DNA from: Kofleriaceae bacterium
Lineage (GTDB): Bacteria; Myxococcota_A; Polyangia; Haliangiales; Haliangiaceae
Length of the DNA: 64,000 nt
NCBI GenBank assembly: GCA_024762925.1
Contig: JANTGM010000002.1
Coordinates: 62,001 to 126,000, forward strand
Direction of reading: 5' to 3'
Shown here: piece after piece, positions 1 to 64,000 of the stretch
How positions within the stretch are numbered: the first letter of the stretch is position 1
How the letters are laid out: each line of letters opens with the position of its first letter
Notes under the pieces: model-generated
What the model saw: the letters and a program-made list of their open reading frames with translations, nothing else
Database searches by the model: none
Told to the model about the DNA's origin: nothing
Program-made: the position numbers and the translations under genes

Positions 1-1075
1 CCATGTCGATAACATCTTCGGAGCTTCGCGCATTGTCCAGTAGCGTGCGTAGTAGGAGTTCTTCTGAACTTGCGGAATCTCCGCCGTTGGAACCATTGCT
101 TGGCGTGACAGGGCTTTCCAGTGTAGGGAAGAGGTCGGGAAGGTGTTTGATCACCGATTCGGTGTACTTGAAGATGTTGTCGGGGAACATTACAACAACG
201 ACCAGCCCCTCCTCATCGGGCACCATCTTAAATGCCCCCGCCAACGCCATGGCCGAACTTGGCCCCGCAATGATTCCCTCCTCGCGATTGAGGCGCGCGC
301 AAAGCTCGTAGGCCTCCAGGTTGTCGATGTCTTGTGTGCCGTCGTATTCCTCTGGGTGGAAGAAGTCTGTGAGCATGAGCTGCCTCTTGCTTCGCACTCC
401 AGGAATGTCATGGCCCTCAACAGGAGCCACGCCAAGGACTCTGATCTCAGAGTTTTTCTCTTTGAGGTAGCGCCCTGTGCCGGTGATCGTGCCACAGGTG
501 CCAAGGCCGCAGACGTAGTGCGTGATGGAGCCCTCGGTCTGCTTCCAGATTTCGGGCCCCGTGGTTCGATAGTGCGCATCGGGGTTGGCGCTGTTCTTGT
601 ATTGATTGAGCTGATGAAATCCCGGCTGCTCCGCAATGTCGCTAGCTCGCACCATCGCACCTTCGAGAGCACCTGGAGCTGGGCACAGTGTGTCGTCTAG
701 CTCAATGACGTCGGTTCCGAAGAAGCGAAGCACAGTCTTTTTGGTCTGCGGAATGTCCGAAGAGAGTGGTGTGGTGAGCGTGTAGCCTTTGAGATTGGCA
801 ACCATTACCAAGCCCATGCCCGTGCCGCCCGAAGTTGGCTCCACCAAGTGTTTTGTATCGCCTCCAAGAACGCCACGTTCTTCGGCATCTCGAATTAGGT
901 TTGCGGCAACTCTGTCTTTGACTGAGCCAAACGGGTTGTACCACTCGAGTTTGGCGTAGACCTTCGTGTGCTTGTACGGTGTGACCTTGTTGAGTTGTAC
1001 GATTGGAGTTGGATTGTCCTCATTCGACAAAAGCTCCAGCATGGACTCGTAATTTCGTAGCGTGTGATTTCCCAT
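1..1075 (-). CDS. PLP-dependent cysteine synthase / cystathionine beta-synthase family enzyme, 3' end outside window
   Basis: 358 codons can be read from an ATG at 1075 down to the window edge with no stop, so the C-terminus is missing. The fold-type II PLP signature is clear: the Schiff-base lysine is K53 in NPFGSVKDR, the substrate loop is PTSGGTG, and the phosphate-binding loop is GLGTCGTITG. Such enzymes make cysteine or cystathionine from an activated serine and a sulfur donor in the cytoplasm. The catalytic fold ends near residue 315. A Ser/Gly/Asn-rich linker follows, then a segment ending VIDM that could open a second domain such as rhodanese; this is only inferred. The gene lies 68 bases downstream of the TPR gene on the same strand. 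The exact sulfur donor cannot be told from sequence. Confidence 0.85.
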   Translation of the reverse strand, partial: MGNHTLRNYESMLELLSNEDNPTPIVQLNKVTPYKHTKVYAKLEWYNPFGSVKDRVAANLIRDAEERGVLGGDTKHLVEPTSGGTGMGLVMVANLKGYTLTTPLSSDIPQTKKTVLRFFGTDVIELDDTLCPAPGALEGAMVRASDIAEQPGFHQLNQYKNSANPDAHYRTTGPEIWKQTEGSITHYVCGLGTCGTITGTGRYLKEKNSEIRVLGVAPVEGHDIPGVRSKRQLMLTDFFHPEEYDGTQDIDNLEAYELCARLNREEGIIAGPSSAMALAGAFKMVPDEEGLVVVVMFPDNIFKYTESVIKHLPDLFPTLESPVTPSNGSNGGDSASSEELLLRTLLDNARSSEDVIDM

Positions 1076-1143
1076 GGCTCGCCCGAGATACTGTCATTGT
1101 CGCAAAACTGGCGCCAATCAAGTTGCAGCCGTTTCCCATACCC

Positions 1144-4100
1144 CTAGAGACTGTCGAGGCGAATTTCCTCGGTAACGGTTCGCGCGATGTTGCGGAAGTC
1201 CTTGCGGAGGGACTGAGATTTGCCCTGTGGCCCCGTGCTTCGACCGTCCCCTTCGTGGGGGGTTTTTGTGAGAGGGCTGGTTGGCCGGGTTGTCATATCC
1301 GGGCGGATCAGCGGGCTGCAGAAGATACGGATCAAGTCCTGGCGAGCCTCCTCGGCCTTGCGCTTGCTCTGGGTCTCGTCGGCGCTGCCCTCTAGAGCCG
1401 TTAGCAGGTCGCCAACGAGCCAGAGCGCTACACGATTCGCACTCATCGTGCTGGTCTCGATCCATCGGGTCACAATTTCGAAGCCGGCATGTTTGTCTGG
1501 GCGAAGTTTGCGGACCAGAATTTTAAGTTGATCAAACGTGGTTGCATCAATCGCCTTGGCCAAGGCGGTTGCAGTTTTTGAAACAGGAACGCCAGGCTCA
1601 CTATTTGCCAACTCGAACACAGCATCGAGAGCGTGACCCAAGGCTTTGGTATTCGGCTGCACAGCCCGAGCTAGGTATTCTCGCCGCAACATCACTAGAG
1701 CCCGTGCGAGAAGGAAACTGGTCTGTAGAGACTTGGCACTCTCTGCCGCATCCTTATTGAAGATGATCACGGGAATGAGTTGACCGCCAGCGCGCTCGGT
1801 TCCAGTCTGCACACCAATGGGAGCCTCGGCGTCCAAGTAGATGGCGGGCGGATGCACACCCAGTTGTTCTGCGAGAGCTTGCGCGCGAACGGATGCAGGG
1901 TGACTCGATGGCAGAGACTTACGACCGCCAAAGGTTGGTCTTCGCCGTTGCCGAGGAGCGGTCGTTGCAATGGCTGGTGTGAGAAGAGCGAGCAGGTGAC
2001 CGAGGGCAAAGCGCTCCTCTCGATGACGCAAGAGAGCCATCGTCTCATTATCGAGAGCGGTTGTGCGCTGTTTGGGAATTGGTATGTGCTTGGGCGTCTC
2101 ACTGCACATGGTTGAGACTGCCTGCTGGCACGCTGCGGCCGCAGAAGCATTGCCCGTTTTTTCAAACAGCCTGGCCAATGCGTTGTAGCTAGGCAAGAGG
2201 CTCGGTTCGAGATCTAAGATTGACTGGTGCTGAGCGATCGCATCGTGATAACGCCCGTCCTCCTGATAGAGGGCTGCGAGACGTTCTCGGTTCTCGAGGT
2301 TCTTTGGCAGTAGCCCGACCGCAACTTCGAGCGCGCAAAGAGCGGTTTCTCGATCTCCGAGATGTTCTGAGCACAAGTCGGCTAGATCAATCCAGGCAGA
2401 GGCGTGTTCCTCTGCACTCAAACCGGGAGTGTCTCGCAAGGCCGCAAGGAGTCGCGAGCTGCAGTCGAGCAGGCCCTGCCAGTCTTCCTTGGTTCGCAGA
2501 AGTGTTGCCAGTCTACGAAGAACACTCAGGTCCCTTGGAGCCTCGTCGGCAGCAGTCCACAACATGCGCACAGCTGTGTCCACGTCACCTAGCTCTTCTT
2601 CATGTAGGTGGGCGGTGGTTGATCGGTAGCGGGCACGCACCGATGGGTCGCTCTCTGTCTGAATCAGATGGTCGAGGTATTCCAGGCTTGCATCCCACTC
2701 TTTGTCTTCAACAGCGAAGGCGAGGCAGCGATGCAGCAATAGGTGATCATCGGGCGTAATGAGTAGTGCGCTGTGATAGGCGTCGCGCGCTTCCGAGCGT
2801 TCTCCCAAGTGATCGCGGCATAAATCGCCGATCTTGATGAGCAGCCCTGCTCGCTCGGCAGGAGGGGCATCGAGCAGCAGCGCCCGCAGGTAACCAATCT
2901 GCGCTTCTGGCTGGTCCTTTGAAAACTCGACCAAGAGATTGAGAGCGCGCCGATCGAACGGAGAACGCTCGCGCGCTTTGGCAAGAAAGCCCATCGCCTC
3001 ATCTTGCTCTCCGATTTCGTAGGCGCGCCTGGCCAAGAGGCAGTACGCCGTGGCCTTGTCTTCAACCGTTGTATCGCCTTCCAGAAGTAGCTTGGCGGTG
3101 CTCTCCGCCACACTCCATTGCTCGCGGGCAAGGGCTGCCTCTGCCAGTTGTCTGGCGATGTCAGTGCGCTCGGGAAATGCCTCAAGTGCGCGCTGCATGC
3201 ACGCGATCTCCTCTTTCCACTGGCCAAGCGCAGCATAGGCGTCTGCCATTGCTTGCAGCTCCTCGAGCTGTTCCTCTTTTCGCACTCTCTCGTTCTGGGT
3301 CTCAAGCAAGGTGATGAGGTCTTCGTGACGGCCACGGGCCTCGTAGAGGCGCCGCAATTCGACGGCGACAATTCGCTCATCGCTGCCACTGAGCCAGCGA
3401 TGCTCAAGCACTTCGATGCCGCGGTCTGTCGCATTGAGGTTCTCAAAACACCGAGCGGCCGCGAGTGCGTATTTCGTGGACTCAAAGCCTGTTGTGAGCA
3501 GCGATGCCTTATCGTACGACTCGGCAGCGCGGAGGTGTTCACCTTGGGACTGCAACACCTCGGCGAGTGCCTTGTGCAAGTCGGCACGGTCTGGGCAAGT
3601 CACAACGGCTGCTTCCAGGCTCTTTACCGCCCTTCCCGATTCGCCGTGTTGTTGCCACAAGCGAGCAGCGTGTTGGAGTAGTGTCGCTTGCGCATTGCCT
3701 TCTCCCAGCTCAGCGAGCTTGTCCGAGAGTCGAGCGGCCTCTCCATAGCGACCGGCGTGTTCGAGCAATAGCAAAATGCGTGCGCCGAGCTCAGAGTTAT
3801 TCGGCTCGCTCTCACGAAGCTCCGAGAGCAGATCGATTGCGGGCCCCAGCTCAGCGAGTTGGTGCTGGTGCAGCTCGGCCATCTGCAGAATCCAATGCGC
3901 CTTGTCTTGGCCATCGGCACGCTCTCGCTGCCTTGAGTAGAGAGCGAGCAAACTTTGCCAGTTTTGACTCCGCCGATAGATTCGCTCCAGAGCGGCCACA
4001 GCTTCGGTGGAATCTGGATCGTCGTGGCATACCCACTCCCAGCACTCGGCGGCCTCCGTGAGGTGGTCGAGGCCCTCATGGGCGAGAGCGAGCTTCTGAG

Positions 4101-5865
4101 AGAGCTCCGCGCGTTCCGCGCCTGCTTTGGCTGCGCCGACCTTGGCCTTGAGAATGTCGACGAGGCTGCTGGTTTCCCCCAGCTCGGCGTACAGCTCGGT
4201 TAGCGCTTCGAGCACCTTAGTGTTGGACGGCTCCTCATCGCGGAGTTTTTCGAAGCACAGAACTGCGCCCGTGTGATCACCCCGACTCCTGCATTGCTCG
4301 CCAAGGCGCCAGAGTTTTGCTTGAAGCTCGCTGACGGAATAGCGTTGGCCGTAGTCATAAAGGAGGTCGAGTAGGGCTGGAACCTGATGAAGATGGAGGA
4401 AGAGTCGCTCGATTTGCTGGAGGGCTTTTTGATTTGCCGGATCCATGGAGAGCACATGCTGATAGCACTCAATGGCGGCCCAAGGCTCGCCAAGTCGATC
4501 TTGCAGCACTTCAGCCCGTTGCAACAGGAATCGCTGCTTGGCATCGAGCATGGTTGCTTGCGATGCAGCTCGTTCAAGTGCACGCGTGAGTTCGTACCAG
4601 CGCTCCGCCTCTCTGAGGAGGTCGCGATGAAGCTCATCAATTTCTAACTGTCGCTCGCTTCCCGCTGTTGCGAGTTCGATGGATTCAATGGCTCGGGTTG
4701 TGTCGCCGAGCTGACGGAACACGTGCACCGCCTGCAAGAGTGCCTCTTCGCGATCATCTGCGCGAAGGGTGGGGCGCGAGTCCATCAGGGCCGTTGCGTA
4801 CTGCTCTTGGCAATCGTGGTTTGTTGCTTGCCGAGCAAGACTCGTCCAGAGTTGGCGTTCGGGGAATTCGCGGTAGGCACCAAGGGTTGCGTGAAAGGCG
4901 CGGATGGGATCCTGCATCTTGTGCTCGAGAAGTGATGCAGTCTCGAGAAGAATTTGTTGTCGCTCTTTTGCACTTTCGGCGACAGAGAGTCGTGCAAGGT
5001 GCACGTCAACCAAGCGTTCATGTGCTCCGACTTGGCGCAAGCGGTGCTCCAAGAGTTCAAAGCCGGACGCCACAGCTGGGTCATTTCTATCGAGTGCCGC
5101 CCGAGCCATGATCGCATCCAGATCGGCTGCCTCGCGAGCGATTGGCTTCGCGCCTTCCAAGGTCTCACGGATTTGCGCGACGGGATGCAGGTCCGAATCT
5201 AGCAAGTGTAGGCCGAACTGGTCTCGCAGCTCTTTGGTCTCGGTTTCGCTGAGACCCGGCATAAAGGCAAAGTGGGTTCCTTTGCTTCCTGGCAAGAGCA
5301 TGGTCTGCAGAATTCTTCTGAAGTCCTCATCGTGTGCGTCAAACCCGAGAAAGACAAACACCCGACTCGACCACCACGATTGAAGGAGCGATTGCAAATC
5401 CGTGTCGTGGCGGACGCTCTCGAAGTCGGTGCCGCAAAGCAACATCGAATCGGGTTGGCTCGTTTTGCCAAAGAGGTGATAGACGACGGCATCGTAGTCG
5501 TAGTCGGGGGATTGGCCTGGGACGATTGAGTGGACAAACTTGCCAGCTTCATCGAACGCGCGTTCCCAGCCTTGGCCGAGGGACGTCGTGAGCACCAAGT
5601 CGATTGGTAGCCCTGTGAGAGCTTGCATGTCGTCACTTGCTTCGGTGCGCAGCGTTTCCTCGAGCTTGGTCGGAAGTGCATCGCTAAGTACTCTTCTTAG
5701 ATAGCTACCAAGAAGCCAGGGGTGGCATTCGTTCTCATCCGACGCCCCAGCCTGGGTCTCGACATACAGTGAGCGCAGTGCCTTGTGAGTGGAGCATGCT
5801 TCGGAAAACCGACTCCCGGCAATAATGGCTAACGGTCGATTTCCGAGTGCTTCTTGTAAATCCAC
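1144..5865 (-). CDS. SIR2-like domain / tetratricopeptide-repeat giant protein (1573 aa)
   Basis: The start is GTG at 5865, supported by an AAAGGA ribosome-binding site seven bases upstream. Residues about 1-240 resemble the SIR2_2 family: an AIIAGS turn where the GAG NAD loop belongs, VLTTS where the family has TTNYD, VVYHLFG carrying the conserved histidine (H130), and the closing FLGFDAHDEDFRRIL. The usual Asn and Asp are S95 and G97, so NAD hydrolysis is doubtful. From about 250 to 1290 there are TPR-type helical pairs that read as a scaffold. The last 280 residues form a separate helical domain, like the C-terminus of other long myxobacterial TPR proteins by my recollection. No signal peptide is seen. 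The function is unknown; protein-protein assembly is the inferred role. Confidence 0.8.
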   Translation of the reverse strand: MDLQEALGNRPLAIIAGSRFSEACSTHKALRSLYVETQAGASDENECHPWLLGSYLRRVLSDALPTKLEETLRTEASDDMQALTGLPIDLVLTTSLGQGWERAFDEAGKFVHSIVPGQSPDYDYDAVVYHLFGKTSQPDSMLLCGTDFESVRHDTDLQSLLQSWWSSRVFVFLGFDAHDEDFRRILQTMLLPGSKGTHFAFMPGLSETETKELRDQFGLHLLDSDLHPVAQIRETLEGAKPIAREAADLDAIMARAALDRNDPAVASGFELLEHRLRQVGAHERLVDVHLARLSVAESAKERQQILLETASLLEHKMQDPIRAFHATLGAYREFPERQLWTSLARQATNHDCQEQYATALMDSRPTLRADDREEALLQAVHVFRQLGDTTRAIESIELATAGSERQLEIDELHRDLLREAERWYELTRALERAASQATMLDAKQRFLLQRAEVLQDRLGEPWAAIECYQHVLSMDPANQKALQQIERLFLHLHQVPALLDLLYDYGQRYSVSELQAKLWRLGEQCRSRGDHTGAVLCFEKLRDEEPSNTKVLEALTELYAELGETSSLVDILKAKVGAAKAGAERAELSQKLALAHEGLDHLTEAAECWEWVCHDDPDSTEAVAALERIYRRSQNWQSLLALYSRQRERADGQDKAHWILQMAELHQHQLAELGPAIDLLSELRESEPNNSELGARILLLLEHAGRYGEAARLSDKLAELGEGNAQATLLQHAARLWQQHGESGRAVKSLEAAVVTCPDRADLHKALAEVLQSQGEHLRAAESYDKASLLTTGFESTKYALAAARCFENLNATDRGIEVLEHRWLSGSDERIVAVELRRLYEARGRHEDLITLLETQNERVRKEEQLEELQAMADAYAALGQWKEEIACMQRALEAFPERTDIARQLAEAALAREQWSVAESTAKLLLEGDTTVEDKATAYCLLARRAYEIGEQDEAMGFLAKARERSPFDRRALNLLVEFSKDQPEAQIGYLRALLLDAPPAERAGLLIKIGDLCRDHLGERSEARDAYHSALLITPDDHLLLHRCLAFAVEDKEWDASLEYLDHLIQTESDPSVRARYRSTTAHLHEEELGDVDTAVRMLWTAADEAPRDLSVLRRLATLLRTKEDWQGLLDCSSRLLAALRDTPGLSAEEHASAWIDLADLCSEHLGDRETALCALEVAVGLLPKNLENRERLAALYQEDGRYHDAIAQHQSILDLEPSLLPSYNALARLFEKTGNASAAAACQQAVSTMCSETPKHIPIPKQRTTALDNETMALLRHREERFALGHLLALLTPAIATTAPRQRRRPTFGGRKSLPSSHPASVRAQALAEQLGVHPPAIYLDAEAPIGVQTGTERAGGQLIPVIIFNKDAAESAKSLQTSFLLARALVMLRREYLARAVQPNTKALGHALDAVFELANSEPGVPVSKTATALAKAIDATTFDQLKILVRKLRPDKHAGFEIVTRWIETSTMSANRVALWLVGDLLTALEGSADETQSKRKAEEARQDLIRIFCSPLIRPDMTTRPTSPLTKTPHEGDGRSTGPQGKSQSLRKDFRNIARTVTEEIRLDSL

Positions 5866-5933
5866 GTCCAGATCCTTTCCGAACCTGCAAAGTTAGCAAG
5901 AACAGCTCCAAACGGGGTCGCCTTGGTGGCCTC

Positions 5934-6518
5934 TTATTTGCGCAAGACTCTCGTCTGACTGGGGCTAGGGACCCCGACTTGGGGGGGGGCCTCAGGTGTG
6001 CGGGCGAGCAGTGCAACCAGTTCCAGGATGTGTGGATCTTCGACTTGCATTTCGTCCAAGCCCTGCGCAAGTTTCTGAAGGTACTCCCGGTTTGCTCCGC
6101 TCTCGCCCTGCGCCTCTCGGATGATGGCTGCGGTGGTTTCGTGACTCTCGGGTCCTATGTAGTTCTGATTTTCCGCGGACGCAACATAGAGCAGTACATC
6201 CTCGATTGGACCAACGTTTCGCACGTGAAGTGTGGTTCGAACGCGTTCGTAGCCTGTGCGCTCTCTATGATCCAGCGCGACGAGAATCTCTTGTGCCTCA
6301 TGCTCGTGGACTTGGTAGGCCATCCCCCAGCATTGCGCGTTGTGCTTAGGAAGCAGCGTGGCGACACGGCCCGGCCGTTCGACGGTTCCTCGATGCAGTG
6401 GGGAGGCTTGCCAGAAGCGACGTTCAAATCCGTCAATGTATGCCGGCTCGCGGCGCACGTGAGAAAACGCGGGTCGCCAGACCAAGGAGCCGTAGCCAAA
6501 AATCCAGGGACCGCTCAT
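5934..6518 (-). CDS. chaC: ChaC-type gamma-glutamylcyclotransferase
   Basis: This protein matches the ChaC family, cytosolic enzymes that cut glutathione to 5-oxoproline and Cys-Gly. Visible motifs are FGYGSLVWRP at residues 7-16, which forms the substrate loop, and DHRERTGY at 83-90, whose E86 fits the catalytic glutamate. The length of 194 aa is normal. I chose the ATG at 6518 because the family motif starts seven residues later; a longer in-frame start at 6575 would add a low-similarity leader. The last residues are encoded across a run of nine G (5981-5989 on plus), so the exact C-terminus depends on that homopolymer being correct. It sits between the TPR gene and the vWA lipoprotein, all on the same strand. 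Confidence 0.85.
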   Translation of the reverse strand: MSGPWIFGYGSLVWRPAFSHVRREPAYIDGFERRFWQASPLHRGTVERPGRVATLLPKHNAQCWGMAYQVHEHEAQEILVALDHRERTGYERVRTTLHVRNVGPIEDVLLYVASAENQNYIGPESHETTAAIIREAQGESGANREYLQKLAQGLDEMQVEDPHILELVALLARTPEAPPQVGVPSPSQTRVLRK

Positions 6519-6590
6519 TCTGACGAAAGTATGCCGCGACCCTGAGCGGTATTCCAGCACAAGACCGCGGCGCACCGGCAGTACGATGAG

Positions 6591-8219
6591 TTACTTCGCC
6601 AGCTGCGCTTTTGGGCCGGCGAGTTTGCGCGCTGCTCCAATCAACTCCAAAAACTCTTGGCGGTGCTCGCTCTTGTGATTGCCAACCGCATCTTCCGCCA
6701 TCGCTTGGAGCCCCCTCCAGGTGAGCGTTCCACGATGCTTTGAATTTCTGAGAAGCAAGCCGAATCCCGCAACTGAGGTTGCAAAGCGCATGTCTTGCGA
6801 GGCCTGCGCGAAGGCACCGCGCTTTGGGGAGATGTTGTGCGTGAGCAACTCGCTCTTTTGGGAGTCGGGGCGCTTGTAGCGGAGTTTCACTGTGGCCATG
6901 GGCTGATTGCCTTTGCCTGCTTTGGGCTCCACTTCGTACAGAGCAGTCACAGAGTGCCCCGGTCCAAGCTCTCCAGCATCCACCTTGTCATTGTCAAAAT
7001 CTTCCTTGGCGAGCATGCGGTTCTCGTAGCCAATGAGGCGGTAGCTCTTGACAGCCGCGCTGTTGAACTCAACCTGAATCTTGACGTCCTTGGCAATTGT
7101 GACGAGTGTGGAGCCACCTTCGTCGACCAAGACTTTTTGGGCTTCCCTAGCACTGTCGATGTACGAGTAGTTGCCATTTCCCTTGTCGGCAATCTGCTCC
7201 ATCGTGGCATCCTTGAGATTGCCGCGCCCAAAGCCCAAGACACTGAGGTAAACGCCGCTCTTGCGCTTCTCTTCCACCAGTTCGATGAGAGCATCCTTGT
7301 TTGTCATGCCCACGTTGAAGTCACCATCGCTCGCCAGAATCACGCGGTTGATAGCGTTTGGATCGAAGTTCTGTTCGGCGAGTTTGTACGCGAGTTGAAT
7401 GCCTTGGCCCCCATTGGTGCTGCCACCGCTTTTCAGCTTGTCGAGAGCGCCCATGATCGCGTCCTGATTGGCACCCGAAGTTGGTAGCAGCACCGCGCCT
7501 GCAGCGCCCGCATAGACAACGATCGACACGTGGTCCTCTTCGCCCAGCGTCTTGGTGAGCATCTTGAAGCCTTCGCGTAGGAGGGGAAGTTTGTCGGCGT
7601 TTGACATCGAGCCAGATACGTCGATCAAGAAGACGATGTTTCGTTGGGGAAGTTCTGAGTTGTCGATGCGCTGGCCTTGGAGACCAATTCGCAGGAGCTC
7701 GTGCTTCGGATTCCACGGTGCGGTGGTGGTTTCTGAGTGCACTGCAAAGGGCACGTCCTTCGCGGGATCGGCGTAGTCGTAGCTGAAGTAGTTGATGAAC
7801 TCCTCGACGCGAACGGCGCTCGTGGGAGGCATGTGTCCAGAGATAAGGAAGCGTCTGGTGTTGCTGTACGATGCTGTGTCCACGTCGATGGAGAACGTTG
7901 AGAACGCCTGTTTCGACGGGGCATGGAAGGAGTTCTCGTTGGTGGCAGCGTAGTCTTCGGTCAATGCAGTCGTTGGACTTGGAGCTGGCATCGACGAGGC
8001 ATTAGCTGCAATTGCGGAGCGTCCTGTCGGTGCGTAGGATCGCTCTGCCATGGGAGCTTCGGACTCCCCTGCGTAGGTCATATCGTCAGAAGAAGTCGCC
8101 GCTTGGGGCGCTCCACTGGCATGCATCGCACCGAGCTTGTTTGATTGTGTCGAACCACCGCAGGATGCGGATACCAGGAGAGTGGATAGGAGGAGGACGT
8201 GGCGAGTTTTGTTCCGCAT
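6591..8219 (-). CDS. von Willebrand factor type A lipoprotein (YfbK-like)
   Basis: A 542-residue exported protein. It opens MRNKTRHVLLLS and reaches a cysteine in a VSASC lipobox, so it should be lipid-anchored. An Ala/Ser/Pro-rich linker of about 70 residues precedes the folded part. The vWA domain has a full metal-ion-dependent adhesion site: DVSGSMS near residue 199, a threonine in the middle (GGSTNGG region) and SDGDFN downstream. The N-terminal YfbK_N-like segment (SIDVDTASYSNTRRF) and the C-terminal DUF3520-like part complete the YfbK architecture. Such proteins are thought to bind partners at the envelope; the partner is unknown. An upstream in-frame start at 8297 was rejected because it precedes a poor leader. 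Confidence 0.85.
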   Translation of the reverse strand: MRNKTRHVLLLSTLLVSASCGGSTQSNKLGAMHASGAPQAATSSDDMTYAGESEAPMAERSYAPTGRSAIAANASSMPAPSPTTALTEDYAATNENSFHAPSKQAFSTFSIDVDTASYSNTRRFLISGHMPPTSAVRVEEFINYFSYDYADPAKDVPFAVHSETTTAPWNPKHELLRIGLQGQRIDNSELPQRNIVFLIDVSGSMSNADKLPLLREGFKMLTKTLGEEDHVSIVVYAGAAGAVLLPTSGANQDAIMGALDKLKSGGSTNGGQGIQLAYKLAEQNFDPNAINRVILASDGDFNVGMTNKDALIELVEEKRKSGVYLSVLGFGRGNLKDATMEQIADKGNGNYSYIDSAREAQKVLVDEGGSTLVTIAKDVKIQVEFNSAAVKSYRLIGYENRMLAKEDFDNDKVDAGELGPGHSVTALYEVEPKAGKGNQPMATVKLRYKRPDSQKSELLTHNISPKRGAFAQASQDMRFATSVAGFGLLLRNSKHRGTLTWRGLQAMAEDAVGNHKSEHRQEFLELIGAARKLAGPKAQLAK

Positions 8220-8324
8220 GCCCACATAACGGCGTGATTGCGGGCGCCTTACACCTGGATCGAAAGAAACTCGCAGACAAGCAATATGGGCGATCACGCG
8301 AGATCCGCGCTGATCGACGGAGAG

Positions 8325-8699
8325 CTACTCCATCGGCAAGAGGTTCACCGAACAGAACTCGCTCTCAAGGCCCGACCAATCCCCCGTCACAAGGTCAACA
8401 ACCAAGGGCACCACGACCCAGATGAGAGCCACATCGAGAATCACCCAGATTGCGTCGACCGATGTGTTGATGTAGCAGCCACCTGGGTGAAATCCTTCCT
8501 TGCGAATCGTCACCGAGAGCCGCTCGTGATCATTCACCGAGATCTTCATGGGAGTCACACCACGAGCGGTTCCATTGACAGTGATCTCCGCGCCCGAAGG
8601 GCTGCTTGTGACCATGACCGAGCGGGAGTCGTCAGCAAAGAGCGTCGCGCAAGACGAGAGCATCAGAACTGTTAGCAGTGCGACCGTACTTCGAACCAT
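8325..8699 (-). CDS. PEGA-domain lipoprotein
   Basis: A 124-residue protein with a type II signal peptide (MVRSTVALLTVLMLSSC; lipobox LSSC). A single PEGA-like beta domain covers about residues 28-70 (VTSSPSGAEITVNG, then GVTPMKISV). A hydrophobic stretch from about 85 to 105 could be a membrane segment and carries a short acidic tail. PEGA domains are found in surface or periplasmic proteins and are usually structural. The gene ends 105 bases before the vWA lipoprotein and starts nine bases after the DUF1415 gene, so the three may be co-transcribed. The cellular role is not known. Confidence 0.75.
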   Translation of the reverse strand: MVRSTVALLTVLMLSSCATLFADDSRSVMVTSSPSGAEITVNGTARGVTPMKISVNDHERLSVTIRKEGFHPGGCYINTSVDAIWVILDVALIWVVVPLVVDLVTGDWSGLESEFCSVNLLPME

Positions 8700-8708
8700 G
8701 TGAGGATT

Positions 8709-9380
8709 CTAGCGCTCCTGGTGCGCTGCCGCATAGGCGCTGTCTCGGTCTGCTTGAATATCAGCAATAATTTTTTCAATTTCCGGCACACCAACGCGAT
8801 TCACTGTGCGCAGGTTCGTCTTAGCGATGCCATCCGATACCGACGGCTTTGGGCGGTTTCCAAGCAAGGGGAGAAACGCTTCGAGAGTATCGACAAAGAC
8901 CGAGCCTTCATTCTTCGATTGCCGAACCTTGTCCATGGCATTGCGCCGCACGAGTTGAATCGTGGGATCGGGTGATCGTCGGACGAAGGGCACGAGCCGA
9001 GCGGGGGATGTCGTGTCGGCAACAGCTTCTGGGTGGAAGCTCGCCATGGCCATAGGGATTGCATCTCGGGCATGTTGCTCAGCATGGCGCTGCTCCATGC
9101 TGGAGACGAAGCGGCGGAAGTCGGCGTTTGTGGATTTGAGTTCGGGAAAGATGAGCAAGCCGATGGCTGTGTCTTGTTCGAGGCTGATTTCCTCGATGAG
9201 CGCGGCTGTGAGGTCAGCAAGGCTTTCATCAATGGTGGCGCCAAAGAGCACTTTTCTGGCCAGTCCCTCGCCATCGCGCACGGTCTTCGCCCAAGGACAG
9301 AAGCCGAGTGCTTCGACGATCTCGGTTAGGTATCGCTGGTTGATGCGAAGTGCTTCGCGCTGGCGTGCTTCGAGTCCCAC
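8709..9380 (-). CDS. DUF1415 family protein
   Basis: The 223-residue product begins at a GTG (9380) and shows the DUF1415 landmarks: YLTEIVEALGFCPWA near residue 17-31, with its conserved CPWA, then AMASFHP near 112-118, and IQLVRR near 140. The family is widespread in proteobacteria, cytosolic and uncharacterised. No signal peptide or membrane segment is visible. The gene is divergent from the membrane-protein gene at 9636 across a 255-base intergenic region that must hold both promoters. I cannot assign a reaction. Confidence 0.8.
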   Translation of the reverse strand: MGLEARQREALRINQRYLTEIVEALGFCPWAKTVRDGEGLARKVLFGATIDESLADLTAALIEEISLEQDTAIGLLIFPELKSTNADFRRFVSSMEQRHAEQHARDAIPMAMASFHPEAVADTTSPARLVPFVRRSPDPTIQLVRRNAMDKVRQSKNEGSVFVDTLEAFLPLLGNRPKPSVSDGIAKTNLRTVNRVGVPEIEKIIADIQADRDSAYAAAHQER

Positions 9381-9588
9381 GAGGCGACTATAGCAAGGTA
9401 GAATTTGCCGTTTCGTTAGGAGTTATTCTTGGCTTTCACAAGCCTCGATGACTCATCCCACAGGCAGGGGAGTCGCCTAATCCTGGCGCTGCTCAAGAAT
9501 CCGGCGACCTAAGCTGCCGATCTGGCGGCGCTGGCGCTCCATTCTTGTGTTTACAGGGTGCCAAAGCGCTCCGAGCTGTGCCTAAATG

Positions 9589-9613
9589 CAGGCTCCTCCA
9601 TGGGGGAGGCCTG
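9589..9613 (+). other. Imperfect hairpin in the leader of the 9636 gene
   Basis: CAGGC...CC pairs with GG...GCCTG around a short loop with one bulged base, 23 bases upstream of the ATG at 9636. There is no T-tract, so it is not a terminator; it could affect mRNA stability. The rest of the 255-base intergenic region holds no gene that I can see. Confidence 0.25.
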
Positions 9614-9635
9614 AGACAGCACAAGGAGAGCGGCA

Positions 9636-10367
9636 ATGATGGAGTTTAGTATCGGCAGCATTTTGGGACGGAGTTTCTCCATTTTTGGAAAGAACATCGT
9701 CTCCTTTGTGATTTTGGGAATCCTCCTGCATCTTCCCTCCCTCTACATGGCTTACGATATTGTTACGCAAATCGAGTCTGGAGCATGGAACGGCGAGTCA
9801 GGGTTGCTTCCTCGGCTCATTGGTTTCTTCAGTGGGCAGATGCTTGCAGCCACTCTGATCTACGGAACAGTCATGGAACTCCGTGGGATGCACGCTGGTG
9901 TTGGCAAGTGCATTCAAGTTGGGCTGGTGCGCGCTTTGCCTGTGATGCTAACCGCCATCGTGGCTGGCTTGGCAATTGGCGTTGGATTGGTCTTGCTCAT
10001 CGTTCCTGGCATCATTGTCATGACCATTCTCTACGTGGCAATTCCCGTTGCTGTTGTCGAGCGCCCTGGCATCATGGCAAGCCTCTCGCGAAGTAGCGAA
10101 CTAACCGGCGGCTACCGAATGCGCATCTTCGGCTTGGTCTGTGTCGTGTTTGGCTCCGCGGTGTTCATTAACTACCTGCTCACCGATATGGCGACAGACG
10201 CCTTCTTGAAGGATCCTTCAAGCATCGGCACCTACCTCTACGCAGAGACCGGAATCGCAATTTTCTTCGCAATTCTTGGTGCCATTATCTCGGGTGTTGT
10301 CTACCACGACCTCCGCGCGATCAAAGACGGTGTGAACATCGACGAGCTCGCTGCCGTGTTCGAATAG
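9636..10367 (+). CDS. Polytopic inner-membrane protein of unknown function
   Basis: The 243-residue protein is preceded by a good AAGGAG site seven bases before the ATG. It contains about five or six hydrophobic segments (around 18-38, 60-80, 100-150, 170-190 and 205-228). The opening FSIGSILGRSFSIFGKNI and the central ELTGGYRMRIFG resemble the membrane domain shared by YciC and GDPD-associated proteins, but no catalytic residues are present. It stands alone on the plus strand and ends convergently 25 bases from the RDD gene. The function is not recognisable; a membrane organising or transport-accessory role is possible. Confidence 0.65.
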   Translation: MMEFSIGSILGRSFSIFGKNIVSFVILGILLHLPSLYMAYDIVTQIESGAWNGESGLLPRLIGFFSGQMLAATLIYGTVMELRGMHAGVGKCIQVGLVRALPVMLTAIVAGLAIGVGLVLLIVPGIIVMTILYVAIPVAVVERPGIMASLSRSSELTGGYRMRIFGLVCVVFGSAVFINYLLTDMATDAFLKDPSSIGTYLYAETGIAIFFAILGAIISGVVYHDLRAIKDGVNIDELAAVFE

Positions 10368-10392
10368 GGCCTCCTTCGAATACGAACTTCAC

Positions 10393-11352
10393 CTACTGCT
10401 TGGGGGAGAACTTGTCTTCGCGCTTCTTGCCGAAGAGCATCTTCTCCTCAAGCAGCGCTCGCTGGGCACTGTAGAAGTCTTGCAAGAAACGACTGTGATT
10501 GACGTTGTGCCCAGCTGGCGGCTTCCAGCCAATCTTGCGCTGGATTTTGCCACTAATCGTTTCCACGGCCTCATAGCGCCCAATCTCATCATCCTTGCGT
10601 AAGAAGTCTTCGAGCACCTGAAGCTCATAGACTCCGTAGTGGGAGAGGTGCTCAGCTGTGAAGATGTAGCCCTTCTTGTTGGTGGCGGGGTTGGATGCTT
10701 TTTCGGCCGGTGTCATGCCGCCAACGTTGTAGGCCTCCCGCACCTCCCGAGTTGCCTCAAGGTCTGGCATCAGCACGGTCTTGGGGCTGAGCACCACGGT
10801 TGTACCGGCAACCAGATCGCCAATGCGCAGGTGGTCCTTGTTGAAGAGTGGCAGAAGCATACAGCCAAGCACCCAGAGTATCGCAACAGCCGTTGACCAC
10901 CCGGTGGCACCAGGCCAGAGCATCTCGGGGGCCAGAAGAACACTTAGGGGAATGAAGACCTCCACCTGGCGCATGAAGTTTCGCACCACAATCGCGTCCG
11001 CCGTGAGTTGGCCACCACTGCGATCAATGACTCGCATGCCGAAGACTCGCTTGCCAGGCGTGACGCCCGACCACTTGAGCTCGAAGAGCATGAAGTAGAA
11101 GTTGAGCAGCAAGAAGAAAAACAGCTGCATGACGGTCCGCGCATATCCCGCATCGGGGTCGTCCCAAATCATGGCACCCAGAAAACTCATCAGAATGATG
11201 GCGAGTCCAATGATTGCGCTATCAACAGCAAACGCTCCAGCTCGGTCTCCGCGGTGCGCAAGTTCGAGGTTGAGCTTCACTCCTTCAGGAGTGAGAAGTG
11301 GGCGGCGGAGTTTTGATTTCGCCTCCCGATTTAGCGACAGCGGGCTAGTCAT
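10393..11352 (-). CDS. RDD-family membrane protein
   Basis: 319 residues starting at ATG 11352, which overlaps the stop of the SpoIIM-like gene by eight bases (ATGACTAG). The RDD signature is seen in AHRGDRAGAFAVDSAI, followed by a second hydrophobic pair with GKRVFGMRVID, the usual mid-domain motif. There are four or five membrane segments in the first 190 residues and a charged cytoplasmic tail rich in Lys. RDD proteins are small membrane domains of uncertain role, sometimes linked to ion exchange. It is the last gene of the MoxR operon, where RDD and SpoIIM proteins often travel with MoxR, DUF58 and DUF4129 proteins. Confidence 0.85.
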   Translation of the reverse strand: MTSPLSLNREAKSKLRRPLLTPEGVKLNLELAHRGDRAGAFAVDSAIIGLAIILMSFLGAMIWDDPDAGYARTVMQLFFFLLLNFYFMLFELKWSGVTPGKRVFGMRVIDRSGGQLTADAIVVRNFMRQVEVFIPLSVLLAPEMLWPGATGWSTAVAILWVLGCMLLPLFNKDHLRIGDLVAGTTVVLSPKTVLMPDLEATREVREAYNVGGMTPAEKASNPATNKKGYIFTAEHLSHYGVYELQVLEDFLRKDDEIGRYEAVETISGKIQRKIGWKPPAGHNVNHSRFLQDFYSAQRALLEEKMLFGKKREDKFSPKQ

Positions 11353-12352
11353 GCTGGCCTCCGCGTCCAACCCAGACAAAGTAGTAGGCCCAGAATGTCG
11401 CCGTTATTCCAACGACGGTCCAACGCCAAGGAACGCTCGTGACGGTTTGCCGAAAGACACCTTCAATGAGCCCTGCGATGAAGAACATGATTACCGCACC
11501 AAGTACGGCTGTGCCCGCCACTCGGCCACCGATCGCGAGGTTCTGTAACCGCCTATGCCTGCCCGGAAAGATGAGTGCGTTTGCCAAGACCAAACCGCCT
11601 GCGCCGCAGAGAACCACTGCGAAAAGTTCTGTGACGCCGTGAGGCAAGAGCCATGCCCACAGATCTAAGCCCAGCCCACGATCGCCATAGAGCGCCAGAA
11701 AAGCACCCAGAGTTAGCCCGTTGGTGAACATCAAATAGAGTACCGGAATGCCAAAGGCGAAGCCAAGGGCAAAGGCCATCATGCCGATGCGGGCGTTGTG
11801 GCTAAAGAGGAATCCAGCAAACTCGCTGAGGTGCGAGGTGTCGTGATCGTTGTCGTAGAGTGCCGAACGGAGAAACTCGGTGGAGGCTGCTGGTGTGCGA
11901 CCACCTGCGTAGTCATTCGGTACAAAGGTATAGAAGAAGTCGCTGTCCTGCGCGACGAGCAGATAGGCGGTGATGACTCCGAGAACCATGCAACCCGCGG
12001 AGATCAAAAGTGGCCACTTGAGAGCACGAACGGCACGAGGAAGCGAGACGAAGAAGTAGCTGACCAACGCTTCGCGCAAGTGGCGCTTGTTTCCGTAGAC
12101 GCAGAGATACGAGCGTGCGCACAGACTCTCAAGGTACTCAACCAGGTTCTTGTCGAGTGAGATGCTGCGGGCAACCGATAGGGATGAGAGCGCAGAGCGA
12201 TAGAGCACCGGCAAGCGCGCAAGTTCCGGTGCGCTGAGCACTCCGACACCCTTCTTGCTGACTCGCTCGACAAGCTCTTCGAGTTCAAGCCAGTGAGGCT
12301 CGCGCTCACTTCGGAAGGCGTAGCTTCGCAGTGTTGATGTCGCCTGGCTCAT
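11345..12352 (-). CDS. SpoIIM-like (stage II sporulation protein M / DUF95) membrane protein
   Basis: A 335-residue protein with a soluble N-terminus of about 110 residues and at least five membrane segments. The family core is visible as FLFSHNARIGMMAFALGF and NGLTLGAFLALYG, then LLPHGVTELFAVVLCGAGG, including the conserved HG(V/I)xE. Despite the name, non-sporulating bacteria carry this family inside MoxR operons. Its ATG overlaps the DUF58 stop by four bases (ATGA), indicating translational coupling. It probably forms an envelope module with the RDD protein; the exact function is unknown. Confidence 0.85.
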   Translation of the reverse strand: MSQATSTLRSYAFRSEREPHWLELEELVERVSKKGVGVLSAPELARLPVLYRSALSSLSVARSISLDKNLVEYLESLCARSYLCVYGNKRHLREALVSYFFVSLPRAVRALKWPLLISAGCMVLGVITAYLLVAQDSDFFYTFVPNDYAGGRTPAASTEFLRSALYDNDHDTSHLSEFAGFLFSHNARIGMMAFALGFAFGIPVLYLMFTNGLTLGAFLALYGDRGLGLDLWAWLLPHGVTELFAVVLCGAGGLVLANALIFPGRHRRLQNLAIGGRVAGTAVLGAVIMFFIAGLIEGVFRQTVTSVPWRWTVVGITATFWAYYFVWVGRGGQHD

Positions 12353-13659
12353 AGTAGCTCCCTGCGTTTGATGTCGAGGTAGTTGTTGACGAGAGATGCG
12401 GAGACTTCGCCCGGGTGAACATCGAGGCAGTGCACACCAAGCCGCTTGAGGCGTTGCATGACGAGTTCGCGCTCCCGCACAAGGTTGGCAGCGATGACGG
12501 CACTGTGCATATCGGTCATTGTCATGGGCTCAGCCAGCGCTATCTCGCTAAGGGTTGGGTCCTGCGATGCCACAAAGACAACCAAGTGCTTGCGAACCAG
12601 CCGTTGCACGTTCTCCAGCATTAGCTCCGCCGTAATCGTATCTACGAAGTCGGTGAAGAGCACAATCAGACTTCTTCTGTTGAGCCGGGTGGCGAGCTCG
12701 GCCAGGCCCAACGTGAAATTCGTCTCGGAACTGCGGTACTCGAGATCCGAAGACTGCCGAAGAATGCGATCAAAGGTGCGCACACCACCCTGGGGCTTGG
12801 TGAAGGAACGAACGCGCTCATCAAAGGCGAACATGCTCACCCGATCGCCTGTGCGAAGCGCGATATAGCCAAGCATAAGGGCGCTGTTGATGGCGTAGTC
12901 TAGCTTTGGCACGTCGGCGATGGGCTGGCTCATGAGGTGCCCTGTGTCGAGCGCGAGCACAACGGGGTGGTTACGCTCGGAGCGGAACTCTTTTGCTACC
13001 AAGCGGCGATGGCGAGCGGAGTGTTTCCAGTCGATGGCCCGATGATCCATGCCCACGACATATTCTCGAAGCGCGTCGAACTCCGAGCCCTCACCACGCT
13101 TCTTGTCGATCTTGGTGCCAAACTGTGAGTCTCTACTGAAGAAGCGAATCGCCGCGGTGCGCACGGCGGCGATATTGGGGACGACGGCGATCTCGGCGTT
13201 GACCTTCTTGCGGAGCTGACGGCTGGTGAGTCCGAGCGGTCCAACCCAGCGCAGGTTGATGCTTTCCACCTCCGCATTACCTCGGCGCGTTGGCTTGAGC
13301 ACGATAGGAAACGGATCGGCCTCGCCCGGCTCTAATGTGTGCGTCAGCATCGGAATAGGCAGCAATTCCTCGCCGACATCGACGATCAGATCAAACTTGA
13401 TTGGTCGCTTCCATCCCTTGGTGCCGATGCGAAGTGGCATGTCATATGACGTCCCAATGAAGAGGCTATCTGGCACTTCATAATCAATCTCGAGCCGTCT
13501 ACGAGGAATACTGAGTAGCAAGTCAAACGCGACCAGGATAAAACTACCGCCCAGCAGACCAAGCCACATCGTCCAAAGCTCGGGCTTGATGAGCGCGCAC
13601 AGCAATGCAACCGGACCACCGGCGAGAAATAGCAGGACTGCGCGAAGGGTGGGCCGCAA
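12349..13659 (-). CDS. DUF58 domain protein
   Basis: 436 residues with two N-terminal membrane helices (about 6-45), then a beta-rich region and the DUF58 core. The core is visible as EFDALREYVVGMDHRAIDWKHSAR, followed by a vWA-like fold with ALDTGHLM and VLFTDFVD. The start appears to be TTG at 13659, three bases after the MoxR stop; no better start precedes the hydrophobic leader. DUF58 proteins are paired with MoxR ATPases almost universally, and the pair is thought to act as a chaperone or assembly factor for envelope or metal-binding targets. The metal-site DxSxS is replaced here by DTGHL, so metal binding may be weak. Confidence 0.85.
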   Translation of the reverse strand: MRPTLRAVLLFLAGGPVALLCALIKPELWTMWLGLLGGSFILVAFDLLLSIPRRRLEIDYEVPDSLFIGTSYDMPLRIGTKGWKRPIKFDLIVDVGEELLPIPMLTHTLEPGEADPFPIVLKPTRRGNAEVESINLRWVGPLGLTSRQLRKKVNAEIAVVPNIAAVRTAAIRFFSRDSQFGTKIDKKRGEGSEFDALREYVVGMDHRAIDWKHSARHRRLVAKEFRSERNHPVVLALDTGHLMSQPIADVPKLDYAINSALMLGYIALRTGDRVSMFAFDERVRSFTKPQGGVRTFDRILRQSSDLEYRSSETNFTLGLAELATRLNRRSLIVLFTDFVDTITAELMLENVQRLVRKHLVVFVASQDPTLSEIALAEPMTMTDMHSAVIAANLVRERELVMQRLKRLGVHCLDVHPGEVSASLVNNYLDIKRRELL

Positions 13660-13662
13660 CGG

Positions 13663-14619
13663 TTATCTCGGAGCGGGAACCTGGGCGATGATTTGTTGGA
13701 TGAGCCCGCGGGCTGTAAGCCCCTCAAGCTCAGAGGCTGGCGCCAGAAGAACTCTGTGTCCAAGAGATGCGGTTGCCAGCGCCTTCACATCGTCTGGAAG
13801 CACAAAGTCTCGCCCCTGCAGTGTTGCGTGCGCTCTTGCAGCGGTTGCAAGCATTGTTGCAGCTCGTGGAGAGGCCCCCGAGTAGAGGGCCGGAGACTCG
13901 CGGGTTGCCCGCACCACATCGACGATGTACGCGACAATGTCTTCGCTCAGCCGCACCTGTCCGACGGCTTCACGAGCCGCCATGATGAGCCCCAGATCGG
14001 CAATGGGCTGCAGCCCGTAGTCGGCAATGCTCGGGCTCGAGCTCGAGTGGCCGTGACGCATTACGATGTTGAGTTCGTCCTCACGCGAGGGATAGTCAAC
14101 AATCACTTTGAAGAGAAAGCGATCGAGTTGCGCTTCGGGAAGTGGGTACGTTCCCTCTTGCTCAATGGGGTTCTGGGTCGCGATCACCATGAATCCCGTG
14201 CCGAGGTCGTGATCGGTGCCATCAATGCTCACAAGGCGCTCTTGCATTGCCTGCAAGAGGCACGCTTGGGTCTTTGGTGGCGTACGGTTGATCTCATCGG
14301 CCAGCAGAAGCTGAGTGAAGATTGGCCCCTTTGTTAGCTGGAACTCGTTCTTCTGAAAGTTGAAGAGGTTCGTCCCCAGAACGTCGCCCGGCATGAGGTC
14401 TGGTGTGAACTGCACCCGACCAAAGTCCAGCGATAACGAGGCAGCAAACGCGCGGACGAGCAGCGTCTTCGCGGTGCCTGGAGGTCCTTCGAGCAGGACA
14501 TGCCCTTGGGAGAGCAAGCTCACGAGCATGAGGTCCAATGCCTCTGCTTGGCCAACGACGATGCGGCCAACTTGCTCGTGGAGGGAAGCGCGCAGGTTGC
14601 TAATGGTTTGCAGGTCCAT
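13663..14619 (-). CDS. moxR: MoxR-type AAA+ ATPase
   Basis: 318 residues from ATG 14619; the longer in-frame extension lies inside the DUF4350 gene and has no family similarity. Walker A is GPPGTAKT (residues 45-52) and Walker B is LLADEINR (about 108-115). Sensor 1 is [12 protein letters not shown], and the arginine-containing LPEAQLDRF follows. These are canonical for MoxR. The hexameric ATPase is believed to remodel client proteins together with vWA/DUF58 partners, and the gene order here supports that pairing. The start overlaps the upstream gene by 20 bases, which suggests coupled translation. Confidence 0.92.
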
Positions 14620-15868
14620 GGAGGATTTCTTCTTTCCAGTGGTAGAGGTTTCGAGCCGACGCGAGAAGAGCGGCGCCATCGGGAGATTTCTGAGCGATGA
14701 GTTCATCGATTTCCTGGGCAATGGAGGCCAGAGGTCGCTGCACTTGACGGTTGCGCTCGATGTGTTCGAGCCACCCATAGAGCTCTGGAAGTGGCATGCC
14801 TCGTGGTGCATGCAAGAGCTTGGCAACCGCCATGACTGTTGCGTTTCGGTAGCGCGAAAGCGCGAGACCAGAGTGACCACCGAGGCGCATCAAACGCGCT
14901 GTATTCCCAATGAGGAAGTCTGATCCCTGCGCCATCACCGGAGGCTTTCGCAGTGGGTTTCCGAAGCGGGCGGTGCCGCTCCACACCAGGAGGATGACGC
15001 ATAGGAAAACCTGAATCGTCACCAAGACGAAAGGCATTTCGAAGAGCGCCCGCCACATGCTCGGTTGTCGCAGATAGCCGTGCAGCGTCTCGTCTATGAC
15101 GATCGAACGACCATCTCTCGCGTATTCGAAAATTTCTGCCACAAGAAGCGCATTCTCGCCATTGTCGAGACCATGGTTGTTCAGCAGATCCGGATCGCTC
15201 AAGACGTAGATTTCTTCGTCCAAGAACTTTCCGAATAGGACTCCTTGGTCGTTGGCAATGAGGGGCTCGAGCATGGAAGAGCGCAGAAGCTGTGGATTGG
15301 CGAGACTCGGGCGCCCACTTGCTACGTCACTATGGTGCATTTTCTCTAGTGCGCGTGGTCGATTGAGCTCAGCTTGCTCGTCGAGCAAGATCAGCGCATC
15401 AAGAACGGCTTCGGACGTTAGAAGGCTAACGGATGCGAGCTTTCGTGGGTCTTCTCCGTCCTCCTCACCCTGCCATTTGGGAAGCACGAGCAAGACGGCC
15501 TCGGCGCTATGAACGAGGTCATGGGCATCTTGTCGGTTGTCATCGTGCACGTTGGGCTCGAGTAGTACGGCCAACGCGTTGGATGCCTTCGCTCCAGAGT
15601 CGTGCTGGCTCGTCACCATGGGCACTTTGAGTGAGCGCAGGAATTCTACGAGGGCGCGGTGGCCAAGCGCTGACCGCGAGTAGGTATTGTTATCAGCCGT
15701 GGGTGAGCGTCCAACACCCTCTCCAAAGATTGCCAAGCCAAAGCCGAAGAGGATGGATACGAGGCCGACGGAAACGAGTAGGTAGAGCGTTCGTTTGGAG
15801 AAGGCGCCACCGTTGTTGGTGCCGAGTTCACGCTCAGGCTCCTGCGCAATAGCGGAGGGCCCGCTCAT
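14600..15868 (-). CDS. DUF4350 domain membrane protein
   Basis: 422 residues starting at the ATG that overlaps the DUF4129 stop (ATGA, 15865-15868). One membrane helix lies near residues 28-48 and another near 300-322. Between them is a Rossmann-like extracytoplasmic domain typical of DUF4350: [17 protein letters not shown] at its start, then [10 protein letters not shown], and [13 protein letters not shown]. The C-terminal 100 residues are cytoplasmic and charged. DUF4350 proteins are constant members of MoxR operons and have no assigned activity. An upstream in-frame start (15943) was rejected because it lies inside the preceding gene. Confidence 0.8.
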
Positions 15869-16590
15869 GCTACTGCCTCCTGAGTTGCATCCGCACCATC
15901 CTTCACGTAGGCCCGTGCAAACACTTCGAAGTGCTGCAGACACTGGGCGTAATCATCAGCATTGGGAGCACTACCGCGGAAGTGGCACAATTCGACCGCT
16001 CCTATCAGTCCCGTGAGTGCATCGTGGGCGGCTGGCGAGAGCTGCAGTGCCTCGAGAATCTCGCGGCTTGTTAGCGATGGGGCAAGCGGCTCCGCATATG
16101 TGCGACTGAGCTCCATGAGGGTTCGAAGGAGCAGCGCGTGAATTGCCTCACCGTATTGGGCGCGTTGGGCCAACTGCCTCGCGTCTTGAAGCGGCGCAGA
16201 TACGACCGTGTTTGACTGCCCACCTTCAAGCACCGACGCCTCCAGTTCTGCTTCGGCATCTGGAAGGTATCCCAGAAATTCTCTTACGAACCAGAGCGCA
16301 AAAATCGCTGCTGCGACAAACGTTAGCAACCAGAGAAGCATGATGCTGATGGATCCGAGCGCCGTTTTGTTTCGCTTCTCACGCTCACGAGGAGCACGCC
16401 GTCGCTGCCACTGGCCCTTGGGGGTCTCGGCATACTGGCGTTTGCGACTGCCATCGGGATTGAGACCAAGTGGCAGCTCGTTTTGGTAGTGCGAGCCTTT
16501 GTAGACTCGCTCGGTTGCTTGCCTTGCGGCCTCCGGAGTTGGACCCGCTGCTGCGAACGTGATGGCGAGTGTGGCGAGAAAGGTAAGCAT
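15865..16590 (-). CDS. DUF4129 domain protein
   Basis: 241 residues: a likely signal sequence (MLTFLATLAITFAAA), a basic extracytoplasmic segment of about 60 residues rich in Arg/Lys, a membrane helix near 80-102, and a cytoplasmic DUF4129 domain. The last is seen in the AQRAQYGEAIHALLLRTLMEL and SLTSREILEAL segments. Family members accompany DUF4350, MoxR and DUF58 proteins. It starts six bases after the M16 protease gene, so the whole block from 19440 to 10393 reads as one transcription unit. The function is inferred to be part of the MoxR module, nothing more specific. Confidence 0.8.
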   Translation of the reverse strand: MLTFLATLAITFAAAGPTPEAARQATERVYKGSHYQNELPLGLNPDGSRKRQYAETPKGQWQRRRAPREREKRNKTALGSISIMLLWLLTFVAAAIFALWFVREFLGYLPDAEAELEASVLEGGQSNTVVSAPLQDARQLAQRAQYGEAIHALLLRTLMELSRTYAEPLAPSLTSREILEALQLSPAAHDALTGLIGAVELCHFRGSAPNADDYAQCLQHFEVFARAYVKDGADATQEAVA

Positions 16591-16596
16591 GCGTTG

Positions 16597-19440
16597 CTAG
16601 GGGAGTCGCCGACCGTTTCGGTCGAGCAGTACGGGGGGGCCGAACCCGAGTTTTTCTAGTCCTGCGAGCTGTGTTTCTCCATCCCCCACGACCACAACAA
16701 TCATGTCATCAATTGGAAGAAATTGGCCAATGTCTGCGTGCACGTCTTGTAGGGTAAGCTTGGCCAGCTCGTGACTCTCCTTCGCGATGAAGTCTTTGGG
16801 AAGAGAGAAACTACTCATCGTCTCTAGAGTTGCCAACAGACCGCCAAGCGTCTCAAAACGGCGCGTATTGCCCTTGCCAATGAGATTCTTTGTGGTCTTG
16901 AGGTCCGCTTCCCCAAAGGTCTGAGCGTAGTTGCCAACAAGCTCCTTGAAGATCTCTAGTGAGGGCAGGGTGACATTGCTGCGCACTTGAGACGAAGCGA
17001 CGAAGGCACCTGGATAGTGCGCCCGCTGGATGGAGGAGTACGCCCCATAGGTGTAGCCCTTGGTGATGCGCAGCGTTTGCGTGAGGCGCGCGCTTGAGCC
17101 TGCTCCCAGGCGATTGTTCGCAACAGTGAGTCGGTAGAATCGCGAGTCATCGCCAGCTATCGTCGCTCGGCCCATGTAGAGTACCGACTGCTTGGCCCCT
17201 GGCATGTCGATGAAGAAGAGGCGGTCGGAGGTGGCTGCGGGCGCGGGGAAGGGAGCAGGTGTGGCACTCTCGCCTTTCCAGCCAGCGTCCAACGAAGCGA
17301 GAGCGGCGTTTACTTCGGCGGCTCCAACATCGCCTACGACGTGAAAGGTCGCGTGACCTGGCGTCACGTACTTCTCATACCATCCTCTTACGTCTGCAAG
17401 CGCAAGGGATGAAACTGACGCCTCTGTTCCGCCAAGTGTCTGACCTGCCACGTGCTCTTCACCGTACAATTGCCGAAAAAAGGCATTTCGCGCTACGGCC
17501 CTTGGATTGCCGCCTAGCTCCTCGATGCGGGCCAGTCTCCGCGACTTGAGTCGCGCGAATTCGGCCGCGTCCCAGCGTGGCTCCAGTAGCATTTCGCGGA
17601 GCAGTTCGATGGTGGGCGCAAAGTTCTTCTTAAGAGTTTTTCCATAGATGCGGATGCTTGTGGGGCCACCCTGAATGCGCAGAGTCGAGCCGAGCAGGTC
17701 GATAGCATCTTGAAGTTGAGCTGGCGTCTTTGTCCGAGTTCCTTCATTCATAAGGTCCGCCGTGAGCATGGAAGTGCCCAACTTGTCCTTGGAGTCGAAA
17801 CGCTGGCCGCCATCGATGCGAAGAGCGAATTCGACCACCGGGAGCTCGCGGTGCTCCATGCCCAGAATTTCGATGCCACCGGCCGTTGTGGCCTCCCAGC
17901 TCTCGGGAACCTTGGCCACGGGCAACGGACCAAGCGCGGGCTCGGAACGATCGTACTTGCTTGGCGTTCGCTCAAAGTCATCATCATGCGATTCCACGAA
18001 TTCCTTCTCGGCTCCCGCGACAATCGACTCTTCCTTGACGGGAGCTGGGCTAGAACCTTCGAGTACGAGGGTTGGCTGCGCTTTGGGAACGAAGCTTGTG
18101 ATAATGGCTGGCTTGCCTTTGATGTACTGCTCGTAAACTCGCATCAGGTCTTCGGTTGTGAGGGCATCGACACGCTTGCGCTCTTCGTGCATGTAAACCG
18201 GGTCTCCCGCAAATTCCTGGTCGATGCCGAGCTTGAGTGCTCGGTCGAGAACGCTGGCAATGCCACCGTAGAACGCGGTTTCGTGGCGGGCCTTGTAGCG
18301 TTGTAAGTCGGCCTCGCGGATGCCGCTTGTCTCAAAGCGCTTCATGGCCTGACCTATCGATGTGTGAACCGCGTCGAGGTCAACACCGGGGTTTGCGCGC
18401 ACTCGAATTGTGAAGGTGCCTGCGAGTTCTCCCGAGTCTTGGTATGCGGAAACCGATGAGCTGAGTTTGTCGTCCATCACTACTTTTGTGAACAGTGGCG
18501 CTGTCTTGCCGTCAGCGAGAATTTCCCCAAGAGCGACAAGAGCGTAGGAGTCTTTGTGAAACTGCTCTACGGTTGGCAGCGTTAGGCGAATCTCTGCGGT
18601 CTTTGCGAACGTATCGAGATGCGAAAGACGCTTCTCGACGGCAAGCGAAACCGGCATTGGCCTCATGTCTTCGACAGGTGCCCCGGCCTTGATTTCACCG
18701 AACCACCTTTCTGTCATGGCTTTGGTTTCCGCAAAATCAATGTCGCCAGAGATGACCAAGGTTGCGTTGGCCGGAACGTAGAACTTGTCGTAGAACTCGC
18801 GTACATCGCCCAACGTGGCGTTTTGCAAGTCTTCTAAGTCTCCGATCACCGTCCAGCTGTAAGGGTGGTTCTCAGGATAGAGGGCCTTGCGAATGACGTG
18901 ATCCGTGTGCCCGTACGCTCGGTTGTCTACACGTTGTCGCTTCTCGTTCTTGACGACCTGCTTCTCGCGCTCAAGCGTTCCCTCTCTGACCGTATTGATC
19001 ATGTAGCCAAAACGATCCGAGTCGATCCACATGAGCTTTTCGAAGGCATCCTTTGGAACAACTTCATAGTAGATGGTGGCGTCTTCCCAAGTGCCACCGT
19101 TTCGAGTTCCCCCAAGCTCGGGAATCATCTTTCGGTTCGCACCCATGGGCACGTTCTCCGAGTTGTTGAACGACATATGCTCAAAGAAGTGGGCGAAGCC
19201 GGTGCGGCCAGGGCGCTCGCGACTTGACCCCACGTGCACCACCGTTGCCATCGCGACAATCGGATCGCTTGCATCGCGATGCAAAATGACGGTGAGGCCG
19301 TTGTCCAAGGTGTAGCGCTCATACTCGAGTGAGAACTCAGCACTCTGGGCGGCAGGCGAACTCTTGGTCGTAGACTTAGCGGGCTTGCCACAGGAGGCAA
19401 GCACCAGGAGGAACAATAGAGGAAGGGAGAGGCGGTGCAC
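16597..19440 (-). CDS. M16 family zinc metalloprotease lipoprotein (two-domain)
   Basis: 947 residues from a GTG start. The type II signal peptide MHRLSLPLLFLLVLASC makes it a lipoprotein. The first M16 domain holds the inverted zinc motif HFFEH near residues 82-86, with the downstream glutamate expected in the EKQVVKNEKRQ region. A second, inactive M16 domain follows from about 500 (EILGMEHRELPVVEFALRIDGG), giving the pitrilysin-like clam shell in one chain. Such enzymes degrade short peptides in the periplasm. The gene heads the MoxR operon with only six bases to DUF4129, an association that may be functional or simply positional. Confidence 0.9.
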   Translation of the reverse strand: MHRLSLPLLFLLVLASCGKPAKSTTKSSPAAQSAEFSLEYERYTLDNGLTVILHRDASDPIVAMATVVHVGSSRERPGRTGFAHFFEHMSFNNSENVPMGANRKMIPELGGTRNGGTWEDATIYYEVVPKDAFEKLMWIDSDRFGYMINTVREGTLEREKQVVKNEKRQRVDNRAYGHTDHVIRKALYPENHPYSWTVIGDLEDLQNATLGDVREFYDKFYVPANATLVISGDIDFAETKAMTERWFGEIKAGAPVEDMRPMPVSLAVEKRLSHLDTFAKTAEIRLTLPTVEQFHKDSYALVALGEILADGKTAPLFTKVVMDDKLSSSVSAYQDSGELAGTFTIRVRANPGVDLDAVHTSIGQAMKRFETSGIREADLQRYKARHETAFYGGIASVLDRALKLGIDQEFAGDPVYMHEERKRVDALTTEDLMRVYEQYIKGKPAIITSFVPKAQPTLVLEGSSPAPVKEESIVAGAEKEFVESHDDDFERTPSKYDRSEPALGPLPVAKVPESWEATTAGGIEILGMEHRELPVVEFALRIDGGQRFDSKDKLGTSMLTADLMNEGTRTKTPAQLQDAIDLLGSTLRIQGGPTSIRIYGKTLKKNFAPTIELLREMLLEPRWDAAEFARLKSRRLARIEELGGNPRAVARNAFFRQLYGEEHVAGQTLGGTEASVSSLALADVRGWYEKYVTPGHATFHVVGDVGAAEVNAALASLDAGWKGESATPAPFPAPAATSDRLFFIDMPGAKQSVLYMGRATIAGDDSRFYRLTVANNRLGAGSSARLTQTLRITKGYTYGAYSSIQRAHYPGAFVASSQVRSNVTLPSLEIFKELVGNYAQTFGEADLKTTKNLIGKGNTRRFETLGGLLATLETMSSFSLPKDFIAKESHELAKLTLQDVHADIGQFLPIDDMIVVVVGDGETQLAGLEKLGFGPPVLLDRNGRRLP

Positions 19441-19503
19441 GGCGGTGATTTACCACGGAGAATTGAAAACGGGTGCCTAACGCGCAGGGACCCGTTTCTT
19501 CGG

Positions 19504-19923
19504 CTACCAGCTGCCGGTATTGGGCATGGAAATCCACGGCTCGACTGGCCGAAGAGCCTCACCATCCTGCAGAAGCTCCACGGAAATGCCGTCTGGCGAG
19601 CGAACAAATGCCATTCGGCCATCGCGAGGTGGACGATTGATGGGGACTCCGGCGTCCATTAGTGACTTGCAGGTATCGTGGATATTTTCCACGGCATACG
19701 CTAGGTGTCCAAAGTTGCGACCACCTGTGTAGGGCTCCTTTTCATCCCAATTGTGGGTGAGTTCCACCTCGGGCGCTCCCTCTTTGGTCGCAAGAAAGAC
19801 CAGGGTGAACCGCCCTTTCTCGTGGTCTTTCCGGCGAGTCTCAATCAAGCCGAGCTTGGCGCAGAAGAAGTCAAGCGCAGCGTCAAGATCATAGACGCGA
19901 ATCATCGTGTGCAAGTAGCGCAT
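19504..19923 (-). CDS. gloA: Lactoylglutathione lyase (glyoxalase I)
   Basis: A 139-residue VOC-fold enzyme. Metal ligands of glyoxalase I are all placed: H5, E54 (in EVELTHNW), H73 (GHLAY) and E116 (SVELLQ). It converts the hemithioacetal of methylglyoxal and glutathione into lactoylglutathione in the cytoplasm. I chose ATG 19923 because the first ligand sits five residues in, as in other short glyoxalases; an in-frame start at 19947 would add eight residues. The loop [16 protein letters not shown] is the typical one for the nickel/cobalt type. It is divergent from the MBL lipoprotein gene, with 67 bases between the starts. Confidence 0.92.
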
Positions 19924-19990
19924 GGTTGCTATGTACCGCCAGGGCACTTTCCATGTCCACCTCTCGGGTCTTGGCTGCTACTGTGTGCGC

Positions 19991-20992
19991 ATGTTGAGAC
20001 GTGCGGATTCGTGGCTTTCCATTGCTCTGTTCGGTGTCATGGGCCTAGGGGCTTGCTCTGGCGGAGATGATGGCCAGGCAAACGTCGATTGCGATTTGGC
20101 GCGTTGCGACGCGCAAGCGGATGCGCAGACGAGTGATGACGGTGGAATTCCCACCGAACCCGACGCAGCTCCACAGGCGATCTGCGATCAGCTTGGCGAC
20201 TTTCCCACCGCTTGGATTTCCGGCGGGCCAGATTGTGGCATCGAACCCGACATCCAAGTTCACCAGCTCAATGACGATACCTACATACTTCGTCAGTCGT
20301 TGTGTACAAGTGGCGAAGCGCCGTTTCTCTATCTACTCTTTGGCGAGGACAAGGCCTTACTCGAGGACACAGGAGATGGAGGCATCGACGTGGTTGGAGC
20401 GGTTGGAGCGATCGTCGCCGAGCGAGAAGCTGCGGTGGGGCACGACATCGAACTTGTGGTGGTGAATTCCCATGCCCATGGGGATCACGTGCGTGGTAAC
20501 TCCGCGTTCCGAAATGCTGGCGCAACGGTTGTTGGGGCAAGCCAAGGCGCTCTCACCAGCTTCTTTGGCATGCAATGGCCAAGGCAGGTCGCCAGCTACG
20601 ACTTGGGCGGCCGCACGGTGGAGATCGCAGGCATTCCCGGCCACGAGAATAGCCACATCACGCTCTACGACCACCAGTATGGCATGTTGCTCACCGGGGA
20701 TACTCTCTATCCAGGGCGTCTTTTTATTAATAACTTTTCTGAGTACAAAGCTTCGATCGATTTCCTTGTCGATTTCACCGCCGACAAAGATGTCTGCTCG
20801 ATTCTCGGCACGCATATCGAGCTATCCACCACGCCGGGGGATGACTACGATTTCGGTGCCGACCATCATCCCAATGAGCGTGCGCTCGAACTGGACAGAG
20901 CGACCTTGGTTGAGCTACAGGCGGCCATCACCGCCATGGGCAATACCGCCGTGCGGGAGACTCATGACAACTTCATTATCTTTCCCATCTAG
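19991..20992 (+). CDS. MBL-fold metallohydrolase lipoprotein
   Basis: 333 residues starting at ATG 19991, where a type II signal peptide begins and ends at the LGAC lipobox (C22). An Asp/Ala-rich linker typical of this genome follows. The metallo-beta-lactamase motif HAHGDH lies near residues 161-166, with GHENSH and LLTGDTLYPG downstream and a final GTHIE supplying the last histidine. Both metal sites look intact, so it should be an active binuclear hydrolase in the periplasm. The substrate cannot be predicted. Its stop codon is directly followed by the ATG of uup, with no gap. Confidence 0.85.
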   Translation: MLRRADSWLSIALFGVMGLGACSGGDDGQANVDCDLARCDAQADAQTSDDGGIPTEPDAAPQAICDQLGDFPTAWISGGPDCGIEPDIQVHQLNDDTYILRQSLCTSGEAPFLYLLFGEDKALLEDTGDGGIDVVGAVGAIVAEREAAVGHDIELVVVNSHAHGDHVRGNSAFRNAGATVVGASQGALTSFFGMQWPRQVASYDLGGRTVEIAGIPGHENSHITLYDHQYGMLLTGDTLYPGRLFINNFSEYKASIDFLVDFTADKDVCSILGTHIELSTTPGDDYDFGADHHPNERALELDRATLVELQAAITAMGNTAVRETHDNFIIFPI

Positions 20993-22903
20993 ATGTCAGT
21001 CCTAATTGCAGAAGACCTACACAAGAGCTTTGGTGCCCAAGTCGTTCTCGATGGAGTAGGAATTGTGCTGCAACCAGGTGAGCGCGTTGGCTTGCTGGGG
21101 ATCAATGGGTCTGGCAAGAGCACGCTGGCAAAGATCCTGGCAGGCGAATTGGCAGCGGATTCCGGGGAGGTTCGCCGGGCAAAGAACCTGCGCATTAGCT
21201 ACTTTGCGCAAGAGCCCAATCTGGATCCCACAAAGACGGGGCGCGAAGTGGTTGCCGAAGGCCTGGGGCCCTGGAAAGTGGCTCACGAGCGTCACGAGGC
21301 GATTTCGCTGGAGCTCACCGATGCACCGGAAGATCGCCTTTCGGCCCTCCTAGCAGAACAAGAGCAATGTGCCGGCACGATCGAGCGACTTGGAGGTTGG
21401 GAGCGCATGCACCAAGTGGAGCGCTGCCTCGAGCATATGGGCGTGACCCGTCGCGATGCCCTAAGTTCCGAACTCTCAGGTGGCGAGAAGCGGCGAGTTG
21501 CGCTGGCAAGACTCTTGGTGTCCCAGCCCGATCTTGCAATTCTGGATGAGCCTACGAACCATCTCGACGTTGAGACCATTCAATGGCTCGAAGAAGAACT
21601 CGTAAACAACTTCAAAGGAGCACTACTTTTCATCACTCATGATCGCTACATGCTTGACCGAGTCGCACAGCGAATCGTGGAGATCGATCGCAACGAGACC
21701 TACTCCTACAGAGGCGGTTGGGACGCGTATCTTGAAGCAAAGGCAGAGCGCGCCTCCCACGAAGCTCGCACCGAGGCCAATCGCCAGAACTTCTTGCGCA
21801 CGGAACTCGAGTGGCTCAGCCGCAGCCCTCAAGCTCGAACCACAAAACAAAAAGCTCGCATAAAGCGCGTCGAAAGCGTGCGCGATCAGGGAGGCCCAAA
21901 GGCGCATCAAGCTGCGGCCAAGCTTGCAATCCGCGAGGCACGCACCGGGCGAACCATTATCGACATCCAAGGGCTGGGGCTAGAACTGGGTGGCAAGAAG
22001 CTCATCAACAACTTAGACCTTTTCTTAGCCAAGGGCGATAGAGTTGGCGTATTGGGCCGAAACGGGGCCGGCAAGACATCCTTGTTTCGCGCGATCCTCG
22101 GCCAGCTAGAGCCCACGAAGGGCAGCATCACGCTTGGCGAGACAATGAAGGTTGGCTACTTTGAGCAAGCTCGTGCCAATCTCGATCCCGAGGAGAGTAT
22201 CTTTGAGAACGTCATTGGCAATCGCGGTGACGTGGAAATGGGTGGGGAGCGCATTACGAACTACGCCTACCTTGGGCGGTTTCAATTCGATCGCAAGCGC
22301 GCTCGTGACAAGGTAAAACTCTTATCTGGTGGCGAACGAGCTCGGGTGGCCTTGGCAAAGATGCTCATCGAACCGGTCAACCTGCTCTTGCTCGACGAAC
22401 CGACGAACGATCTTGATGTAGCCACGCTCAGCTCGCTCGAGGACATGCTTGTCTCAACCGGAGCCACGGCGATTGTCATCACCCACGATCGCTACTTTCT
22501 CGATCGAATCGCCACCTCAATCTTGGCGTTTGAAGGCGAGGGGCAAGTGACCCGATATGCAAGTGCACACCAAGCGCTCGCCGCTGCGCAAAAGAGACCA
22601 AAGGCCGAAGCCAACGTTCCCGTTTCAAAGACGCCACTGCCCGCGCCCCAAACTGCGCCGACAACCGCTGCAAAGACCGCCAAGCTCACCTATGCCGAAA
22701 GAATCGAGCTTGATGGCATCCTCGATCGGATCGCGGATTGTGAGACCAGCGTCGAAACCATCGAGATGGAACTCGCCAACCCAGCTGCAGGTGCCGACTT
22801 CGCCGACATCGGCAAGCGGTTGCATGCCGCCCAGAGTGAACTCGAAGGGGTGCTCGAGCGCTGGGAGTTTCTCGAGTCAAAGCACGCGAGCGCTTCGCCA
22901 TAA
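20993..22903 (+). CDS. uup: ABC-F ATPase, Uup type
   Basis: 636 residues with two complete ABC cassettes and no membrane domain. Walker A motifs are GINGSGKS (about 37-44) and GRNGAGKT (about 353-360). Signatures are LSGGEKRR and LSGGERAR, and each half ends LDEPTN(H/D)LD. The interdomain linker contains ELEWLSRSPQARTTKQ, the Uup-type arm, and residues 570-630 form the C-terminal coiled coil that distinguishes Uup from EttA and YheS. ABC-F proteins act on the ribosome, and Uup also influences precise excision of transposons and binds DNA. It abuts the MBL lipoprotein gene. An antibiotic-resistance ABC-F is less likely given the coiled-coil end. Confidence 0.9.
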   Translation: MSVLIAEDLHKSFGAQVVLDGVGIVLQPGERVGLLGINGSGKSTLAKILAGELAADSGEVRRAKNLRISYFAQEPNLDPTKTGREVVAEGLGPWKVAHERHEAISLELTDAPEDRLSALLAEQEQCAGTIERLGGWERMHQVERCLEHMGVTRRDALSSELSGGEKRRVALARLLVSQPDLAILDEPTNHLDVETIQWLEEELVNNFKGALLFITHDRYMLDRVAQRIVEIDRNETYSYRGGWDAYLEAKAERASHEARTEANRQNFLRTELEWLSRSPQARTTKQKARIKRVESVRDQGGPKAHQAAAKLAIREARTGRTIIDIQGLGLELGGKKLINNLDLFLAKGDRVGVLGRNGAGKTSLFRAILGQLEPTKGSITLGETMKVGYFEQARANLDPEESIFENVIGNRGDVEMGGERITNYAYLGRFQFDRKRARDKVKLLSGGERARVALAKMLIEPVNLLLLDEPTNDLDVATLSSLEDMLVSTGATAIVITHDRYFLDRIATSILAFEGEGQVTRYASAHQALAAAQKRPKAEANVPVSKTPLPAPQTAPTTAAKTAKLTYAERIELDGILDRIADCETSVETIEMELANPAAGADFADIGKRLHAAQSELEGVLERWEFLESKHASASP

Positions 22904-23027
22904 CCTGCTGAAAACACCTACCGTGGGGGTGAGCTTGGGGGTAACGGAGACTCCGTGTGAGATTTCCGCAGGTTGTGGGCCGCGTCAGTAGTGCGACCAC
23001 ATTCTGCGTGGTAACGTTTTCAACCTC

Positions 23028-23231
23028 ATGGCTACTTCAGATAAGCGCAAACAGTCTTTGTACTTCCCCGAGGAAATGCTCCTTGAGATCAAGGCCGAGG
23101 CTCAACGTCAAGACCGCTCGCTGTCCTGGATCGTACAAAAGGCCTGGAAACTCGCTCGAACCGAGATTGCCAAGTACCCAAGCGTAAACGACATCGCTGG
23201 GCCGGACGACGAGCGCGGTCGCAACGAATAG
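23028..23231 (+). CDS. Small ribbon-helix-helix-like protein (TIGR04563-like)
   Basis: A 67-residue charged protein. KQSLYFPEEMLLEIKAEAQRQDRSLSWIVQKAWKLA gives one beta strand and two helices, the pattern of the RHH DNA-binding fold; the family I recall for it, TIGR04563, is mostly myxobacterial. The tail (DIAGPDDERGRNE) is acidic and probably disordered. It lies 15 bases before the DUF1338 gene on the same strand, so the two may be co-transcribed. No nearby operator can be tied to it. The function is probably transcriptional but unproven. Confidence 0.7.
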   Translation: MATSDKRKQSLYFPEEMLLEIKAEAQRQDRSLSWIVQKAWKLARTEIAKYPSVNDIAGPDDERGRNE

Positions 23232-23246
23232 CACCGGAGAGAGCCA

Positions 23247-24062
23247 ATGGCCGTTGTCCATGACCTCTTTGAGGTGCTCTGGCGAGACTATCTGGCGATA
23301 ACTCCTCAGGCGGAACAGGTCGCCCAGCTTCTCACTGGGCGCGGCGAGGTCATCGTCAATGACCACATTGCCCTGCGAACGTTTGCCCATGATCGGGTCG
23401 ACATCGAGATGCTCGATCGCGCTTTTGTGGATGGCGGCTATGAGCCAATCGACAGTTACGAGTTCAAGGACAAGCATCTAGTGGCTTGTCACTACGAGCA
23501 TGCCGAACCGGGAATGCCCAAGGTCTTCATCTCCTCGCTCTTGCTCGATGAGTGCAGCCCTCAACTGCGCGACATTGCCCATTCCATCGTAGGGCAGATT
23601 CCCGTGGGGCTTGAGGCTGATTGGCGTTTTTCCTCTTCTGGCCGAACTTGGCCGTTGGACTCGAAGACCTATCGGGCCCTTCTGGAAGAGAGCCAATACG
23701 CAGCGTGGTTGGCGGCCTTTGGCTACATTGCCAACCACTTCACGATCGCAGCTCACAAGTTGAAGACAGTGAATTCCCTGTCCGAGCTCAACGACCTTCT
23801 TGTGGCGTCCGGCCTGCCTCTCAACGACACTGGTGGCCGTATCAAGGGATCACCGCAAGTTGGACTAGAGCAGAGTTCAACGATGGCAGCCTCGGTTGAA
23901 GTGGAGTTCTCAGATGGCAAAGAGAGTATTCCGTCGTGCTACTACGAGTTTGCGTATCGACACCCAACGCCTGATGGGACGCTATTCCAAGGGTTTATCG
24001 CAGATTCCGCCACGAACTTGTTCACCAGCACAGATCATGGCGTTGGTGAACCCACCCGCTAA
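23247..24062 (+). CDS. DUF1338 family protein (HglS-like non-heme iron oxygenase fold)
   Basis: 271 residues preceded by a GGAGAGA site. Family landmarks are NDHIALRTF (H40 as first metal ligand), PKVFISSLL, ANHFTIA near 161-167 (second histidine), then GGRIKGSPQ and LEQSSTMA, and CYYEFAYR. The characterised member HglS is a 2-oxoadipate dioxygenase/decarboxylase that yields 2-hydroxyglutarate in lysine catabolism. This protein is much shorter than HglS (over 400 residues), as are many bacterial DUF1338 proteins, so substrate identity is uncertain. The metal ligands look conserved, so it should be an active enzyme. No lysine-catabolism neighbours are present. Confidence 0.8.
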   Translation: MAVVHDLFEVLWRDYLAITPQAEQVAQLLTGRGEVIVNDHIALRTFAHDRVDIEMLDRAFVDGGYEPIDSYEFKDKHLVACHYEHAEPGMPKVFISSLLLDECSPQLRDIAHSIVGQIPVGLEADWRFSSSGRTWPLDSKTYRALLEESQYAAWLAAFGYIANHFTIAAHKLKTVNSLSELNDLLVASGLPLNDTGGRIKGSPQVGLEQSSTMAASVEVEFSDGKESIPSCYYEFAYRHPTPDGTLFQGFIADSATNLFTSTDHGVGEPTR

Positions 24063-24082
24063 AGAATCGCAATTTTGGGGCT

Positions 24083-25285
24083 TTGGCGGTCAATGTTGGC
24101 CCCAATGTGGCCGAGTTACACTCTATGGCCAGGAGCGCGCCGGCAATCGGTGCTCCCGATATGGGAACTGAGGACACCAGCGAACAGCTGCGCGCCAAAT
24201 TCAGCGCCAATGGCTGTGATCCTCATCTGGGGCGATCGCTACACGAGCAGTTTGAGAGCGCCCTGTCCTCAACCCACTGCTCGGGAGTGATTCTCGGCGT
24301 TGACCTGATTGGCTCACCGCTTACCGCCAGACAAGGAGTTGGCGAAGAGGATTGCGAGGCAATCGTTGCGTCGGGGTTTGGAACCCAGCAGGTCATTGTC
24401 TCCGACATCGAGAATGACCCCCGAGTGCCGAGCACATGGCGTGGGCGGGGATTTCAGTCCAGTCTGAGCGTGCCAGTTGAGGTGCATGGCCGAGATGTGG
24501 GGGTGCTTCATGTGCTCGATACCAACTCTCGCGATTTCACAGAGGAACACTGTGAAGCACTCGCCGATATCTCATACATTGTTGGTAAGCGAATAGAAAA
24601 GTTCTTAGGGCCAGAGAGAGAAGAGCGTCGTGAGTCACTCATGTGCCGAGCCGTTTCCCCCGCATTTGCCGAGCTCCGAAACGCCTTGGTTCCCTTGAGC
24701 CTTGGCACCTCCGACTTGCGCATCGTGGCTGCAGATCTCAAGCCGATTATCACAAAGCTCGCAGACTCAGGCGAGCCAGATGATGTGGCCGCAACCATCG
24801 CGTTTGACGATTTGGTTGCGCTCATTGACGAAATCTCGCGAGCGGCAACGCGGGTTCGTGAAGTCGTGATGGTTGTAGAGGATCTCTGGGGCGAAGGTGG
24901 TCGAGTGTTGATGCTCGGTGAAATTCTGAACACTGCTGCGGGGCTCGCCCTGCACTCGACTCGCTTGGTCGGTGGAGTTGTTATGCCAGGAGTTGCTGCT
25001 GGCCACTCGATCGTCGGACGTCGATCGGTTGCCATTGCTGGGCTTAGTTTATTGCTCTCACGAGCTGCAGAAGCGAATGCCTGTGGAGTTACGTCTGTTA
25101 CGCCGCTCGACGTCAAAGTCGTCGAAGAGGATGACTTCTTCGCTGTGCAGGTGATAGGGACCAATCTCGACGAAGAAGATCTTGAGAAAATTTGCGCCGA
25201 AGTTGATGACCTCTTGCTCGGCGATCAAGACCTGCAGGTTGCAATTGACGACACCGCTCTGTGGTTTCGATTCACGCGAGCTTAG
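24083..25285 (+). CDS. GAF-domain protein with degenerate histidine-kinase core
   Basis: About 400 residues; the start is uncertain (TTG 24083, or ATG at 24125 or 24161). A GAF domain spans roughly residues 57-175 (CSGVILGVDLIG to ALADISYIVGKR). It is followed by a helical segment aligning with a DHp domain: AFAELRNALVPL stands where kinases have xHELRNPL, so the phospho-acceptor histidine is alanine. In the ATPase-like part, LLLSRAAEAN stands where the N-box asparagine belongs, and no G-boxes are seen. It is therefore a likely pseudokinase that binds a ligand through GAF. Its stop overlaps the convergent gene at 25282. No response regulator is adjacent. Confidence 0.65.
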   Translation: MAVNVGPNVAELHSMARSAPAIGAPDMGTEDTSEQLRAKFSANGCDPHLGRSLHEQFESALSSTHCSGVILGVDLIGSPLTARQGVGEEDCEAIVASGFGTQQVIVSDIENDPRVPSTWRGRGFQSSLSVPVEVHGRDVGVLHVLDTNSRDFTEEHCEALADISYIVGKRIEKFLGPEREERRESLMCRAVSPAFAELRNALVPLSLGTSDLRIVAADLKPIITKLADSGEPDDVAATIAFDDLVALIDEISRAATRVREVVMVVEDLWGEGGRVLMLGEILNTAAGLALHSTRLVGGVVMPGVAAGHSIVGRRSVAIAGLSLLLSRAAEANACGVTSVTPLDVKVVEEDDFFAVQVIGTNLDEEDLEKICAEVDDLLLGDQDLQVAIDDTALWFRFTRA

Positions 25286-25674
25286 GGAGTAGTCGCAAGC
25301 GGTATCACTGAGTCCGAGCAAGAAGCCGGGCCCGCCAAGATGCCCAGTCGGCGAGCCATGAGCACGCCGTTGCCAGTTGCATCGCCAAGAACCCAAACCT
25401 TGTACCGAGGCCCCGCGATTCGAGGCACAGCCAGTGGGCCACGGAGAGTGATTTGGAATCCATCGCCGACAAGCACAAGCTCGTTCCTCACTTTGTGGAT
25501 ACAGCCAACTCTCGGGGCGCCTTCACCTGCGATGTCGAGAATTTCGTAGGTACCCTTTTCGATCTTCACCGTGTGCCCTTCCAGGCGACCGACTTCAGCT
25601 TGCAGCTCAGGAGAGAGCGGTTGGCCAGCCCCCCCCACCACATGAAGCGCGGCAATCACCGCTGCTGTTAACAA
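25282..25674 (-). CDS. Small exported protein of unknown function
   Basis: 130 residues; the apparent start is TTG at 25674, overlapping the PilZ gene end by seven bases, with GTG at 25659 as an alternative. The N-terminus (MLTAAVIAALHVVGGAG) resembles a weak signal peptide. The rest is beta-rich (HTVKIEKGTYEILDIAG, LVLVGDGFQITLRG) with two cysteines. A G8 homopolymer (25629-25636 on plus, read as G on minus) lies within the leader and could hide a frame error. Its last codon overlaps the convergent GAF gene. I do not recognise the family. Confidence 0.5.
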   Translation of the reverse strand: MLTAAVIAALHVVGGAGQPLSPELQAEVGRLEGHTVKIEKGTYEILDIAGEGAPRVGCIHKVRNELVLVGDGFQITLRGPLAVPRIAGPRYKVWVLGDATGNGVLMARRLGILAGPASCSDSVIPLATTP

Positions 25675-26045
25675 ATCGGACCCAACGTGGAGAAGTAGTC
25701 GCGAAGCAGAAGAAGTGCCTCGACCTCCAAAGGCTCAAACTGCAGGCCCATTCCACCGGCCTGCGATGGAGAACTTGCACATACCCAGCGCACATCGGCT
25801 TGTAGAATGAGTTGGTCGGTTTGTCCTGGCACCTGGATAACGACCTCTAGGGCCGAGCCAACGGGTTCAGGAGGCTCAGCGTGCACAAACGCTCCACCAA
25901 CTCCAATATTGCCGGTCACAGTACCCACTTGCTCGGGGCCCATCTGGGTGCACTCACCATCCGCTCTCCGGTAGGCGAGGTCGATCCGTCGCCCCGCCTG
26001 AGATCGCCCTCGAAAGTGGTTGCGTCGTTCTCCCTCAATGCTCAC
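25668..26045 (-). CDS. PilZ-domain protein
   Basis: 125 residues from GTG 26045; an in-frame TTG at 26060 would add five residues. The c-di-GMP motif is partly recognisable: arginines in RRIDLAYRR and then NIGVGGAFVHA, matching the D/NxSxxG of PilZ domains with Ile-Gly in place of the usual Ser-x. The domain continues through LEVVIQVPG and ADVRWV and ends in MGLQFEPL. PilZ proteins bind c-di-GMP and regulate motility or secretion, and a GGDEF protein is encoded 4 kb away. Affinity for the nucleotide may be reduced by the changed motif. It is divergent from mpl across about 100 bases. Confidence 0.75.
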   Translation of the reverse strand: MSIEGERRNHFRGRSQAGRRIDLAYRRADGECTQMGPEQVGTVTGNIGVGGAFVHAEPPEPVGSALEVVIQVPGQTDQLILQADVRWVCASSPSQAGGMGLQFEPLEVEALLLLRDYFSTLGPIC

Positions 26046-26163
26046 TGAATTGCCCCGCAAGATTCGCTCAACTGCCCGAGAAAACTACACTAACCCAAGG
26101 TGCGCCCAGAGCAAAGCGTTTGACCGACGGACCCGTGAAGAGTAGGGTGCGCCCGCTGTGAAG

Positions 26164-27993
26164 ATGCATCTGATAGGGATTGGGGGGACGGGCATGGGGG
26201 CCCTTGCAGGGCTATTGCAGGCCTCGGGGCATCAGGTGCGCGGCTCAGATGGTCCGATCTATCCGCCCATGAGCGACCAGCTCTTGGCTCTGGGGATCGA
26301 CGTCGCCGAGGGCTATGCGCCGGAAAATCTCGACTGGCAACCCGACTTGGTTGTGGTTGGAAACACCTGCAAAAAGGACAATCCTGAAGTTGCCGCAGCC
26401 GAGGAACGCGAGTTCAAACTCACCTCGCTGCCAGAGGTCTTAGGAGAGCGTCTCCTGGCTGATCGGGAGCCTATCGTGATCGCGGGAACGCACGGAAAGA
26501 CAACCACATCTTCCCTCATGGCACACATCCTCATCACCGCCAATCGAGATCCTGGCGTCTTCGTTGGTGGTGTGCCGCAGAATCTCGGCCAGGGATGGCG
26601 TCTGGGGCAGGGCACTGAGTTTGTCTTGGAGGGCGATGAGTACGACTCGGCATTCTTTGACAAGACGTCAAAGTTTCTGCACTACAAGCCAAAGTACGCG
26701 GTGCTCACTTCTGTCGAGCTCGACCACGTAGACATCTTCTCTTCGATGGAAGAGGTCAGAGCAACATTCCGGAAGTTCGTCGCGCTCTTGCCACCAGATG
26801 GCTTCCTCATGGTCGCGGACTCTTCGCCTGACGCGATTGCGATTGCGAGCGAGTGTCCTGCAACCGTTGAGCGTTACGCTGTGACCCATAGCAAGGTCGA
26901 TAGCGAGGTGCCTTGGACAGCAAAGCTCGAGAGCATGCTTCCATCGGGTCGCTGTCGCTTTGATGTCTTCCGTTACGGCGAGATCTACCACCGCTTCGAG
27001 ATGCTTTTGAGCGGGCGCCACAACCTTGAAAACGCTCTCGCTTGTATCGGAATTGCCGATCACATCGGGGTCTCCAAGGCGGACATCGTGTCCGCGCTTG
27101 CGAGTTTTTCTGGTGTTGCGAGACGACAGACGTTCCGAGGAATCGCTCAAGGCGTCACAATAATTGAGGACTATGGGCATCACCCTTCGGCCATTGCTCT
27201 CACGCTTGAAGGTTTGCAACGGCGCTTCTCGGGTAGGCGCCTCGTTGCCGTGTATGAGCCGAGAACTGCGACGTCTCGACGCAAGACCTTTCAGCAGGAA
27301 TTTGCCGCGGCTTTTGCAAACGCCGACGAGTTGGTCGTTGGCGGGCTCTACGCTCCTGACAACATTGCGCAGGAGGAACGTTTTGATCCTGAACGATTGG
27401 CGCTCGATGTCCATCAGGACGGCACGCCAGCAACATGCATTCAGGACGTCGACGGCATCGTTCGCCATGTAACAGCCTCGGTACGACCCGGAGATGTGGT
27501 TGTGGTCTTTAGCACCGGCGCCTTTGAGGACATCATCGACAAGCTTCTCACTGCGCTGGGCGACGCGATGGTGCCCGCTGGGCGACATCACTTGGCTCCA
27601 ATTGTTGCGCTCCTAGACGAACTTTCGTTGGATAGCCACGATCTCAACGAAGAGAAAATGTCTGAGTTCTTGGCACTGGAGAACGAGAACGGCCTTATGG
27701 GCTGTGTTGGCTTAGAAGTATTCGGAGAGGACGCAGTCCTGCGATCGCTCGCAGTGGCGCCTGCAGGGCGAGGAATCGGCTACGGTTGGATGCTTGCCGA
27801 CACCATCATCAACTTGGCGCGATTTCGTGGAGTGAAGCGTCTCTATCTCGTTACCGCGGCGGCTAGTGATTTCTTTGCTGCAAAGCATGGCTTCCGAATC
27901 GTCGATCTCTCCACGGCACCTGCTGCCGTCACAGAATCAACGACCTTTTCGCGGCGAAGTGAATCGCTTGTTCCTATGCGTCTTGATCTATGA
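26164..27993 (+). CDS. mpl: Mpl murein-peptide ligase fused to a GNAT acetyltransferase
   Basis: 609 residues from ATG 26164 (GTG 26158 is possible). Residues 1-468 are the Mur-ligase-type Mpl, which joins recycled L-Ala-gamma-D-Glu-mDAP tripeptide to UDP-MurNAc. They show IGIGGTGMG at the N-terminus, the ATP loop GTHGKTTT (108-115), EGDEYDSAFFD, DHVDIF and the C-domain EPRTATSRR. Mpl enzymes normally stop near residue 460. Here residues 475-609 form a GNAT-type acetyltransferase with VLRSLAVAP, RGIGYGWML (acetyl-CoA loop) and LVTAAASDFFAAKHGF, closest by eye to ArsN2-like GNATs. Its stop overlaps the next ATG (ATGA). Confidence 0.88.
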   Translation: MHLIGIGGTGMGALAGLLQASGHQVRGSDGPIYPPMSDQLLALGIDVAEGYAPENLDWQPDLVVVGNTCKKDNPEVAAAEEREFKLTSLPEVLGERLLADREPIVIAGTHGKTTTSSLMAHILITANRDPGVFVGGVPQNLGQGWRLGQGTEFVLEGDEYDSAFFDKTSKFLHYKPKYAVLTSVELDHVDIFSSMEEVRATFRKFVALLPPDGFLMVADSSPDAIAIASECPATVERYAVTHSKVDSEVPWTAKLESMLPSGRCRFDVFRYGEIYHRFEMLLSGRHNLENALACIGIADHIGVSKADIVSALASFSGVARRQTFRGIAQGVTIIEDYGHHPSAIALTLEGLQRRFSGRRLVAVYEPRTATSRRKTFQQEFAAAFANADELVVGGLYAPDNIAQEERFDPERLALDVHQDGTPATCIQDVDGIVRHVTASVRPGDVVVVFSTGAFEDIIDKLLTALGDAMVPAGRHHLAPIVALLDELSLDSHDLNEEKMSEFLALENENGLMGCVGLEVFGEDAVLRSLAVAPAGRGIGYGWMLADTIINLARFRGVKRLYLVTAAASDFFAAKHGFRIVDLSTAPAAVTESTTFSRRSESLVPMRLDL

Positions 27994-28814
27994 GCGCGGC
28001 AACGGCGGAGCATCTAGAGTTTCTTCGCATTGCGAAGGCTGTTGGCCGGGAGGCTTCGGACCTGCTGCGCAACGCGCAATCCGAGATCGGAGAAATTCGT
28101 ACGAAGAGTACTGAACGCGATCTCGTAACGGAATGGGACACGCGTAGCGAAGAGCTCATTCTCTCGAGTCTTGCAAAGCTCGCTCCTGGCATTGCTGTCC
28201 TGGCAGAAGAAAGCGGTGGCCACGGCGACACCAACTCGGACCGCTGCTGGGTTATCGATCCAATCGATGGAACTGTGAACTTTGCGCATGGTGTTCCCCT
28301 CTTTGGCGTTTGCATCTCCCTGGAAGAAAAGGGCCAACCCGTTGCTGGCATCGTGAGCGCCCCCGCTCTTGGTTGGACGTTTAGTGCGTGTCTTGGTGGC
28401 GGGGCTCACATGGAAATGGCGGGTACCGAACATCTGCTTCGCGTGAGCAAGACCGCAGAACTCGGCAAGTCGATGTTGGCTTCGGGGTTTCCCTACGATC
28501 GCGCTGTTACACACCACAACTTTGCCCAGTGGCAGCACTTTCTGACACGGGCAGGCGCTTGCAGGCGCTTTGGTGCTGCCTCACTCGACCTCTGCATGGT
28601 TGCTCGTGGATGGCTCGACGGCTATTGGGAGACCCGTCTCTCTCCGTGGGATCTCTCAGCCGGCGCGCTAATCGTTCGCGAAGCAGGTGGTTGCGTGACG
28701 GGCATCACCGGAGAGGCCTTCTCCTCACGATCTGGTCACGCCATTGCCTCAAATGGTGTTATTCATAAGGAGATTCTCGCCGAGCTGGCCATCGTTGGGA
28801 CTCCCAAGCTATGA
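27990..28814 (+). CDS. Inositol monophosphatase family protein (SuhB-like)
   Basis: 274 residues with the complete metal site of the family: EES at the first glutamate, DPIDGTVNFAHG, and WDLSAGALIVREAGG near the C-terminus. It hydrolyses a phosphate monoester such as inositol-1-phosphate or a sugar or nucleotide phosphate (CysQ-type activity cannot be excluded). It is cytosolic, with no signal peptide. The start overlaps the mpl stop and the stop overlaps the next gene, both as ATGA, so the three genes are translationally coupled. Within this operon a role in cell-wall sugar or nucleotide recycling would fit but is inference. Confidence 0.88.
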   Translation: MSAATAEHLEFLRIAKAVGREASDLLRNAQSEIGEIRTKSTERDLVTEWDTRSEELILSSLAKLAPGIAVLAEESGGHGDTNSDRCWVIDPIDGTVNFAHGVPLFGVCISLEEKGQPVAGIVSAPALGWTFSACLGGGAHMEMAGTEHLLRVSKTAELGKSMLASGFPYDRAVTHHNFAQWQHFLTRAGACRRFGAASLDLCMVARGWLDGYWETRLSPWDLSAGALIVREAGGCVTGITGEAFSSRSGHAIASNGVIHKEILAELAIVGTPKL

Positions 28815-30070
28815 AACTCGCTATCGCCTCAATCGCATTCGCCGTTGTTCTCGCAACGCAATTAGCCTCAGCCTCTGCTCAACAGACGGGGGCAGCCAAG
28901 CGCGTTGACATAGAAGCCGTGCAGGGCGTACTCGCAGTTCGAAGTTTGGATGGGTGGTTGCTCACCGATTCCAAGGGCAAGAACTCAATCGCAGTCGAGT
29001 TGGTGGTGCCCGAGGCTCCCACGTCGAGGCAGTGGTTCTACTTTATTCCCTCGTTTGGCCAGCCGAGCATCTTGGTGCACAAGAGCGAGGCGTCAGCATT
29101 CGAGACGGTTCCAGGAACGAAAATCGAGTACAGCGGATATCGTGATCTCAAGTCCGGTCTAAGAACTCTTCTTGGCAGCGCAAAAAACATCGCCATGGAG
29201 TACGCGCCCGAGTCTGGCATTGCGAGTCTCACGCGAGTGGATTCCGCGACGGCTGCCTTGGTTCGCAAAGGTGGGGTGACGATTTCTTCGTCCGCTGACC
29301 TCGTGCAACTCACAAAATCGCTTTGGGGACCAGATGGACGCGTTGCGCACTACGTGGCAGTTCATCACCTAACCAAGCTGCGCGATGAGGCGCTAACCTT
29401 TGTGGCCGAGAGAGTTGCGAACGATCGCCCTGTGAGTGAGCACGACGTTAGGGCGTTTCTCCAAAACAGCTATCGAGCTCGAGGAATCCGTGGAACCGTT
29501 TCTGTTGCGGTTGGTGGCAATACCTCAAAGCCAAACTATGTGCCGAGTGTCCGCTCTTCTCGCGCCATCAAAGAAGGAAGCCTCCTGGTTCTTCGTCTTA
29601 CTGGTGCTGTGATTGATAGCGACCGCCCAATTTATGCGAGCCTCAGCTGGGTAGCATACGTAGGAGAGACCGTTCCCGAGCGCTTTCAACGTGTCTTCAA
29701 GGTGGCCTCTAGTGCGCGTGATACAACCATTGCTTTCATCCGAAGCCGTGCGAGCAAGCGTCGATTGCTTAAAGGGTTCGAGGCTGACCAACAGGCAAGA
29801 CAAGCGGTTGGCAAGGCGGGCTTGGCGTCGCGCTTTCTACACCGCACGGGACACTCCTTGGACACAAGCCTCTTGGGCGATGGCGCAAATCTCGACGACT
29901 TTGAAAGTCACGACACCCGCAATCTCGTCGTTGGCTCTGGGTTCACTGTTGGTCCTGGCATCTACATGCCTGGCGACTTTGGACTTCAAACCACGGTCGA
30001 TGTACATATGGTGCAGGGCGGGGTTGAGGTCACCACGCCCGTACAGACTCGAATCACGCCGATCTTGTAA
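28811..30070 (+). CDS. Exported M24 (Xaa-Pro aminopeptidase-like) pseudo-peptidase
   Basis: 419 residues with a cleavable signal peptide (cleavage near residue 23, ASA-QQ). From about 180 the sequence follows the M24 pita-bread fold closely, ending with HRTGHSL, LDDFESHDTRNL and PGIYMPGDFG. In active relatives the ligands sit in LIDLW, YADITWV, TGH, FSIEPGIY and VRSEIDV. Here those positions are R262, S277, H348 (kept), G381 and T395. The two substrate-pocket histidines are N237 and N242. Metal binding should be lost, so it is probably a periplasmic peptide-binding or structural protein. Translation is coupled to the phosphatase gene (ATGA). Confidence 0.75.
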   Translation: MKLAIASIAFAVVLATQLASASAQQTGAAKRVDIEAVQGVLAVRSLDGWLLTDSKGKNSIAVELVVPEAPTSRQWFYFIPSFGQPSILVHKSEASAFETVPGTKIEYSGYRDLKSGLRTLLGSAKNIAMEYAPESGIASLTRVDSATAALVRKGGVTISSSADLVQLTKSLWGPDGRVAHYVAVHHLTKLRDEALTFVAERVANDRPVSEHDVRAFLQNSYRARGIRGTVSVAVGGNTSKPNYVPSVRSSRAIKEGSLLVLRLTGAVIDSDRPIYASLSWVAYVGETVPERFQRVFKVASSARDTTIAFIRSRASKRRLLKGFEADQQARQAVGKAGLASRFLHRTGHSLDTSLLGDGANLDDFESHDTRNLVVGSGFTVGPGIYMPGDFGLQTTVDVHMVQGGVEVTTPVQTRITPIL

Positions 30071-30133
30071 AGATATGCAAGATCTTGGCAGCTAGCCCTT
30101 TAGCTTGCCTCTAGATGTTCCGAACTAGCGAAT

Positions 30134-31474
30134 ATGGGTGGCGATGATGTTGGTAGTGTAACTCCTGGGCGGAGTCCTGCAGCATTCCCCGTCTTGCTAG
30201 TGGAGCCCTCGGGGTTCTATGCGGCACACATGGAGTCGCTGCTCAGCGCCCAGGGGGGCCAGTGCGATCACGTGAAGACTGCTGCTGAAGCCAAGGCCAG
30301 CATCGCGCGCGGGGAGTACGAGCTTATCTGTGTCTCGCGGAGGCTTGAGGATTCGACAGGGCCACAGCTTGCTCGCTATGTGCGCAAGCAAGCGGGGCTT
30401 GGGCGGGTGCCCTTGTTCATGCTCACAGCAGACGAGAGCCAAGAAATCTATGAGGAGGCATACGCAGCTGGCGTGACGGAAGTCTTCTTTCGGGGAGAAC
30501 TCGAAAGGCTTGCCAACTACCTCGCTTTCATCGCCCGCAGCCGTGGTGCGGATCGGCGACTCATTGGGCGCGTCTTGTACTTGGAGGACACCAAGTGGCT
30601 TGCAGCCGTCACGATTGGCGTACTGCACAACCTCGGGCTTGCGGTTGACCACTTTGTTTCCGTTGCTCCCGCCTTAGAGGCCTTCAGCAAAAATAGCTAC
30701 GACTTGGTGATTACTGACATCATCTTGGAAGGGGCGCAAAGCGGCGTTTCGCTGGTGCGCGCAATTCGCACTATGAGTGGGCGTCGTGCCACCATTCCCA
30801 TCCTGGCGGTCACTGGTATCGAAGATGCGTCGCGACGCATCGAACTCTTCCGGGCGGGAGTGAGCGACTATGTCGTAAAGCCGGTGATCTCAGAAGAACT
30901 CGTAGCGCGGGTGAGCAATTTGGTCGTGAACAAGCAGCTCTTAGAAACTGTGCAGCAGCAACAAGAGCAGCTACAGCGTTTGGCGACAGTCGACGTGTTG
31001 ACGGGACTTTACAATCGCCGCCACCTCTCGACGATGGCGGGCGCCGCCATGGCCGAGGCGCGCGCAAACGATTCGGATATGAGCATTCTCATGCTCGACC
31101 TCGATGGTTTCAAGACGTTTAACGATACCTATGGACACCAGGCAGGTGACTCCGTGCTCGTCGGAGTCGGTGAGGTTCTTGGGGCACTTGCCGACGAATT
31201 CGCTGGCAGTGCCAGTCGCTTTGGAGGTGAGGAGTTCCTAGTGCTATTGAGCGGATTCGCCCTAGACACCGCTGCTGAGGTCGCCGAGGAACTTCGCCGC
31301 AGAGTGGAAGCTGCACAGCCCGGAGGGTTTCCCGTGACCATTAGCATCGGGGTGGCTCAGCTCGGCGAGAGTGACACTTTTGAGAGCCTGGTCGAGCGTG
31401 CTGATGGCGCTCTGTACCGCGCAAAGGCCGAGGGCCGTAATCGTGTCTGTCATGGGCTGCCAGTGGCGGCCTAA
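30134..31474 (+). CDS. Response regulator with two receiver domains and a GGDEF diguanylate cyclase
   Basis: 446 residues. The first receiver (about 19-137) has serine where the phospho-aspartate belongs (LICVSRRLED), so it is a pseudo-receiver. The second (about 144-262) has DLVITDIILEG with a proper aspartate and a KP pair in YVVKPV. A Gln-rich coiled coil leads into a GGDEF domain (about 285-442) with DVLTGLYNRR, DLDGFKTFNDTYGH and an intact GGEEF active site, so it should make c-di-GMP. There is no clear RxxD inhibitory site just before GGEEF (SRF precedes it). The gene is followed ten bases later by cpdA. Confidence 0.9.
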   Translation: MGGDDVGSVTPGRSPAAFPVLLVEPSGFYAAHMESLLSAQGGQCDHVKTAAEAKASIARGEYELICVSRRLEDSTGPQLARYVRKQAGLGRVPLFMLTADESQEIYEEAYAAGVTEVFFRGELERLANYLAFIARSRGADRRLIGRVLYLEDTKWLAAVTIGVLHNLGLAVDHFVSVAPALEAFSKNSYDLVITDIILEGAQSGVSLVRAIRTMSGRRATIPILAVTGIEDASRRIELFRAGVSDYVVKPVISEELVARVSNLVVNKQLLETVQQQQEQLQRLATVDVLTGLYNRRHLSTMAGAAMAEARANDSDMSILMLDLDGFKTFNDTYGHQAGDSVLVGVGEVLGALADEFAGSASRFGGEEFLVLLSGFALDTAAEVAEELRRRVEAAQPGGFPVTISIGVAQLGESDTFESLVERADGALYRAKAEGRNRVCHGLPVAA

Positions 31475-31484
31475 TGTTATTAAC

Positions 31485-32297
31485 ATGAGCTGTATGCTCA
31501 TCGCCCAGATTACTGACACGCATGTGGTGCCAACGGATAGCGAGAAGGGCCGGCTGATGATGACTGAGACGCACTTGATTGCGGCCGTCAAACATCTTCT
31601 TGCACTGCGTCCGAAACCCAACGCTGTTCTCATCTCGGGTGACCTTGTCGAGGACGGTAGTCGCCAAGAGTATGAGCTACTCGCAGAACTCTTGGCACCG
31701 CTAAAGGCAGAGATTCCGATCTATCTCGCACCAGGAAACCACGACGAGCGAGAGGCGATGCGCGAGGTGTTGCGCGCTCATGGCTACAGCTACTTGCCCG
31801 CCGAAGGACACTTGCAATACGTCGTCGATCTCGGCGAACTGCGCTTACTGAGTCTGGATACCGTTGTGCCAGGAGAGCCGGGAGGCTACCTCTGCGAAGA
31901 ACGCTTAGCTTGGCTCGATGCGCGATTGGCCGAAGATCCGCGACCGACGATTGTCATGCAGCATCACCCTCCGTTTGTGACGGGACTTGTTCGCATGGAT
32001 CGCATGGGGCTCTCCAACGCGAGCGATGAAGCGCAAGTCGTTCGCAAGCACTCCCACGTCATTCGAATCCTGAGCGGACACTTGCATCGCAGCATTTGCA
32101 GTGGCTTTGCCGGTACCATGGCGATGACGGCACCTAGCTGTGCTCATGCCGTTGAACTTGACCTGCAGACCGAAGGACGACTTGCCGTGTTGCGGGAACC
32201 GCCTGCCGCGAGTGTGCATCTGTGGAAGGATGGCAATCTCGTCTCACACACAAGCTTCATTGGAGACTACGGGCCTCCGTATGTCATCGCCGAATAG
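31485..32297 (+). CDS. cpdA: CpdA-type 3',5'-cyclic-AMP phosphodiesterase
   Basis: 270 residues (ATG 31485; ATG 31494 is an alternative). Calcineurin-like metallophosphoesterase motifs are complete: QITDTH (D11, H13), SGDLVEDG, GNHDE, HHPP and GHLHR. This set and the length match class III cAMP phosphodiesterases. It is cytosolic and would lower cAMP. Its position directly after a diguanylate cyclase puts two cyclic-nucleotide enzymes in one likely transcript. The reading frame ends 17 bases into mobA. Confidence 0.88.
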   Translation: MSCMLIAQITDTHVVPTDSEKGRLMMTETHLIAAVKHLLALRPKPNAVLISGDLVEDGSRQEYELLAELLAPLKAEIPIYLAPGNHDEREAMREVLRAHGYSYLPAEGHLQYVVDLGELRLLSLDTVVPGEPGGYLCEERLAWLDARLAEDPRPTIVMQHHPPFVTGLVRMDRMGLSNASDEAQVVRKHSHVIRILSGHLHRSICSGFAGTMAMTAPSCAHAVELDLQTEGRLAVLREPPAASVHLWKDGNLVSHTSFIGDYGPPYVIAE

Positions 32298-32883
32298 GCC
32301 GATAGCTGCGGCCATCCTAAATGGCGGCAAAGCGCGTCGGATGGAGGGCGTTGACAAAGCGCGGATTGCGATCAGCGGCCAGCGCATCGCCGACTCACAA
32401 CTGGCCCTATTGCGGAGTCGCTGTGCACCGTTGGCGATGGTTGTGGCCAACGAATCGCAAGCCGAGGGATTTCCCGTCGAGGCGATCTACGATCGGGTTG
32501 GCGGTCAGGGACCGCTTGATGGCATTGCCGCGGCTCTGGCGTGGAGCCCAACGCCCTGGGTCTTGGTGCTGGCTTGCGATATGCCCACCGTGCATCCAGG
32601 CCTGCTCGACTTGCTACTCGATGCTTGCGACGATCGCTACGACATCATCGCGATGGCACCGGAGGGGCACGTCCAGCCGTTGCTGGCAGTCTATCATCAG
32701 CGACTCTTGCCCCTGCTCGACGCGAAGCTAGCGGCCGGGGAGTTGCGCGCGACTGAGCTCCTGCAAGAGCCATCTGGGGTTGTTGTGCACTTTTTGGATG
32801 AGGCCGAAATCCGCCGCATCGACCCAGAAGCGAAGTCGTTTCGAAACCTTAACCGACCCGAAGATCTTTCACACAGCTCGTGA
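32281..32883 (+). CDS. mobA: Molybdenum cofactor guanylyltransferase
   Basis: 200 residues with the nucleotidyltransferase loop ILNGGKARRMEGVDKA (residues 12-27), where the lysine of DKA is essential for GTP binding. GGQGPLDGI, VLACDMPTV and QPLLAVYH complete the MobA pattern. It transfers GMP from GTP to Mo-molybdopterin. The first Gly of the usual LAGG loop is Asn here, a tolerated change. The ATG at 32281 overlaps cpdA by 17 bases, so translation is probably coupled. No other molybdopterin genes are in the window. Confidence 0.9.
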   Translation: MSSPNRPIAAAILNGGKARRMEGVDKARIAISGQRIADSQLALLRSRCAPLAMVVANESQAEGFPVEAIYDRVGGQGPLDGIAAALAWSPTPWVLVLACDMPTVHPGLLDLLLDACDDRYDIIAMAPEGHVQPLLAVYHQRLLPLLDAKLAAGELRATELLQEPSGVVVHFLDEAEIRRIDPEAKSFRNLNRPEDLSHSS

Positions 32884-32907
32884 GCAATCGAGTATGGTCC
32901 GCGCCCC

Positions 32908-33900
32908 ATGCGGATTGGCAGTGTTGAAGTAAAGACTCCGGTGCTCTTGGCACCCATGGCGGCTGTCACCGACTTGCCGTTTCGGACAGTCGTAGAAGAA
33001 TTCGGAGTGGGGCTCACAATCACGGAGTTCTTGAGCGCCGATGCGATCAAACACGGAGATAGCAAGACCACCGATAAGATGACGCCAAGTCTCGGTGGCA
33101 GGCAGTTTGGTGTGCAGATCTTTGGGCGCACCGACGAGGCCATGATTCAGGCAGCACAGCTTGCTGTCAGCATTGGAGCATCGCTCGTCGATATCAACAT
33201 GGGATGCCCGGCAAAGCGGGTTGTGGCGGGAGCCTGTGGTTCGGCTTTGATGCGCGAAACCGAGCTTGCGCAGCATCTGGTTCGCATTGTGGATGAAGCC
33301 GTCGGGCCCAACGTCGCGGTGAGCGTGAAGCATCGAGCGGGTTGGGACAATGCCCAGATCAACGCCCCCGAATTCGCCTGCGCCATGGTGGAAGCTGGCG
33401 CCAAGCTCATCACTGTTCACGGCCGCACGCGCAAGCAGGGCTTCACCGGAAAATCCTCAAACGAAATCATTCGTCGCGTTCGCGAAGAAGTGCCATCGCA
33501 TATCCCCGTGGTAGGCAATGGTGACGTGGTTGACGTCTCTAGCTTCTTGCGCATGCGTGAAGAGACAGGCTGCGACGCTGTGATGATCGGACGAGGCGCA
33601 CTTGGCAACCCATGGCTCTTTCGCTCCATCAAAGCGGTCACCGAAGGCAAGCCCGACCCAGGAACCCCAAGTGTCGAAGAGCGATACGACGTCTTCAAGC
33701 GTCACATCAGCCATATTCTCGAGCTCAAGTCGGGCCCAAAACTGGTTCACGAAGTGCGCAAGGCTTCTGCGTGGTACGCCAAGGGCTATCGAGGATGCAA
33801 TGCACTACGTCAACGCGTGTGGAAGATTCCCAACGCAGAGGATGTGCTGCAAGAGTGCAGCGACTACTTTGAAGAGCTCATCACCTGTCGTGTCTCGTAG
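32908..33900 (+). CDS. dusB: tRNA-dihydrouridine synthase (DusB family)
   Basis: 330 residues. The FMN/TIM-barrel Dus fold is evident from LLAPMAAVTDLPFR at the N-terminus, the catalytic cysteine C100 in INMGCPAKRV, KHRAGWD, HGRTRKQGF and IGRGALGNPW. It reduces uridines in the D-loop of tRNA. The NMGCPAKRV motif matches DusB better than DusA or DusC. It begins 24 bases after mobA and may end that operon. Confidence 0.92.
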   Translation: MRIGSVEVKTPVLLAPMAAVTDLPFRTVVEEFGVGLTITEFLSADAIKHGDSKTTDKMTPSLGGRQFGVQIFGRTDEAMIQAAQLAVSIGASLVDINMGCPAKRVVAGACGSALMRETELAQHLVRIVDEAVGPNVAVSVKHRAGWDNAQINAPEFACAMVEAGAKLITVHGRTRKQGFTGKSSNEIIRRVREEVPSHIPVVGNGDVVDVSSFLRMREETGCDAVMIGRGALGNPWLFRSIKAVTEGKPDPGTPSVEERYDVFKRHISHILELKSGPKLVHEVRKASAWYAKGYRGCNALRQRVWKIPNAEDVLQECSDYFEELITCRVS

Positions 33901-33970
33901 TTGCGACCGAGTTGTTGGGCAAAGCGCTCATGCGACGCCAGGCTCGTCTGCGCGCCTCTGGTTGCCAACG

Positions 33971-33987
33971 TAGGCCGCTCCGGCCTA
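33971..33987. other. Perfect short hairpin between convergent genes
   Basis: TAGGCCG and CGGCCTA form a perfect 7-bp stem around CTC. It overlaps the stop codon of the minus-strand gene and lies 70 bases past dusB. Neither strand has a T-tract after it, so it may stabilise 3' ends rather than terminate. Confidence 0.35.
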
Positions 33988-34380
33988 AAGCGCTGCCAAC
34001 TGTTCGTCGGAGAGTTTGGCCAGATTTTCCTCTGGCCCTTTGTGGTCGTAGAACTGTCCCTCTTGTAAGAAAATTGCGTAGAGAGGGAAGGCTTGGTGAA
34101 GGTCTGCGAAGACGCTGTCGACCTCGGCATAGAACTGTTGCCAGGCTCTTGGGTCGGAGAACCACGGATCGCATGTCTCCCACTGGCATTGGCGTGCTGA
34201 CTCCCATTTGGGTGGTTCGAAGTTGCCATCGATCGCGGCATCCGAGGCCCCTAGCAACGCTGCGATCTTGGCCTTCTCGGTCTTAGATAGATTGCTTGCA
34301 AAGCGCAAGGTCCACCACGGCTGGTCACCTTCGTAGTCATGGTGATTGCCAAACACTCGAACGCCACTGAGCTTTGTCAT
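33985..34380 (-). CDS. Hypothetical protein, Trp-rich
   Basis: 131 residues, cytosolic, no membrane segment. It is rich in tryptophan and aromatic residues (QPWWTLRF, PPKWES, CQWETCDPWF, RAWQQFYAEV). Two cysteines flank WET. I do not recognise a family. The ATG at 34380 is followed by a normal reading frame with no competing frame of better composition. It is convergent with dusB and divergent from the Cys-rich/MbnP/MbnH cluster across 209 bases. Confidence 0.5.
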   Translation of the reverse strand: MTKLSGVRVFGNHHDYEGDQPWWTLRFASNLSKTEKAKIAALLGASDAAIDGNFEPPKWESARQCQWETCDPWFSDPRAWQQFYAEVDSVFADLHQAFPLYAIFLQEGQFYDHKGPEENLAKLSDEQLAAL

Positions 34381-34508
34381 CAGGGAACTATACCGAGAAC
34401 GGCAGACCTCTCAGGAGATGCCCAGCAATAACGTTTCGTGAGTTCATCGGCAACGGCCTTTTCTGCGATCTCTTCGCAACTGTGACGGCTGGGGTGCGGC
34501 GTATTTGT

Positions 34509-34532
34509 CAGTTGTCAGTGCGTGACAGACTG
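34509..34532. promoter_or_regulatory. Dyad upstream of the MbnPH cluster (possible operator)
   Basis: CAGT-TGTCA and TGACA-g-ACTG face each other around GTGCG. It lies 58 bases before the ATG at 34590, in the divergent intergenic region, a sensible place for a regulator site. No regulator gene is nearby, and the match could be chance. Confidence 0.3.
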
Positions 34533-34589
34533 TGGGCCGAGTTGTGAGTTTCGAGATAGCACTTTCTATGGCATATCTAGGTATCCTCG

Positions 34590-34961
34590 ATGAGGCGGGC
34601 TGTACACATAGCGTTCGCAGCAATCATGTCCTTAACGATCGTGCTAGTGGGGGTGGGTTCCTACCCTCTGGCTTGGGCGGGAAGTGTGGAATGCTGTTGT
34701 GGGGTACATAGCGCAGATGACGACTGTGGTTGTCCCAGCTGCCCAGTCTCCGAGTCGGAGAACGACGAACGGCTGGAAGAGGACTCCTTGTTCTCTTGCA
34801 CCAGTACTGCACTGGTCGTTCGAAGTCCCTTGGTAAAGGTCCTTCTTGCCGCACCTGCGGCATCAATGTACAGGCCGGCACCAGAACGCCGTCTGTGTGA
34901 CCCAGCCAATCAAACGCTGCCAGGATCGGTTGCTCCACTACCGGACGTACCGGATTCTTGA
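34590..34961 (+). CDS. Small exported cysteine-rich protein beside the MbnP/MbnH pair
   Basis: 123 residues. A signal peptide (residues 1-30, ending LAWA) is followed at once by a Cys/His cluster: C35, C36, C37, H40, C46, C48, C51. This CCC-x2-H...CxCxxC arrangement looks metal-binding. An acidic stretch (SENDERLEEDS) and two further cysteines (C70, C102) follow. No family was recognised. It lies 112 bases upstream of mbnP on the same strand, so a role in copper capture or delivery for MbnP is an attractive inference. It is small but has a coherent export signal, which argues that it is real. Confidence 0.6.
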   Translation: MRRAVHIAFAAIMSLTIVLVGVGSYPLAWAGSVECCCGVHSADDDCGCPSCPVSESENDERLEEDSLFSCTSTALVVRSPLVKVLLAAPAASMYRPAPERRLCDPANQTLPGSVAPLPDVPDS

Positions 34962-35073
34962 CCTGCAAACAGGCTAGCGTCAACTATCCCGTTTTCCAGT
35001 TTCCTCCGCAAGACACCACAAACTGCCTCGGAAGAAATCAGCGTTTCCGCAATTCCCGTTAAAGGTTACTCAT

Positions 35074-36045
35074 ATGTCTATTTTCAAGAACCGAATTTTT
35101 CTTACGTCCCTTGGCCTCGCACTGCCTCTCTCTCTCGCCGCTTGTGGTGGCGATGATGATGATGGCACTCCAGCCGCTGATGCTGCCCAGGCGGCCGATG
35201 CAGCTACTGGCGATCCTGATGCGGCAGCTGACGTTTCCGTGAGCCTTGATTTTGCCGCCATGGTTGGACCTGAGGTGTTCGCTTGCTCGGATGGTGGCAA
35301 TGCCAAGGTGTACAACAACATCGGAACGGCAAACTCGGACGTCTCTTTCAAGGACTTCCGCCTCTACGTTTCCAATATTCGTCTCATTGATGATGCAGAC
35401 AACGAAGTGTCGCTAACGCTCAACAACGACGGCGCATTCCAGCTCCAGACCGAGTCTGATGGGCATGTCGCTCTACTGGACTTCGAAGATGGTACTGCGA
35501 ATTGTTCTGAGACTGGAAACGCCAATCTCAACACATCCGTCACCGGCACCGTTCCTCCGGGTAACTACACCGGGTTGGTGTTCGAAGTTGGGGTTCCCTT
35601 CGCTATCAACCACCTTGACGTGGCAACGGCCGATTCACCACTCAACATCTCGGCGCTCTACTGGGCCTGGGCGATTGGCCACAAGTTTGCTCGCATCGAT
35701 TACACCGTCGTCGATGGTGCGGTGTGGAACTTTCACCTTGGAAGCATTGGATGCGCAACGGAGGGCATGACTTCTCCACCAACGGAGGAGTGCTCAAAGC
35801 CAAATCGCCCGACGATCAGGATAGAGAACTTCTCTCACGAGACGGATGTGATCGAGTTGGATGCCGCCGCGATTGTCGCAGACTCAGATCTCACAACGAA
35901 CGCGGGCATGACCCCCGGTTGTATGTCATTTGGCCCGGATGAACCCGATTGCACACCGCTCTTCCCAAATCTGGGACTCGACTACGGAACTGGTGCATGC
36001 ACTAATGATTGTTCTGGGCAGAGCGTTTTCAGCATCGCTGACTAA
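35074..36045 (+). CDS. mbnP: MbnP-family copper-binding lipoprotein (metallo-mystery pair, four-Cys motif)
   Basis: 323 residues with an AAAGG site before the ATG. The type II signal peptide ends at C24 (SLAAC), followed by an Asp/Ala-rich linker. The MbnP core shows SFKDFRLYVSNIRL, PPGNYTGLVFEVGVPF, and LYWAWAIGHKFARID carrying W197 and W199. It ends with C283-x9-C293 and C309-x3-C313, the Cys pairs of the TIGR04052-like family. In the characterised system a Trp of MbnP is converted to kynurenine by the di-heme partner, creating a copper site. The adjacent mbnH gene supports this. W197 or W199 is the likely target by context. Confidence 0.88.
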   Translation: MSIFKNRIFLTSLGLALPLSLAACGGDDDDGTPAADAAQAADAATGDPDAAADVSVSLDFAAMVGPEVFACSDGGNAKVYNNIGTANSDVSFKDFRLYVSNIRLIDDADNEVSLTLNNDGAFQLQTESDGHVALLDFEDGTANCSETGNANLNTSVTGTVPPGNYTGLVFEVGVPFAINHLDVATADSPLNISALYWAWAIGHKFARIDYTVVDGAVWNFHLGSIGCATEGMTSPPTEECSKPNRPTIRIENFSHETDVIELDAAAIVADSDLTTNAGMTPGCMSFGPDEPDCTPLFPNLGLDYGTGACTNDCSGQSVFSIAD

Positions 36046-36070
36046 GACCTGGAAGGTGTAGGATAAGGTC

Positions 36071-37294
36071 ATGGGTACAACTCTCATAGCGTTGGGGCAG
36101 CAGCACAAGCTTCTGCTTCTTGTCGCAGCAACGCTTTCCGTTGCGGCTTGTGGAGATAATGTCGGACCGATGGGTGAAGTCGTCGATGCTTCAATTCCGG
36201 TCGAGTTCGACGCCGAACCCGTCGACCCAAACATTTTTGTTTGGGACATGGTTCCAGAGGGGCTTCCAAAACCCTTTGTTCCTGAAGAGAACCCCATGAC
36301 CTACACCAAGGTGGAGCTTGGTCGCTACCTCTTCTACGACGAGCAACTCTCCGGCAATGGAACGCAGAGCTGTAGCTCCTGCCACAAGCAGGAATTGGCA
36401 TTTGCTGATGGCATCGCCCGGCCAACAGGATCTACAGGGGAGCTTGTGGGGCGCAACTCCCTCGGTCTTATGAACGCGGCCTATCACACTACCTTTACTT
36501 GGATGAATCCCGAGTTCCACGATCTGCGCACACAGATCCAGGTACCACTTTTTGGCGAGTTTCCGATTGAGTTGGGCATCTCCGGCAACGACGTCGAAGT
36601 ACTCACCCGGTTTTCTACAGACCCCGATTACATCGCCAGGTTCGCTGCGGCATTTCCAGAAGACGAAGATCCCATTACCTTCGGCAACATCGCCAAAGCT
36701 CTGGCCTCCTTTGTGCGGTCCATGGTCTCGTTCGATTCCCCTCACGACCGACACACGTACAAAGGGGACACAACAGCCATGTCGGAGTCGGCATTGCGCG
36801 GCCAGGAGCTCTTCTTTGAAGAGCGAATTGATTGCCATCACTGCCATGGCAACTTTCACTTCTCACTGAACCTACGCCACGAAAACACGGTCTTCATCGA
36901 AACCGGGTTTGCCAACAACGGCCTCTACAATGTGAACAACACGGGCAGCTACCCTGCGCCAAGCGAAGGCTTGGTCGCTATCACCAAGCGTGTTCAAGAC
37001 CGAGGCAAGATGCGTACGTCAAGCTTGCGAAACGTCGCCATCACCGGACCCTACATGCACGATGGCAGCATACAGACGCTGGAAGAGGTCATCGACATGT
37101 ATGAGCGTGGTGGCCGATTCGTCGAAAGTGGACCCAACTTTGGAGATGGGCGCGACAATCCATTCAAGAGCGAATTTGTGCACGGCTTCGTCCTAACTGA
37201 AGATGAGCGAGCGGATATGCTCGCCTTCCTAGAGAGTCTCACTGACGAGTCATTTCTCGTCGACCCGAAGTTTTCTAACCCGTTTGAGCAGTAG
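36071..37294 (+). CDS. mbnH: MbnH-family di-heme enzyme (MauG/cytochrome c peroxidase-like) lipoprotein
   Basis: 407 residues. The lipobox is SVAAC (C27). Two heme-binding motifs are seen: C101SSCH105 and C255HHCH259, with the peroxidase-family GPYMHDGSIQTLEEV near 325-340. This places it in the di-heme MauG/CcpA superfamily and, with the adjacent mbnP, in the MbnH group that oxidises a tryptophan of MbnP. The chain would work in the periplasm or on a lipid anchor. It starts 25 bases after mbnP. The usual linker and the order MbnP then MbnH match other known pairs. Confidence 0.88.
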   Translation: MGTTLIALGQQHKLLLLVAATLSVAACGDNVGPMGEVVDASIPVEFDAEPVDPNIFVWDMVPEGLPKPFVPEENPMTYTKVELGRYLFYDEQLSGNGTQSCSSCHKQELAFADGIARPTGSTGELVGRNSLGLMNAAYHTTFTWMNPEFHDLRTQIQVPLFGEFPIELGISGNDVEVLTRFSTDPDYIARFAAAFPEDEDPITFGNIAKALASFVRSMVSFDSPHDRHTYKGDTTAMSESALRGQELFFEERIDCHHCHGNFHFSLNLRHENTVFIETGFANNGLYNVNNTGSYPAPSEGLVAITKRVQDRGKMRTSSLRNVAITGPYMHDGSIQTLEEVIDMYERGGRFVESGPNFGDGRDNPFKSEFVHGFVLTEDERADMLAFLESLTDESFLVDPKFSNPFEQ

Positions 37295-37428
37295 TTGGGG
37301 CTCGTCTCAAGAGCTTCTCTCAGGTGATCTGCGCCCAGGCGCATTGGGTGAGGTCGGACATGCTAACGTCCGTCGTACCAGTGTCGTCGCTCTGCGTCGT
37401 GTGGCGGCAATGGTGTATATAGGGGGGC

Positions 37429-38505
37429 ATGGCATCCATCTTTGACTCCATGAGCTTCGCACACGGTCCAGCAATGAAGAACCGCTTCATGTTGGCCCCG
37501 CTCACCAACTGTCAGAGCCATGAGGACGGCACACTATCGGACGATGAATTCAACTGGCTCGTCAAACGTGCGAAAGGGGGCTTTGGGCTCACCATGACCT
37601 GTGCCGCTCACGTGCAAGCCGTTGGAAAAGGCTTTGCGGGGCAACTGGGGATTTTCTCGGATGCGCACGAGGAAGGACTCTCGCGATTGGCGACCGCAAT
37701 ACGCGCGGAGGGTAGCCTCGCTTTTGTGCAACTGCACCACGCAGGTATGCGCTCCCCATCCAAGCTCATTGGCGGGCAACCTCTTTGCCCATCCGACAAT
37801 GAAAAGACTGGGGCCCGCGCACTAACCACCGAGGAGGTGCATCAGCTGATCGAGGACTTTGTTCTTGCCGCCGAGCGCGCAGATCGCAGCGGGTTTGATG
37901 GTGTGGAAGTGCACGGAGCTCATGGCTATGTCCTAGGACAATTTCTCAGCTCCGAGATAAACCACCGAACCGACGAGTTTGGAGGTTCGCTCGAGAATCG
38001 CGCCCGACTACTATTTACAATAATCGAACAGATTCGCAAGCGTTGCCGACCTAACTTCAATGTTGGCCTGCGTTTGTCCCCAGAGCGCTTTGGCATGAGA
38101 CTGGATGAGTGTTTGGAGGTTGCCAAGCGTGCGATGACCAGTGGAGAGATCGATTTTCTCGACATGTCGCTTTGGGATGTGGCGAAAGAGCCCAACGAAG
38201 AGCAATGGCAAGGACGCAGCTTGCGTTCGTACTTTCTCGAGTTGGAGCGCGGGGATACGCGATTGGGCATCGCGGGGAAAATCTTCTCTGGAGTGCTGGC
38301 ACAAGAGTGCATTGACGAAGGCTTTGACTACATAACGATTGGGCGAGCGGCAATTCTTCATCACAACTTTCCAACGCTCTGCGAAAACGACAAAGCATTT
38401 CAAACAACGAAGCTTCCTGTTACTCGGGAGTATCTCGCCAACGAAGGTCTTGGCGAGGCGTTTATCAACTACATGGCTGGTTGGCCGGGCTTTGTCGCCG
38501 AATAG
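37429..38505 (+). CDS. Old Yellow Enzyme family NADH:flavin oxidoreductase
   Basis: 358 residues preceded by a run of G that can serve as ribosome-binding site. FMN/TIM-barrel features are KNRFMLAPLTNCQS, VQLHHAGMRS, and VEVHGAHGYVLGQFLS, whose His-x2-His pair is the usual substrate-binding pair in bacterial members. EFGGSLENRARLL and ITIGRAAILHHNFP follow. Such enzymes reduce activated C=C bonds. The second barrel half and length agree with the class that lacks the additional 4Fe-4S domain. The 134-base gap before it holds a small GGAC/GTCC hairpin and no gene. Confidence 0.9.
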   Translation: MASIFDSMSFAHGPAMKNRFMLAPLTNCQSHEDGTLSDDEFNWLVKRAKGGFGLTMTCAAHVQAVGKGFAGQLGIFSDAHEEGLSRLATAIRAEGSLAFVQLHHAGMRSPSKLIGGQPLCPSDNEKTGARALTTEEVHQLIEDFVLAAERADRSGFDGVEVHGAHGYVLGQFLSSEINHRTDEFGGSLENRARLLFTIIEQIRKRCRPNFNVGLRLSPERFGMRLDECLEVAKRAMTSGEIDFLDMSLWDVAKEPNEEQWQGRSLRSYFLELERGDTRLGIAGKIFSGVLAQECIDEGFDYITIGRAAILHHNFPTLCENDKAFQTTKLPVTREYLANEGLGEAFINYMAGWPGFVAE

Positions 38506-38577
38506 GATGCGACGCTTGTCATGGTGCCACTTGCGCACTTCGGTTCGAGGATTAAGAGGTCGTGAACGATACGTGGC

Positions 38578-40542
38578 CTAAGACTTTGTCTTAGTGTGCT
38601 CAGAAAGGAAATCAAGGCAGCTTTGGTACCAGAGGGCAACGTTCCGTGGGCGCAGAATCCAGTGGTTCTCGTCCGGGAAGACAAGAAGACGGGAGTCTAC
38701 CTCGCGACGCTGCAAGTCCTCAAAGAGCATGAGCGCCTCAGAAATTGGCACTCGATAGTCCTTCTCGCCGTGGGTGATGAGCGTCGGCGTCTTCCAATTG
38801 TCGACAAACCGATGCGGCGAGTAGCGGTCGTAGCATTCTGGATCGTCGCTTGGGTACAGCCCCATATCGTGAGCCCAGTAGGCGGGCCAGTCCGTGGTTC
38901 CCTGAAAAGCACTAAGTCGATACAGGCTTGCATGGGTGATGATGGCGCAGAAGCGGTCGGTCTGTGTACCGATCCAGTTGCTCATGTAGCCGCCAAATGA
39001 GCCGCCCATGACCGCAACCCTCTCAGAGTCCACATCATCGCGGTCGACGATTGCGTCTGCTACGGCCATCACATCGCGATAGCAGGCATCGCCCCACTCG
39101 TTTCCAACGATCTCATCGATGAAGTCCTGGCCAAAGCCGGTTGAGCCGCGGGGATTTGGGCACACGACGTTGTAGCCCGCGGCAAGAAAGGGAAGGGGGT
39201 TCCAGCGCCAGTGCCAGCCATCAGTCCAGGAGTGCACCGGGCCGCCGTGGATCCAGAGGAGTGTTGGTCGGGGATTGGACGAGCTTCTTGGGGCTAGGAA
39301 AAAGTATTGAATTGGCGTGCCGCCGGCTCCTGCGCACTCAAGAGACTCTTCACACAGCGGTGCGTCGTTTGGCATGCCGCTCAGCTTCGAGCACAGCAGC
39401 GGTGTGGCCTCGGTCTCGAGGGGGATGCGAAATACCTCGGGTGCCCGGGCAAAGGTGGTTCGAATTCCGACGAGGTTGTCTCCTATGGGGCGTACCTGCA
39501 TGTGCGAGCCAGCAGATTGCACGCTTGTGATTCTCCGAATACTGTCCGTGTTTAAGGAAAGTTCGTAGACAGGAACGTGGCCGTACATAGGCGAGGTAAT
39601 CAACAAAGCATTCTCTCCACGGAAGGACTCAAGCGTTGGACTTGCTTGCCAATCTGAGGTTCGCTCTCGGTTCCTACCAGACGCTATGTCATAGGTGACA
39701 ACGGAACGTGCGCCGTGCTTTCCCGGCTCGCGCCTGTGTCGCACCGTCGCAATCGTCTTTCCCGATGGAGAGAACAACACCTCAAGGTGGGATATGCCAT
39801 CTTCGTGGCCAATGTGGCGATGCTCGCCGCTGGCGATGTCGATGATGAGCACGCTCGCGTCCTCCATGCGCTCTGGCCCCCACCGATGACACTCGGAAGC
39901 CAGAGTTTTTCCGTCTGCGCTCACATCCCACGCGAGCCCCATGGCTTGATCGAGTTCTCTTTCGAAGCTCGGAGTTAGGTCCCGACGACCCACAAGTCCC
40001 GTTTGCGAGATCGCGTAGGCGATGAGGTGCGGGCGTGCACCACCAAGCCAACGATCCCAACTGCGGACCGTCATACCTGTGAAGAGGATGCCTGTCGGCC
40101 CATTCTTCGCCCGATCACGGGATGTCGCTCGTTGTTCTTGCAAGTCCGTATCTGGGAGAACGGGCGCAAGCACCACGAGCGTCTCACCATGCACCTTGAA
40201 GTCGATCACACCCAGTGGTTCGTCGGTGAGTTGCTCCGGTGTGCCCGCTTCATCAATGCGCCAAACTTGTCGCACGTCCCTTGCATCGTCCTGTGCGGTT
40301 GGGCGCTTGCTAAGAAAGTACAAGCCGCCCGCTTCATCGTAGTTCGCGCTAGAGACACCTAGTTCATCAGCAACGAGTTCTTCTTGCTCTCGATCACCAT
40401 CCAATGGCACCGACCAGAGCTCGGAGATGCGCTCTGCTTTGTCCGCGTCAAGCCGAGAAACCGTAACAGCAATGCTCTTCCCGCTTGGGTGTGGCGCAAT
40501 GTTTGTAACGTGGTTAAGTTCTAAGAATTTGTCTATCTGCAA
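38578..40542 (-). CDS. S9 family prolyl oligopeptidase-like serine peptidase
   Basis: 654 residues. The start was set at TTG 40542, because a strong GGAGG lies five bases upstream; a TTG at 40563 is less well placed. Residues 1-400 form a beta-propeller (repeats such as LWSVPLDGD and VWRIDEAG), followed by an alpha/beta-hydrolase. The nucleophile is in GGSFGGY (about residue 512), the aspartate in THGEKDYRVP, and the histidine in PDENHWI. The oxyanion region LLWIHGGPVHSW is also present. It resembles acylaminoacyl-peptidases. No signal peptide is seen, so it is cytosolic. It follows the heparinase-like gene by 24 bases. Confidence 0.9.
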   Translation of the reverse strand: MQIDKFLELNHVTNIAPHPSGKSIAVTVSRLDADKAERISELWSVPLDGDREQEELVADELGVSSANYDEAGGLYFLSKRPTAQDDARDVRQVWRIDEAGTPEQLTDEPLGVIDFKVHGETLVVLAPVLPDTDLQEQRATSRDRAKNGPTGILFTGMTVRSWDRWLGGARPHLIAYAISQTGLVGRRDLTPSFERELDQAMGLAWDVSADGKTLASECHRWGPERMEDASVLIIDIASGEHRHIGHEDGISHLEVLFSPSGKTIATVRHRREPGKHGARSVVTYDIASGRNRERTSDWQASPTLESFRGENALLITSPMYGHVPVYELSLNTDSIRRITSVQSAGSHMQVRPIGDNLVGIRTTFARAPEVFRIPLETEATPLLCSKLSGMPNDAPLCEESLECAGAGGTPIQYFFLAPRSSSNPRPTLLWIHGGPVHSWTDGWHWRWNPLPFLAAGYNVVCPNPRGSTGFGQDFIDEIVGNEWGDACYRDVMAVADAIVDRDDVDSERVAVMGGSFGGYMSNWIGTQTDRFCAIITHASLYRLSAFQGTTDWPAYWAHDMGLYPSDDPECYDRYSPHRFVDNWKTPTLITHGEKDYRVPISEALMLFEDLQRREVDSRLLVFPDENHWILRPRNVALWYQSCLDFLSEHTKTKS

Positions 40543-40566
40543 AGTGGCCTCCGTTGGAGACAAAGC

Positions 40567-43284
40567 CTACTCGTCTTCGATGGTTGCCACCAGGAGCCCG
40601 GCCTCGTCTGTCATCGCCGAGCCGCCGCGTACAAGGGTCACAAGGACTCCGTCGCCTCCCGGCTTGGTCTGCAGGGCATATGCGGTGTTGGGGCGGAGCC
40701 CGGTCCAGAATACCCGTAGGGGCACAGTGGAGTCGATTCGAAGCGCAACCTCAGCTGACGACGGAAACTCGGCACCGTTCTTTGGGAATATGACAACGTC
40801 GCGTCCGGATAGGGCTCCAATTGCTTCGTTTGATTCGATCGGCACGACTGCCTGCTCATCCTTGGAATCAGAAGCGCGTAGGACGGAGAGGTAGCGCATG
40901 GTTGATGACAACTTGTCGGGTGGCGTGAGAAGACGCCCTGTGTAGCGCTGGCCTGGGTACTGCGAGTGCACGCCCTGCGGTGCCTGATACTGAAGCACTT
41001 GGTTGGCTGGGAAGACAAGCTTCACATCAACGTTGGCACCCGAAGCGAATGTCGCCCGCGCGCCGCTTATGGTTGGGACAGCGTTTATGTGAAGCTGCCA
41101 GCCAATGCTCGCATTATTGCCCTGCTTTGCTCTGACGATTCGATCGTATGTGAAGACTCGGTCGTCAGAGTTCTTCGCAGTTCTCTTGAGCCACACAATC
41201 TGCCGTTCGACATTCTGGTAAGAGAAGCTGTGGTAGCGCCCCGAGGAATATGCTCCTGTTAAGTCTGCGGCGACATGGGAATACTGCCGTGTGCTGCTGT
41301 TGCGCAGAACCGATGCTGGGTTGGCTGGCTCCAGGCGAAACTGTCCAACACGGTGGCGGTCATCACCAAACGCGATCTCTAGCGCTGGTACATTGTGTCC
41401 CTCTGCTTGGGACGATGGGCCGTCGTAGCCAAGGTCCTCATTGGTGAGCCACACGCCATCTCGATAGAGTTGAAAGGAACCCGCATCCTCGTGGGTGTGG
41501 TCGGCGCCACTCCAGCCAGCTTTGAAGGTGAAGAAGGAGGCATCATCGTTCCAGCTTGTGCGATCGAAGAGCAGGCCCATGCTCTTGTCGAAGAAGGAGG
41601 TGGGCATCCCTTGTCGATCTTCGAGCGGCTCGATGCCATCGTGAGCAAAGAGCAGCATTGCCCAGGTGCCTCCAAAGTCTTGAACGGGGAATAGGTTGTC
41701 AAGGTGCCATCGCGCATGACTTGCTCGTGTTGCGTTTCCCGCGCGCTCAAGAAGGCCCATGTGCATCGCTATGAGCCCACCATTGTAGGCGAGAATCGGA
41801 TGGCTATTGGGCTCCACTCCGAAGTTGTCGTAGCTATCCAGATCTCCGAAAGTTGCAAACCCTCTGCGTCTTGGTGTTAGCGATTGAATCTGCATCGCTT
41901 GCAGGTTGTGCCAAACCCACGGAGCGTACGCATCCACTTGGCCACCTACGTTTCCCAGCGCGATGAGCGTCTTGAGCCAATAGGTCGACGTTCCAAAGGC
42001 ATAGCCGATTCCGTCGGGAAGGTTGCCACCAGATTGGGCAAAGAAGCCTTGGTTGCGACGGGCTTTGACGAGTTGCACGCCGTAGAACGCGCGCTTGCCC
42101 CGCTCGAGGAGCGTGCATGCGCGCTTTGACAACGCTGGGCTAACTCCTTCAGCGTTGCATCCAACCAGGCCGTCCACAATCCAGGTCCGTGCGATGCTTG
42201 CAAACTCGTCTGTATCAACTAGACGTTCAATGCTGGCTGCTTCATCATCAGGAAGAAACGCTGAGACAACGCCATCGCGCTGCTGTTGTGAAAGCTCATT
42301 CCACATGAGGTCCGCACACAGCCCAAGGTTTGCATCTGCCCATCGGAGTTGATTGTTCTCCAGCGTATTCGCGTGCCAATACGTGCGCATCGCTTCGATG
42401 AGGGAGAGAGCAGCGGCCTTGTACTTTGTCGAGCCTGTTCCGTGGTACAGCAGCGCTGCAGAGAGGCACTCGCCAAAATCGTGCTCTGAACCTTCCCGAG
42501 CCGCATCTAACACGGAGTCGCCCATCACGTTTGCCCAGGTTTTCCAGCTACGATCACCGGAGTTATGACGCTCTTTGAGGCGCTGGAGCTGCGATGGTGT
42601 GGCAAGAACCCTGGGGCTTTTCTTAGGTATTGTTAGGCCTGGCGCCTCTGCGGTGACGATTGTTGCGATGTTGCTCACCGGGTCCGTTGGTTTGTCGTAG
42701 TCATTGAGCGGCGCAACAGCTACGTAATACTTTGTCTTAGGAATCATGTTTGTGAGGATCTGCGGCTGCACAATGGGTTGGCCTTTGTGCGCATAGACGC
42801 GAACAACCTTGGTGTTTGCTGTGTGTAGTTCTCGGATCGCCTTGCCCGACTTCAATTCGTCGGGGTCTTGACTCCAGGCAATCACGTAATCCTGCCCGTA
42901 CTGCGTGGTCTTCGGCGACGTGAAACCGAACCAGCCGCCATACGGCGTTACGTGTTGGGCTCGCAAGTCTACGATTGCGCCTGTGCGAGGGGTTGCAAAG
43001 TCGGCATCGCAGTAGTCGCCAACACCATCTGCGTCCGCGTCTCCTTGCGCCACGTCGTAGATGTTGGGGCAGAGATCCGTCACACTTGGGACTCCGTCAC
43101 CATCTGGATCGGGATGCCAATTGGTATCAGCCGTTGTGGCCGTAGAAGGACAGTCTCCCCGGTCAACACAATTCGACGTCTTGGGGCTCAGCGTTTTGCT
43201 TGGCGACCCGGTGCCACACTGCACAAAGAGGGTGACTAACAGTAGTGGAGTGAAATCGCGGTCCATCAGCATCGTTTCGAGCAT
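40567..43284 (-). CDS. Heparinase II/III-like lipoprotein with TSP3 calcium repeats
   Basis: About 905 residues; the exact start is uncertain (ATG 43284, 43269 or 43263). The N-terminus (DFTPLLLVTLFVQC) is a likely type II signal. Then come Asp-rich thrombospondin type 3 repeats (DPDGDGVPSVTDLCP, DADADGVGDYCD), an Fn3-like beta domain (about 110-220), and an alpha-toroid region starting SPRVLATPSQLQRLKERH. The C-terminal beta-sandwich holds FTFKAGWSGADHTHEDAG, matching heparinase II/III-type lyases with its His residues. It may bind and cleave an acidic polysaccharide at the cell surface; the substrate is unknown. Confidence 0.75.
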   Translation of the reverse strand: MLETMLMDRDFTPLLLVTLFVQCGTGSPSKTLSPKTSNCVDRGDCPSTATTADTNWHPDPDGDGVPSVTDLCPNIYDVAQGDADADGVGDYCDADFATPRTGAIVDLRAQHVTPYGGWFGFTSPKTTQYGQDYVIAWSQDPDELKSGKAIRELHTANTKVVRVYAHKGQPIVQPQILTNMIPKTKYYVAVAPLNDYDKPTDPVSNIATIVTAEAPGLTIPKKSPRVLATPSQLQRLKERHNSGDRSWKTWANVMGDSVLDAAREGSEHDFGECLSAALLYHGTGSTKYKAAALSLIEAMRTYWHANTLENNQLRWADANLGLCADLMWNELSQQQRDGVVSAFLPDDEAASIERLVDTDEFASIARTWIVDGLVGCNAEGVSPALSKRACTLLERGKRAFYGVQLVKARRNQGFFAQSGGNLPDGIGYAFGTSTYWLKTLIALGNVGGQVDAYAPWVWHNLQAMQIQSLTPRRRGFATFGDLDSYDNFGVEPNSHPILAYNGGLIAMHMGLLERAGNATRASHARWHLDNLFPVQDFGGTWAMLLFAHDGIEPLEDRQGMPTSFFDKSMGLLFDRTSWNDDASFFTFKAGWSGADHTHEDAGSFQLYRDGVWLTNEDLGYDGPSSQAEGHNVPALEIAFGDDRHRVGQFRLEPANPASVLRNSSTRQYSHVAADLTGAYSSGRYHSFSYQNVERQIVWLKRTAKNSDDRVFTYDRIVRAKQGNNASIGWQLHINAVPTISGARATFASGANVDVKLVFPANQVLQYQAPQGVHSQYPGQRYTGRLLTPPDKLSSTMRYLSVLRASDSKDEQAVVPIESNEAIGALSGRDVVIFPKNGAEFPSSAEVALRIDSTVPLRVFWTGLRPNTAYALQTKPGGDGVLVTLVRGGSAMTDEAGLLVATIEDE

Positions 43285-43348
43285 CGCAGATTCTTTGGTA
43301 TGCTGCTGTCCACGCAGCGAGGAACGCTCACCGAGTAAGAATATTCCC

Positions 43349-44392
43349 ATGATCCGCATCACGATTCTTTTACGTTCCGCCCTTGTGCTTGTTCTGGCAG
43401 CCTGCGGTGGCGGCAAGAGCAACACAGTACGCATCGACTCTGGAGAGGCGGGGCCCCAAATTGACGCAGCGCTAGGGACCGGTGAAGCGGGCGGGGTTGT
43501 GACCTATATGGTCGGAGGGCGGATTCTACAGATCGCAGCAATTGATGGAGCGACGCCAAATGACATCGGTGAGAAGCTCGATGCCCTCGCAAGTGGTGGC
43601 GGTGATGGCGCCCCTTCTGTCTCCAAGAACGGTGCCTTTATCACCATTTCAACAGAGCGCTTCGATTCAGAGTGCAATGGGTATGCTTGCACTGCACTGC
43701 TAACTGGGGATATTTCTGAGGGAGGTATTGTCTATATTGATGGCCAGCCGCTGCGTTCCGAGGGCAGGGTTGCTGTATCCAATACCGGCGATGTGTTGGC
43801 CTATGCGGACGATGGGCCATCACACCAGGAAGACATTCTGATCACGCGCAAGAGCGGTACCACCTGGAGCGCTCCGACCAACGTTACTAGCGGGTCGCCT
43901 CATGCGTTCAACAACGCCCCCGTTCTTTCAGGAGATGGCAGCAAGGTTCTCTTTGATTGCGGACCTGTGCCCTATGGCCAAGCAGGAACGGGAGTCTGTG
44001 AAGCCAGTACCGATGGAACAGATTTTCGCCAAGTGATCGACCCTGCGAACTCTCCTCTCGGTAACGGCTCAAGCGAGAACCAAGCCCGTCATGCGGACTA
44101 CACGCCCGATGGCGGTATTGTCTTTGAGGCCGACTGGGCTAGCGAGCAGCTCTGGTGGCAGGCGCCAGGCTCGACCTCGGCTTTACGAATTATTCCGAGC
44201 CAATCCAATGACAACAGTCCTTGCGCGTTGCCGGGTGGCTACATTGCTTCCCTGTGGCTTGGCCGAGCAGCCGGCAATGGTGAGCACGAATTGAAGGTCA
44301 CCGCCCCCGACGGGTCCGAGTTTGCCGTGATCACTCCAAACGTGGATGTCGCAGACATCGGAATGAGTTGTCACGCCGCATACACCCCTTAG
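43349..44392 (+). CDS. Beta-propeller (TolB/WD40-like) lipoprotein
   Basis: 347 residues from ATG 43349, preceded by 64 bases divergent from the heparinase-like gene. Type II signal peptide MIRITILLRSALVLVLAAC is followed by a Gly/Ser linker. Repeated blades are recognisable as PSVSKNGAFITIST, AVSNTGDVLAYADDG, PVLSGDGSKVLFDCG and DYTPDGGIVFEADW, each with the SxDGxxL-type turn of TolB/PD40 repeats. Cysteine pairs (C-x3-C) in two blades may form disulfides. It is likely a surface or periplasmic propeller; the ligand is unknown. Confidence 0.75.
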   Translation: MIRITILLRSALVLVLAACGGGKSNTVRIDSGEAGPQIDAALGTGEAGGVVTYMVGGRILQIAAIDGATPNDIGEKLDALASGGGDGAPSVSKNGAFITISTERFDSECNGYACTALLTGDISEGGIVYIDGQPLRSEGRVAVSNTGDVLAYADDGPSHQEDILITRKSGTTWSAPTNVTSGSPHAFNNAPVLSGDGSKVLFDCGPVPYGQAGTGVCEASTDGTDFRQVIDPANSPLGNGSSENQARHADYTPDGGIVFEADWASEQLWWQAPGSTSALRIIPSQSNDNSPCALPGGYIASLWLGRAAGNGEHELKVTAPDGSEFAVITPNVDVADIGMSCHAAYTP

Positions 44393-44414
44393 CGAACCCA
44401 ATGGCGCATTTGGC

Positions 44415-45293
44415 TTAGGCTCTGTGCCAGAGCCACTGCGGATCGTCTTCAGTGATTTCGCCGCTCTGTATCTTAGCGCGAAGCGCTTTCTCACGTTGCC
44501 CACACTGCGCAATGGACTCGTGAATCTTATCGGCACATCTTTTATACAAAGCAGCGCGGGGCTTGGCGTGGGTAAACTCGTCATAGTCAACGGGGTCGCC
44601 GTAAACCACAATGATGGAATGCTCGCGCTTTGCGTTTGGAAGAAAACTCGTGCGCACTGAGTCCACAAAGTCGTTGCTCAGGCCGTTCACAAAAATTGGC
44701 ACCACAAGCGGCTTCGCGCGCAAGACAATTTGCCCAATACCCGGCTGCGCTGGCAGAAGCTTGTACGGGTCACCCTTGTTGCGTCTGCCTTCGGGATGGA
44801 GTCCAACCATGCTGTTGGGATGATCGAGAACTTCGCAGACATGGTCGATCGCATGCTCATTTAGCGCCCTTCGATCTCGGTCGCGGTAGATTGGCGGATA
44901 CATGACGCCGCCACCGATGGCGAAGTTGACCGCGATCCCCATTGGTCGGTCATAGAAAAAGTCTGAGCGCACGGGAAAGCACAAATTGCGCGGCCACTTA
45001 GCTCCCGCGCTGTAAAGCGAAAAGAGATAGAGGTACGAGTCAAAGAACGAGCGGTGATTGCAGGCAAAGAGCACCCCCCGGTCGCTTGGGGGGGGCACCA
45101 ACCAATCAACATTGTCGGCATAGGTCCGGCGCGACATGGAAGGCTTCATCCAGCTGTAGGCCAGTCGACGCAGAAACGGGTACTGAACCGCCTTGCTCAC
45201 CATCGGACCGTTGACAAACCGCCCCGCGGCATGCGCGATTCGCTCAACACCTCGCAACTGCGAGTCAAAATCCGATGCCATGAGCGCTTCCAT
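44415..45293 (-). CDS. 1-acyl-sn-glycerol-3-phosphate acyltransferase family (PlsC-like)
   Basis: 292 residues from ATG 45293 (or 45281). The acyltransferase motif I is NHRSFFDS (about 77-84; H and D of HX4D) and motif III is HPEGRRN near residue 160, which together place it in the PlsC family. It transfers an acyl chain to lysophosphatidate or a related lipid at the membrane. A region between them, FPVRSDFFYDRPMGIAVNFAIGGG, is the expected acyl pocket. The start is divergent by only 33 bases from the HEAT-repeat lipoprotein gene, so their promoters must overlap. Confidence 0.85.
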   Translation of the reverse strand: MEALMASDFDSQLRGVERIAHAAGRFVNGPMVSKAVQYPFLRRLAYSWMKPSMSRRTYADNVDWLVPPPSDRGVLFACNHRSFFDSYLYLFSLYSAGAKWPRNLCFPVRSDFFYDRPMGIAVNFAIGGGVMYPPIYRDRDRRALNEHAIDHVCEVLDHPNSMVGLHPEGRRNKGDPYKLLPAQPGIGQIVLRAKPLVVPIFVNGLSNDFVDSVRTSFLPNAKREHSIIVVYGDPVDYDEFTHAKPRAALYKRCADKIHESIAQCGQREKALRAKIQSGEITEDDPQWLWHRA

Positions 45294-45326
45294 AGCACAG
45301 CGCGAGTGAGCTAGCTTGGCCTGGTC

Positions 45327-45671
45327 GTGCGGCTCTTTCTTCTCACGCTCTTTCTCAGTGCCTGTACTCCAACTGCATGCAGTGAGGAGGAGCAGCACAT
45401 CAACCGTGAGGTTGAAATCCTTATCGGTGAACCAGGTCCAGCAACCAAGGAGGCCGAGCGCCGCCTCTTGGAACGCGGGGGAAGCTCGATTGCGATTCTC
45501 GAGACGGGCCTCTACCAAGCGGATGCCATGGGGCGGGTGCGGATCGTCAAGACCCTTACGAAGCTCGGCTCAAAGGAGGTTCTGCCCGTGATTCGGCACA
45601 TCGCAGAGCGGGATGACGACCCCTTGGTTCGCGAGACAGCCCAGCTAGCGCTGGACAAACTCTCTCGCTAG
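45327..45671 (+). CDS. Small HEAT-repeat lipoprotein
   Basis: 114 residues from GTG 45327. Lipobox is LSAC, about residue 13. The mature part is helical, and the pattern VRIVKTLTKLGSKEVLPVIRHIAERDDDPLVRETAQLALDKL resembles one or two HEAT repeats with the PLVRETAQLAL turn. Such short lipoproteins often act as adaptors. It lies 150 bases before the nuo promoter and may not belong to that operon. The start is in the short divergent space with the acyltransferase. Confidence 0.6.
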   Translation: MRLFLLTLFLSACTPTACSEEEQHINREVEILIGEPGPATKEAERRLLERGGSSIAILETGLYQADAMGRVRIVKTLTKLGSKEVLPVIRHIAERDDDPLVRETAQLALDKLSR

Positions 45672-45751
45672 CTGTTTGACGATGGTTCATGCCGCGATCT
45701 CGCTTAGGGGTTGTGAAGCTCATGGGCCCTTTCGGATCTGCCCCCCTCGCC

Positions 45752-45781
45752 TTGACACCCAGCTCACAACGCTCGTATTTT
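45752..45781 (+). promoter_or_regulatory. Sigma-70-type promoter for the nuo operon
   Basis: TTGACA (45752-45757) is followed after 18 bases by TATTTT (45776-45781). A start site near 45788 would leave a leader of about 34 bases containing a small GGCGC/GCGCC hairpin (45793-45808) before the nuoE ATG at 45822. This is the best housekeeping promoter I found in the window. Confidence 0.6.
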
Positions 45782-45821
45782 CCGCACGTTCTGGCGCCCC
45801 TTAGCGCCGCGCAAGGCCGCG

Positions 45822-46319
45822 ATGTCACTCAAATTTTCCGATGAAGCAACAAGCAAGCTAGAAGTCCTCTACGGGAGGTACCCAAGCAAGCAACCCGTGA
45901 TTCTGGCAGCGCTGCACTTGGCGCAGAAAGAGTTTGGCGATTTGCGCGATGAGGTCATCGACCTTGTTGGCGAAACGCTCGATCTGTCTTCGGCCCACGT
46001 TTACGGAGTTGCAACGTTCTACACCATGTTCCGTCGAAAGCCGGGGGGCAAAACCAGCGTTCGGGTATGCACCAATGTTGCCTGCATGTTGCGGGGTGGC
46101 TACGACGTGCTCGCCGCTTTCGAGAAAAAGCTCGGTCTGAAAAAGGGCGAGAGCAACGACGACTTCAGCCTCATCGAGGAGGAGTGCATCGCCGCCTGTG
46201 CCAACGCTCCTGCCATCGTTTGTGGCACCAAGTATTTCCTCGATGTAACCCCCGACCAAGTTGACGAAATCGTCACTTTTCTCAAGTCCAATCCACACCC
46301 TGAATCCGAGGTCGCTTAG
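45822..46319 (+). CDS. nuoE: NADH-quinone oxidoreductase subunit E
   Basis: 165 residues, a thioredoxin-fold 24-kDa subunit with a 2Fe-2S cluster. The cysteine pairs are CTNVAC (about residues 84-89) and ECIAAC (about 126-131), in the family spacing. ATFYTMFRRKPGG and the four-helix N-terminus (PVILAALHLAQKEFG) are typical. It forms the NADH dehydrogenase arm of complex I with NuoF and sits at the cytoplasmic face. It is the first gene after the promoter at 45752, and its stop (TAG) shares one base with the GTG of nuoF. Confidence 0.95.
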   Translation: MSLKFSDEATSKLEVLYGRYPSKQPVILAALHLAQKEFGDLRDEVIDLVGETLDLSSAHVYGVATFYTMFRRKPGGKTSVRVCTNVACMLRGGYDVLAAFEKKLGLKKGESNDDFSLIEEECIAACANAPAIVCGTKYFLDVTPDQVDEIVTFLKSNPHPESEVA

Positions 46320-47674
46320 TGCCTGCTGAAATCGGAACTGTTCTCGTTACCCGGCGTTTTGGTGACGAAGAAAACAAGCAAATCACTTCATACGAGGCCA
46401 ATGGAGGCTACAAGATCGCACGTGCTGCGATGGCTAAGTCGCCAGAAGAAATCGTAGACCAAATCAAAGCATCCAACCTCCGTGGCCGTGGCGGAGCAGG
46501 CTTTCCAACTGGCCTCAAGTGGAGCTTCGTTCCAAAGGACGCTACCGACGTTCACCTGGTCGTCAACTGCGATGAGTCTGAGCCGGGAACCTGCAAAGAT
46601 CGCGAACTGGTTTATTGGGATCCGCACCTTTTGATCGAGGGCATGATCATCGCGGCTCACACGCTCGGCGCTGTTCACAACTACATCTACATTCGTGGCG
46701 AGATGATGCGCGAGTACGCCGTGCTCGTGAAGGCCGTCGAAGAAGCGTATGCTCGAGGCTATCTTGGCGACAAGATTATGGGCATGGGCAACCAAGCCTG
46801 TCACATCACAGTGCACCGGGGAGCGGGGGCGTATATCTGCGGCGAAGAAACCGCTCTTCTCAACTCTCTTGAAGGACTCCGAGGCCAGCCGCGACTCAAA
46901 CCTCCATTTCCCGCTATTAAAGGTCTCTTCGGCAAACCAACCGTCGTCAACAACGTAGAGACCCTGATGAACATCCCCTTCATCGTGGATCAAGGCGGCC
47001 AATGGTTCGCAGATCTTGGTGTTGGACGCTCTGGGGGCACTCGCACGGTCTGCGTCTCTGGGCACGTTGAGAAGCCCGGCGTGTACGAGCTTCCAATGAC
47101 CATCACCTTCCGCGAGCTCATCGATGACATTTGCGGTGGTGTTTGGAAAGGCCGCAAGTTCAAGGGGCTAATTCCTGGCGGCACTTCGATGCCTCCACTC
47201 GATGAGAGCGAGATTGATGTTCCCGTAGAGTTCGATGCCCTGATGACCGACGAGCGTATCAAGCCCGTTGAAGTTACAGCCGGCGTCAACTTCGACATGG
47301 GTGGCGGTCGCGAGCTTCGAACCATGGCCGGCTCCGGTGGCATTGTTGTCTTCGACGATCAAACCGACGTTGTTGCGCTCACCTCGCGCATCATGGGCTT
47401 CTATCATCACGAGTCGTGTGGCCAGTGTACGCCTTGTCGAGAAGGCACTGGCTGGATGGACAAAATTTGCAAACGCCTCATGAATGGCGAGGGCAAAGTT
47501 GGTGACGTCGACTTGCTTGGCAACATCGCCAATGGCATCGCTGGCAACACCATTTGTGCTCTTGGAGAAGCAGCAGCTTGGCCAATGATGGGCTTCCTAA
47601 CGAAGTTCCGCAGTGAATTCCTCGCCAAAGAAGTGATTGGCAAGAGCGAAGACGGCGAAGGAGAGGCGGCATGA
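46319..47674 (+). CDS. nuoF: NADH-quinone oxidoreductase subunit F
   Basis: 451 residues from GTG 46319, overlapping the nuoE stop by one base. It has the FMN/NADH loop GRGGAGFPTGLKW, NCDESEPGTCKDR, and the ICGEETALLNSLEG region. The N3 cluster cysteines lie in SCGQCTPCREGTGW (about residues 362-375), and the later cysteine in NTICALGEAAA completes the 4Fe-4S set. It takes electrons from NADH. Its stop overlaps nuoJ by four bases, so nuoG, the usual next gene, is missing here. Confidence 0.95.
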   Translation: MPAEIGTVLVTRRFGDEENKQITSYEANGGYKIARAAMAKSPEEIVDQIKASNLRGRGGAGFPTGLKWSFVPKDATDVHLVVNCDESEPGTCKDRELVYWDPHLLIEGMIIAAHTLGAVHNYIYIRGEMMREYAVLVKAVEEAYARGYLGDKIMGMGNQACHITVHRGAGAYICGEETALLNSLEGLRGQPRLKPPFPAIKGLFGKPTVVNNVETLMNIPFIVDQGGQWFADLGVGRSGGTRTVCVSGHVEKPGVYELPMTITFRELIDDICGGVWKGRKFKGLIPGGTSMPPLDESEIDVPVEFDALMTDERIKPVEVTAGVNFDMGGGRELRTMAGSGGIVVFDDQTDVVALTSRIMGFYHHESCGQCTPCREGTGWMDKICKRLMNGEGKVGDVDLLGNIANGIAGNTICALGEAAAWPMMGFLTKFRSEFLAKEVIGKSEDGEGEAA

Positions 47675-48552
47675 GCAATCTGCCCATCAGTAGAAAATGT
47701 CTTATGTGGCTTGGAGCTCTTGCTCTTGGTCTCTTGGTGGTGTTTGGACTAGAGCCGAGTGTCGCGCTTGCAGCGGCCGAGCATGCTGCTGACAGCACGG
47801 CCCACACATTCACATCCAAGGTGGCTGGTGATGGCGGTGCAGGAAAAGGCGCTGCCTTCGCCTTCTGGAGCTTCGCTCTGTGTGCCGTCGGAGGATCGCT
47901 ATTCGTCATCACTCGAAGAAACATGGTCACAGCGGTGATGGGCATGGTGGGAACCTTCTTCGCCATAGCCGGCCTGTACCTCATGCTCTACGCCTCCTTC
48001 CTGGCAGTCATGCAGGTTCTGGTCTACGCCGGTGCAATCATGGTGCTCTTTGTCTTTGTCATCATGATTCTCAATCGCCCGGTTGATGAGCCGTGGGCCG
48101 TTCAGGGGATCTTAGGCAAAGCGATTGCGGCTCTAGGAGTGCTCTACCTCTTTAAGCGTCTTGCCGGAATTCTTTGGCAAGTCAAAGACACGCACGCTCT
48201 CGTCCTCGCCAAAGACAAACTCGATGTAGAAGTCGTGCTTAATCACTCAGATCCCGAGCTACTCAAAGATCTGGGTGTCTTGAGCATCAGGGGGCTTAAG
48301 CATGCGGACGTATGTAAAAGCCTCTTCGCGGTTTGTCGTGACAATACTCTCAACCATACGGTCGCCGACACCGTGAAGAATGCTTACGAATTCGGCTCGG
48401 TTGAAGGCGTTGGCTACACCCTCTTTTCAAAGTACCTCTTTCCCTTTGAGGCGGTATCAATCGTGCTTTTGGTCGCAGTCGTTGGCGCAATCGCGATTGC
48501 CCGCCCAGACAAGAACGAGCCAGAGGGCGAAGCCGCTAAGGAGGCGTCATGA
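47671..48552 (+). CDS. nuoJ: NADH-quinone oxidoreductase subunit J, enlarged
   Basis: 293 residues, against about 165-200 for typical NuoJ. The normal core is FAFWSFALCAVGGSLFVITRRNMV, VYAGAIMVLFVFVIMIL and LFSKYLFPFEAVSIVLLVAVVGAI. There are two additions: about 55 N-terminal residues with a signal-peptide-like helix and an Ala-rich stretch, and an insertion of about 60 residues (roughly 170-235) between the fourth and fifth helices that is Asp/Leu-rich with two cysteines. It is a membrane subunit near the quinone arm. Translation is coupled to nuoF by an ATGA overlap. Confidence 0.88.
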   Translation: MSNLPISRKCLMWLGALALGLLVVFGLEPSVALAAAEHAADSTAHTFTSKVAGDGGAGKGAAFAFWSFALCAVGGSLFVITRRNMVTAVMGMVGTFFAIAGLYLMLYASFLAVMQVLVYAGAIMVLFVFVIMILNRPVDEPWAVQGILGKAIAALGVLYLFKRLAGILWQVKDTHALVLAKDKLDVEVVLNHSDPELLKDLGVLSIRGLKHADVCKSLFAVCRDNTLNHTVADTVKNAYEFGSVEGVGYTLFSKYLFPFEAVSIVLLVAVVGAIAIARPDKNEPEGEAAKEAS

Positions 48553-48884
48553 GCATCTTCTATGACCTAACTCTCAGCCATTTTCTTGTGCTGGCTGCAA
48601 CCCTCTTCGCGATTGGTATCACTGGCGTGCTGCTTCGACGCAACGCGATCATCGTTATGATGTCGATTGAGCTTATGCTCAACGCTGCCAACATTACCGT
48701 CCTCGCGTTCTCGCGAGGCTTTGCTGGACAGGACAACAATGCGGCGTATCAAGGCCAAGCCTTCGCTCTCATTGTCATTGCGATTGCCGCCGCTGAGGCT
48801 GCAGTCGGTCTTGCCATTGTCGTGACTGTCTTTCGGACACGCCGCCACTCAGACATTGACCGTCTGACCATGCTCAAGGACTAG
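48549..48884 (+). CDS. nuoK: NADH-quinone oxidoreductase subunit K
   Basis: 111 residues with three membrane helices. The proton-channel glutamates are in SIELMLNAANI and AAAEAAVGLAIV, both standard for NuoK. GVLLRRNAIIVMMSIELML is diagnostic. ATGA overlap with nuoJ shows coupled translation. Normal length. Confidence 0.96.
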   Translation: MSIFYDLTLSHFLVLAATLFAIGITGVLLRRNAIIVMMSIELMLNAANITVLAFSRGFAGQDNNAAYQGQAFALIVIAIAAAEAAVGLAIVVTVFRTRRHSDIDRLTMLKD

Positions 48885-48896
48885 GGCAACGGAGCA

Positions 48897-51287
48897 ATGC
48901 AACAGACGTCAAATCTCCTATTCTTGATTCCGCTCCTGCCCCTCGCAGGCGCTTTCCTCAACCTCTTCGTGTGGCGCGTCCTCGCACCCACAACAGGCAA
49001 ATACCGACAGAGCGATGCGTTAACTCACACCACGGCAATCGCTTCGGTGCTCGCAGCCTTTGGCCTGTCTTGCTACCTCATCGGAGTTCCGCTCTTGGAA
49101 GAATTCCGAGCCTGGCAGAAGCTTGGTGATGCAGCCCCCGAGACCATGGGTGGCTTGCACCAGCACCTGTGGACTTGGATTGAAGTCGGTAGCCTGAAGA
49201 TCAACCTGGCCTTCCGTCTCGACACGCTATCCGCTGTCATGCTGCTTGTGATCACCGGCGTCGGCTCACTCATTCATATCTACTCCGTAGGCTACATGCA
49301 CGGCGAGAAGCGCTACCCAGCCTTCTTTGGTTACTTAAACCTCTTCACTGGCATGATGCTCATATTGGTGCTCGGCGACAGCCTGCCGATCATGTTCATC
49401 GGTTGGGAGGGCGTTGGTCTTTGTTCCTACTTGCTCATCGGTTTCTGGTTTGACAAGACCGAGAACGCAAACGCTGGGCGCAAAGCCTTTGTGGCAAACC
49501 GCGTTGGTGACTTCGCCTTCCTTCTAGGCATGTTCCTGCTCTTCTATGCGACTGGTAGCGTTGAGTTCGCCGACCTGCAAGAGCCCAACAGCATTGGCGC
49601 CCTAAAAGAGGTCTTCTGGGGCGGCGAGCGCATGGGCTTCTGGATCGCTCTACTCTTCTTCATCGGTGCCTGTGGCAAGTCGGCGCAGATTCCTCTGTAT
49701 GTATGGCTTCCAGACGCGATGGCTGGCCCCACGCCCGTCTCCGCGCTGATCCACGCAGCCACCATGGTTACAGCTGGTGTCTACATGGTCGTCCGCATGT
49801 CCTTTCTCTATGCACACTCCACAACAGCCATGGCTATCGTCGCCGTGGTTGGTGCCCTTACGGCGCTCTTCGCAGCCATCATGGCCTTTGCCCAGACCGA
49901 TCTCAAAAAGGTCTTGGCCTATTCAACCGTTTCGCAACTCGGCTTCATGTTTGTTGGTGTCGGTGTTGGTGCCTACACAGCTGGCATCTTCCACCTCATT
50001 ACCCACGCCTTCTTCAAGGCAGGCCTCTTCCTTGCTGCTGGCTCGGTCATGCATGCGATGAGCGGTTCGGGTGACATCATGAAGATGGGCGGCCTTCGCA
50101 AGTATCTGCCACGAACTCGATGGTCGTTCCTCATTTACTGTGTTGCCATTGCTGGCATTGTTCCCTTCTCAGGGTTCTTCTCAAAGGACGAGATCCTTGC
50201 CGGTGCCTTCGGCGCTGGCGCAGAAGGCTGGGGCCCCGTGCTTGGCAAGTTCTTGTGGGCTACGCTCTCCATTGCTGCGCTCGGAACTGCGTTTTACATG
50301 TTTCGTCTCTACTTCCTTGTCTTTGGCGGGGAATTGCGTTGCGACGAAGAGACCAAGGCACACATCCACGAGTCACCGCACTCGATGACCTCGCCGCTCA
50401 TCATCCTTGCAGCTTTCACATGCGTCATTGGCGCTATTGGCTTGCCGCACCTCACCGGTGACCTACATCTCCCAACCTATCTGCACGATTGGCTCGCTCC
50501 GACTGTAGTTGACTTCAAGCGCGATTCGCTTCTCATGGCCAACGGCAGCCCGAGCATCTTCGAGGCGCATCTGAGCAACGGTCTTACGATCGGTCTCATG
50601 GGAATCGCTCTTGCTGTGGGGCTCATTGGCATCTTTGCCGCCAAGGCGATCTACGGCAAGGGCCCATCAGAAAAAGTCGCAGCAATGTGCGAGACCAAAA
50701 ATGGCAAGGCCATCTACGATGTCGTGCTCAACAAGTTCTACGTCGACGAGTTCTACGAATGGTCCATCTACCGGTTCTTCCGCGGTGCAGCCAACGTGCT
50801 CTACCAGGTCGTTGATCGATGGCTCATTGATGGCATCTTCATCAACGGCTCAGCCTGGCTAATCAAAAAACTTGGGCAAGGCTTCAACCTCTTCCAAAAC
50901 GGCCAAGTGCACCGCTACTTGGTGGCATTGGTCGTCGGTGGCGCCATCATATTCTTCTTCGCAAGCTCGCCAACGGTGAGCTTCAAGTACGAGCAAGTGA
51001 GCACCAACGTAGTTGAGTTCACACCCGATTTCTCTTCGGGAACGAGCATCGGCGGAGGTCTCGACGCCAAGGGCGCACTCATCAGCTTCGACCTCGACGC
51101 CGATGGCGAGCCCGACGTCACCAAAGAGTACGACCCACGCAATCCAATGAAGGTCAAGTGGACCTTTGGCGGCGTGGGCGAATACCGAGTCAACATGACC
51201 ATGACCGATGCCGTCTTCAACAAGAAGTACAGTGTCACGAGGACCATCCACGTGAAGGACCTAACCGAGAAAGGAGGTGCCCAGTGA
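48897..51287 (+). CDS. nuoL: NADH-quinone oxidoreductase subunit L with C-terminal PKD-like domain
   Basis: 796 residues against about 610 in E. coli. A GGAG site precedes the ATG. The antiporter core has SVGYMHGEKRYPAFFGYLNLF, WEGVGLCSYLLIGFW, and the proton-path lysine in TDLKKVLAYSTVSQLG. The C-terminal lateral helix and an additional helix (about 676-692) follow. The last ~100 residues do not belong to NuoL: DLDADGEPD, WTFGGVGEYRVNMTMTD and SVTRTIHVKD form a PKD-like beta-sandwich with a Ca-type DxDxDG loop. The GTGA at the end overlaps nuoM. It pumps protons at the distal end of complex I. Confidence 0.9.
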   Translation: MQQTSNLLFLIPLLPLAGAFLNLFVWRVLAPTTGKYRQSDALTHTTAIASVLAAFGLSCYLIGVPLLEEFRAWQKLGDAAPETMGGLHQHLWTWIEVGSLKINLAFRLDTLSAVMLLVITGVGSLIHIYSVGYMHGEKRYPAFFGYLNLFTGMMLILVLGDSLPIMFIGWEGVGLCSYLLIGFWFDKTENANAGRKAFVANRVGDFAFLLGMFLLFYATGSVEFADLQEPNSIGALKEVFWGGERMGFWIALLFFIGACGKSAQIPLYVWLPDAMAGPTPVSALIHAATMVTAGVYMVVRMSFLYAHSTTAMAIVAVVGALTALFAAIMAFAQTDLKKVLAYSTVSQLGFMFVGVGVGAYTAGIFHLITHAFFKAGLFLAAGSVMHAMSGSGDIMKMGGLRKYLPRTRWSFLIYCVAIAGIVPFSGFFSKDEILAGAFGAGAEGWGPVLGKFLWATLSIAALGTAFYMFRLYFLVFGGELRCDEETKAHIHESPHSMTSPLIILAAFTCVIGAIGLPHLTGDLHLPTYLHDWLAPTVVDFKRDSLLMANGSPSIFEAHLSNGLTIGLMGIALAVGLIGIFAAKAIYGKGPSEKVAAMCETKNGKAIYDVVLNKFYVDEFYEWSIYRFFRGAANVLYQVVDRWLIDGIFINGSAWLIKKLGQGFNLFQNGQVHRYLVALVVGGAIIFFFASSPTVSFKYEQVSTNVVEFTPDFSSGTSIGGGLDAKGALISFDLDADGEPDVTKEYDPRNPMKVKWTFGGVGEYRVNMTMTDAVFNKKYSVTRTIHVKDLTEKGGAQ

Positions 51288-52942
51288 CTGGCGCTTCCGC
51301 ACTCTTGCCAGCACTCCTGGCACTGCCTCTCATAGGAGCCATCCTCGTGATGCTCCTTCCCAAAGAAGAGCCCGGGCTTGCCCGCGGTGTTTCATTGGGC
51401 GTCTCCATTGCAACCCTCGCTCTATCGCTGGTCATTCTCGGTCTATACGACACCAAGATCGCAAGCATGCAAATGGTCTTCGACAAGGAATGGATTCCTG
51501 GTCTTGGCGCACGCTTCAAACTCGGGATCGATGGCATCTCCATCTTCATGGTGTTGCTCACGACCTTCCTGATGCCGATCATCTTGCTCTCGTCCTACAA
51601 GGCGGTGACATCCAAGGTTCGCGAGTTCTGCGCTCTCTTGCTCATCCTCGAAGTAGGAATGCTTGGCGCCTTTCTCGCGTTGGACCTCTTCCTGTTCTAC
51701 GTCTTCTGGGAAATCATGCTCATCCCGATGTATCTGCTCATCGGAATTTGGGGCGGCCAGAAGCGCATCTACGCATCGATCAAGTTCGTCATCTACACGA
51801 TGGCGGGTTCGCTCCTCATGCTTGTAGCGATCTTCTACCTCTACGCCCAATATGGCTCGGTAACAGGGGAATACACGCTTGAGCTCTCTTTGCTAAACCG
51901 CTTGGTCTTGCCTCGTGATGTTCAGATGTATTGTTTCGCTGCGTTTGCTCTGGCTTTCGCCATCAAGGTGCCGCTCTTTCCACTTCACACCTGGCTTCCC
52001 GACGCACACGTTCAAGCTCCAACGGCTGGTTCCGTTGTGCTAGCCGGTGTTCTTCTGAAGTTTGGAATCTATGGGTTTCTCCGCTTTGCAATGCCACTCT
52101 TTCCCTATGGCGCAGCAGAACTCGCTCCCTACATGGCGTACTTGGCGGCGGCCGGAATCGTCTATGGCGCCTTTGTTGCCTTCGCACAAAGTGACGTCAA
52201 AAAGCTCGTGGCCTACAGCTCGGTCTCACACCTTGGCTTCTGCATGATCGGTATCTTCGCCATGAACACCCAGGGTATCGAGGGCTCGATCTACGCGATG
52301 ATTTCTCACGGCCTCACCACAAGTGGCCTCTTCCTCGCTATCGGTGTCGTCTACGAGCGACGCCACACCCGCGAAATGAGTGAGTACGGTGGCATTTGGA
52401 AGCAGATGCCGGTCTTTGCTGGGCTCTTCCTGATTTGCATGCTTGGTTCCGTTGGACTGCCAGGGCTCTCGGGCTTTGTCGGCGAGTTCTTGACCATCTT
52501 CGGAATGTTCATCTCTGGAGGCACAGCTGGCGAGCCATCGTTCTGGGCAGAGTTCATGCCGCATCCAATGCTGCTTGGCGCCGTTGCGACCTCCGGAGTC
52601 ATCTTTGGCGCCATCTACCTGCTCTACATGTTCCAGAAAATGATGTTTGGTCCTTTGGACAATCCGAAGAACAAAGAGCTTAAGGATGTTAGCTGGCGCG
52701 AGATCGCCGTCTTCACTCCACTCGTTATTGGAATCTTCGCAATGGGGCTGTTTCCAAAACCCTTCCTTCAAACTATGGATCCAACCGTGGATCAGTTTGT
52801 CACGCGTTTTGAAGCCAAGCTCGCCGAGCCTGATGGTCCAGCCCACATCATGGGTCAAGCTGCCGTAGCACCTACGCCTGAACCGGCGCAGGTGGAACCA
52901 CACGCTGGACACAATCACGCACCTGGGGAGGCTGCGCACTAG
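51284..52942 (+). CDS. nuoM: NADH-quinone oxidoreductase subunit M
   Basis: 552 residues from GTG 51284, which overlaps the nuoL stop (GTGA) and has a strong AAAGGAGGTG site. Core motifs are FYVFWEIMLIPMYLLIGIWGG, LHTWLPDAHVQAPTAGSVVLAGVLLK, and the channel lysine in QSDVKKLVAYSSVSHLG. The His/Pro/Ala-rich C-terminus (about 40 residues with PHAGHNHAPGEAAH) is longer than usual and might bind metal. It is an antiporter-like proton-pumping subunit. Confidence 0.94.
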   Translation: MTGASALLPALLALPLIGAILVMLLPKEEPGLARGVSLGVSIATLALSLVILGLYDTKIASMQMVFDKEWIPGLGARFKLGIDGISIFMVLLTTFLMPIILLSSYKAVTSKVREFCALLLILEVGMLGAFLALDLFLFYVFWEIMLIPMYLLIGIWGGQKRIYASIKFVIYTMAGSLLMLVAIFYLYAQYGSVTGEYTLELSLLNRLVLPRDVQMYCFAAFALAFAIKVPLFPLHTWLPDAHVQAPTAGSVVLAGVLLKFGIYGFLRFAMPLFPYGAAELAPYMAYLAAAGIVYGAFVAFAQSDVKKLVAYSSVSHLGFCMIGIFAMNTQGIEGSIYAMISHGLTTSGLFLAIGVVYERRHTREMSEYGGIWKQMPVFAGLFLICMLGSVGLPGLSGFVGEFLTIFGMFISGGTAGEPSFWAEFMPHPMLLGAVATSGVIFGAIYLLYMFQKMMFGPLDNPKNKELKDVSWREIAVFTPLVIGIFAMGLFPKPFLQTMDPTVDQFVTRFEAKLAEPDGPAHIMGQAAVAPTPEPAQVEPHAGHNHAPGEAAH

Positions 52943-52956
52943 CGCAGGGAATCGTC

Positions 52957-54432
52957 ATGATTACTATTGTCCCAAATGACTTCCTCTATCTCGGCCCATT
53001 GGCCGTACTCACCATCGTAGGACTTCTTCTGATCCTCGCCGAGGCCTTTGCCATTGGCAAAAGGCGCCGCTTTCTCATGCAGCTCACGGTTGCTGGCAGC
53101 GTGATGGCGATCTTCGCAGCAATCTACACGTGGCGCTCCATTGAGCCGGGAACCCAAATCTCGGCGTTCTCAGGCATGCTCATTGCTGATCGTATGAGCA
53201 TGTTTCTGTGTGCGCTCTTTGCTGGCTCTACGGGGCTAATCGCAATGCTCGGTGCTGCTCATCAGCGCGAGTACGACTGGCAGGTTGGCGAGTTCTATGG
53301 CCTCATGCTGCTTGCGGCTGCTGGCATGTGCATGATTGCCATGGCTGGCGACCTCATCACGATCTTCATCGGCATCGAAACGATGTCTCTGGCCGTCTAT
53401 GTAATGACAGCTGCTCGCCGCCGTTCTCGCAGGGGCTCTGAGGGAGCGATGAAGTATTTCCTCATGGGCGCCTTTGCATCAGGATTCTTGGTGTATGGAA
53501 TGGCGCTTCTCTATGGCGCTACCGGCTCGACAAATCTCCAGACAATTCGCAGTGTACTTGCGACGAGCCAGTCATCATCTCTCACCGTGGCGGCTATCTT
53601 CATGCTCATTGTCGCCTTCGGTTTCAAAATCGCGGCGATTCCGTTTCACATGTGGGCACCCGATGCCTACGAAGGCGCTCCCACGCCAGTCACGGCGTTC
53701 ATGGCTGCAGCCGTCAAATCCGCAGCCATTGCCGGCATGATCCGCATCTTCGTCCAGGCTCTTGGTGGAGCGATTGTCCCCTTTGGTCAGGTGGGCTGGT
53801 CAAGCATCTTCGCCATCATCGCGGCCATCACAATGACGGTTGGCAACATCGCCGCTCTTCGTCAAGACAACATCAAGCGCATGTTGGCCTACTCGAGCGT
53901 TGCCCATGCTGGCGTCTTGCTCGTCGGACTTGTGGCTGCTGGAATCGCCCCTGAAGGCGAAGGGCTAGCCTCAGTGCTTTTCTACTTGCTGGCCTACAGC
54001 GTTGCGACAGTTGGTGCATTTGGTGTCGTCGTTTGGATTGGCAACAGAGATCGAGAGCGCGTGCTGCTTTCCGATTGGTATGGGCTCGCAGCAGCCAAGC
54101 CGGCAGCGGCGATGGTTATGACCCTATTCATGCTCTCCTTCGCGGGCATTCCTCCAACGGGTGGGTTCTTCGCCAAGTTTTTCCTCTTTAAGTCGGCTCT
54201 CATGGCGCAAGATCAGGCACTGCTCTGGCTTGTCATTGTTGGTGTGCTCAACAGCATGATCAGCATCTTCTACTACCTCAAGGTAGTCATGGCCATGTAC
54301 TTCCGCGATGCGACCGGCGAGTTCAAGCCGCTCAACTCAGGTGCCGTTACCTTCGTGCTCGTGCTCTGTGGCATCCTTGTGCTGCAAATGGGCATGATGC
54401 CAACAAGCTGGCTTGGCTACCTCGGCGTCTAA
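52957..54432 (+). CDS. nuoN: NADH-quinone oxidoreductase subunit N
   Basis: 491 residues with about 14 membrane helices. IGIETMSLAVYVM, PFHMWAPDAYEGAPTPVTAFMAA, QDNIKRMLAYSSVAHAG and GIPPTGGFFAKFFLF are the standard NuoN motifs. It is the third antiporter-like subunit. The gene ends the nuo cluster; 24 bases separate it from malQ. Fourteen bases lie between the nuoM stop and this ATG, so the overlap habit is broken here. Confidence 0.95.
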   Translation: MITIVPNDFLYLGPLAVLTIVGLLLILAEAFAIGKRRRFLMQLTVAGSVMAIFAAIYTWRSIEPGTQISAFSGMLIADRMSMFLCALFAGSTGLIAMLGAAHQREYDWQVGEFYGLMLLAAAGMCMIAMAGDLITIFIGIETMSLAVYVMTAARRRSRRGSEGAMKYFLMGAFASGFLVYGMALLYGATGSTNLQTIRSVLATSQSSSLTVAAIFMLIVAFGFKIAAIPFHMWAPDAYEGAPTPVTAFMAAAVKSAAIAGMIRIFVQALGGAIVPFGQVGWSSIFAIIAAITMTVGNIAALRQDNIKRMLAYSSVAHAGVLLVGLVAAGIAPEGEGLASVLFYLLAYSVATVGAFGVVVWIGNRDRERVLLSDWYGLAAAKPAAAMVMTLFMLSFAGIPPTGGFFAKFFLFKSALMAQDQALLWLVIVGVLNSMISIFYYLKVVMAMYFRDATGEFKPLNSGAVTFVLVLCGILVLQMGMMPTSWLGYLGV

Positions 54433-54456
54433 GAAGAGTTCGCAACCGGAGAGCAT

Positions 54457-56364
54457 GTGCTTCGCACTCTAGCTGAGTCTTGTGGCGTAACCACAACCCA
54501 CGTTGATGGCCTTGGGCGAACCATCGAAGCCAGCGATGCCGCGTTACTCACGGTCTTGCAGGCTCTCGGCGTCGCGATCGAGAGTGCGGACCAAGCGGCT
54601 GCCATGCTCAAGTTGCGGCAAGAAGCCGGGGCGCCACTGATGGCTCCGTGCGTCGCGGGCGAAGAACATGAGTCACTGGTGCTCGCCTTGTGCCACGATG
54701 GCGATGATGCCTACGAGCTTCTCTTGCGGTACGAAAATGGAGAGACGCGCAAGCTCGCAGGGCGCCTAGCCGAATTGCCGAAGGCCGACGCGTGTTATCA
54801 GCTCGAGGTTGGAACGCTTCCGGTTGGATATCACGAGGCCGAGATTGTTTGTGGCGACGTGGCGGCAAGAACGCACTTGCTCATCGCTCCCAAAGAGCGC
54901 TTTGGGGCACAACCAAAAGCCCGTCGCCTTGGGCTTTTTGCTCCGCTCTACGCAGTTCGCAGCACGCGGGACTATGGTGTTGGGGACTTCACCGACCTCG
55001 GGCGATTGATGCACTGGGCTGGGGAGCAGGGCATCGACTTCGTGGGAACCCTCCCGCTATCAGCAGGCAACTATCAAGAAGAATTCCAAACAAGCCCCTA
55101 CTCTCCGGTGAGTCGGCTCTTCTGGAACGAACTCTATTTGGATGTCGACAAGCTCGCCGCCGAGTTTCCTTCTGCACATCTACAAGAGCTTCGTAACCAC
55201 ACAAGATTCGAAGCGGAGAGGAAGCGGCTAAGCGAACTGCCTCTGGTCGATTATAAGAAAACTTCTGAGCTCAAGACGCGACTGCTCTATCGAATGGCTG
55301 ATTCGGCCTGGACACTCATGCCCGAGGTCTTTGAGAAGTTGCTTGCCGAGCAGCCTGAGCTTGATCGCTACGCAACATTCCGAGCTGTCATGGAAGCCGC
55401 TGGGACCACATACCACCACTGGCCAGAAGCACAGCGCCTGGGCGACCTTGAGGGAGCTGTCTTCGAGCAAGATGACTATCGCTATCATGTCTTCGTTCAA
55501 TGGGCCGCACAGCAACAGCTTGGTGCCTTGGGCGAGCAAACGTGCGGGCTCTACCTGGACCTTTCGGTTGGGGCAGGGGGTTCCTCCTTTGATGTTTGGC
55601 GGCACCAGAAGAGCTTTGTTTCGGGTGTCGATGTTGGAGCTCCACCCGACGCACTCTTCGAAGGTGGGCAAAACTGGGCGCTACCACCTTTGCATCCAGA
55701 ACGCTCGCGAGCGAGCGGGCATCGCTACTTTGCTGAGTGTGTGCGAGCAAACATGCGCCATGCGAGTATCTTGCGCATCGACCACGTGATGGGGCTGCAC
55801 AGGCTCTACTGGGTTCCTTCGGAATTGGGCGCGACCGAAGGCCTCTACGTTCGGTACCCAGCTGATGAGCTATATGCCATCTTGCGAATTGAAGCTGCCC
55901 GGAACCAATGCGTGCTGGTTGGCGAAGATCTCGGAACGGTTCCCGAGCAAGTGCGACCCGCGATGCATCGTGCTGGCATGCACGGGCTGTACGTTGGGCA
56001 GTTTCAGGTCGAAGGTGGTGAAGATGGTTGGCCCTCACTTCAGGCACCTCCCCCAAACTCGTTCGCCAGCCTCAATACTCATGACACCCCAACCTTTGCG
56101 GGATGGTTTGAGGACACCGATCTCACATGCAATCCAATGCATTTGATGAAGACATGGACGGAATTCTTGGCTAGTGGGCAAGCAGCTGCCGTGATCGTCA
56201 CCTTGGAAGACCTTTGGCTTGAACCAGCTCCACAAAACCAGCCAGGCACCGGCCAAGAGCAGCCAAACTGGCGTCGCCGGTTCCAGAAAACGCTCACTGA
56301 GATCACCGAGGGCGACGAGCCTGGTGCCTGGCTGCGACATCTGCACAGCTTGCGATCGACGTAG
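54457..56364 (+). CDS. malQ: 4-alpha-glucanotransferase (amylomaltase, GH77)
   Basis: 635 residues from GTG 54457 with a GGAGAG site. The N-terminal domain (about 1-140, MalQ_N-like) precedes the GH77 barrel. Barrel start is RLGLFAPLYAVRSTRDYGVGD. The nucleophile aspartate lies in RIDHVMGLHRLYW (about 440), the acid/base glutamate in LVGEDLGTVP (about 490), and the stabilising aspartate in NTHDTPTFAGW (about 542). It transfers maltooligosaccharide units during glycogen or maltodextrin metabolism in the cytoplasm. It follows nuoN closely, but functional connection is not expected. Confidence 0.93.
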   Translation: MLRTLAESCGVTTTHVDGLGRTIEASDAALLTVLQALGVAIESADQAAAMLKLRQEAGAPLMAPCVAGEEHESLVLALCHDGDDAYELLLRYENGETRKLAGRLAELPKADACYQLEVGTLPVGYHEAEIVCGDVAARTHLLIAPKERFGAQPKARRLGLFAPLYAVRSTRDYGVGDFTDLGRLMHWAGEQGIDFVGTLPLSAGNYQEEFQTSPYSPVSRLFWNELYLDVDKLAAEFPSAHLQELRNHTRFEAERKRLSELPLVDYKKTSELKTRLLYRMADSAWTLMPEVFEKLLAEQPELDRYATFRAVMEAAGTTYHHWPEAQRLGDLEGAVFEQDDYRYHVFVQWAAQQQLGALGEQTCGLYLDLSVGAGGSSFDVWRHQKSFVSGVDVGAPPDALFEGGQNWALPPLHPERSRASGHRYFAECVRANMRHASILRIDHVMGLHRLYWVPSELGATEGLYVRYPADELYAILRIEAARNQCVLVGEDLGTVPEQVRPAMHRAGMHGLYVGQFQVEGGEDGWPSLQAPPPNSFASLNTHDTPTFAGWFEDTDLTCNPMHLMKTWTEFLASGQAAAVIVTLEDLWLEPAPQNQPGTGQEQPNWRRRFQKTLTEITEGDEPGAWLRHLHSLRST

Positions 56365-56424
56365 TCTCGATCGTTCCAGAGCTACGGGCTGGACACCGGC
56401 CCCACGCTGAGATACAGATTGGCC

Positions 56425-56835
56425 ATGGCGTACATCGTTGCAGACCCTTGCGTTAAGTGTAAATACACCGACTGCGTTGCAGTTTGTCCTGTGGAGTGCT
56501 TTTTCGAAGGCAAGAACACTCTCGTGATTCAGCCTGAAGAGTGCATCGACTGTGGTGCCTGTGAGCCTGAGTGCCCGACAACTGCAATCTTCGAGGAATC
56601 GGCTCTCCCTGAAAAGTGGAACGCCTACATTGAAATCAATAACGTCTTCTCGGGAGCCACAGCTCCTGATGATGCCAACACCGAAGGATGGCCGGATGCT
56701 CTCAAAGAGGCTATTTCTGGCGACTTCGAGCCATGGCCACTCATCACCGAGTCCAAGGAGGCTTTGCCCGATGCAGACGACTTTGCCGAGACAGAAGACA
56801 AGCTCGGCGACCTCGATCCTGCTCCTGTTGCGTAA
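56425..56835 (+). CDS. 7Fe-type ferredoxin (3Fe-4S plus 4Fe-4S)
   Basis: 136 residues from ATG 56425; TTG 56419 would add two. Cluster cysteines are C9, C12, C17, C21, C25 and then C40, C43, C46, C50, matching the Azotobacter FdI pattern of a 3Fe-4S and a 4Fe-4S cluster. The C-terminal half is acidic ([19 protein letters not shown]) and longer than minimal ferredoxins. It is a small electron carrier in the cytoplasm. It is followed by a strong intrinsic terminator 56 bases downstream. Confidence 0.92.
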
Positions 56836-56890
56836 CTCGTGAGCAGCGTCGTTGGCGGTACCAATTGCCAGCAAACGAAACCCAAAGATG

Positions 56891-56930
56891 AAACGCGACA
56901 AGCAGACGTTCCTGCTTGCCGCGTTTTTTT
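56891..56930 (+). terminator. Rho-independent terminator after the ferredoxin gene
   Basis: AAACGCG-a-CAAGCAG pairs with CTGCTTG-c-CGCGTTT around a short loop, followed by a run of T. The arms are 14 bp with a single mismatch, the clearest intrinsic terminator in the window. It ends transcription from the plus strand before the convergent sigma-factor gene. Confidence 0.9.
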
Positions 56931-57009
56931 CTGTCTATGAGTGGTGCTCGCGGGAATCCGGTGTCTTTCGTTGCACACCGACCAAGCTAGCTCGCTTGGC
57001 ACCAGATTC

Positions 57010-58221
<1,212 letters not shown>

Positions 58222-58447
58222 AGACGTGGGCTTTCTCTCTCGACGCGTTTTGTGCTGTAGGCGCGACGAGACAGCGACCCCTATTACTTACTCGGTATGG
58301 GGACACCGAGAGCAGGGATTGGTCGCGTATCGAAGCACTTTGCCTGGGTCGCGTCGAAGAGATAGACCCAAGCGGACCAGCAACATGCGCATGATCTGCC
58401 AGATGGCAAGGCCTAATTCGAAAAAAATGCAGATCTGCAGGACTTAC

Positions 58448-58470
58448 GCAAGAAATCGCCGATTTCTTGC
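58448..58470. promoter_or_regulatory. Perfect 10-bp inverted repeat upstream of the DksA-like gene
   Basis: GCAAGAAATC and GATTTCTTGC pair perfectly around GCC, 49 bases before the ATG at 58520. It could be a protein-binding operator or a leader hairpin. A run of T does not follow it, so it is not a terminator. Either reading suggests control of the downstream gene. Confidence 0.5.
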
Positions 58471-58519
58471 CCAAAGACCCTGCAAGCCCTTCAATAGATA
58501 CTTAGAAAGGGAGTGCCAT

Positions 58520-58849
58520 ATGAAGACACGTAGTGCCACATCGAATGCAAGACGGACCCTTCTCCGACGAGGGCGGGACCTCTTGCGCTCCGTAGCCAAG
58601 GGCAACAAAGCCAAGTCGTTAGACGTGATGGAGCTGCTCAATCCGGAGCAACGGGACGAGCTTGCAAACATTCATCTAGCGCTTGAGCGAATCGAACGCG
58701 GCATCTTTGGCGCGTGTGAGGACTGTTCCGAGCGTATCAGTGAGGAGCGTCTGCTTGATACGCCCTGGAATCTGAAATGCTCTCATTGCGACCTGGCTGG
58801 CGCGACTGAGATGCCCGCTGTCCAGACGAGCGTATCACTTCCGCTCTAG
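58520..58849 (+). CDS. DksA/TraR-type C4 zinc-finger protein
   Basis: 109 residues from ATG 58520 with a GGGAG site seven bases upstream. An Arg/Lys-rich N-terminal segment precedes a coiled-coil-like helix (LLNPEQRDELANIHLALERIERGIFGAC), and the zinc site is CEDC...CSHC. The family binds RNA polymerase; DksA itself works with ppGpp. The coiled coil here is shorter than in DksA, and the tip lacks the DxxDxA acidic motif, so it is more likely a TraR/YbiI-like protein than a true DksA. The strong inverted repeat before it points to regulation. Confidence 0.75.
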   Translation: MKTRSATSNARRTLLRRGRDLLRSVAKGNKAKSLDVMELLNPEQRDELANIHLALERIERGIFGACEDCSERISEERLLDTPWNLKCSHCDLAGATEMPAVQTSVSLPL

Positions 58850-58902
58850 CGCAGAGGGCAGCCGCCCCAGTCGTTGGCCGGGGCGCGAACCCAAGAGACA
58901 AG

Positions 58903-60741
58903 CTAGCCAGCAGACAATGCCGCTGCTGCTTTGTCTTCGCGCTTGCGAACATTGTGATCGAGTGACTTCTTGCGAAGGCGAATGCTCTTTGGAGTTACTT
59001 CTACCAACTCATCATCGTTGATGAATTCGAGAGCAATCTCAAGACTCATGTCGCGTGGCGGAGCAAGTGTGAGTTTCTCATCGTGTGAGTGTGTTCGAAT
59101 ATTGTTGAGAGCTTTTGCTTTGTTCGGGTTCACGATGAGGTCGTTGGCCCGAGCGTTCTCCCCAACAATCATTCCGCCATAGACCTTCACCGCGTTGCCG
59201 ATGAAGAGTGTGCCTCGGTCCTGTAGGGTGAAGAGGCTATACGCGCTGGATTGTCCTTGCTCAAGCGCAATGAGCACACCGTTGGCGCGTCCTTTGAGGC
59301 TGCCGCCATAGGGAGCGTACTCTGCGAATTGCGAGCTGATTGTCCCCGTGCCGCGGGTTGCAGTGAGGAACTGGGAGCGATAGCCGATGAGCCCACGAGC
59401 TGGCATTCGGTAGACCAACCGTGTGCGGCCTTCTCCTGCCGGTTCCATGATGGTCATGGTGCCCAAGCGACGGCCCATTTCTTCGATCACAACGCCCGAG
59501 TACTCTTCCTCAAGCTCAATCGTCACATCTTCCCACGGTTCGAGAAGGCTACCGTCTTCGGCTTCTTTGGTGATGACCTTTGGAGGCGACACGCACAGCT
59601 CGAAGCCCTCACGACGCATGGTCTCGATAAGGATTGAGAGATGAAGCTCACCTCGACCACTCACGCGGAATACACCTGCCTCGTCAGTCTCTTCGACGTG
59701 CAGTGCGATGTTCGACTTGATCTCGCGCATGAGGCGTTCGCGAATGTTGCGCGACGTTACAAATTTGCCTTCTGTTCCAGCAAATGGGCTGTCGTTCGGG
59801 CGAAACTCCATGACCATGGTCGGAGCGTCAACCTTGAGAGTGGGAAGGATGATGGGGTTGGCAATCGAGGTGATCGTCTCCCCGACATTGAGCTCGCTCA
59901 TCCCGGTGAGGGCAATGATGTCACCCGCACGGCCCGCTTCAAGTTCAAAGCGCTTTAGGCCTTGGAACCCAAGAACCTTTTGGATGCGGAATTCCTTCTT
60001 GCCACCGTCTCGCAGCGCTTGAAGGACCCGGTCTCCTACTTTTACCGTTCCGCTCTTAACTCGCCCAATCGCCATGTAGCCTAAGAAATCATCGTAGGCC
60101 AGGGTTGCACACTGCATGCAGAGCGGTGCGTCGGCGTCGCCTGGCGCTGGTGGGACCTTCTCAACGATGAGATCAAGCAGCGGGGCAAAGCCCTTGTGCT
60201 CATCAGTTAGTTGGTTGATTGCAAAGCCCTCTTTCGCCGAGGCGTAGACAACCGGGAAATCGAGTTGCTCATCGGTTGCGCCAAGGCTGGAGAAGAGGTC
60301 GAAGACTTTGTCAACTGCTTCATCGGGATCAACGCGTGGTCTGTCGATCTTGTTCACGACGAGAATTGCGGGCAGACCAAGCTCAAACGCCTTCATGGTC
60401 ACAAAGCGCGTTTGTGGCATTGGGCCCTCGTTCGCATCAACAATCAGGCAAACCGCATCCACCATGCCCAGTACTCGCTCCACCTCACCGCCAAAGTCGG
60501 CGTGACCTGGGGTATCAACGAGGTTGATACGAATATCTTTCCAAGTTACCGACGTGCACTTCGAGAGGATTGTGATGCCACGCTCGCGTTCGAGGTCGTT
60601 GGAGTCCATTGCTCGCTCCGTCACGACTTCGCCTTCGCGGAAGCTTCCAGCCTCCTTTAGGAGGCCATCTACAAGCGTGGTTTTTCCGTGATCAACGTGG
60701 GCGATGATAGCTACGTTACGTACGTCTTCTCTTTGTGCCAT
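58903..60741 (-). CDS. typA: Translational GTPase TypA/BipA
   Basis: 612 residues from ATG 60741; the longer frame upstream crosses the intergenic region without similarity. G motifs are HVDHGKTT (G1), RGITI (G2), DTPGHAD (G3) and NKIDRP (G4). [19 protein letters not shown] identifies TypA, and the C-terminal [13 protein letters not shown] motif is diagnostic of BipA. It binds the ribosome in assembly and stress. It is convergent with the DksA-like gene and divergent from gtrA across 184 bases. Confidence 0.95.
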
Positions 60742-60801
60742 TTGGACTACTACTTTTTCGGTAAAGGGGAGTTCTGGCGGCCATTTGGGCGCCGGCGCGG
60801 C

Positions 60802-60807
60802 TCTATA
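60802..60807 (-). promoter_or_regulatory. Candidate extended -10 for typA
   Basis: On the minus strand TGGTATAGA gives TG-n-TATAGA, an extended -10 element about 61 bases before the typA ATG. No good -35 lies at the normal spacing, which is tolerated by extended -10 promoters. Weak evidence. Confidence 0.25.
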
Positions 60808-60925
60808 CCACTCGCTGTAGAAATTACCGACAGCAATCGCGCTCGACCTGTCAGCCTGTGCAAGCTTTGACAGAAGGTGGTTAATGTTGCCCAATAGGCG
60901 CGTGTTAAGTAGCTGAAAACACACT

Positions 60926-61360
60926 ATGGCACGAACGGTGCTCTGTACGATTGGCATGAGTCCGAGACACAGACGCATGGTTCGTGTGGGCTGCTCTGGG
61001 GTATTTTCCTCGGTTGTCGACGTTGTGATGCTGTTGGTGTTGGTGGAGGCCCTTGGGGTTTTCTTGGCTCTCGCCGCCTTCCTAGCAGCAACAACCGGTG
61101 CAGTCGCCAGCTTTCTTGTGAACAAGTTCTGGGCGTTTCGCGACCATCGACCGCTGCACCTTGCACAAGTGTCGGGGTTTGCGGTGGTGGCACTTGGATC
61201 CGCACTCGGAACAGCCGCTTGCGTGCAGGTGCTTAGCGCGGGGCTTGGAGTGCCCTATCTCCTCGCCAAAGCTCTCGGAGCAGTAGCCCTCTTTCTGTGC
61301 TGGAGCTATCCAGTTCAGTCGCGACTCGTTTTTAGAACGGCTCACGCGACTCGTTTTTAG
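60926..61360 (+). CDS. gtrA: GtrA family membrane protein
   Basis: 144 residues with four membrane helices; the start may instead be ATG 60956 or 60977. The GtrA pattern is [43 protein letters not shown] and [18 protein letters not shown]. GtrA-like proteins are thought to flip lipid-linked sugars or to be their membrane partner. A glycosyltransferase gene follows 36 bases later, the usual pair. A 25-bp tandem duplication covers its stop codon and has changed the last residues to ATRF. Confidence 0.82.
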
Positions 61361-61370
61361 AACGGCTCAT
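61321..61370. repeat. 25-bp tandem duplication across the gtrA stop codon
   Basis: 61321-61345 and 61346-61370 are the same 25 bases apart from the last base. As 25 is not a multiple of three, the second copy is read in another frame and supplies the present stop at 61358-61360. Without it the frame would have ended ...RTAHS. Confidence 0.95.
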
Positions 61371-61396
61371 TCCTAACGCTTGAAAGGACACTTGAT

Positions 61397-62137
61397 ATGG
61401 AACTCAGCATCATTATCCCCGCCTATAACGAAGAACAACGCATCACGCCCACGCTACACGCGATTGATAGCTTCCTAAGTGGTCAAGGAATCCGCTACGA
61501 AATACTCGTAGTCGACGACGGGTCTCAAGATGGCACGGTTCAACTCGTGGAGGAGCTAGCCCTCAACATGAGGGCACTGCGCTGCCTGCCGAGCATCGAG
61601 AACCGTGGCAAAGGCTACGCAGTGCGTGTTGGCATGTTGGCCGGAACAGGAGACGTTCGTCTCATGTGTGATGCGGATGGCTCGATGCCGGCCGAGGAAA
61701 TGCCGAAGCTCATTGCTCCGATTTTTTCTGGTAAGGTAGACATCGCCATTGGCTCGCGGTACGCCGATGGCGCCAACACAACGGCAGCACAACCTGGATG
61801 GCGTGTGGCGTGGAGTCGTCTGGCGAATCGCATCGTGCAGCGCTCGCTTGTCGCTGGCATCGACGACACCCAATGTGGATTCAAGGCGTTTTCTGCGGCC
61901 GCTGCCGAAGCGACATTCTCCCAAGCAACCATTGATGGCTGGGCGTTCGACTTGGAGATTCTTGCGTTAGCATCGAGGTTGGGTTTCGCCATCGCCGAGT
62001 ATGGCGTGGTGTGGAGCGACGATGAGCGTTCGCGGGTTAGCCCGATTCGGGATTTGCTGGGCGTGGCTCACGAGTTTGTGACCATCCGATGGAACTTCAA
62101 GCGAGGGCGCTACTGTCTTGCGGCAGCACAGCCCTGA
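61397..62137 (+). CDS. Family 2 glycosyltransferase (dolichyl/undecaprenyl-phosphate type)
   Basis: 246 residues with a GAAAGGA site before the ATG. MELSIIIPAYNEEQRI, VVDDGSQDGTV, GKGYAVRVGMLAG and CDADGSMPAEEM (DxD) are the GT2 active-site motifs, closest to ALG5-type dolichyl-phosphate beta-glucosyltransferases. GWAFDLEILALASRLG is also diagnostic of that group. The product would be a lipid-phosphate sugar that GtrA moves across the membrane. No membrane helix is present in this protein. Confidence 0.9.
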   Translation: MELSIIIPAYNEEQRITPTLHAIDSFLSGQGIRYEILVVDDGSQDGTVQLVEELALNMRALRCLPSIENRGKGYAVRVGMLAGTGDVRLMCDADGSMPAEEMPKLIAPIFSGKVDIAIGSRYADGANTTAAQPGWRVAWSRLANRIVQRSLVAGIDDTQCGFKAFSAAAAEATFSQATIDGWAFDLEILALASRLGFAIAEYGVVWSDDERSRVSPIRDLLGVAHEFVTIRWNFKRGRYCLAAAQP

Positions 62138-62154
62138 ACTTGAGCGGCCTTAAA

Positions 62155-62180
62155 CAGCCGCTTCTTCGGAAAAAAGCGGC

Positions 62181-62182
<2 letters not shown>
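62155..62182 (-). terminator. Hairpin after rnpB / glycosyltransferase gene
   Basis: CAGCCGCTT pairs with AAGCGGCTG (9 bp) around a loop containing TTCGG (plus). On minus the stem is followed by TTTAAG, a weak T-tract, which suits termination of rnpB. On the plus strand no T-tract follows. Confidence 0.55.
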
Positions 62183-62564
<382 letters not shown>

Positions 62565-62574
62565 ACCAAATTGG

Positions 62575-63303
62575 TTAGCTCGCTTGCGATTCTTCCGCAG
62601 GATCCTCAGGGACGAAGAGCAAGCGGTTACATTGACGACACGACTGAATGCTCTCACCGCGAGCCACCTGAATGGCGAGCTGCGGAGCAAGAGACATGTG
62701 ACATCCCTGGCAAACGCCATCGCGAACTTCGACCACAGCAGTTCCACGCCTTTGCATGACTGTGTTGTAGCGCTTGAGCAGGCTCTTATCGATTCCGGCC
62801 TCAACATCAGCACGCCCAGCGGTTACTGCCTTGGCTTGCTCCTCGAGTTCCTTTAGCGTATCGGCGAACTTTGCCTCTTCGCTCTCCACGTGAGCGCGGA
62901 GCTTTGCGACATCCTCCTCATGACTAGCAAGCTTGGCACGGCCGATTTCGAGAGCTTCATAGACCTTTAGGATCTCTTGCTCCCGATCGTGGATGCTGCG
63001 CTTCTTATTGTCGATTTCGCGGCTGGCAGCACCAAAGTCACGGGCATTCTTTGCCTCTTGGAGCTTGGCCTTGGCGTTCTTGAGGGCTTCTTCCTCGCGA
63101 TTGACAATGTCTTCTTGTTCCGCACGCCACGCTTCTGTATCGGCAAGTTGTTGCCGCTCAATTGTGAGCATGCCCGCAAGTTTCTCAAGATCCTGTTTGG
63201 CGGGTGCGAGCTGTGCTGGCACCTGCTCTATGGTCTTTCGAATCTCTTTGGTTTGAGTATCGATGTCCTGCAGTTGCTGCAGTAGGCGCAGTTGTTCTTT
63301 CAC
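62575..63303 (-). CDS. Coiled-coil zinc-ribbon protein (zf-RING_7 / DUF164-like)
   Basis: 242 residues from GTG 63303 with GGAG five bases upstream. Residues 1-180 are a long charged coiled coil (LLQQLQDIDTQTKEIRKTIEQ onward, many E/K/Q). The C-terminal C4 zinc ribbon is CQGCHMSL...CRQCNRLL (about 197-225). Family members of this type are common, cytosolic and not well characterised; nucleic-acid binding is assumed. It lies between the tRNA and rnpB on the same strand, a common neighbour of rnpB in related genomes as I recall. Confidence 0.85.
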   Translation of the reverse strand: MKEQLRLLQQLQDIDTQTKEIRKTIEQVPAQLAPAKQDLEKLAGMLTIERQQLADTEAWRAEQEDIVNREEEALKNAKAKLQEAKNARDFGAASREIDNKKRSIHDREQEILKVYEALEIGRAKLASHEEDVAKLRAHVESEEAKFADTLKELEEQAKAVTAGRADVEAGIDKSLLKRYNTVMQRRGTAVVEVRDGVCQGCHMSLAPQLAIQVARGESIQSCRQCNRLLFVPEDPAEESQAS

Positions 63304-63373
63304 AGCTTCTCCGAGATTCTTGGGGATGGCGATATGGGGGTTGTCAAAGACAGTACTTAGAAAGGGGTTGTTG

Positions 63374-63450
<77 letters not shown>

Positions 63451-63529
63451 TCAGCTGCGCGCGAAGTTACTCGCTGACTGTGGCATTTGCAACGGCAGGC
63501 GAGTCCTACGCCATGCTAACTTCCAGGCA

Positions 63530-64000
63530 ATGCAAGCCTTCGCACGGCTCCTACTCCTCCTCTCCGCCTCGGTATTTGCCGTGGCTTCAAGCTCTTCTGG
63601 CTCAAATGGGCCGCCTCCCAACTTTGGCGGCACCCCAGGCACAGCTCCAGCACCTCAGCCACCCGCATCGCAACCCATGGATCCCTCCATGGCCCATGGC
63701 TTGTGGAAGAGCAACTTTGGAGCCGTCAAGCTGGTGCCCAATTTGGCAGCAGGCAGCGACGTATTAGAGGGGGTGTGGCTCTATGAAAGAGATGGCCAGG
63801 AAGTGATTGGTTATTTCTCCGGAAAAGCGAATGGCAATGTGCTGAAGTTCAGCTGGGAAGAGCCGTCCAGTGGTGCGCCACTTCGGGGCACTGGCTACCT
63901 TGTCTTCGATCCGCAAGGGCAGTCGTTTACAGGGAGCTGGTGGACCACAAATCGCGACCGTGGCGGGGACTGGAATGGCTGGCGTGAGCAGGCCGCCGAA
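63530..64000 (+). CDS. Exported protein of unknown function, 3' end outside window
   Basis: 157 codons run from ATG 63530 to the window edge without a stop. The N-terminus (MQAFARLLLLLSASVFAVAS) is a signal peptide, followed by a Pro/Gly/Ser-rich linker of about 40 residues (NFGGTPGTAPAP). From about 60 the sequence is beta-rich with Trp and Gly (GVWLYERDG, GYFSGKANGN, GSWWTTNRDRGGDWNGW), suggesting a beta-sandwich or lipocalin-like fold; no family was recognised. It is divergent from the tRNA. Confidence 0.6.
   Translation, partial: MQAFARLLLLLSASVFAVASSSSGSNGPPPNFGGTPGTAPAPQPPASQPMDPSMAHGLWKSNFGAVKLVPNLAAGSDVLEGVWLYERDGQEVIGYFSGKANGNVLKFSWEEPSSGAPLRGTGYLVFDPQGQSFTGSWWTTNRDRGGDWNGWREQAAE

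Follow-up and report, generated by a model that had tools for sequence, protein, structure and literature searches.

A small exported Cys-rich protein is the probable copper-sensing leader of an mbnPH operon

The 64,000-nucleotide stretch of Kofleriaceae DNA analyzed here (the window) carries a small exported Cys-rich ORF directly upstream of mbnP and mbnH (Table 1). We propose that this ORF probably encodes a copper-sensing nascent-chain leader of the mbnPH operon, controlling the expression of both mbnP and mbnH. The assignment is supported by the existence of a conserved family, the conservation of its ligands, the operon-head position, the fixed spacing from a Cys residue to the end of the protein, the PP tails of the relatives, and the recurrence of leaders before mbnPH. 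With this proposal, the search for a third MbnPH protein gives way to a testable regulatory idea: the leader model predicts that mbnPH expression is timed in a copper-dependent manner and in cis, and it explains why a small Cys-rich neighbor accompanies some but not all mbnPH pairs.

Table 1. Features of the leader-mbnP-mbnH region, numbered from the first nucleotide of the window
Feature	Position	Strand	Basis
Proposed copper-sensing leader of CutF/CruR-like type, small exported ORF rich in Cys	34590-34961	+	Conserved family A1/A2, window-free profile
Signal peptide, residues 1-30, AWA↓G	34590-34679	+	Sequence; helix 2-23 in AlphaFold2 model
Metal-binding-type cluster CCCGVH-x5-CGCPSC, residues 35-51	34692-34742	+	Invariance in 9 homologues
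Distal Cys70, 53 residues before stop	34797-34799	+	Invariant in 19 homologues
Proline-containing C-terminal tail PLPDVPDS	34935-34958	+	Site of PP(P)R, RPPP or PPF in relatives
Leader-mbnP gap, 112 nt; SD AAAGG at 35061-35065	34962-35073	+	No significant hairpin over SD
mbnP, copper-binding lipoprotein with WxW (W197, W199)	35074-36045	+	Pfam, TIGR04052, 7l6g match, alignment
mbnH, MauG-like di-haem enzyme (CSSCH, CHHCH)	36071-37294	+	TIGR04039, 6e1c match, alignment

An earlier note, made from the sequence alone, had recognized a MbnP/MbnH pair with the small ORF in front of it; all three genes lie at the positions it gave, on the + strand, and the call of the pair was correct. MbnP (323 aa, lipobox LAAC24) matched the Pfam MbnP family (3e-38) and scored 260 bits against TIGR04052, above the curated cut-off of 140. 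Both tryptophans of its WxW motif are present and invariant across the aligned family rows; the 7l6g row of this alignment (A4) was left out of account, and the WxW of 7l6g was taken from a separate pairwise match. MbnH (407 aa) reached 484 bits against TIGR04039 (cut-off 363) and contains two CxxCH haem motifs, at residues 101-105 and 255-259. The nearest solved structures were 6e1c for MbnH (E = 2e-106) and 7l6g for MbnP (E = 6e-28). Both proteins have lipobox-like N-termini, and 25 nt separate their genes. MbnPH itself is generally understood to form kynurenine for a copper site, in line with the NCBIfam names. For the copper proteins CorA/MopE, kynurenine for the copper site has been shown, and a part in making it has been proposed for their di-haem partners (PMC3912023). 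Compared with the known MbnP/MbnH (TIGR04052/TIGR04039; 7l6g, 6e1c) and CorA/CorB systems, the present MbnP and MbnH are ordinary members, which leaves the leader as the sole unusual part of the locus.

The small ORF opens with ATG and encodes 123 aa, with a basic/hydrophobic N-terminus and a cleavage-like site followed by E-CCCGVH-SADDD-CGCPSC-P, as the earlier note had read it (CCC-x2-H ... CxCxxC). It matched no Pfam or NCBIfam family, and a single-sequence search of related genomes retrieved homologues with E-values down to 3e-9. When the 1295 ORFs of the window were searched with a profile of eight relatives that did not include the window sequence, the small ORF was recovered (34581-34958) at E = 7e-18, with the runner-up at 0.14. 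A chance ORF was rejected on the basis of this difference, and by its sequence conservation the small ORF is a real gene. Nine sequences of ~28% identity share invariant C35, C36, C37, G38, H40, C46, G47, C48, C51, P52, C70, P118 and P121, and six Cys remained invariant in a wider set of nineteen members, these sequences being mutually related, not independent, and mostly from metagenome-assembled genomes. The AlphaFold2 model (mean pLDDT 61) was confident only for the signal helix; the Cys cluster formed a weak hairpin, and no confident folded domain lay beyond that helix.

Members of the family are short and consist of a signal-like helix, the Cys cluster right after it, and a disordered tail. 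While the linker from the cluster to the distal Cys varies between 26 and 43 residues, the distance from the distal Cys to the stop stays within 51-58 residues (sd 2.0) in 28 members, and the tail sequence is hardly conserved. PP occurs in the last 15 residues of 26 of the 28 family members, compared with 25 of 343 background genes (7%) and 3 of 44 short exported-like background genes, and the Cys-to-PP gap is 47-51 residues in most members. All eight relatives first retrieved with the PP-less window sequence possess a PP tail; that search involved no selection for PP, which later profile searches may favor. A tail variant PDxP(D)S is common to the window (PLPDVPDS) and two leaders elsewhere, L174 and L175 (QPDGPS and RPDAPS).

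By sequence comparison, CutF and CruR (DUF2946), both proven leaders that sense copper and control the gene after them, have this architecture. In CutF, the copper motif and the C-terminal motif lie 45 residues apart, a spacing explained by ~30 residues in the tunnel and ~17 across the membrane (PMC9973294). The distance from CXXC to RAPP in CruR is also 45 residues (47 to PP by residue numbers), and the copper effect was strongly reduced when this spacing was extended by five (PMC9426467). Among the published features of CutF-like proteins (PMC9973294), the small ORF shows a length below 150 aa, an N-terminal signal peptide, a same-strand gene within 1000 nt (112 nt away), and a Cys/His motif ~45-50 residues before the end (C70, 53 residues from the stop); the PP feature is missing from its tail. 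Like CutF of Rhodobacter capsulatus, the leader is small and Sec-exported, combines a Cys metal motif with a proline-rich end ~45 residues on, and is encoded by a first gene with a gap ahead of a copper gene. In contrast to CutF, whose motif is CxxxC and whose mRNA folds into a stem-loop at the cutO SD, the window leader carries CCCGxH, CxCxxC and a further Cys with no such stem-loop predicted, ends without PP, and is followed by mbnP.

Similarly to CruR/DUF2946 of Bordetella pertussis, the leader heads a copper operon, and MbnPH-like genes are already known in CruR-headed operons (PMC9426467). The Cys-to-PP spacing of CruR (47) falls at the edge of that in the leader family (47-51), and both have a long gap, 162 nt in CruR and 112 nt in the window. 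However, the Cys motif differs, RAPP is replaced by PPPR, RPPP or PPF in the relatives and is absent in the window, and Pfam PF11162 (DUF2946/CruR) matched neither the small ORF nor that site in a genome search. DUF2946 membership was therefore rejected, and the DUF2946 matches found in the class look like noise. CzcI/CzcI2 and CopL, compared by description (PMC9973294), are likewise small metal-sensing-type proteins ahead of metal operons; their clusters and downstream genes differ, and CzcI, like the window copy, has no proline motif. A family of putative leaders missed by the DUF2946 model is added, and the ruler-like Cys-to-end spacing, common to CutF and CruR despite the lack of a DUF2946 match here, offers a useful search rule.

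Leaders of this general type recur before mbnPH across bacteria. In named genomes scanned for mbnPH loci with MbnH as the anchor, a CutF/CruR-like ORF was found directly upstream of mbnP at 13 of 54 loci, whereas 6 of the 1021 control windows had one (p = 6e-14). The scan followed simple rules (a small ORF with an export signal, a Cys motif and a PP end) and covered loci with sufficient DNA upstream, the control windows being of equal size. Five of nine leaders tested passed the DUF2946 cut-off and one fell just under it, and the DUF2946-type leaders before mbnPH have Cys-to-PP gaps of 45-53 residues. At 20 class-level mbnPH loci, the simple criteria (signal, Cys, PP) revealed no leader.

The earlier note had linked the small protein to mbnPH and suggested looking for it beside other such pairs; it is present there, directly upstream in six other genomes. 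Five of these belong to the same family (G005, G006, G009, G012 and G025), with the homologue immediately before mbnP, and the A2 profile detected a more divergent homologue directly before true mbnPH in a genome of another family (G252, L176/L206). The family has 12 genomes with mbnP; in six of them (window counted) the leader directly precedes mbnPH, and in six it does not. In G001, a genome of the same genus, the leader's place upstream of mbnP is taken by the gene of a TlpA-like thioredoxin lipoprotein (L064). Leader homologues also precede DUF1775/YcnI genes (L059, L122, L124-L126, L170), Cus-type RND efflux genes (L179 and L181, weaker profile matches), and a divergent MbnP/MbnH-like pair (L171:4645-6467, L172:1508-3336), whose MbnH-like part scored 204-212 bits, under the TIGR04039 cut-off, and whose partner matched barely or not. 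Like those at mbnPH, these other copies look to be first genes. To head unrelated copper clusters and to be missing from half of the family's mbnPH loci is behavior that would be expected of an interchangeable operon head and not of a dedicated MbnPH subunit.

For the same reasons, the third-component role in metal supply or storage raised in the earlier note is less likely than that of a leader. A Cys/His-rich protein of the periplasm, delivering or storing copper for MbnP or keeping it as Cu(I), would fit the signal peptide, the invariant CCCGxH/CxCxxC/C ligands and the location just before mbnPH in seven genomes (window counted), yet we consider it unlikely. Family members stand at the head of operons that contain no MbnPH, half of the family's mbnP-bearing genomes manage without the small gene at this place, and DUF2946 leaders occupy the same place in other phyla. 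In addition, no folded domain is predicted, it is the length of the tail and not its sequence that is constant, and a storage protein would have no evident use for the PP ends of the relatives.

The PP-less tail of the window copy raises the question of decay, that is, of a regulatory family whose arrest tail was lost in this copy together with the control of mbnPH. The lack of PP in the last 15 residues, when all eight close relatives have it, speaks for such a loss. Nevertheless, we regard decay as rather improbable, because the window copy retains all metal ligands and the 53-residue distance from the distal Cys to the stop, the L175 leader of another genome likewise ends in PDAPS with no terminal PP, and CzcI-type relatives of CutF also have no proline motif (PMC9973294). 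Given L175 and the CzcI-type proteins, the loss of PP in the window copy need not be fatal, and its diproline-free tail may still function, although our confidence is lower for this copy. Very unlikely is a CutF/CruR-type leader responding not to copper but to a different metal or to thiol stress (Zn, Co, Ni, silver): some CutF-like proteins are not specific for copper (PMC9973294) and the cluster comprises 7 Cys and 1 His in place of CxxC or CxxxC, but the genes downstream across the family are of copper type (MbnP, DUF1775/YcnI, Cus-like RND).

According to the favored model of a copper-sensing leader, the product would begin its export while still bound to the ribosome, so that the Cys/His cluster meets its metal, which we infer to be copper, outside the membrane. 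At the last codons, the distal Cys, ~50 residues from the peptidyl-transferase center, would be just out of the tunnel and the translocon. Metal binding would then alter a pause over the proline-rich last codons of the ORF; whether mbnP and mbnH are expressed would depend on this putative arrest. MbnP and MbnH would be the working proteins and the leader regulatory. Copper represses the CruR operon and induces that of CutF (PMC9426467; PMC9973294). As CorA/CorB-type pairs are copper-repressed, the CruR-like direction is the better guess, with expression likely on when copper is scarce and off when it is plentiful.

RNA folding of the leader-mbnP region of the window (z = -0.83 for the whole region) predicted no hairpin hiding the SD, which was mostly unpaired, and a CutF-type stem-loop shielding the mbnP SD is therefore not supported. 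No Rfam element was found in the region, and promoter and terminator scans stayed at shuffle level. With 32% C and 17% G, the leader-mbnP gap is rich in C and poor in G, a weakly unusual composition that would suit Rho without standing out. In the predicted folds of four other loci (L116, L117, L120 and L126), the proline codons CCTCC(G) pair with a downstream GGAGG SD, an arrangement not seen in the window. CCT accounts for 5% of Pro codons and is rare in the genomes of leader relatives; as a lead from these folds, the arrest-type CCTCCG motif might also serve as an anti-SD at the four loci.

More tentatively, and with less confidence than in the assignment of the window leader, we suggest that the putative copper-sensing nascent chains form a family specific to a Myxococcota lineage and distinct from DUF2946, in which a multi-thiolate cluster (CCCGxH-CxCxxC) and a distal Cys ~50 residues from the end might control kynurenine-forming MbnPH as well as several other copper modules. 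The window member would pause on a diproline-free PDxPDS, and in some relatives the CCTCCG PP codons would pair with the SD.

Some leader homologues head a recurrent cluster (L059:4000-5847, L122, L124, L125, L126, L170 and L175) in which DUF1775/YcnI is accompanied by a lipoprotein of 70-80 aa, a ~145 aa 'DWNIHGHAGGSTQ' lipoprotein with no Pfam match, and a monohaem cytochrome c. Often the cluster also encodes a His-rich protein of ~260 aa, and as a whole it looks like an undescribed copper module.
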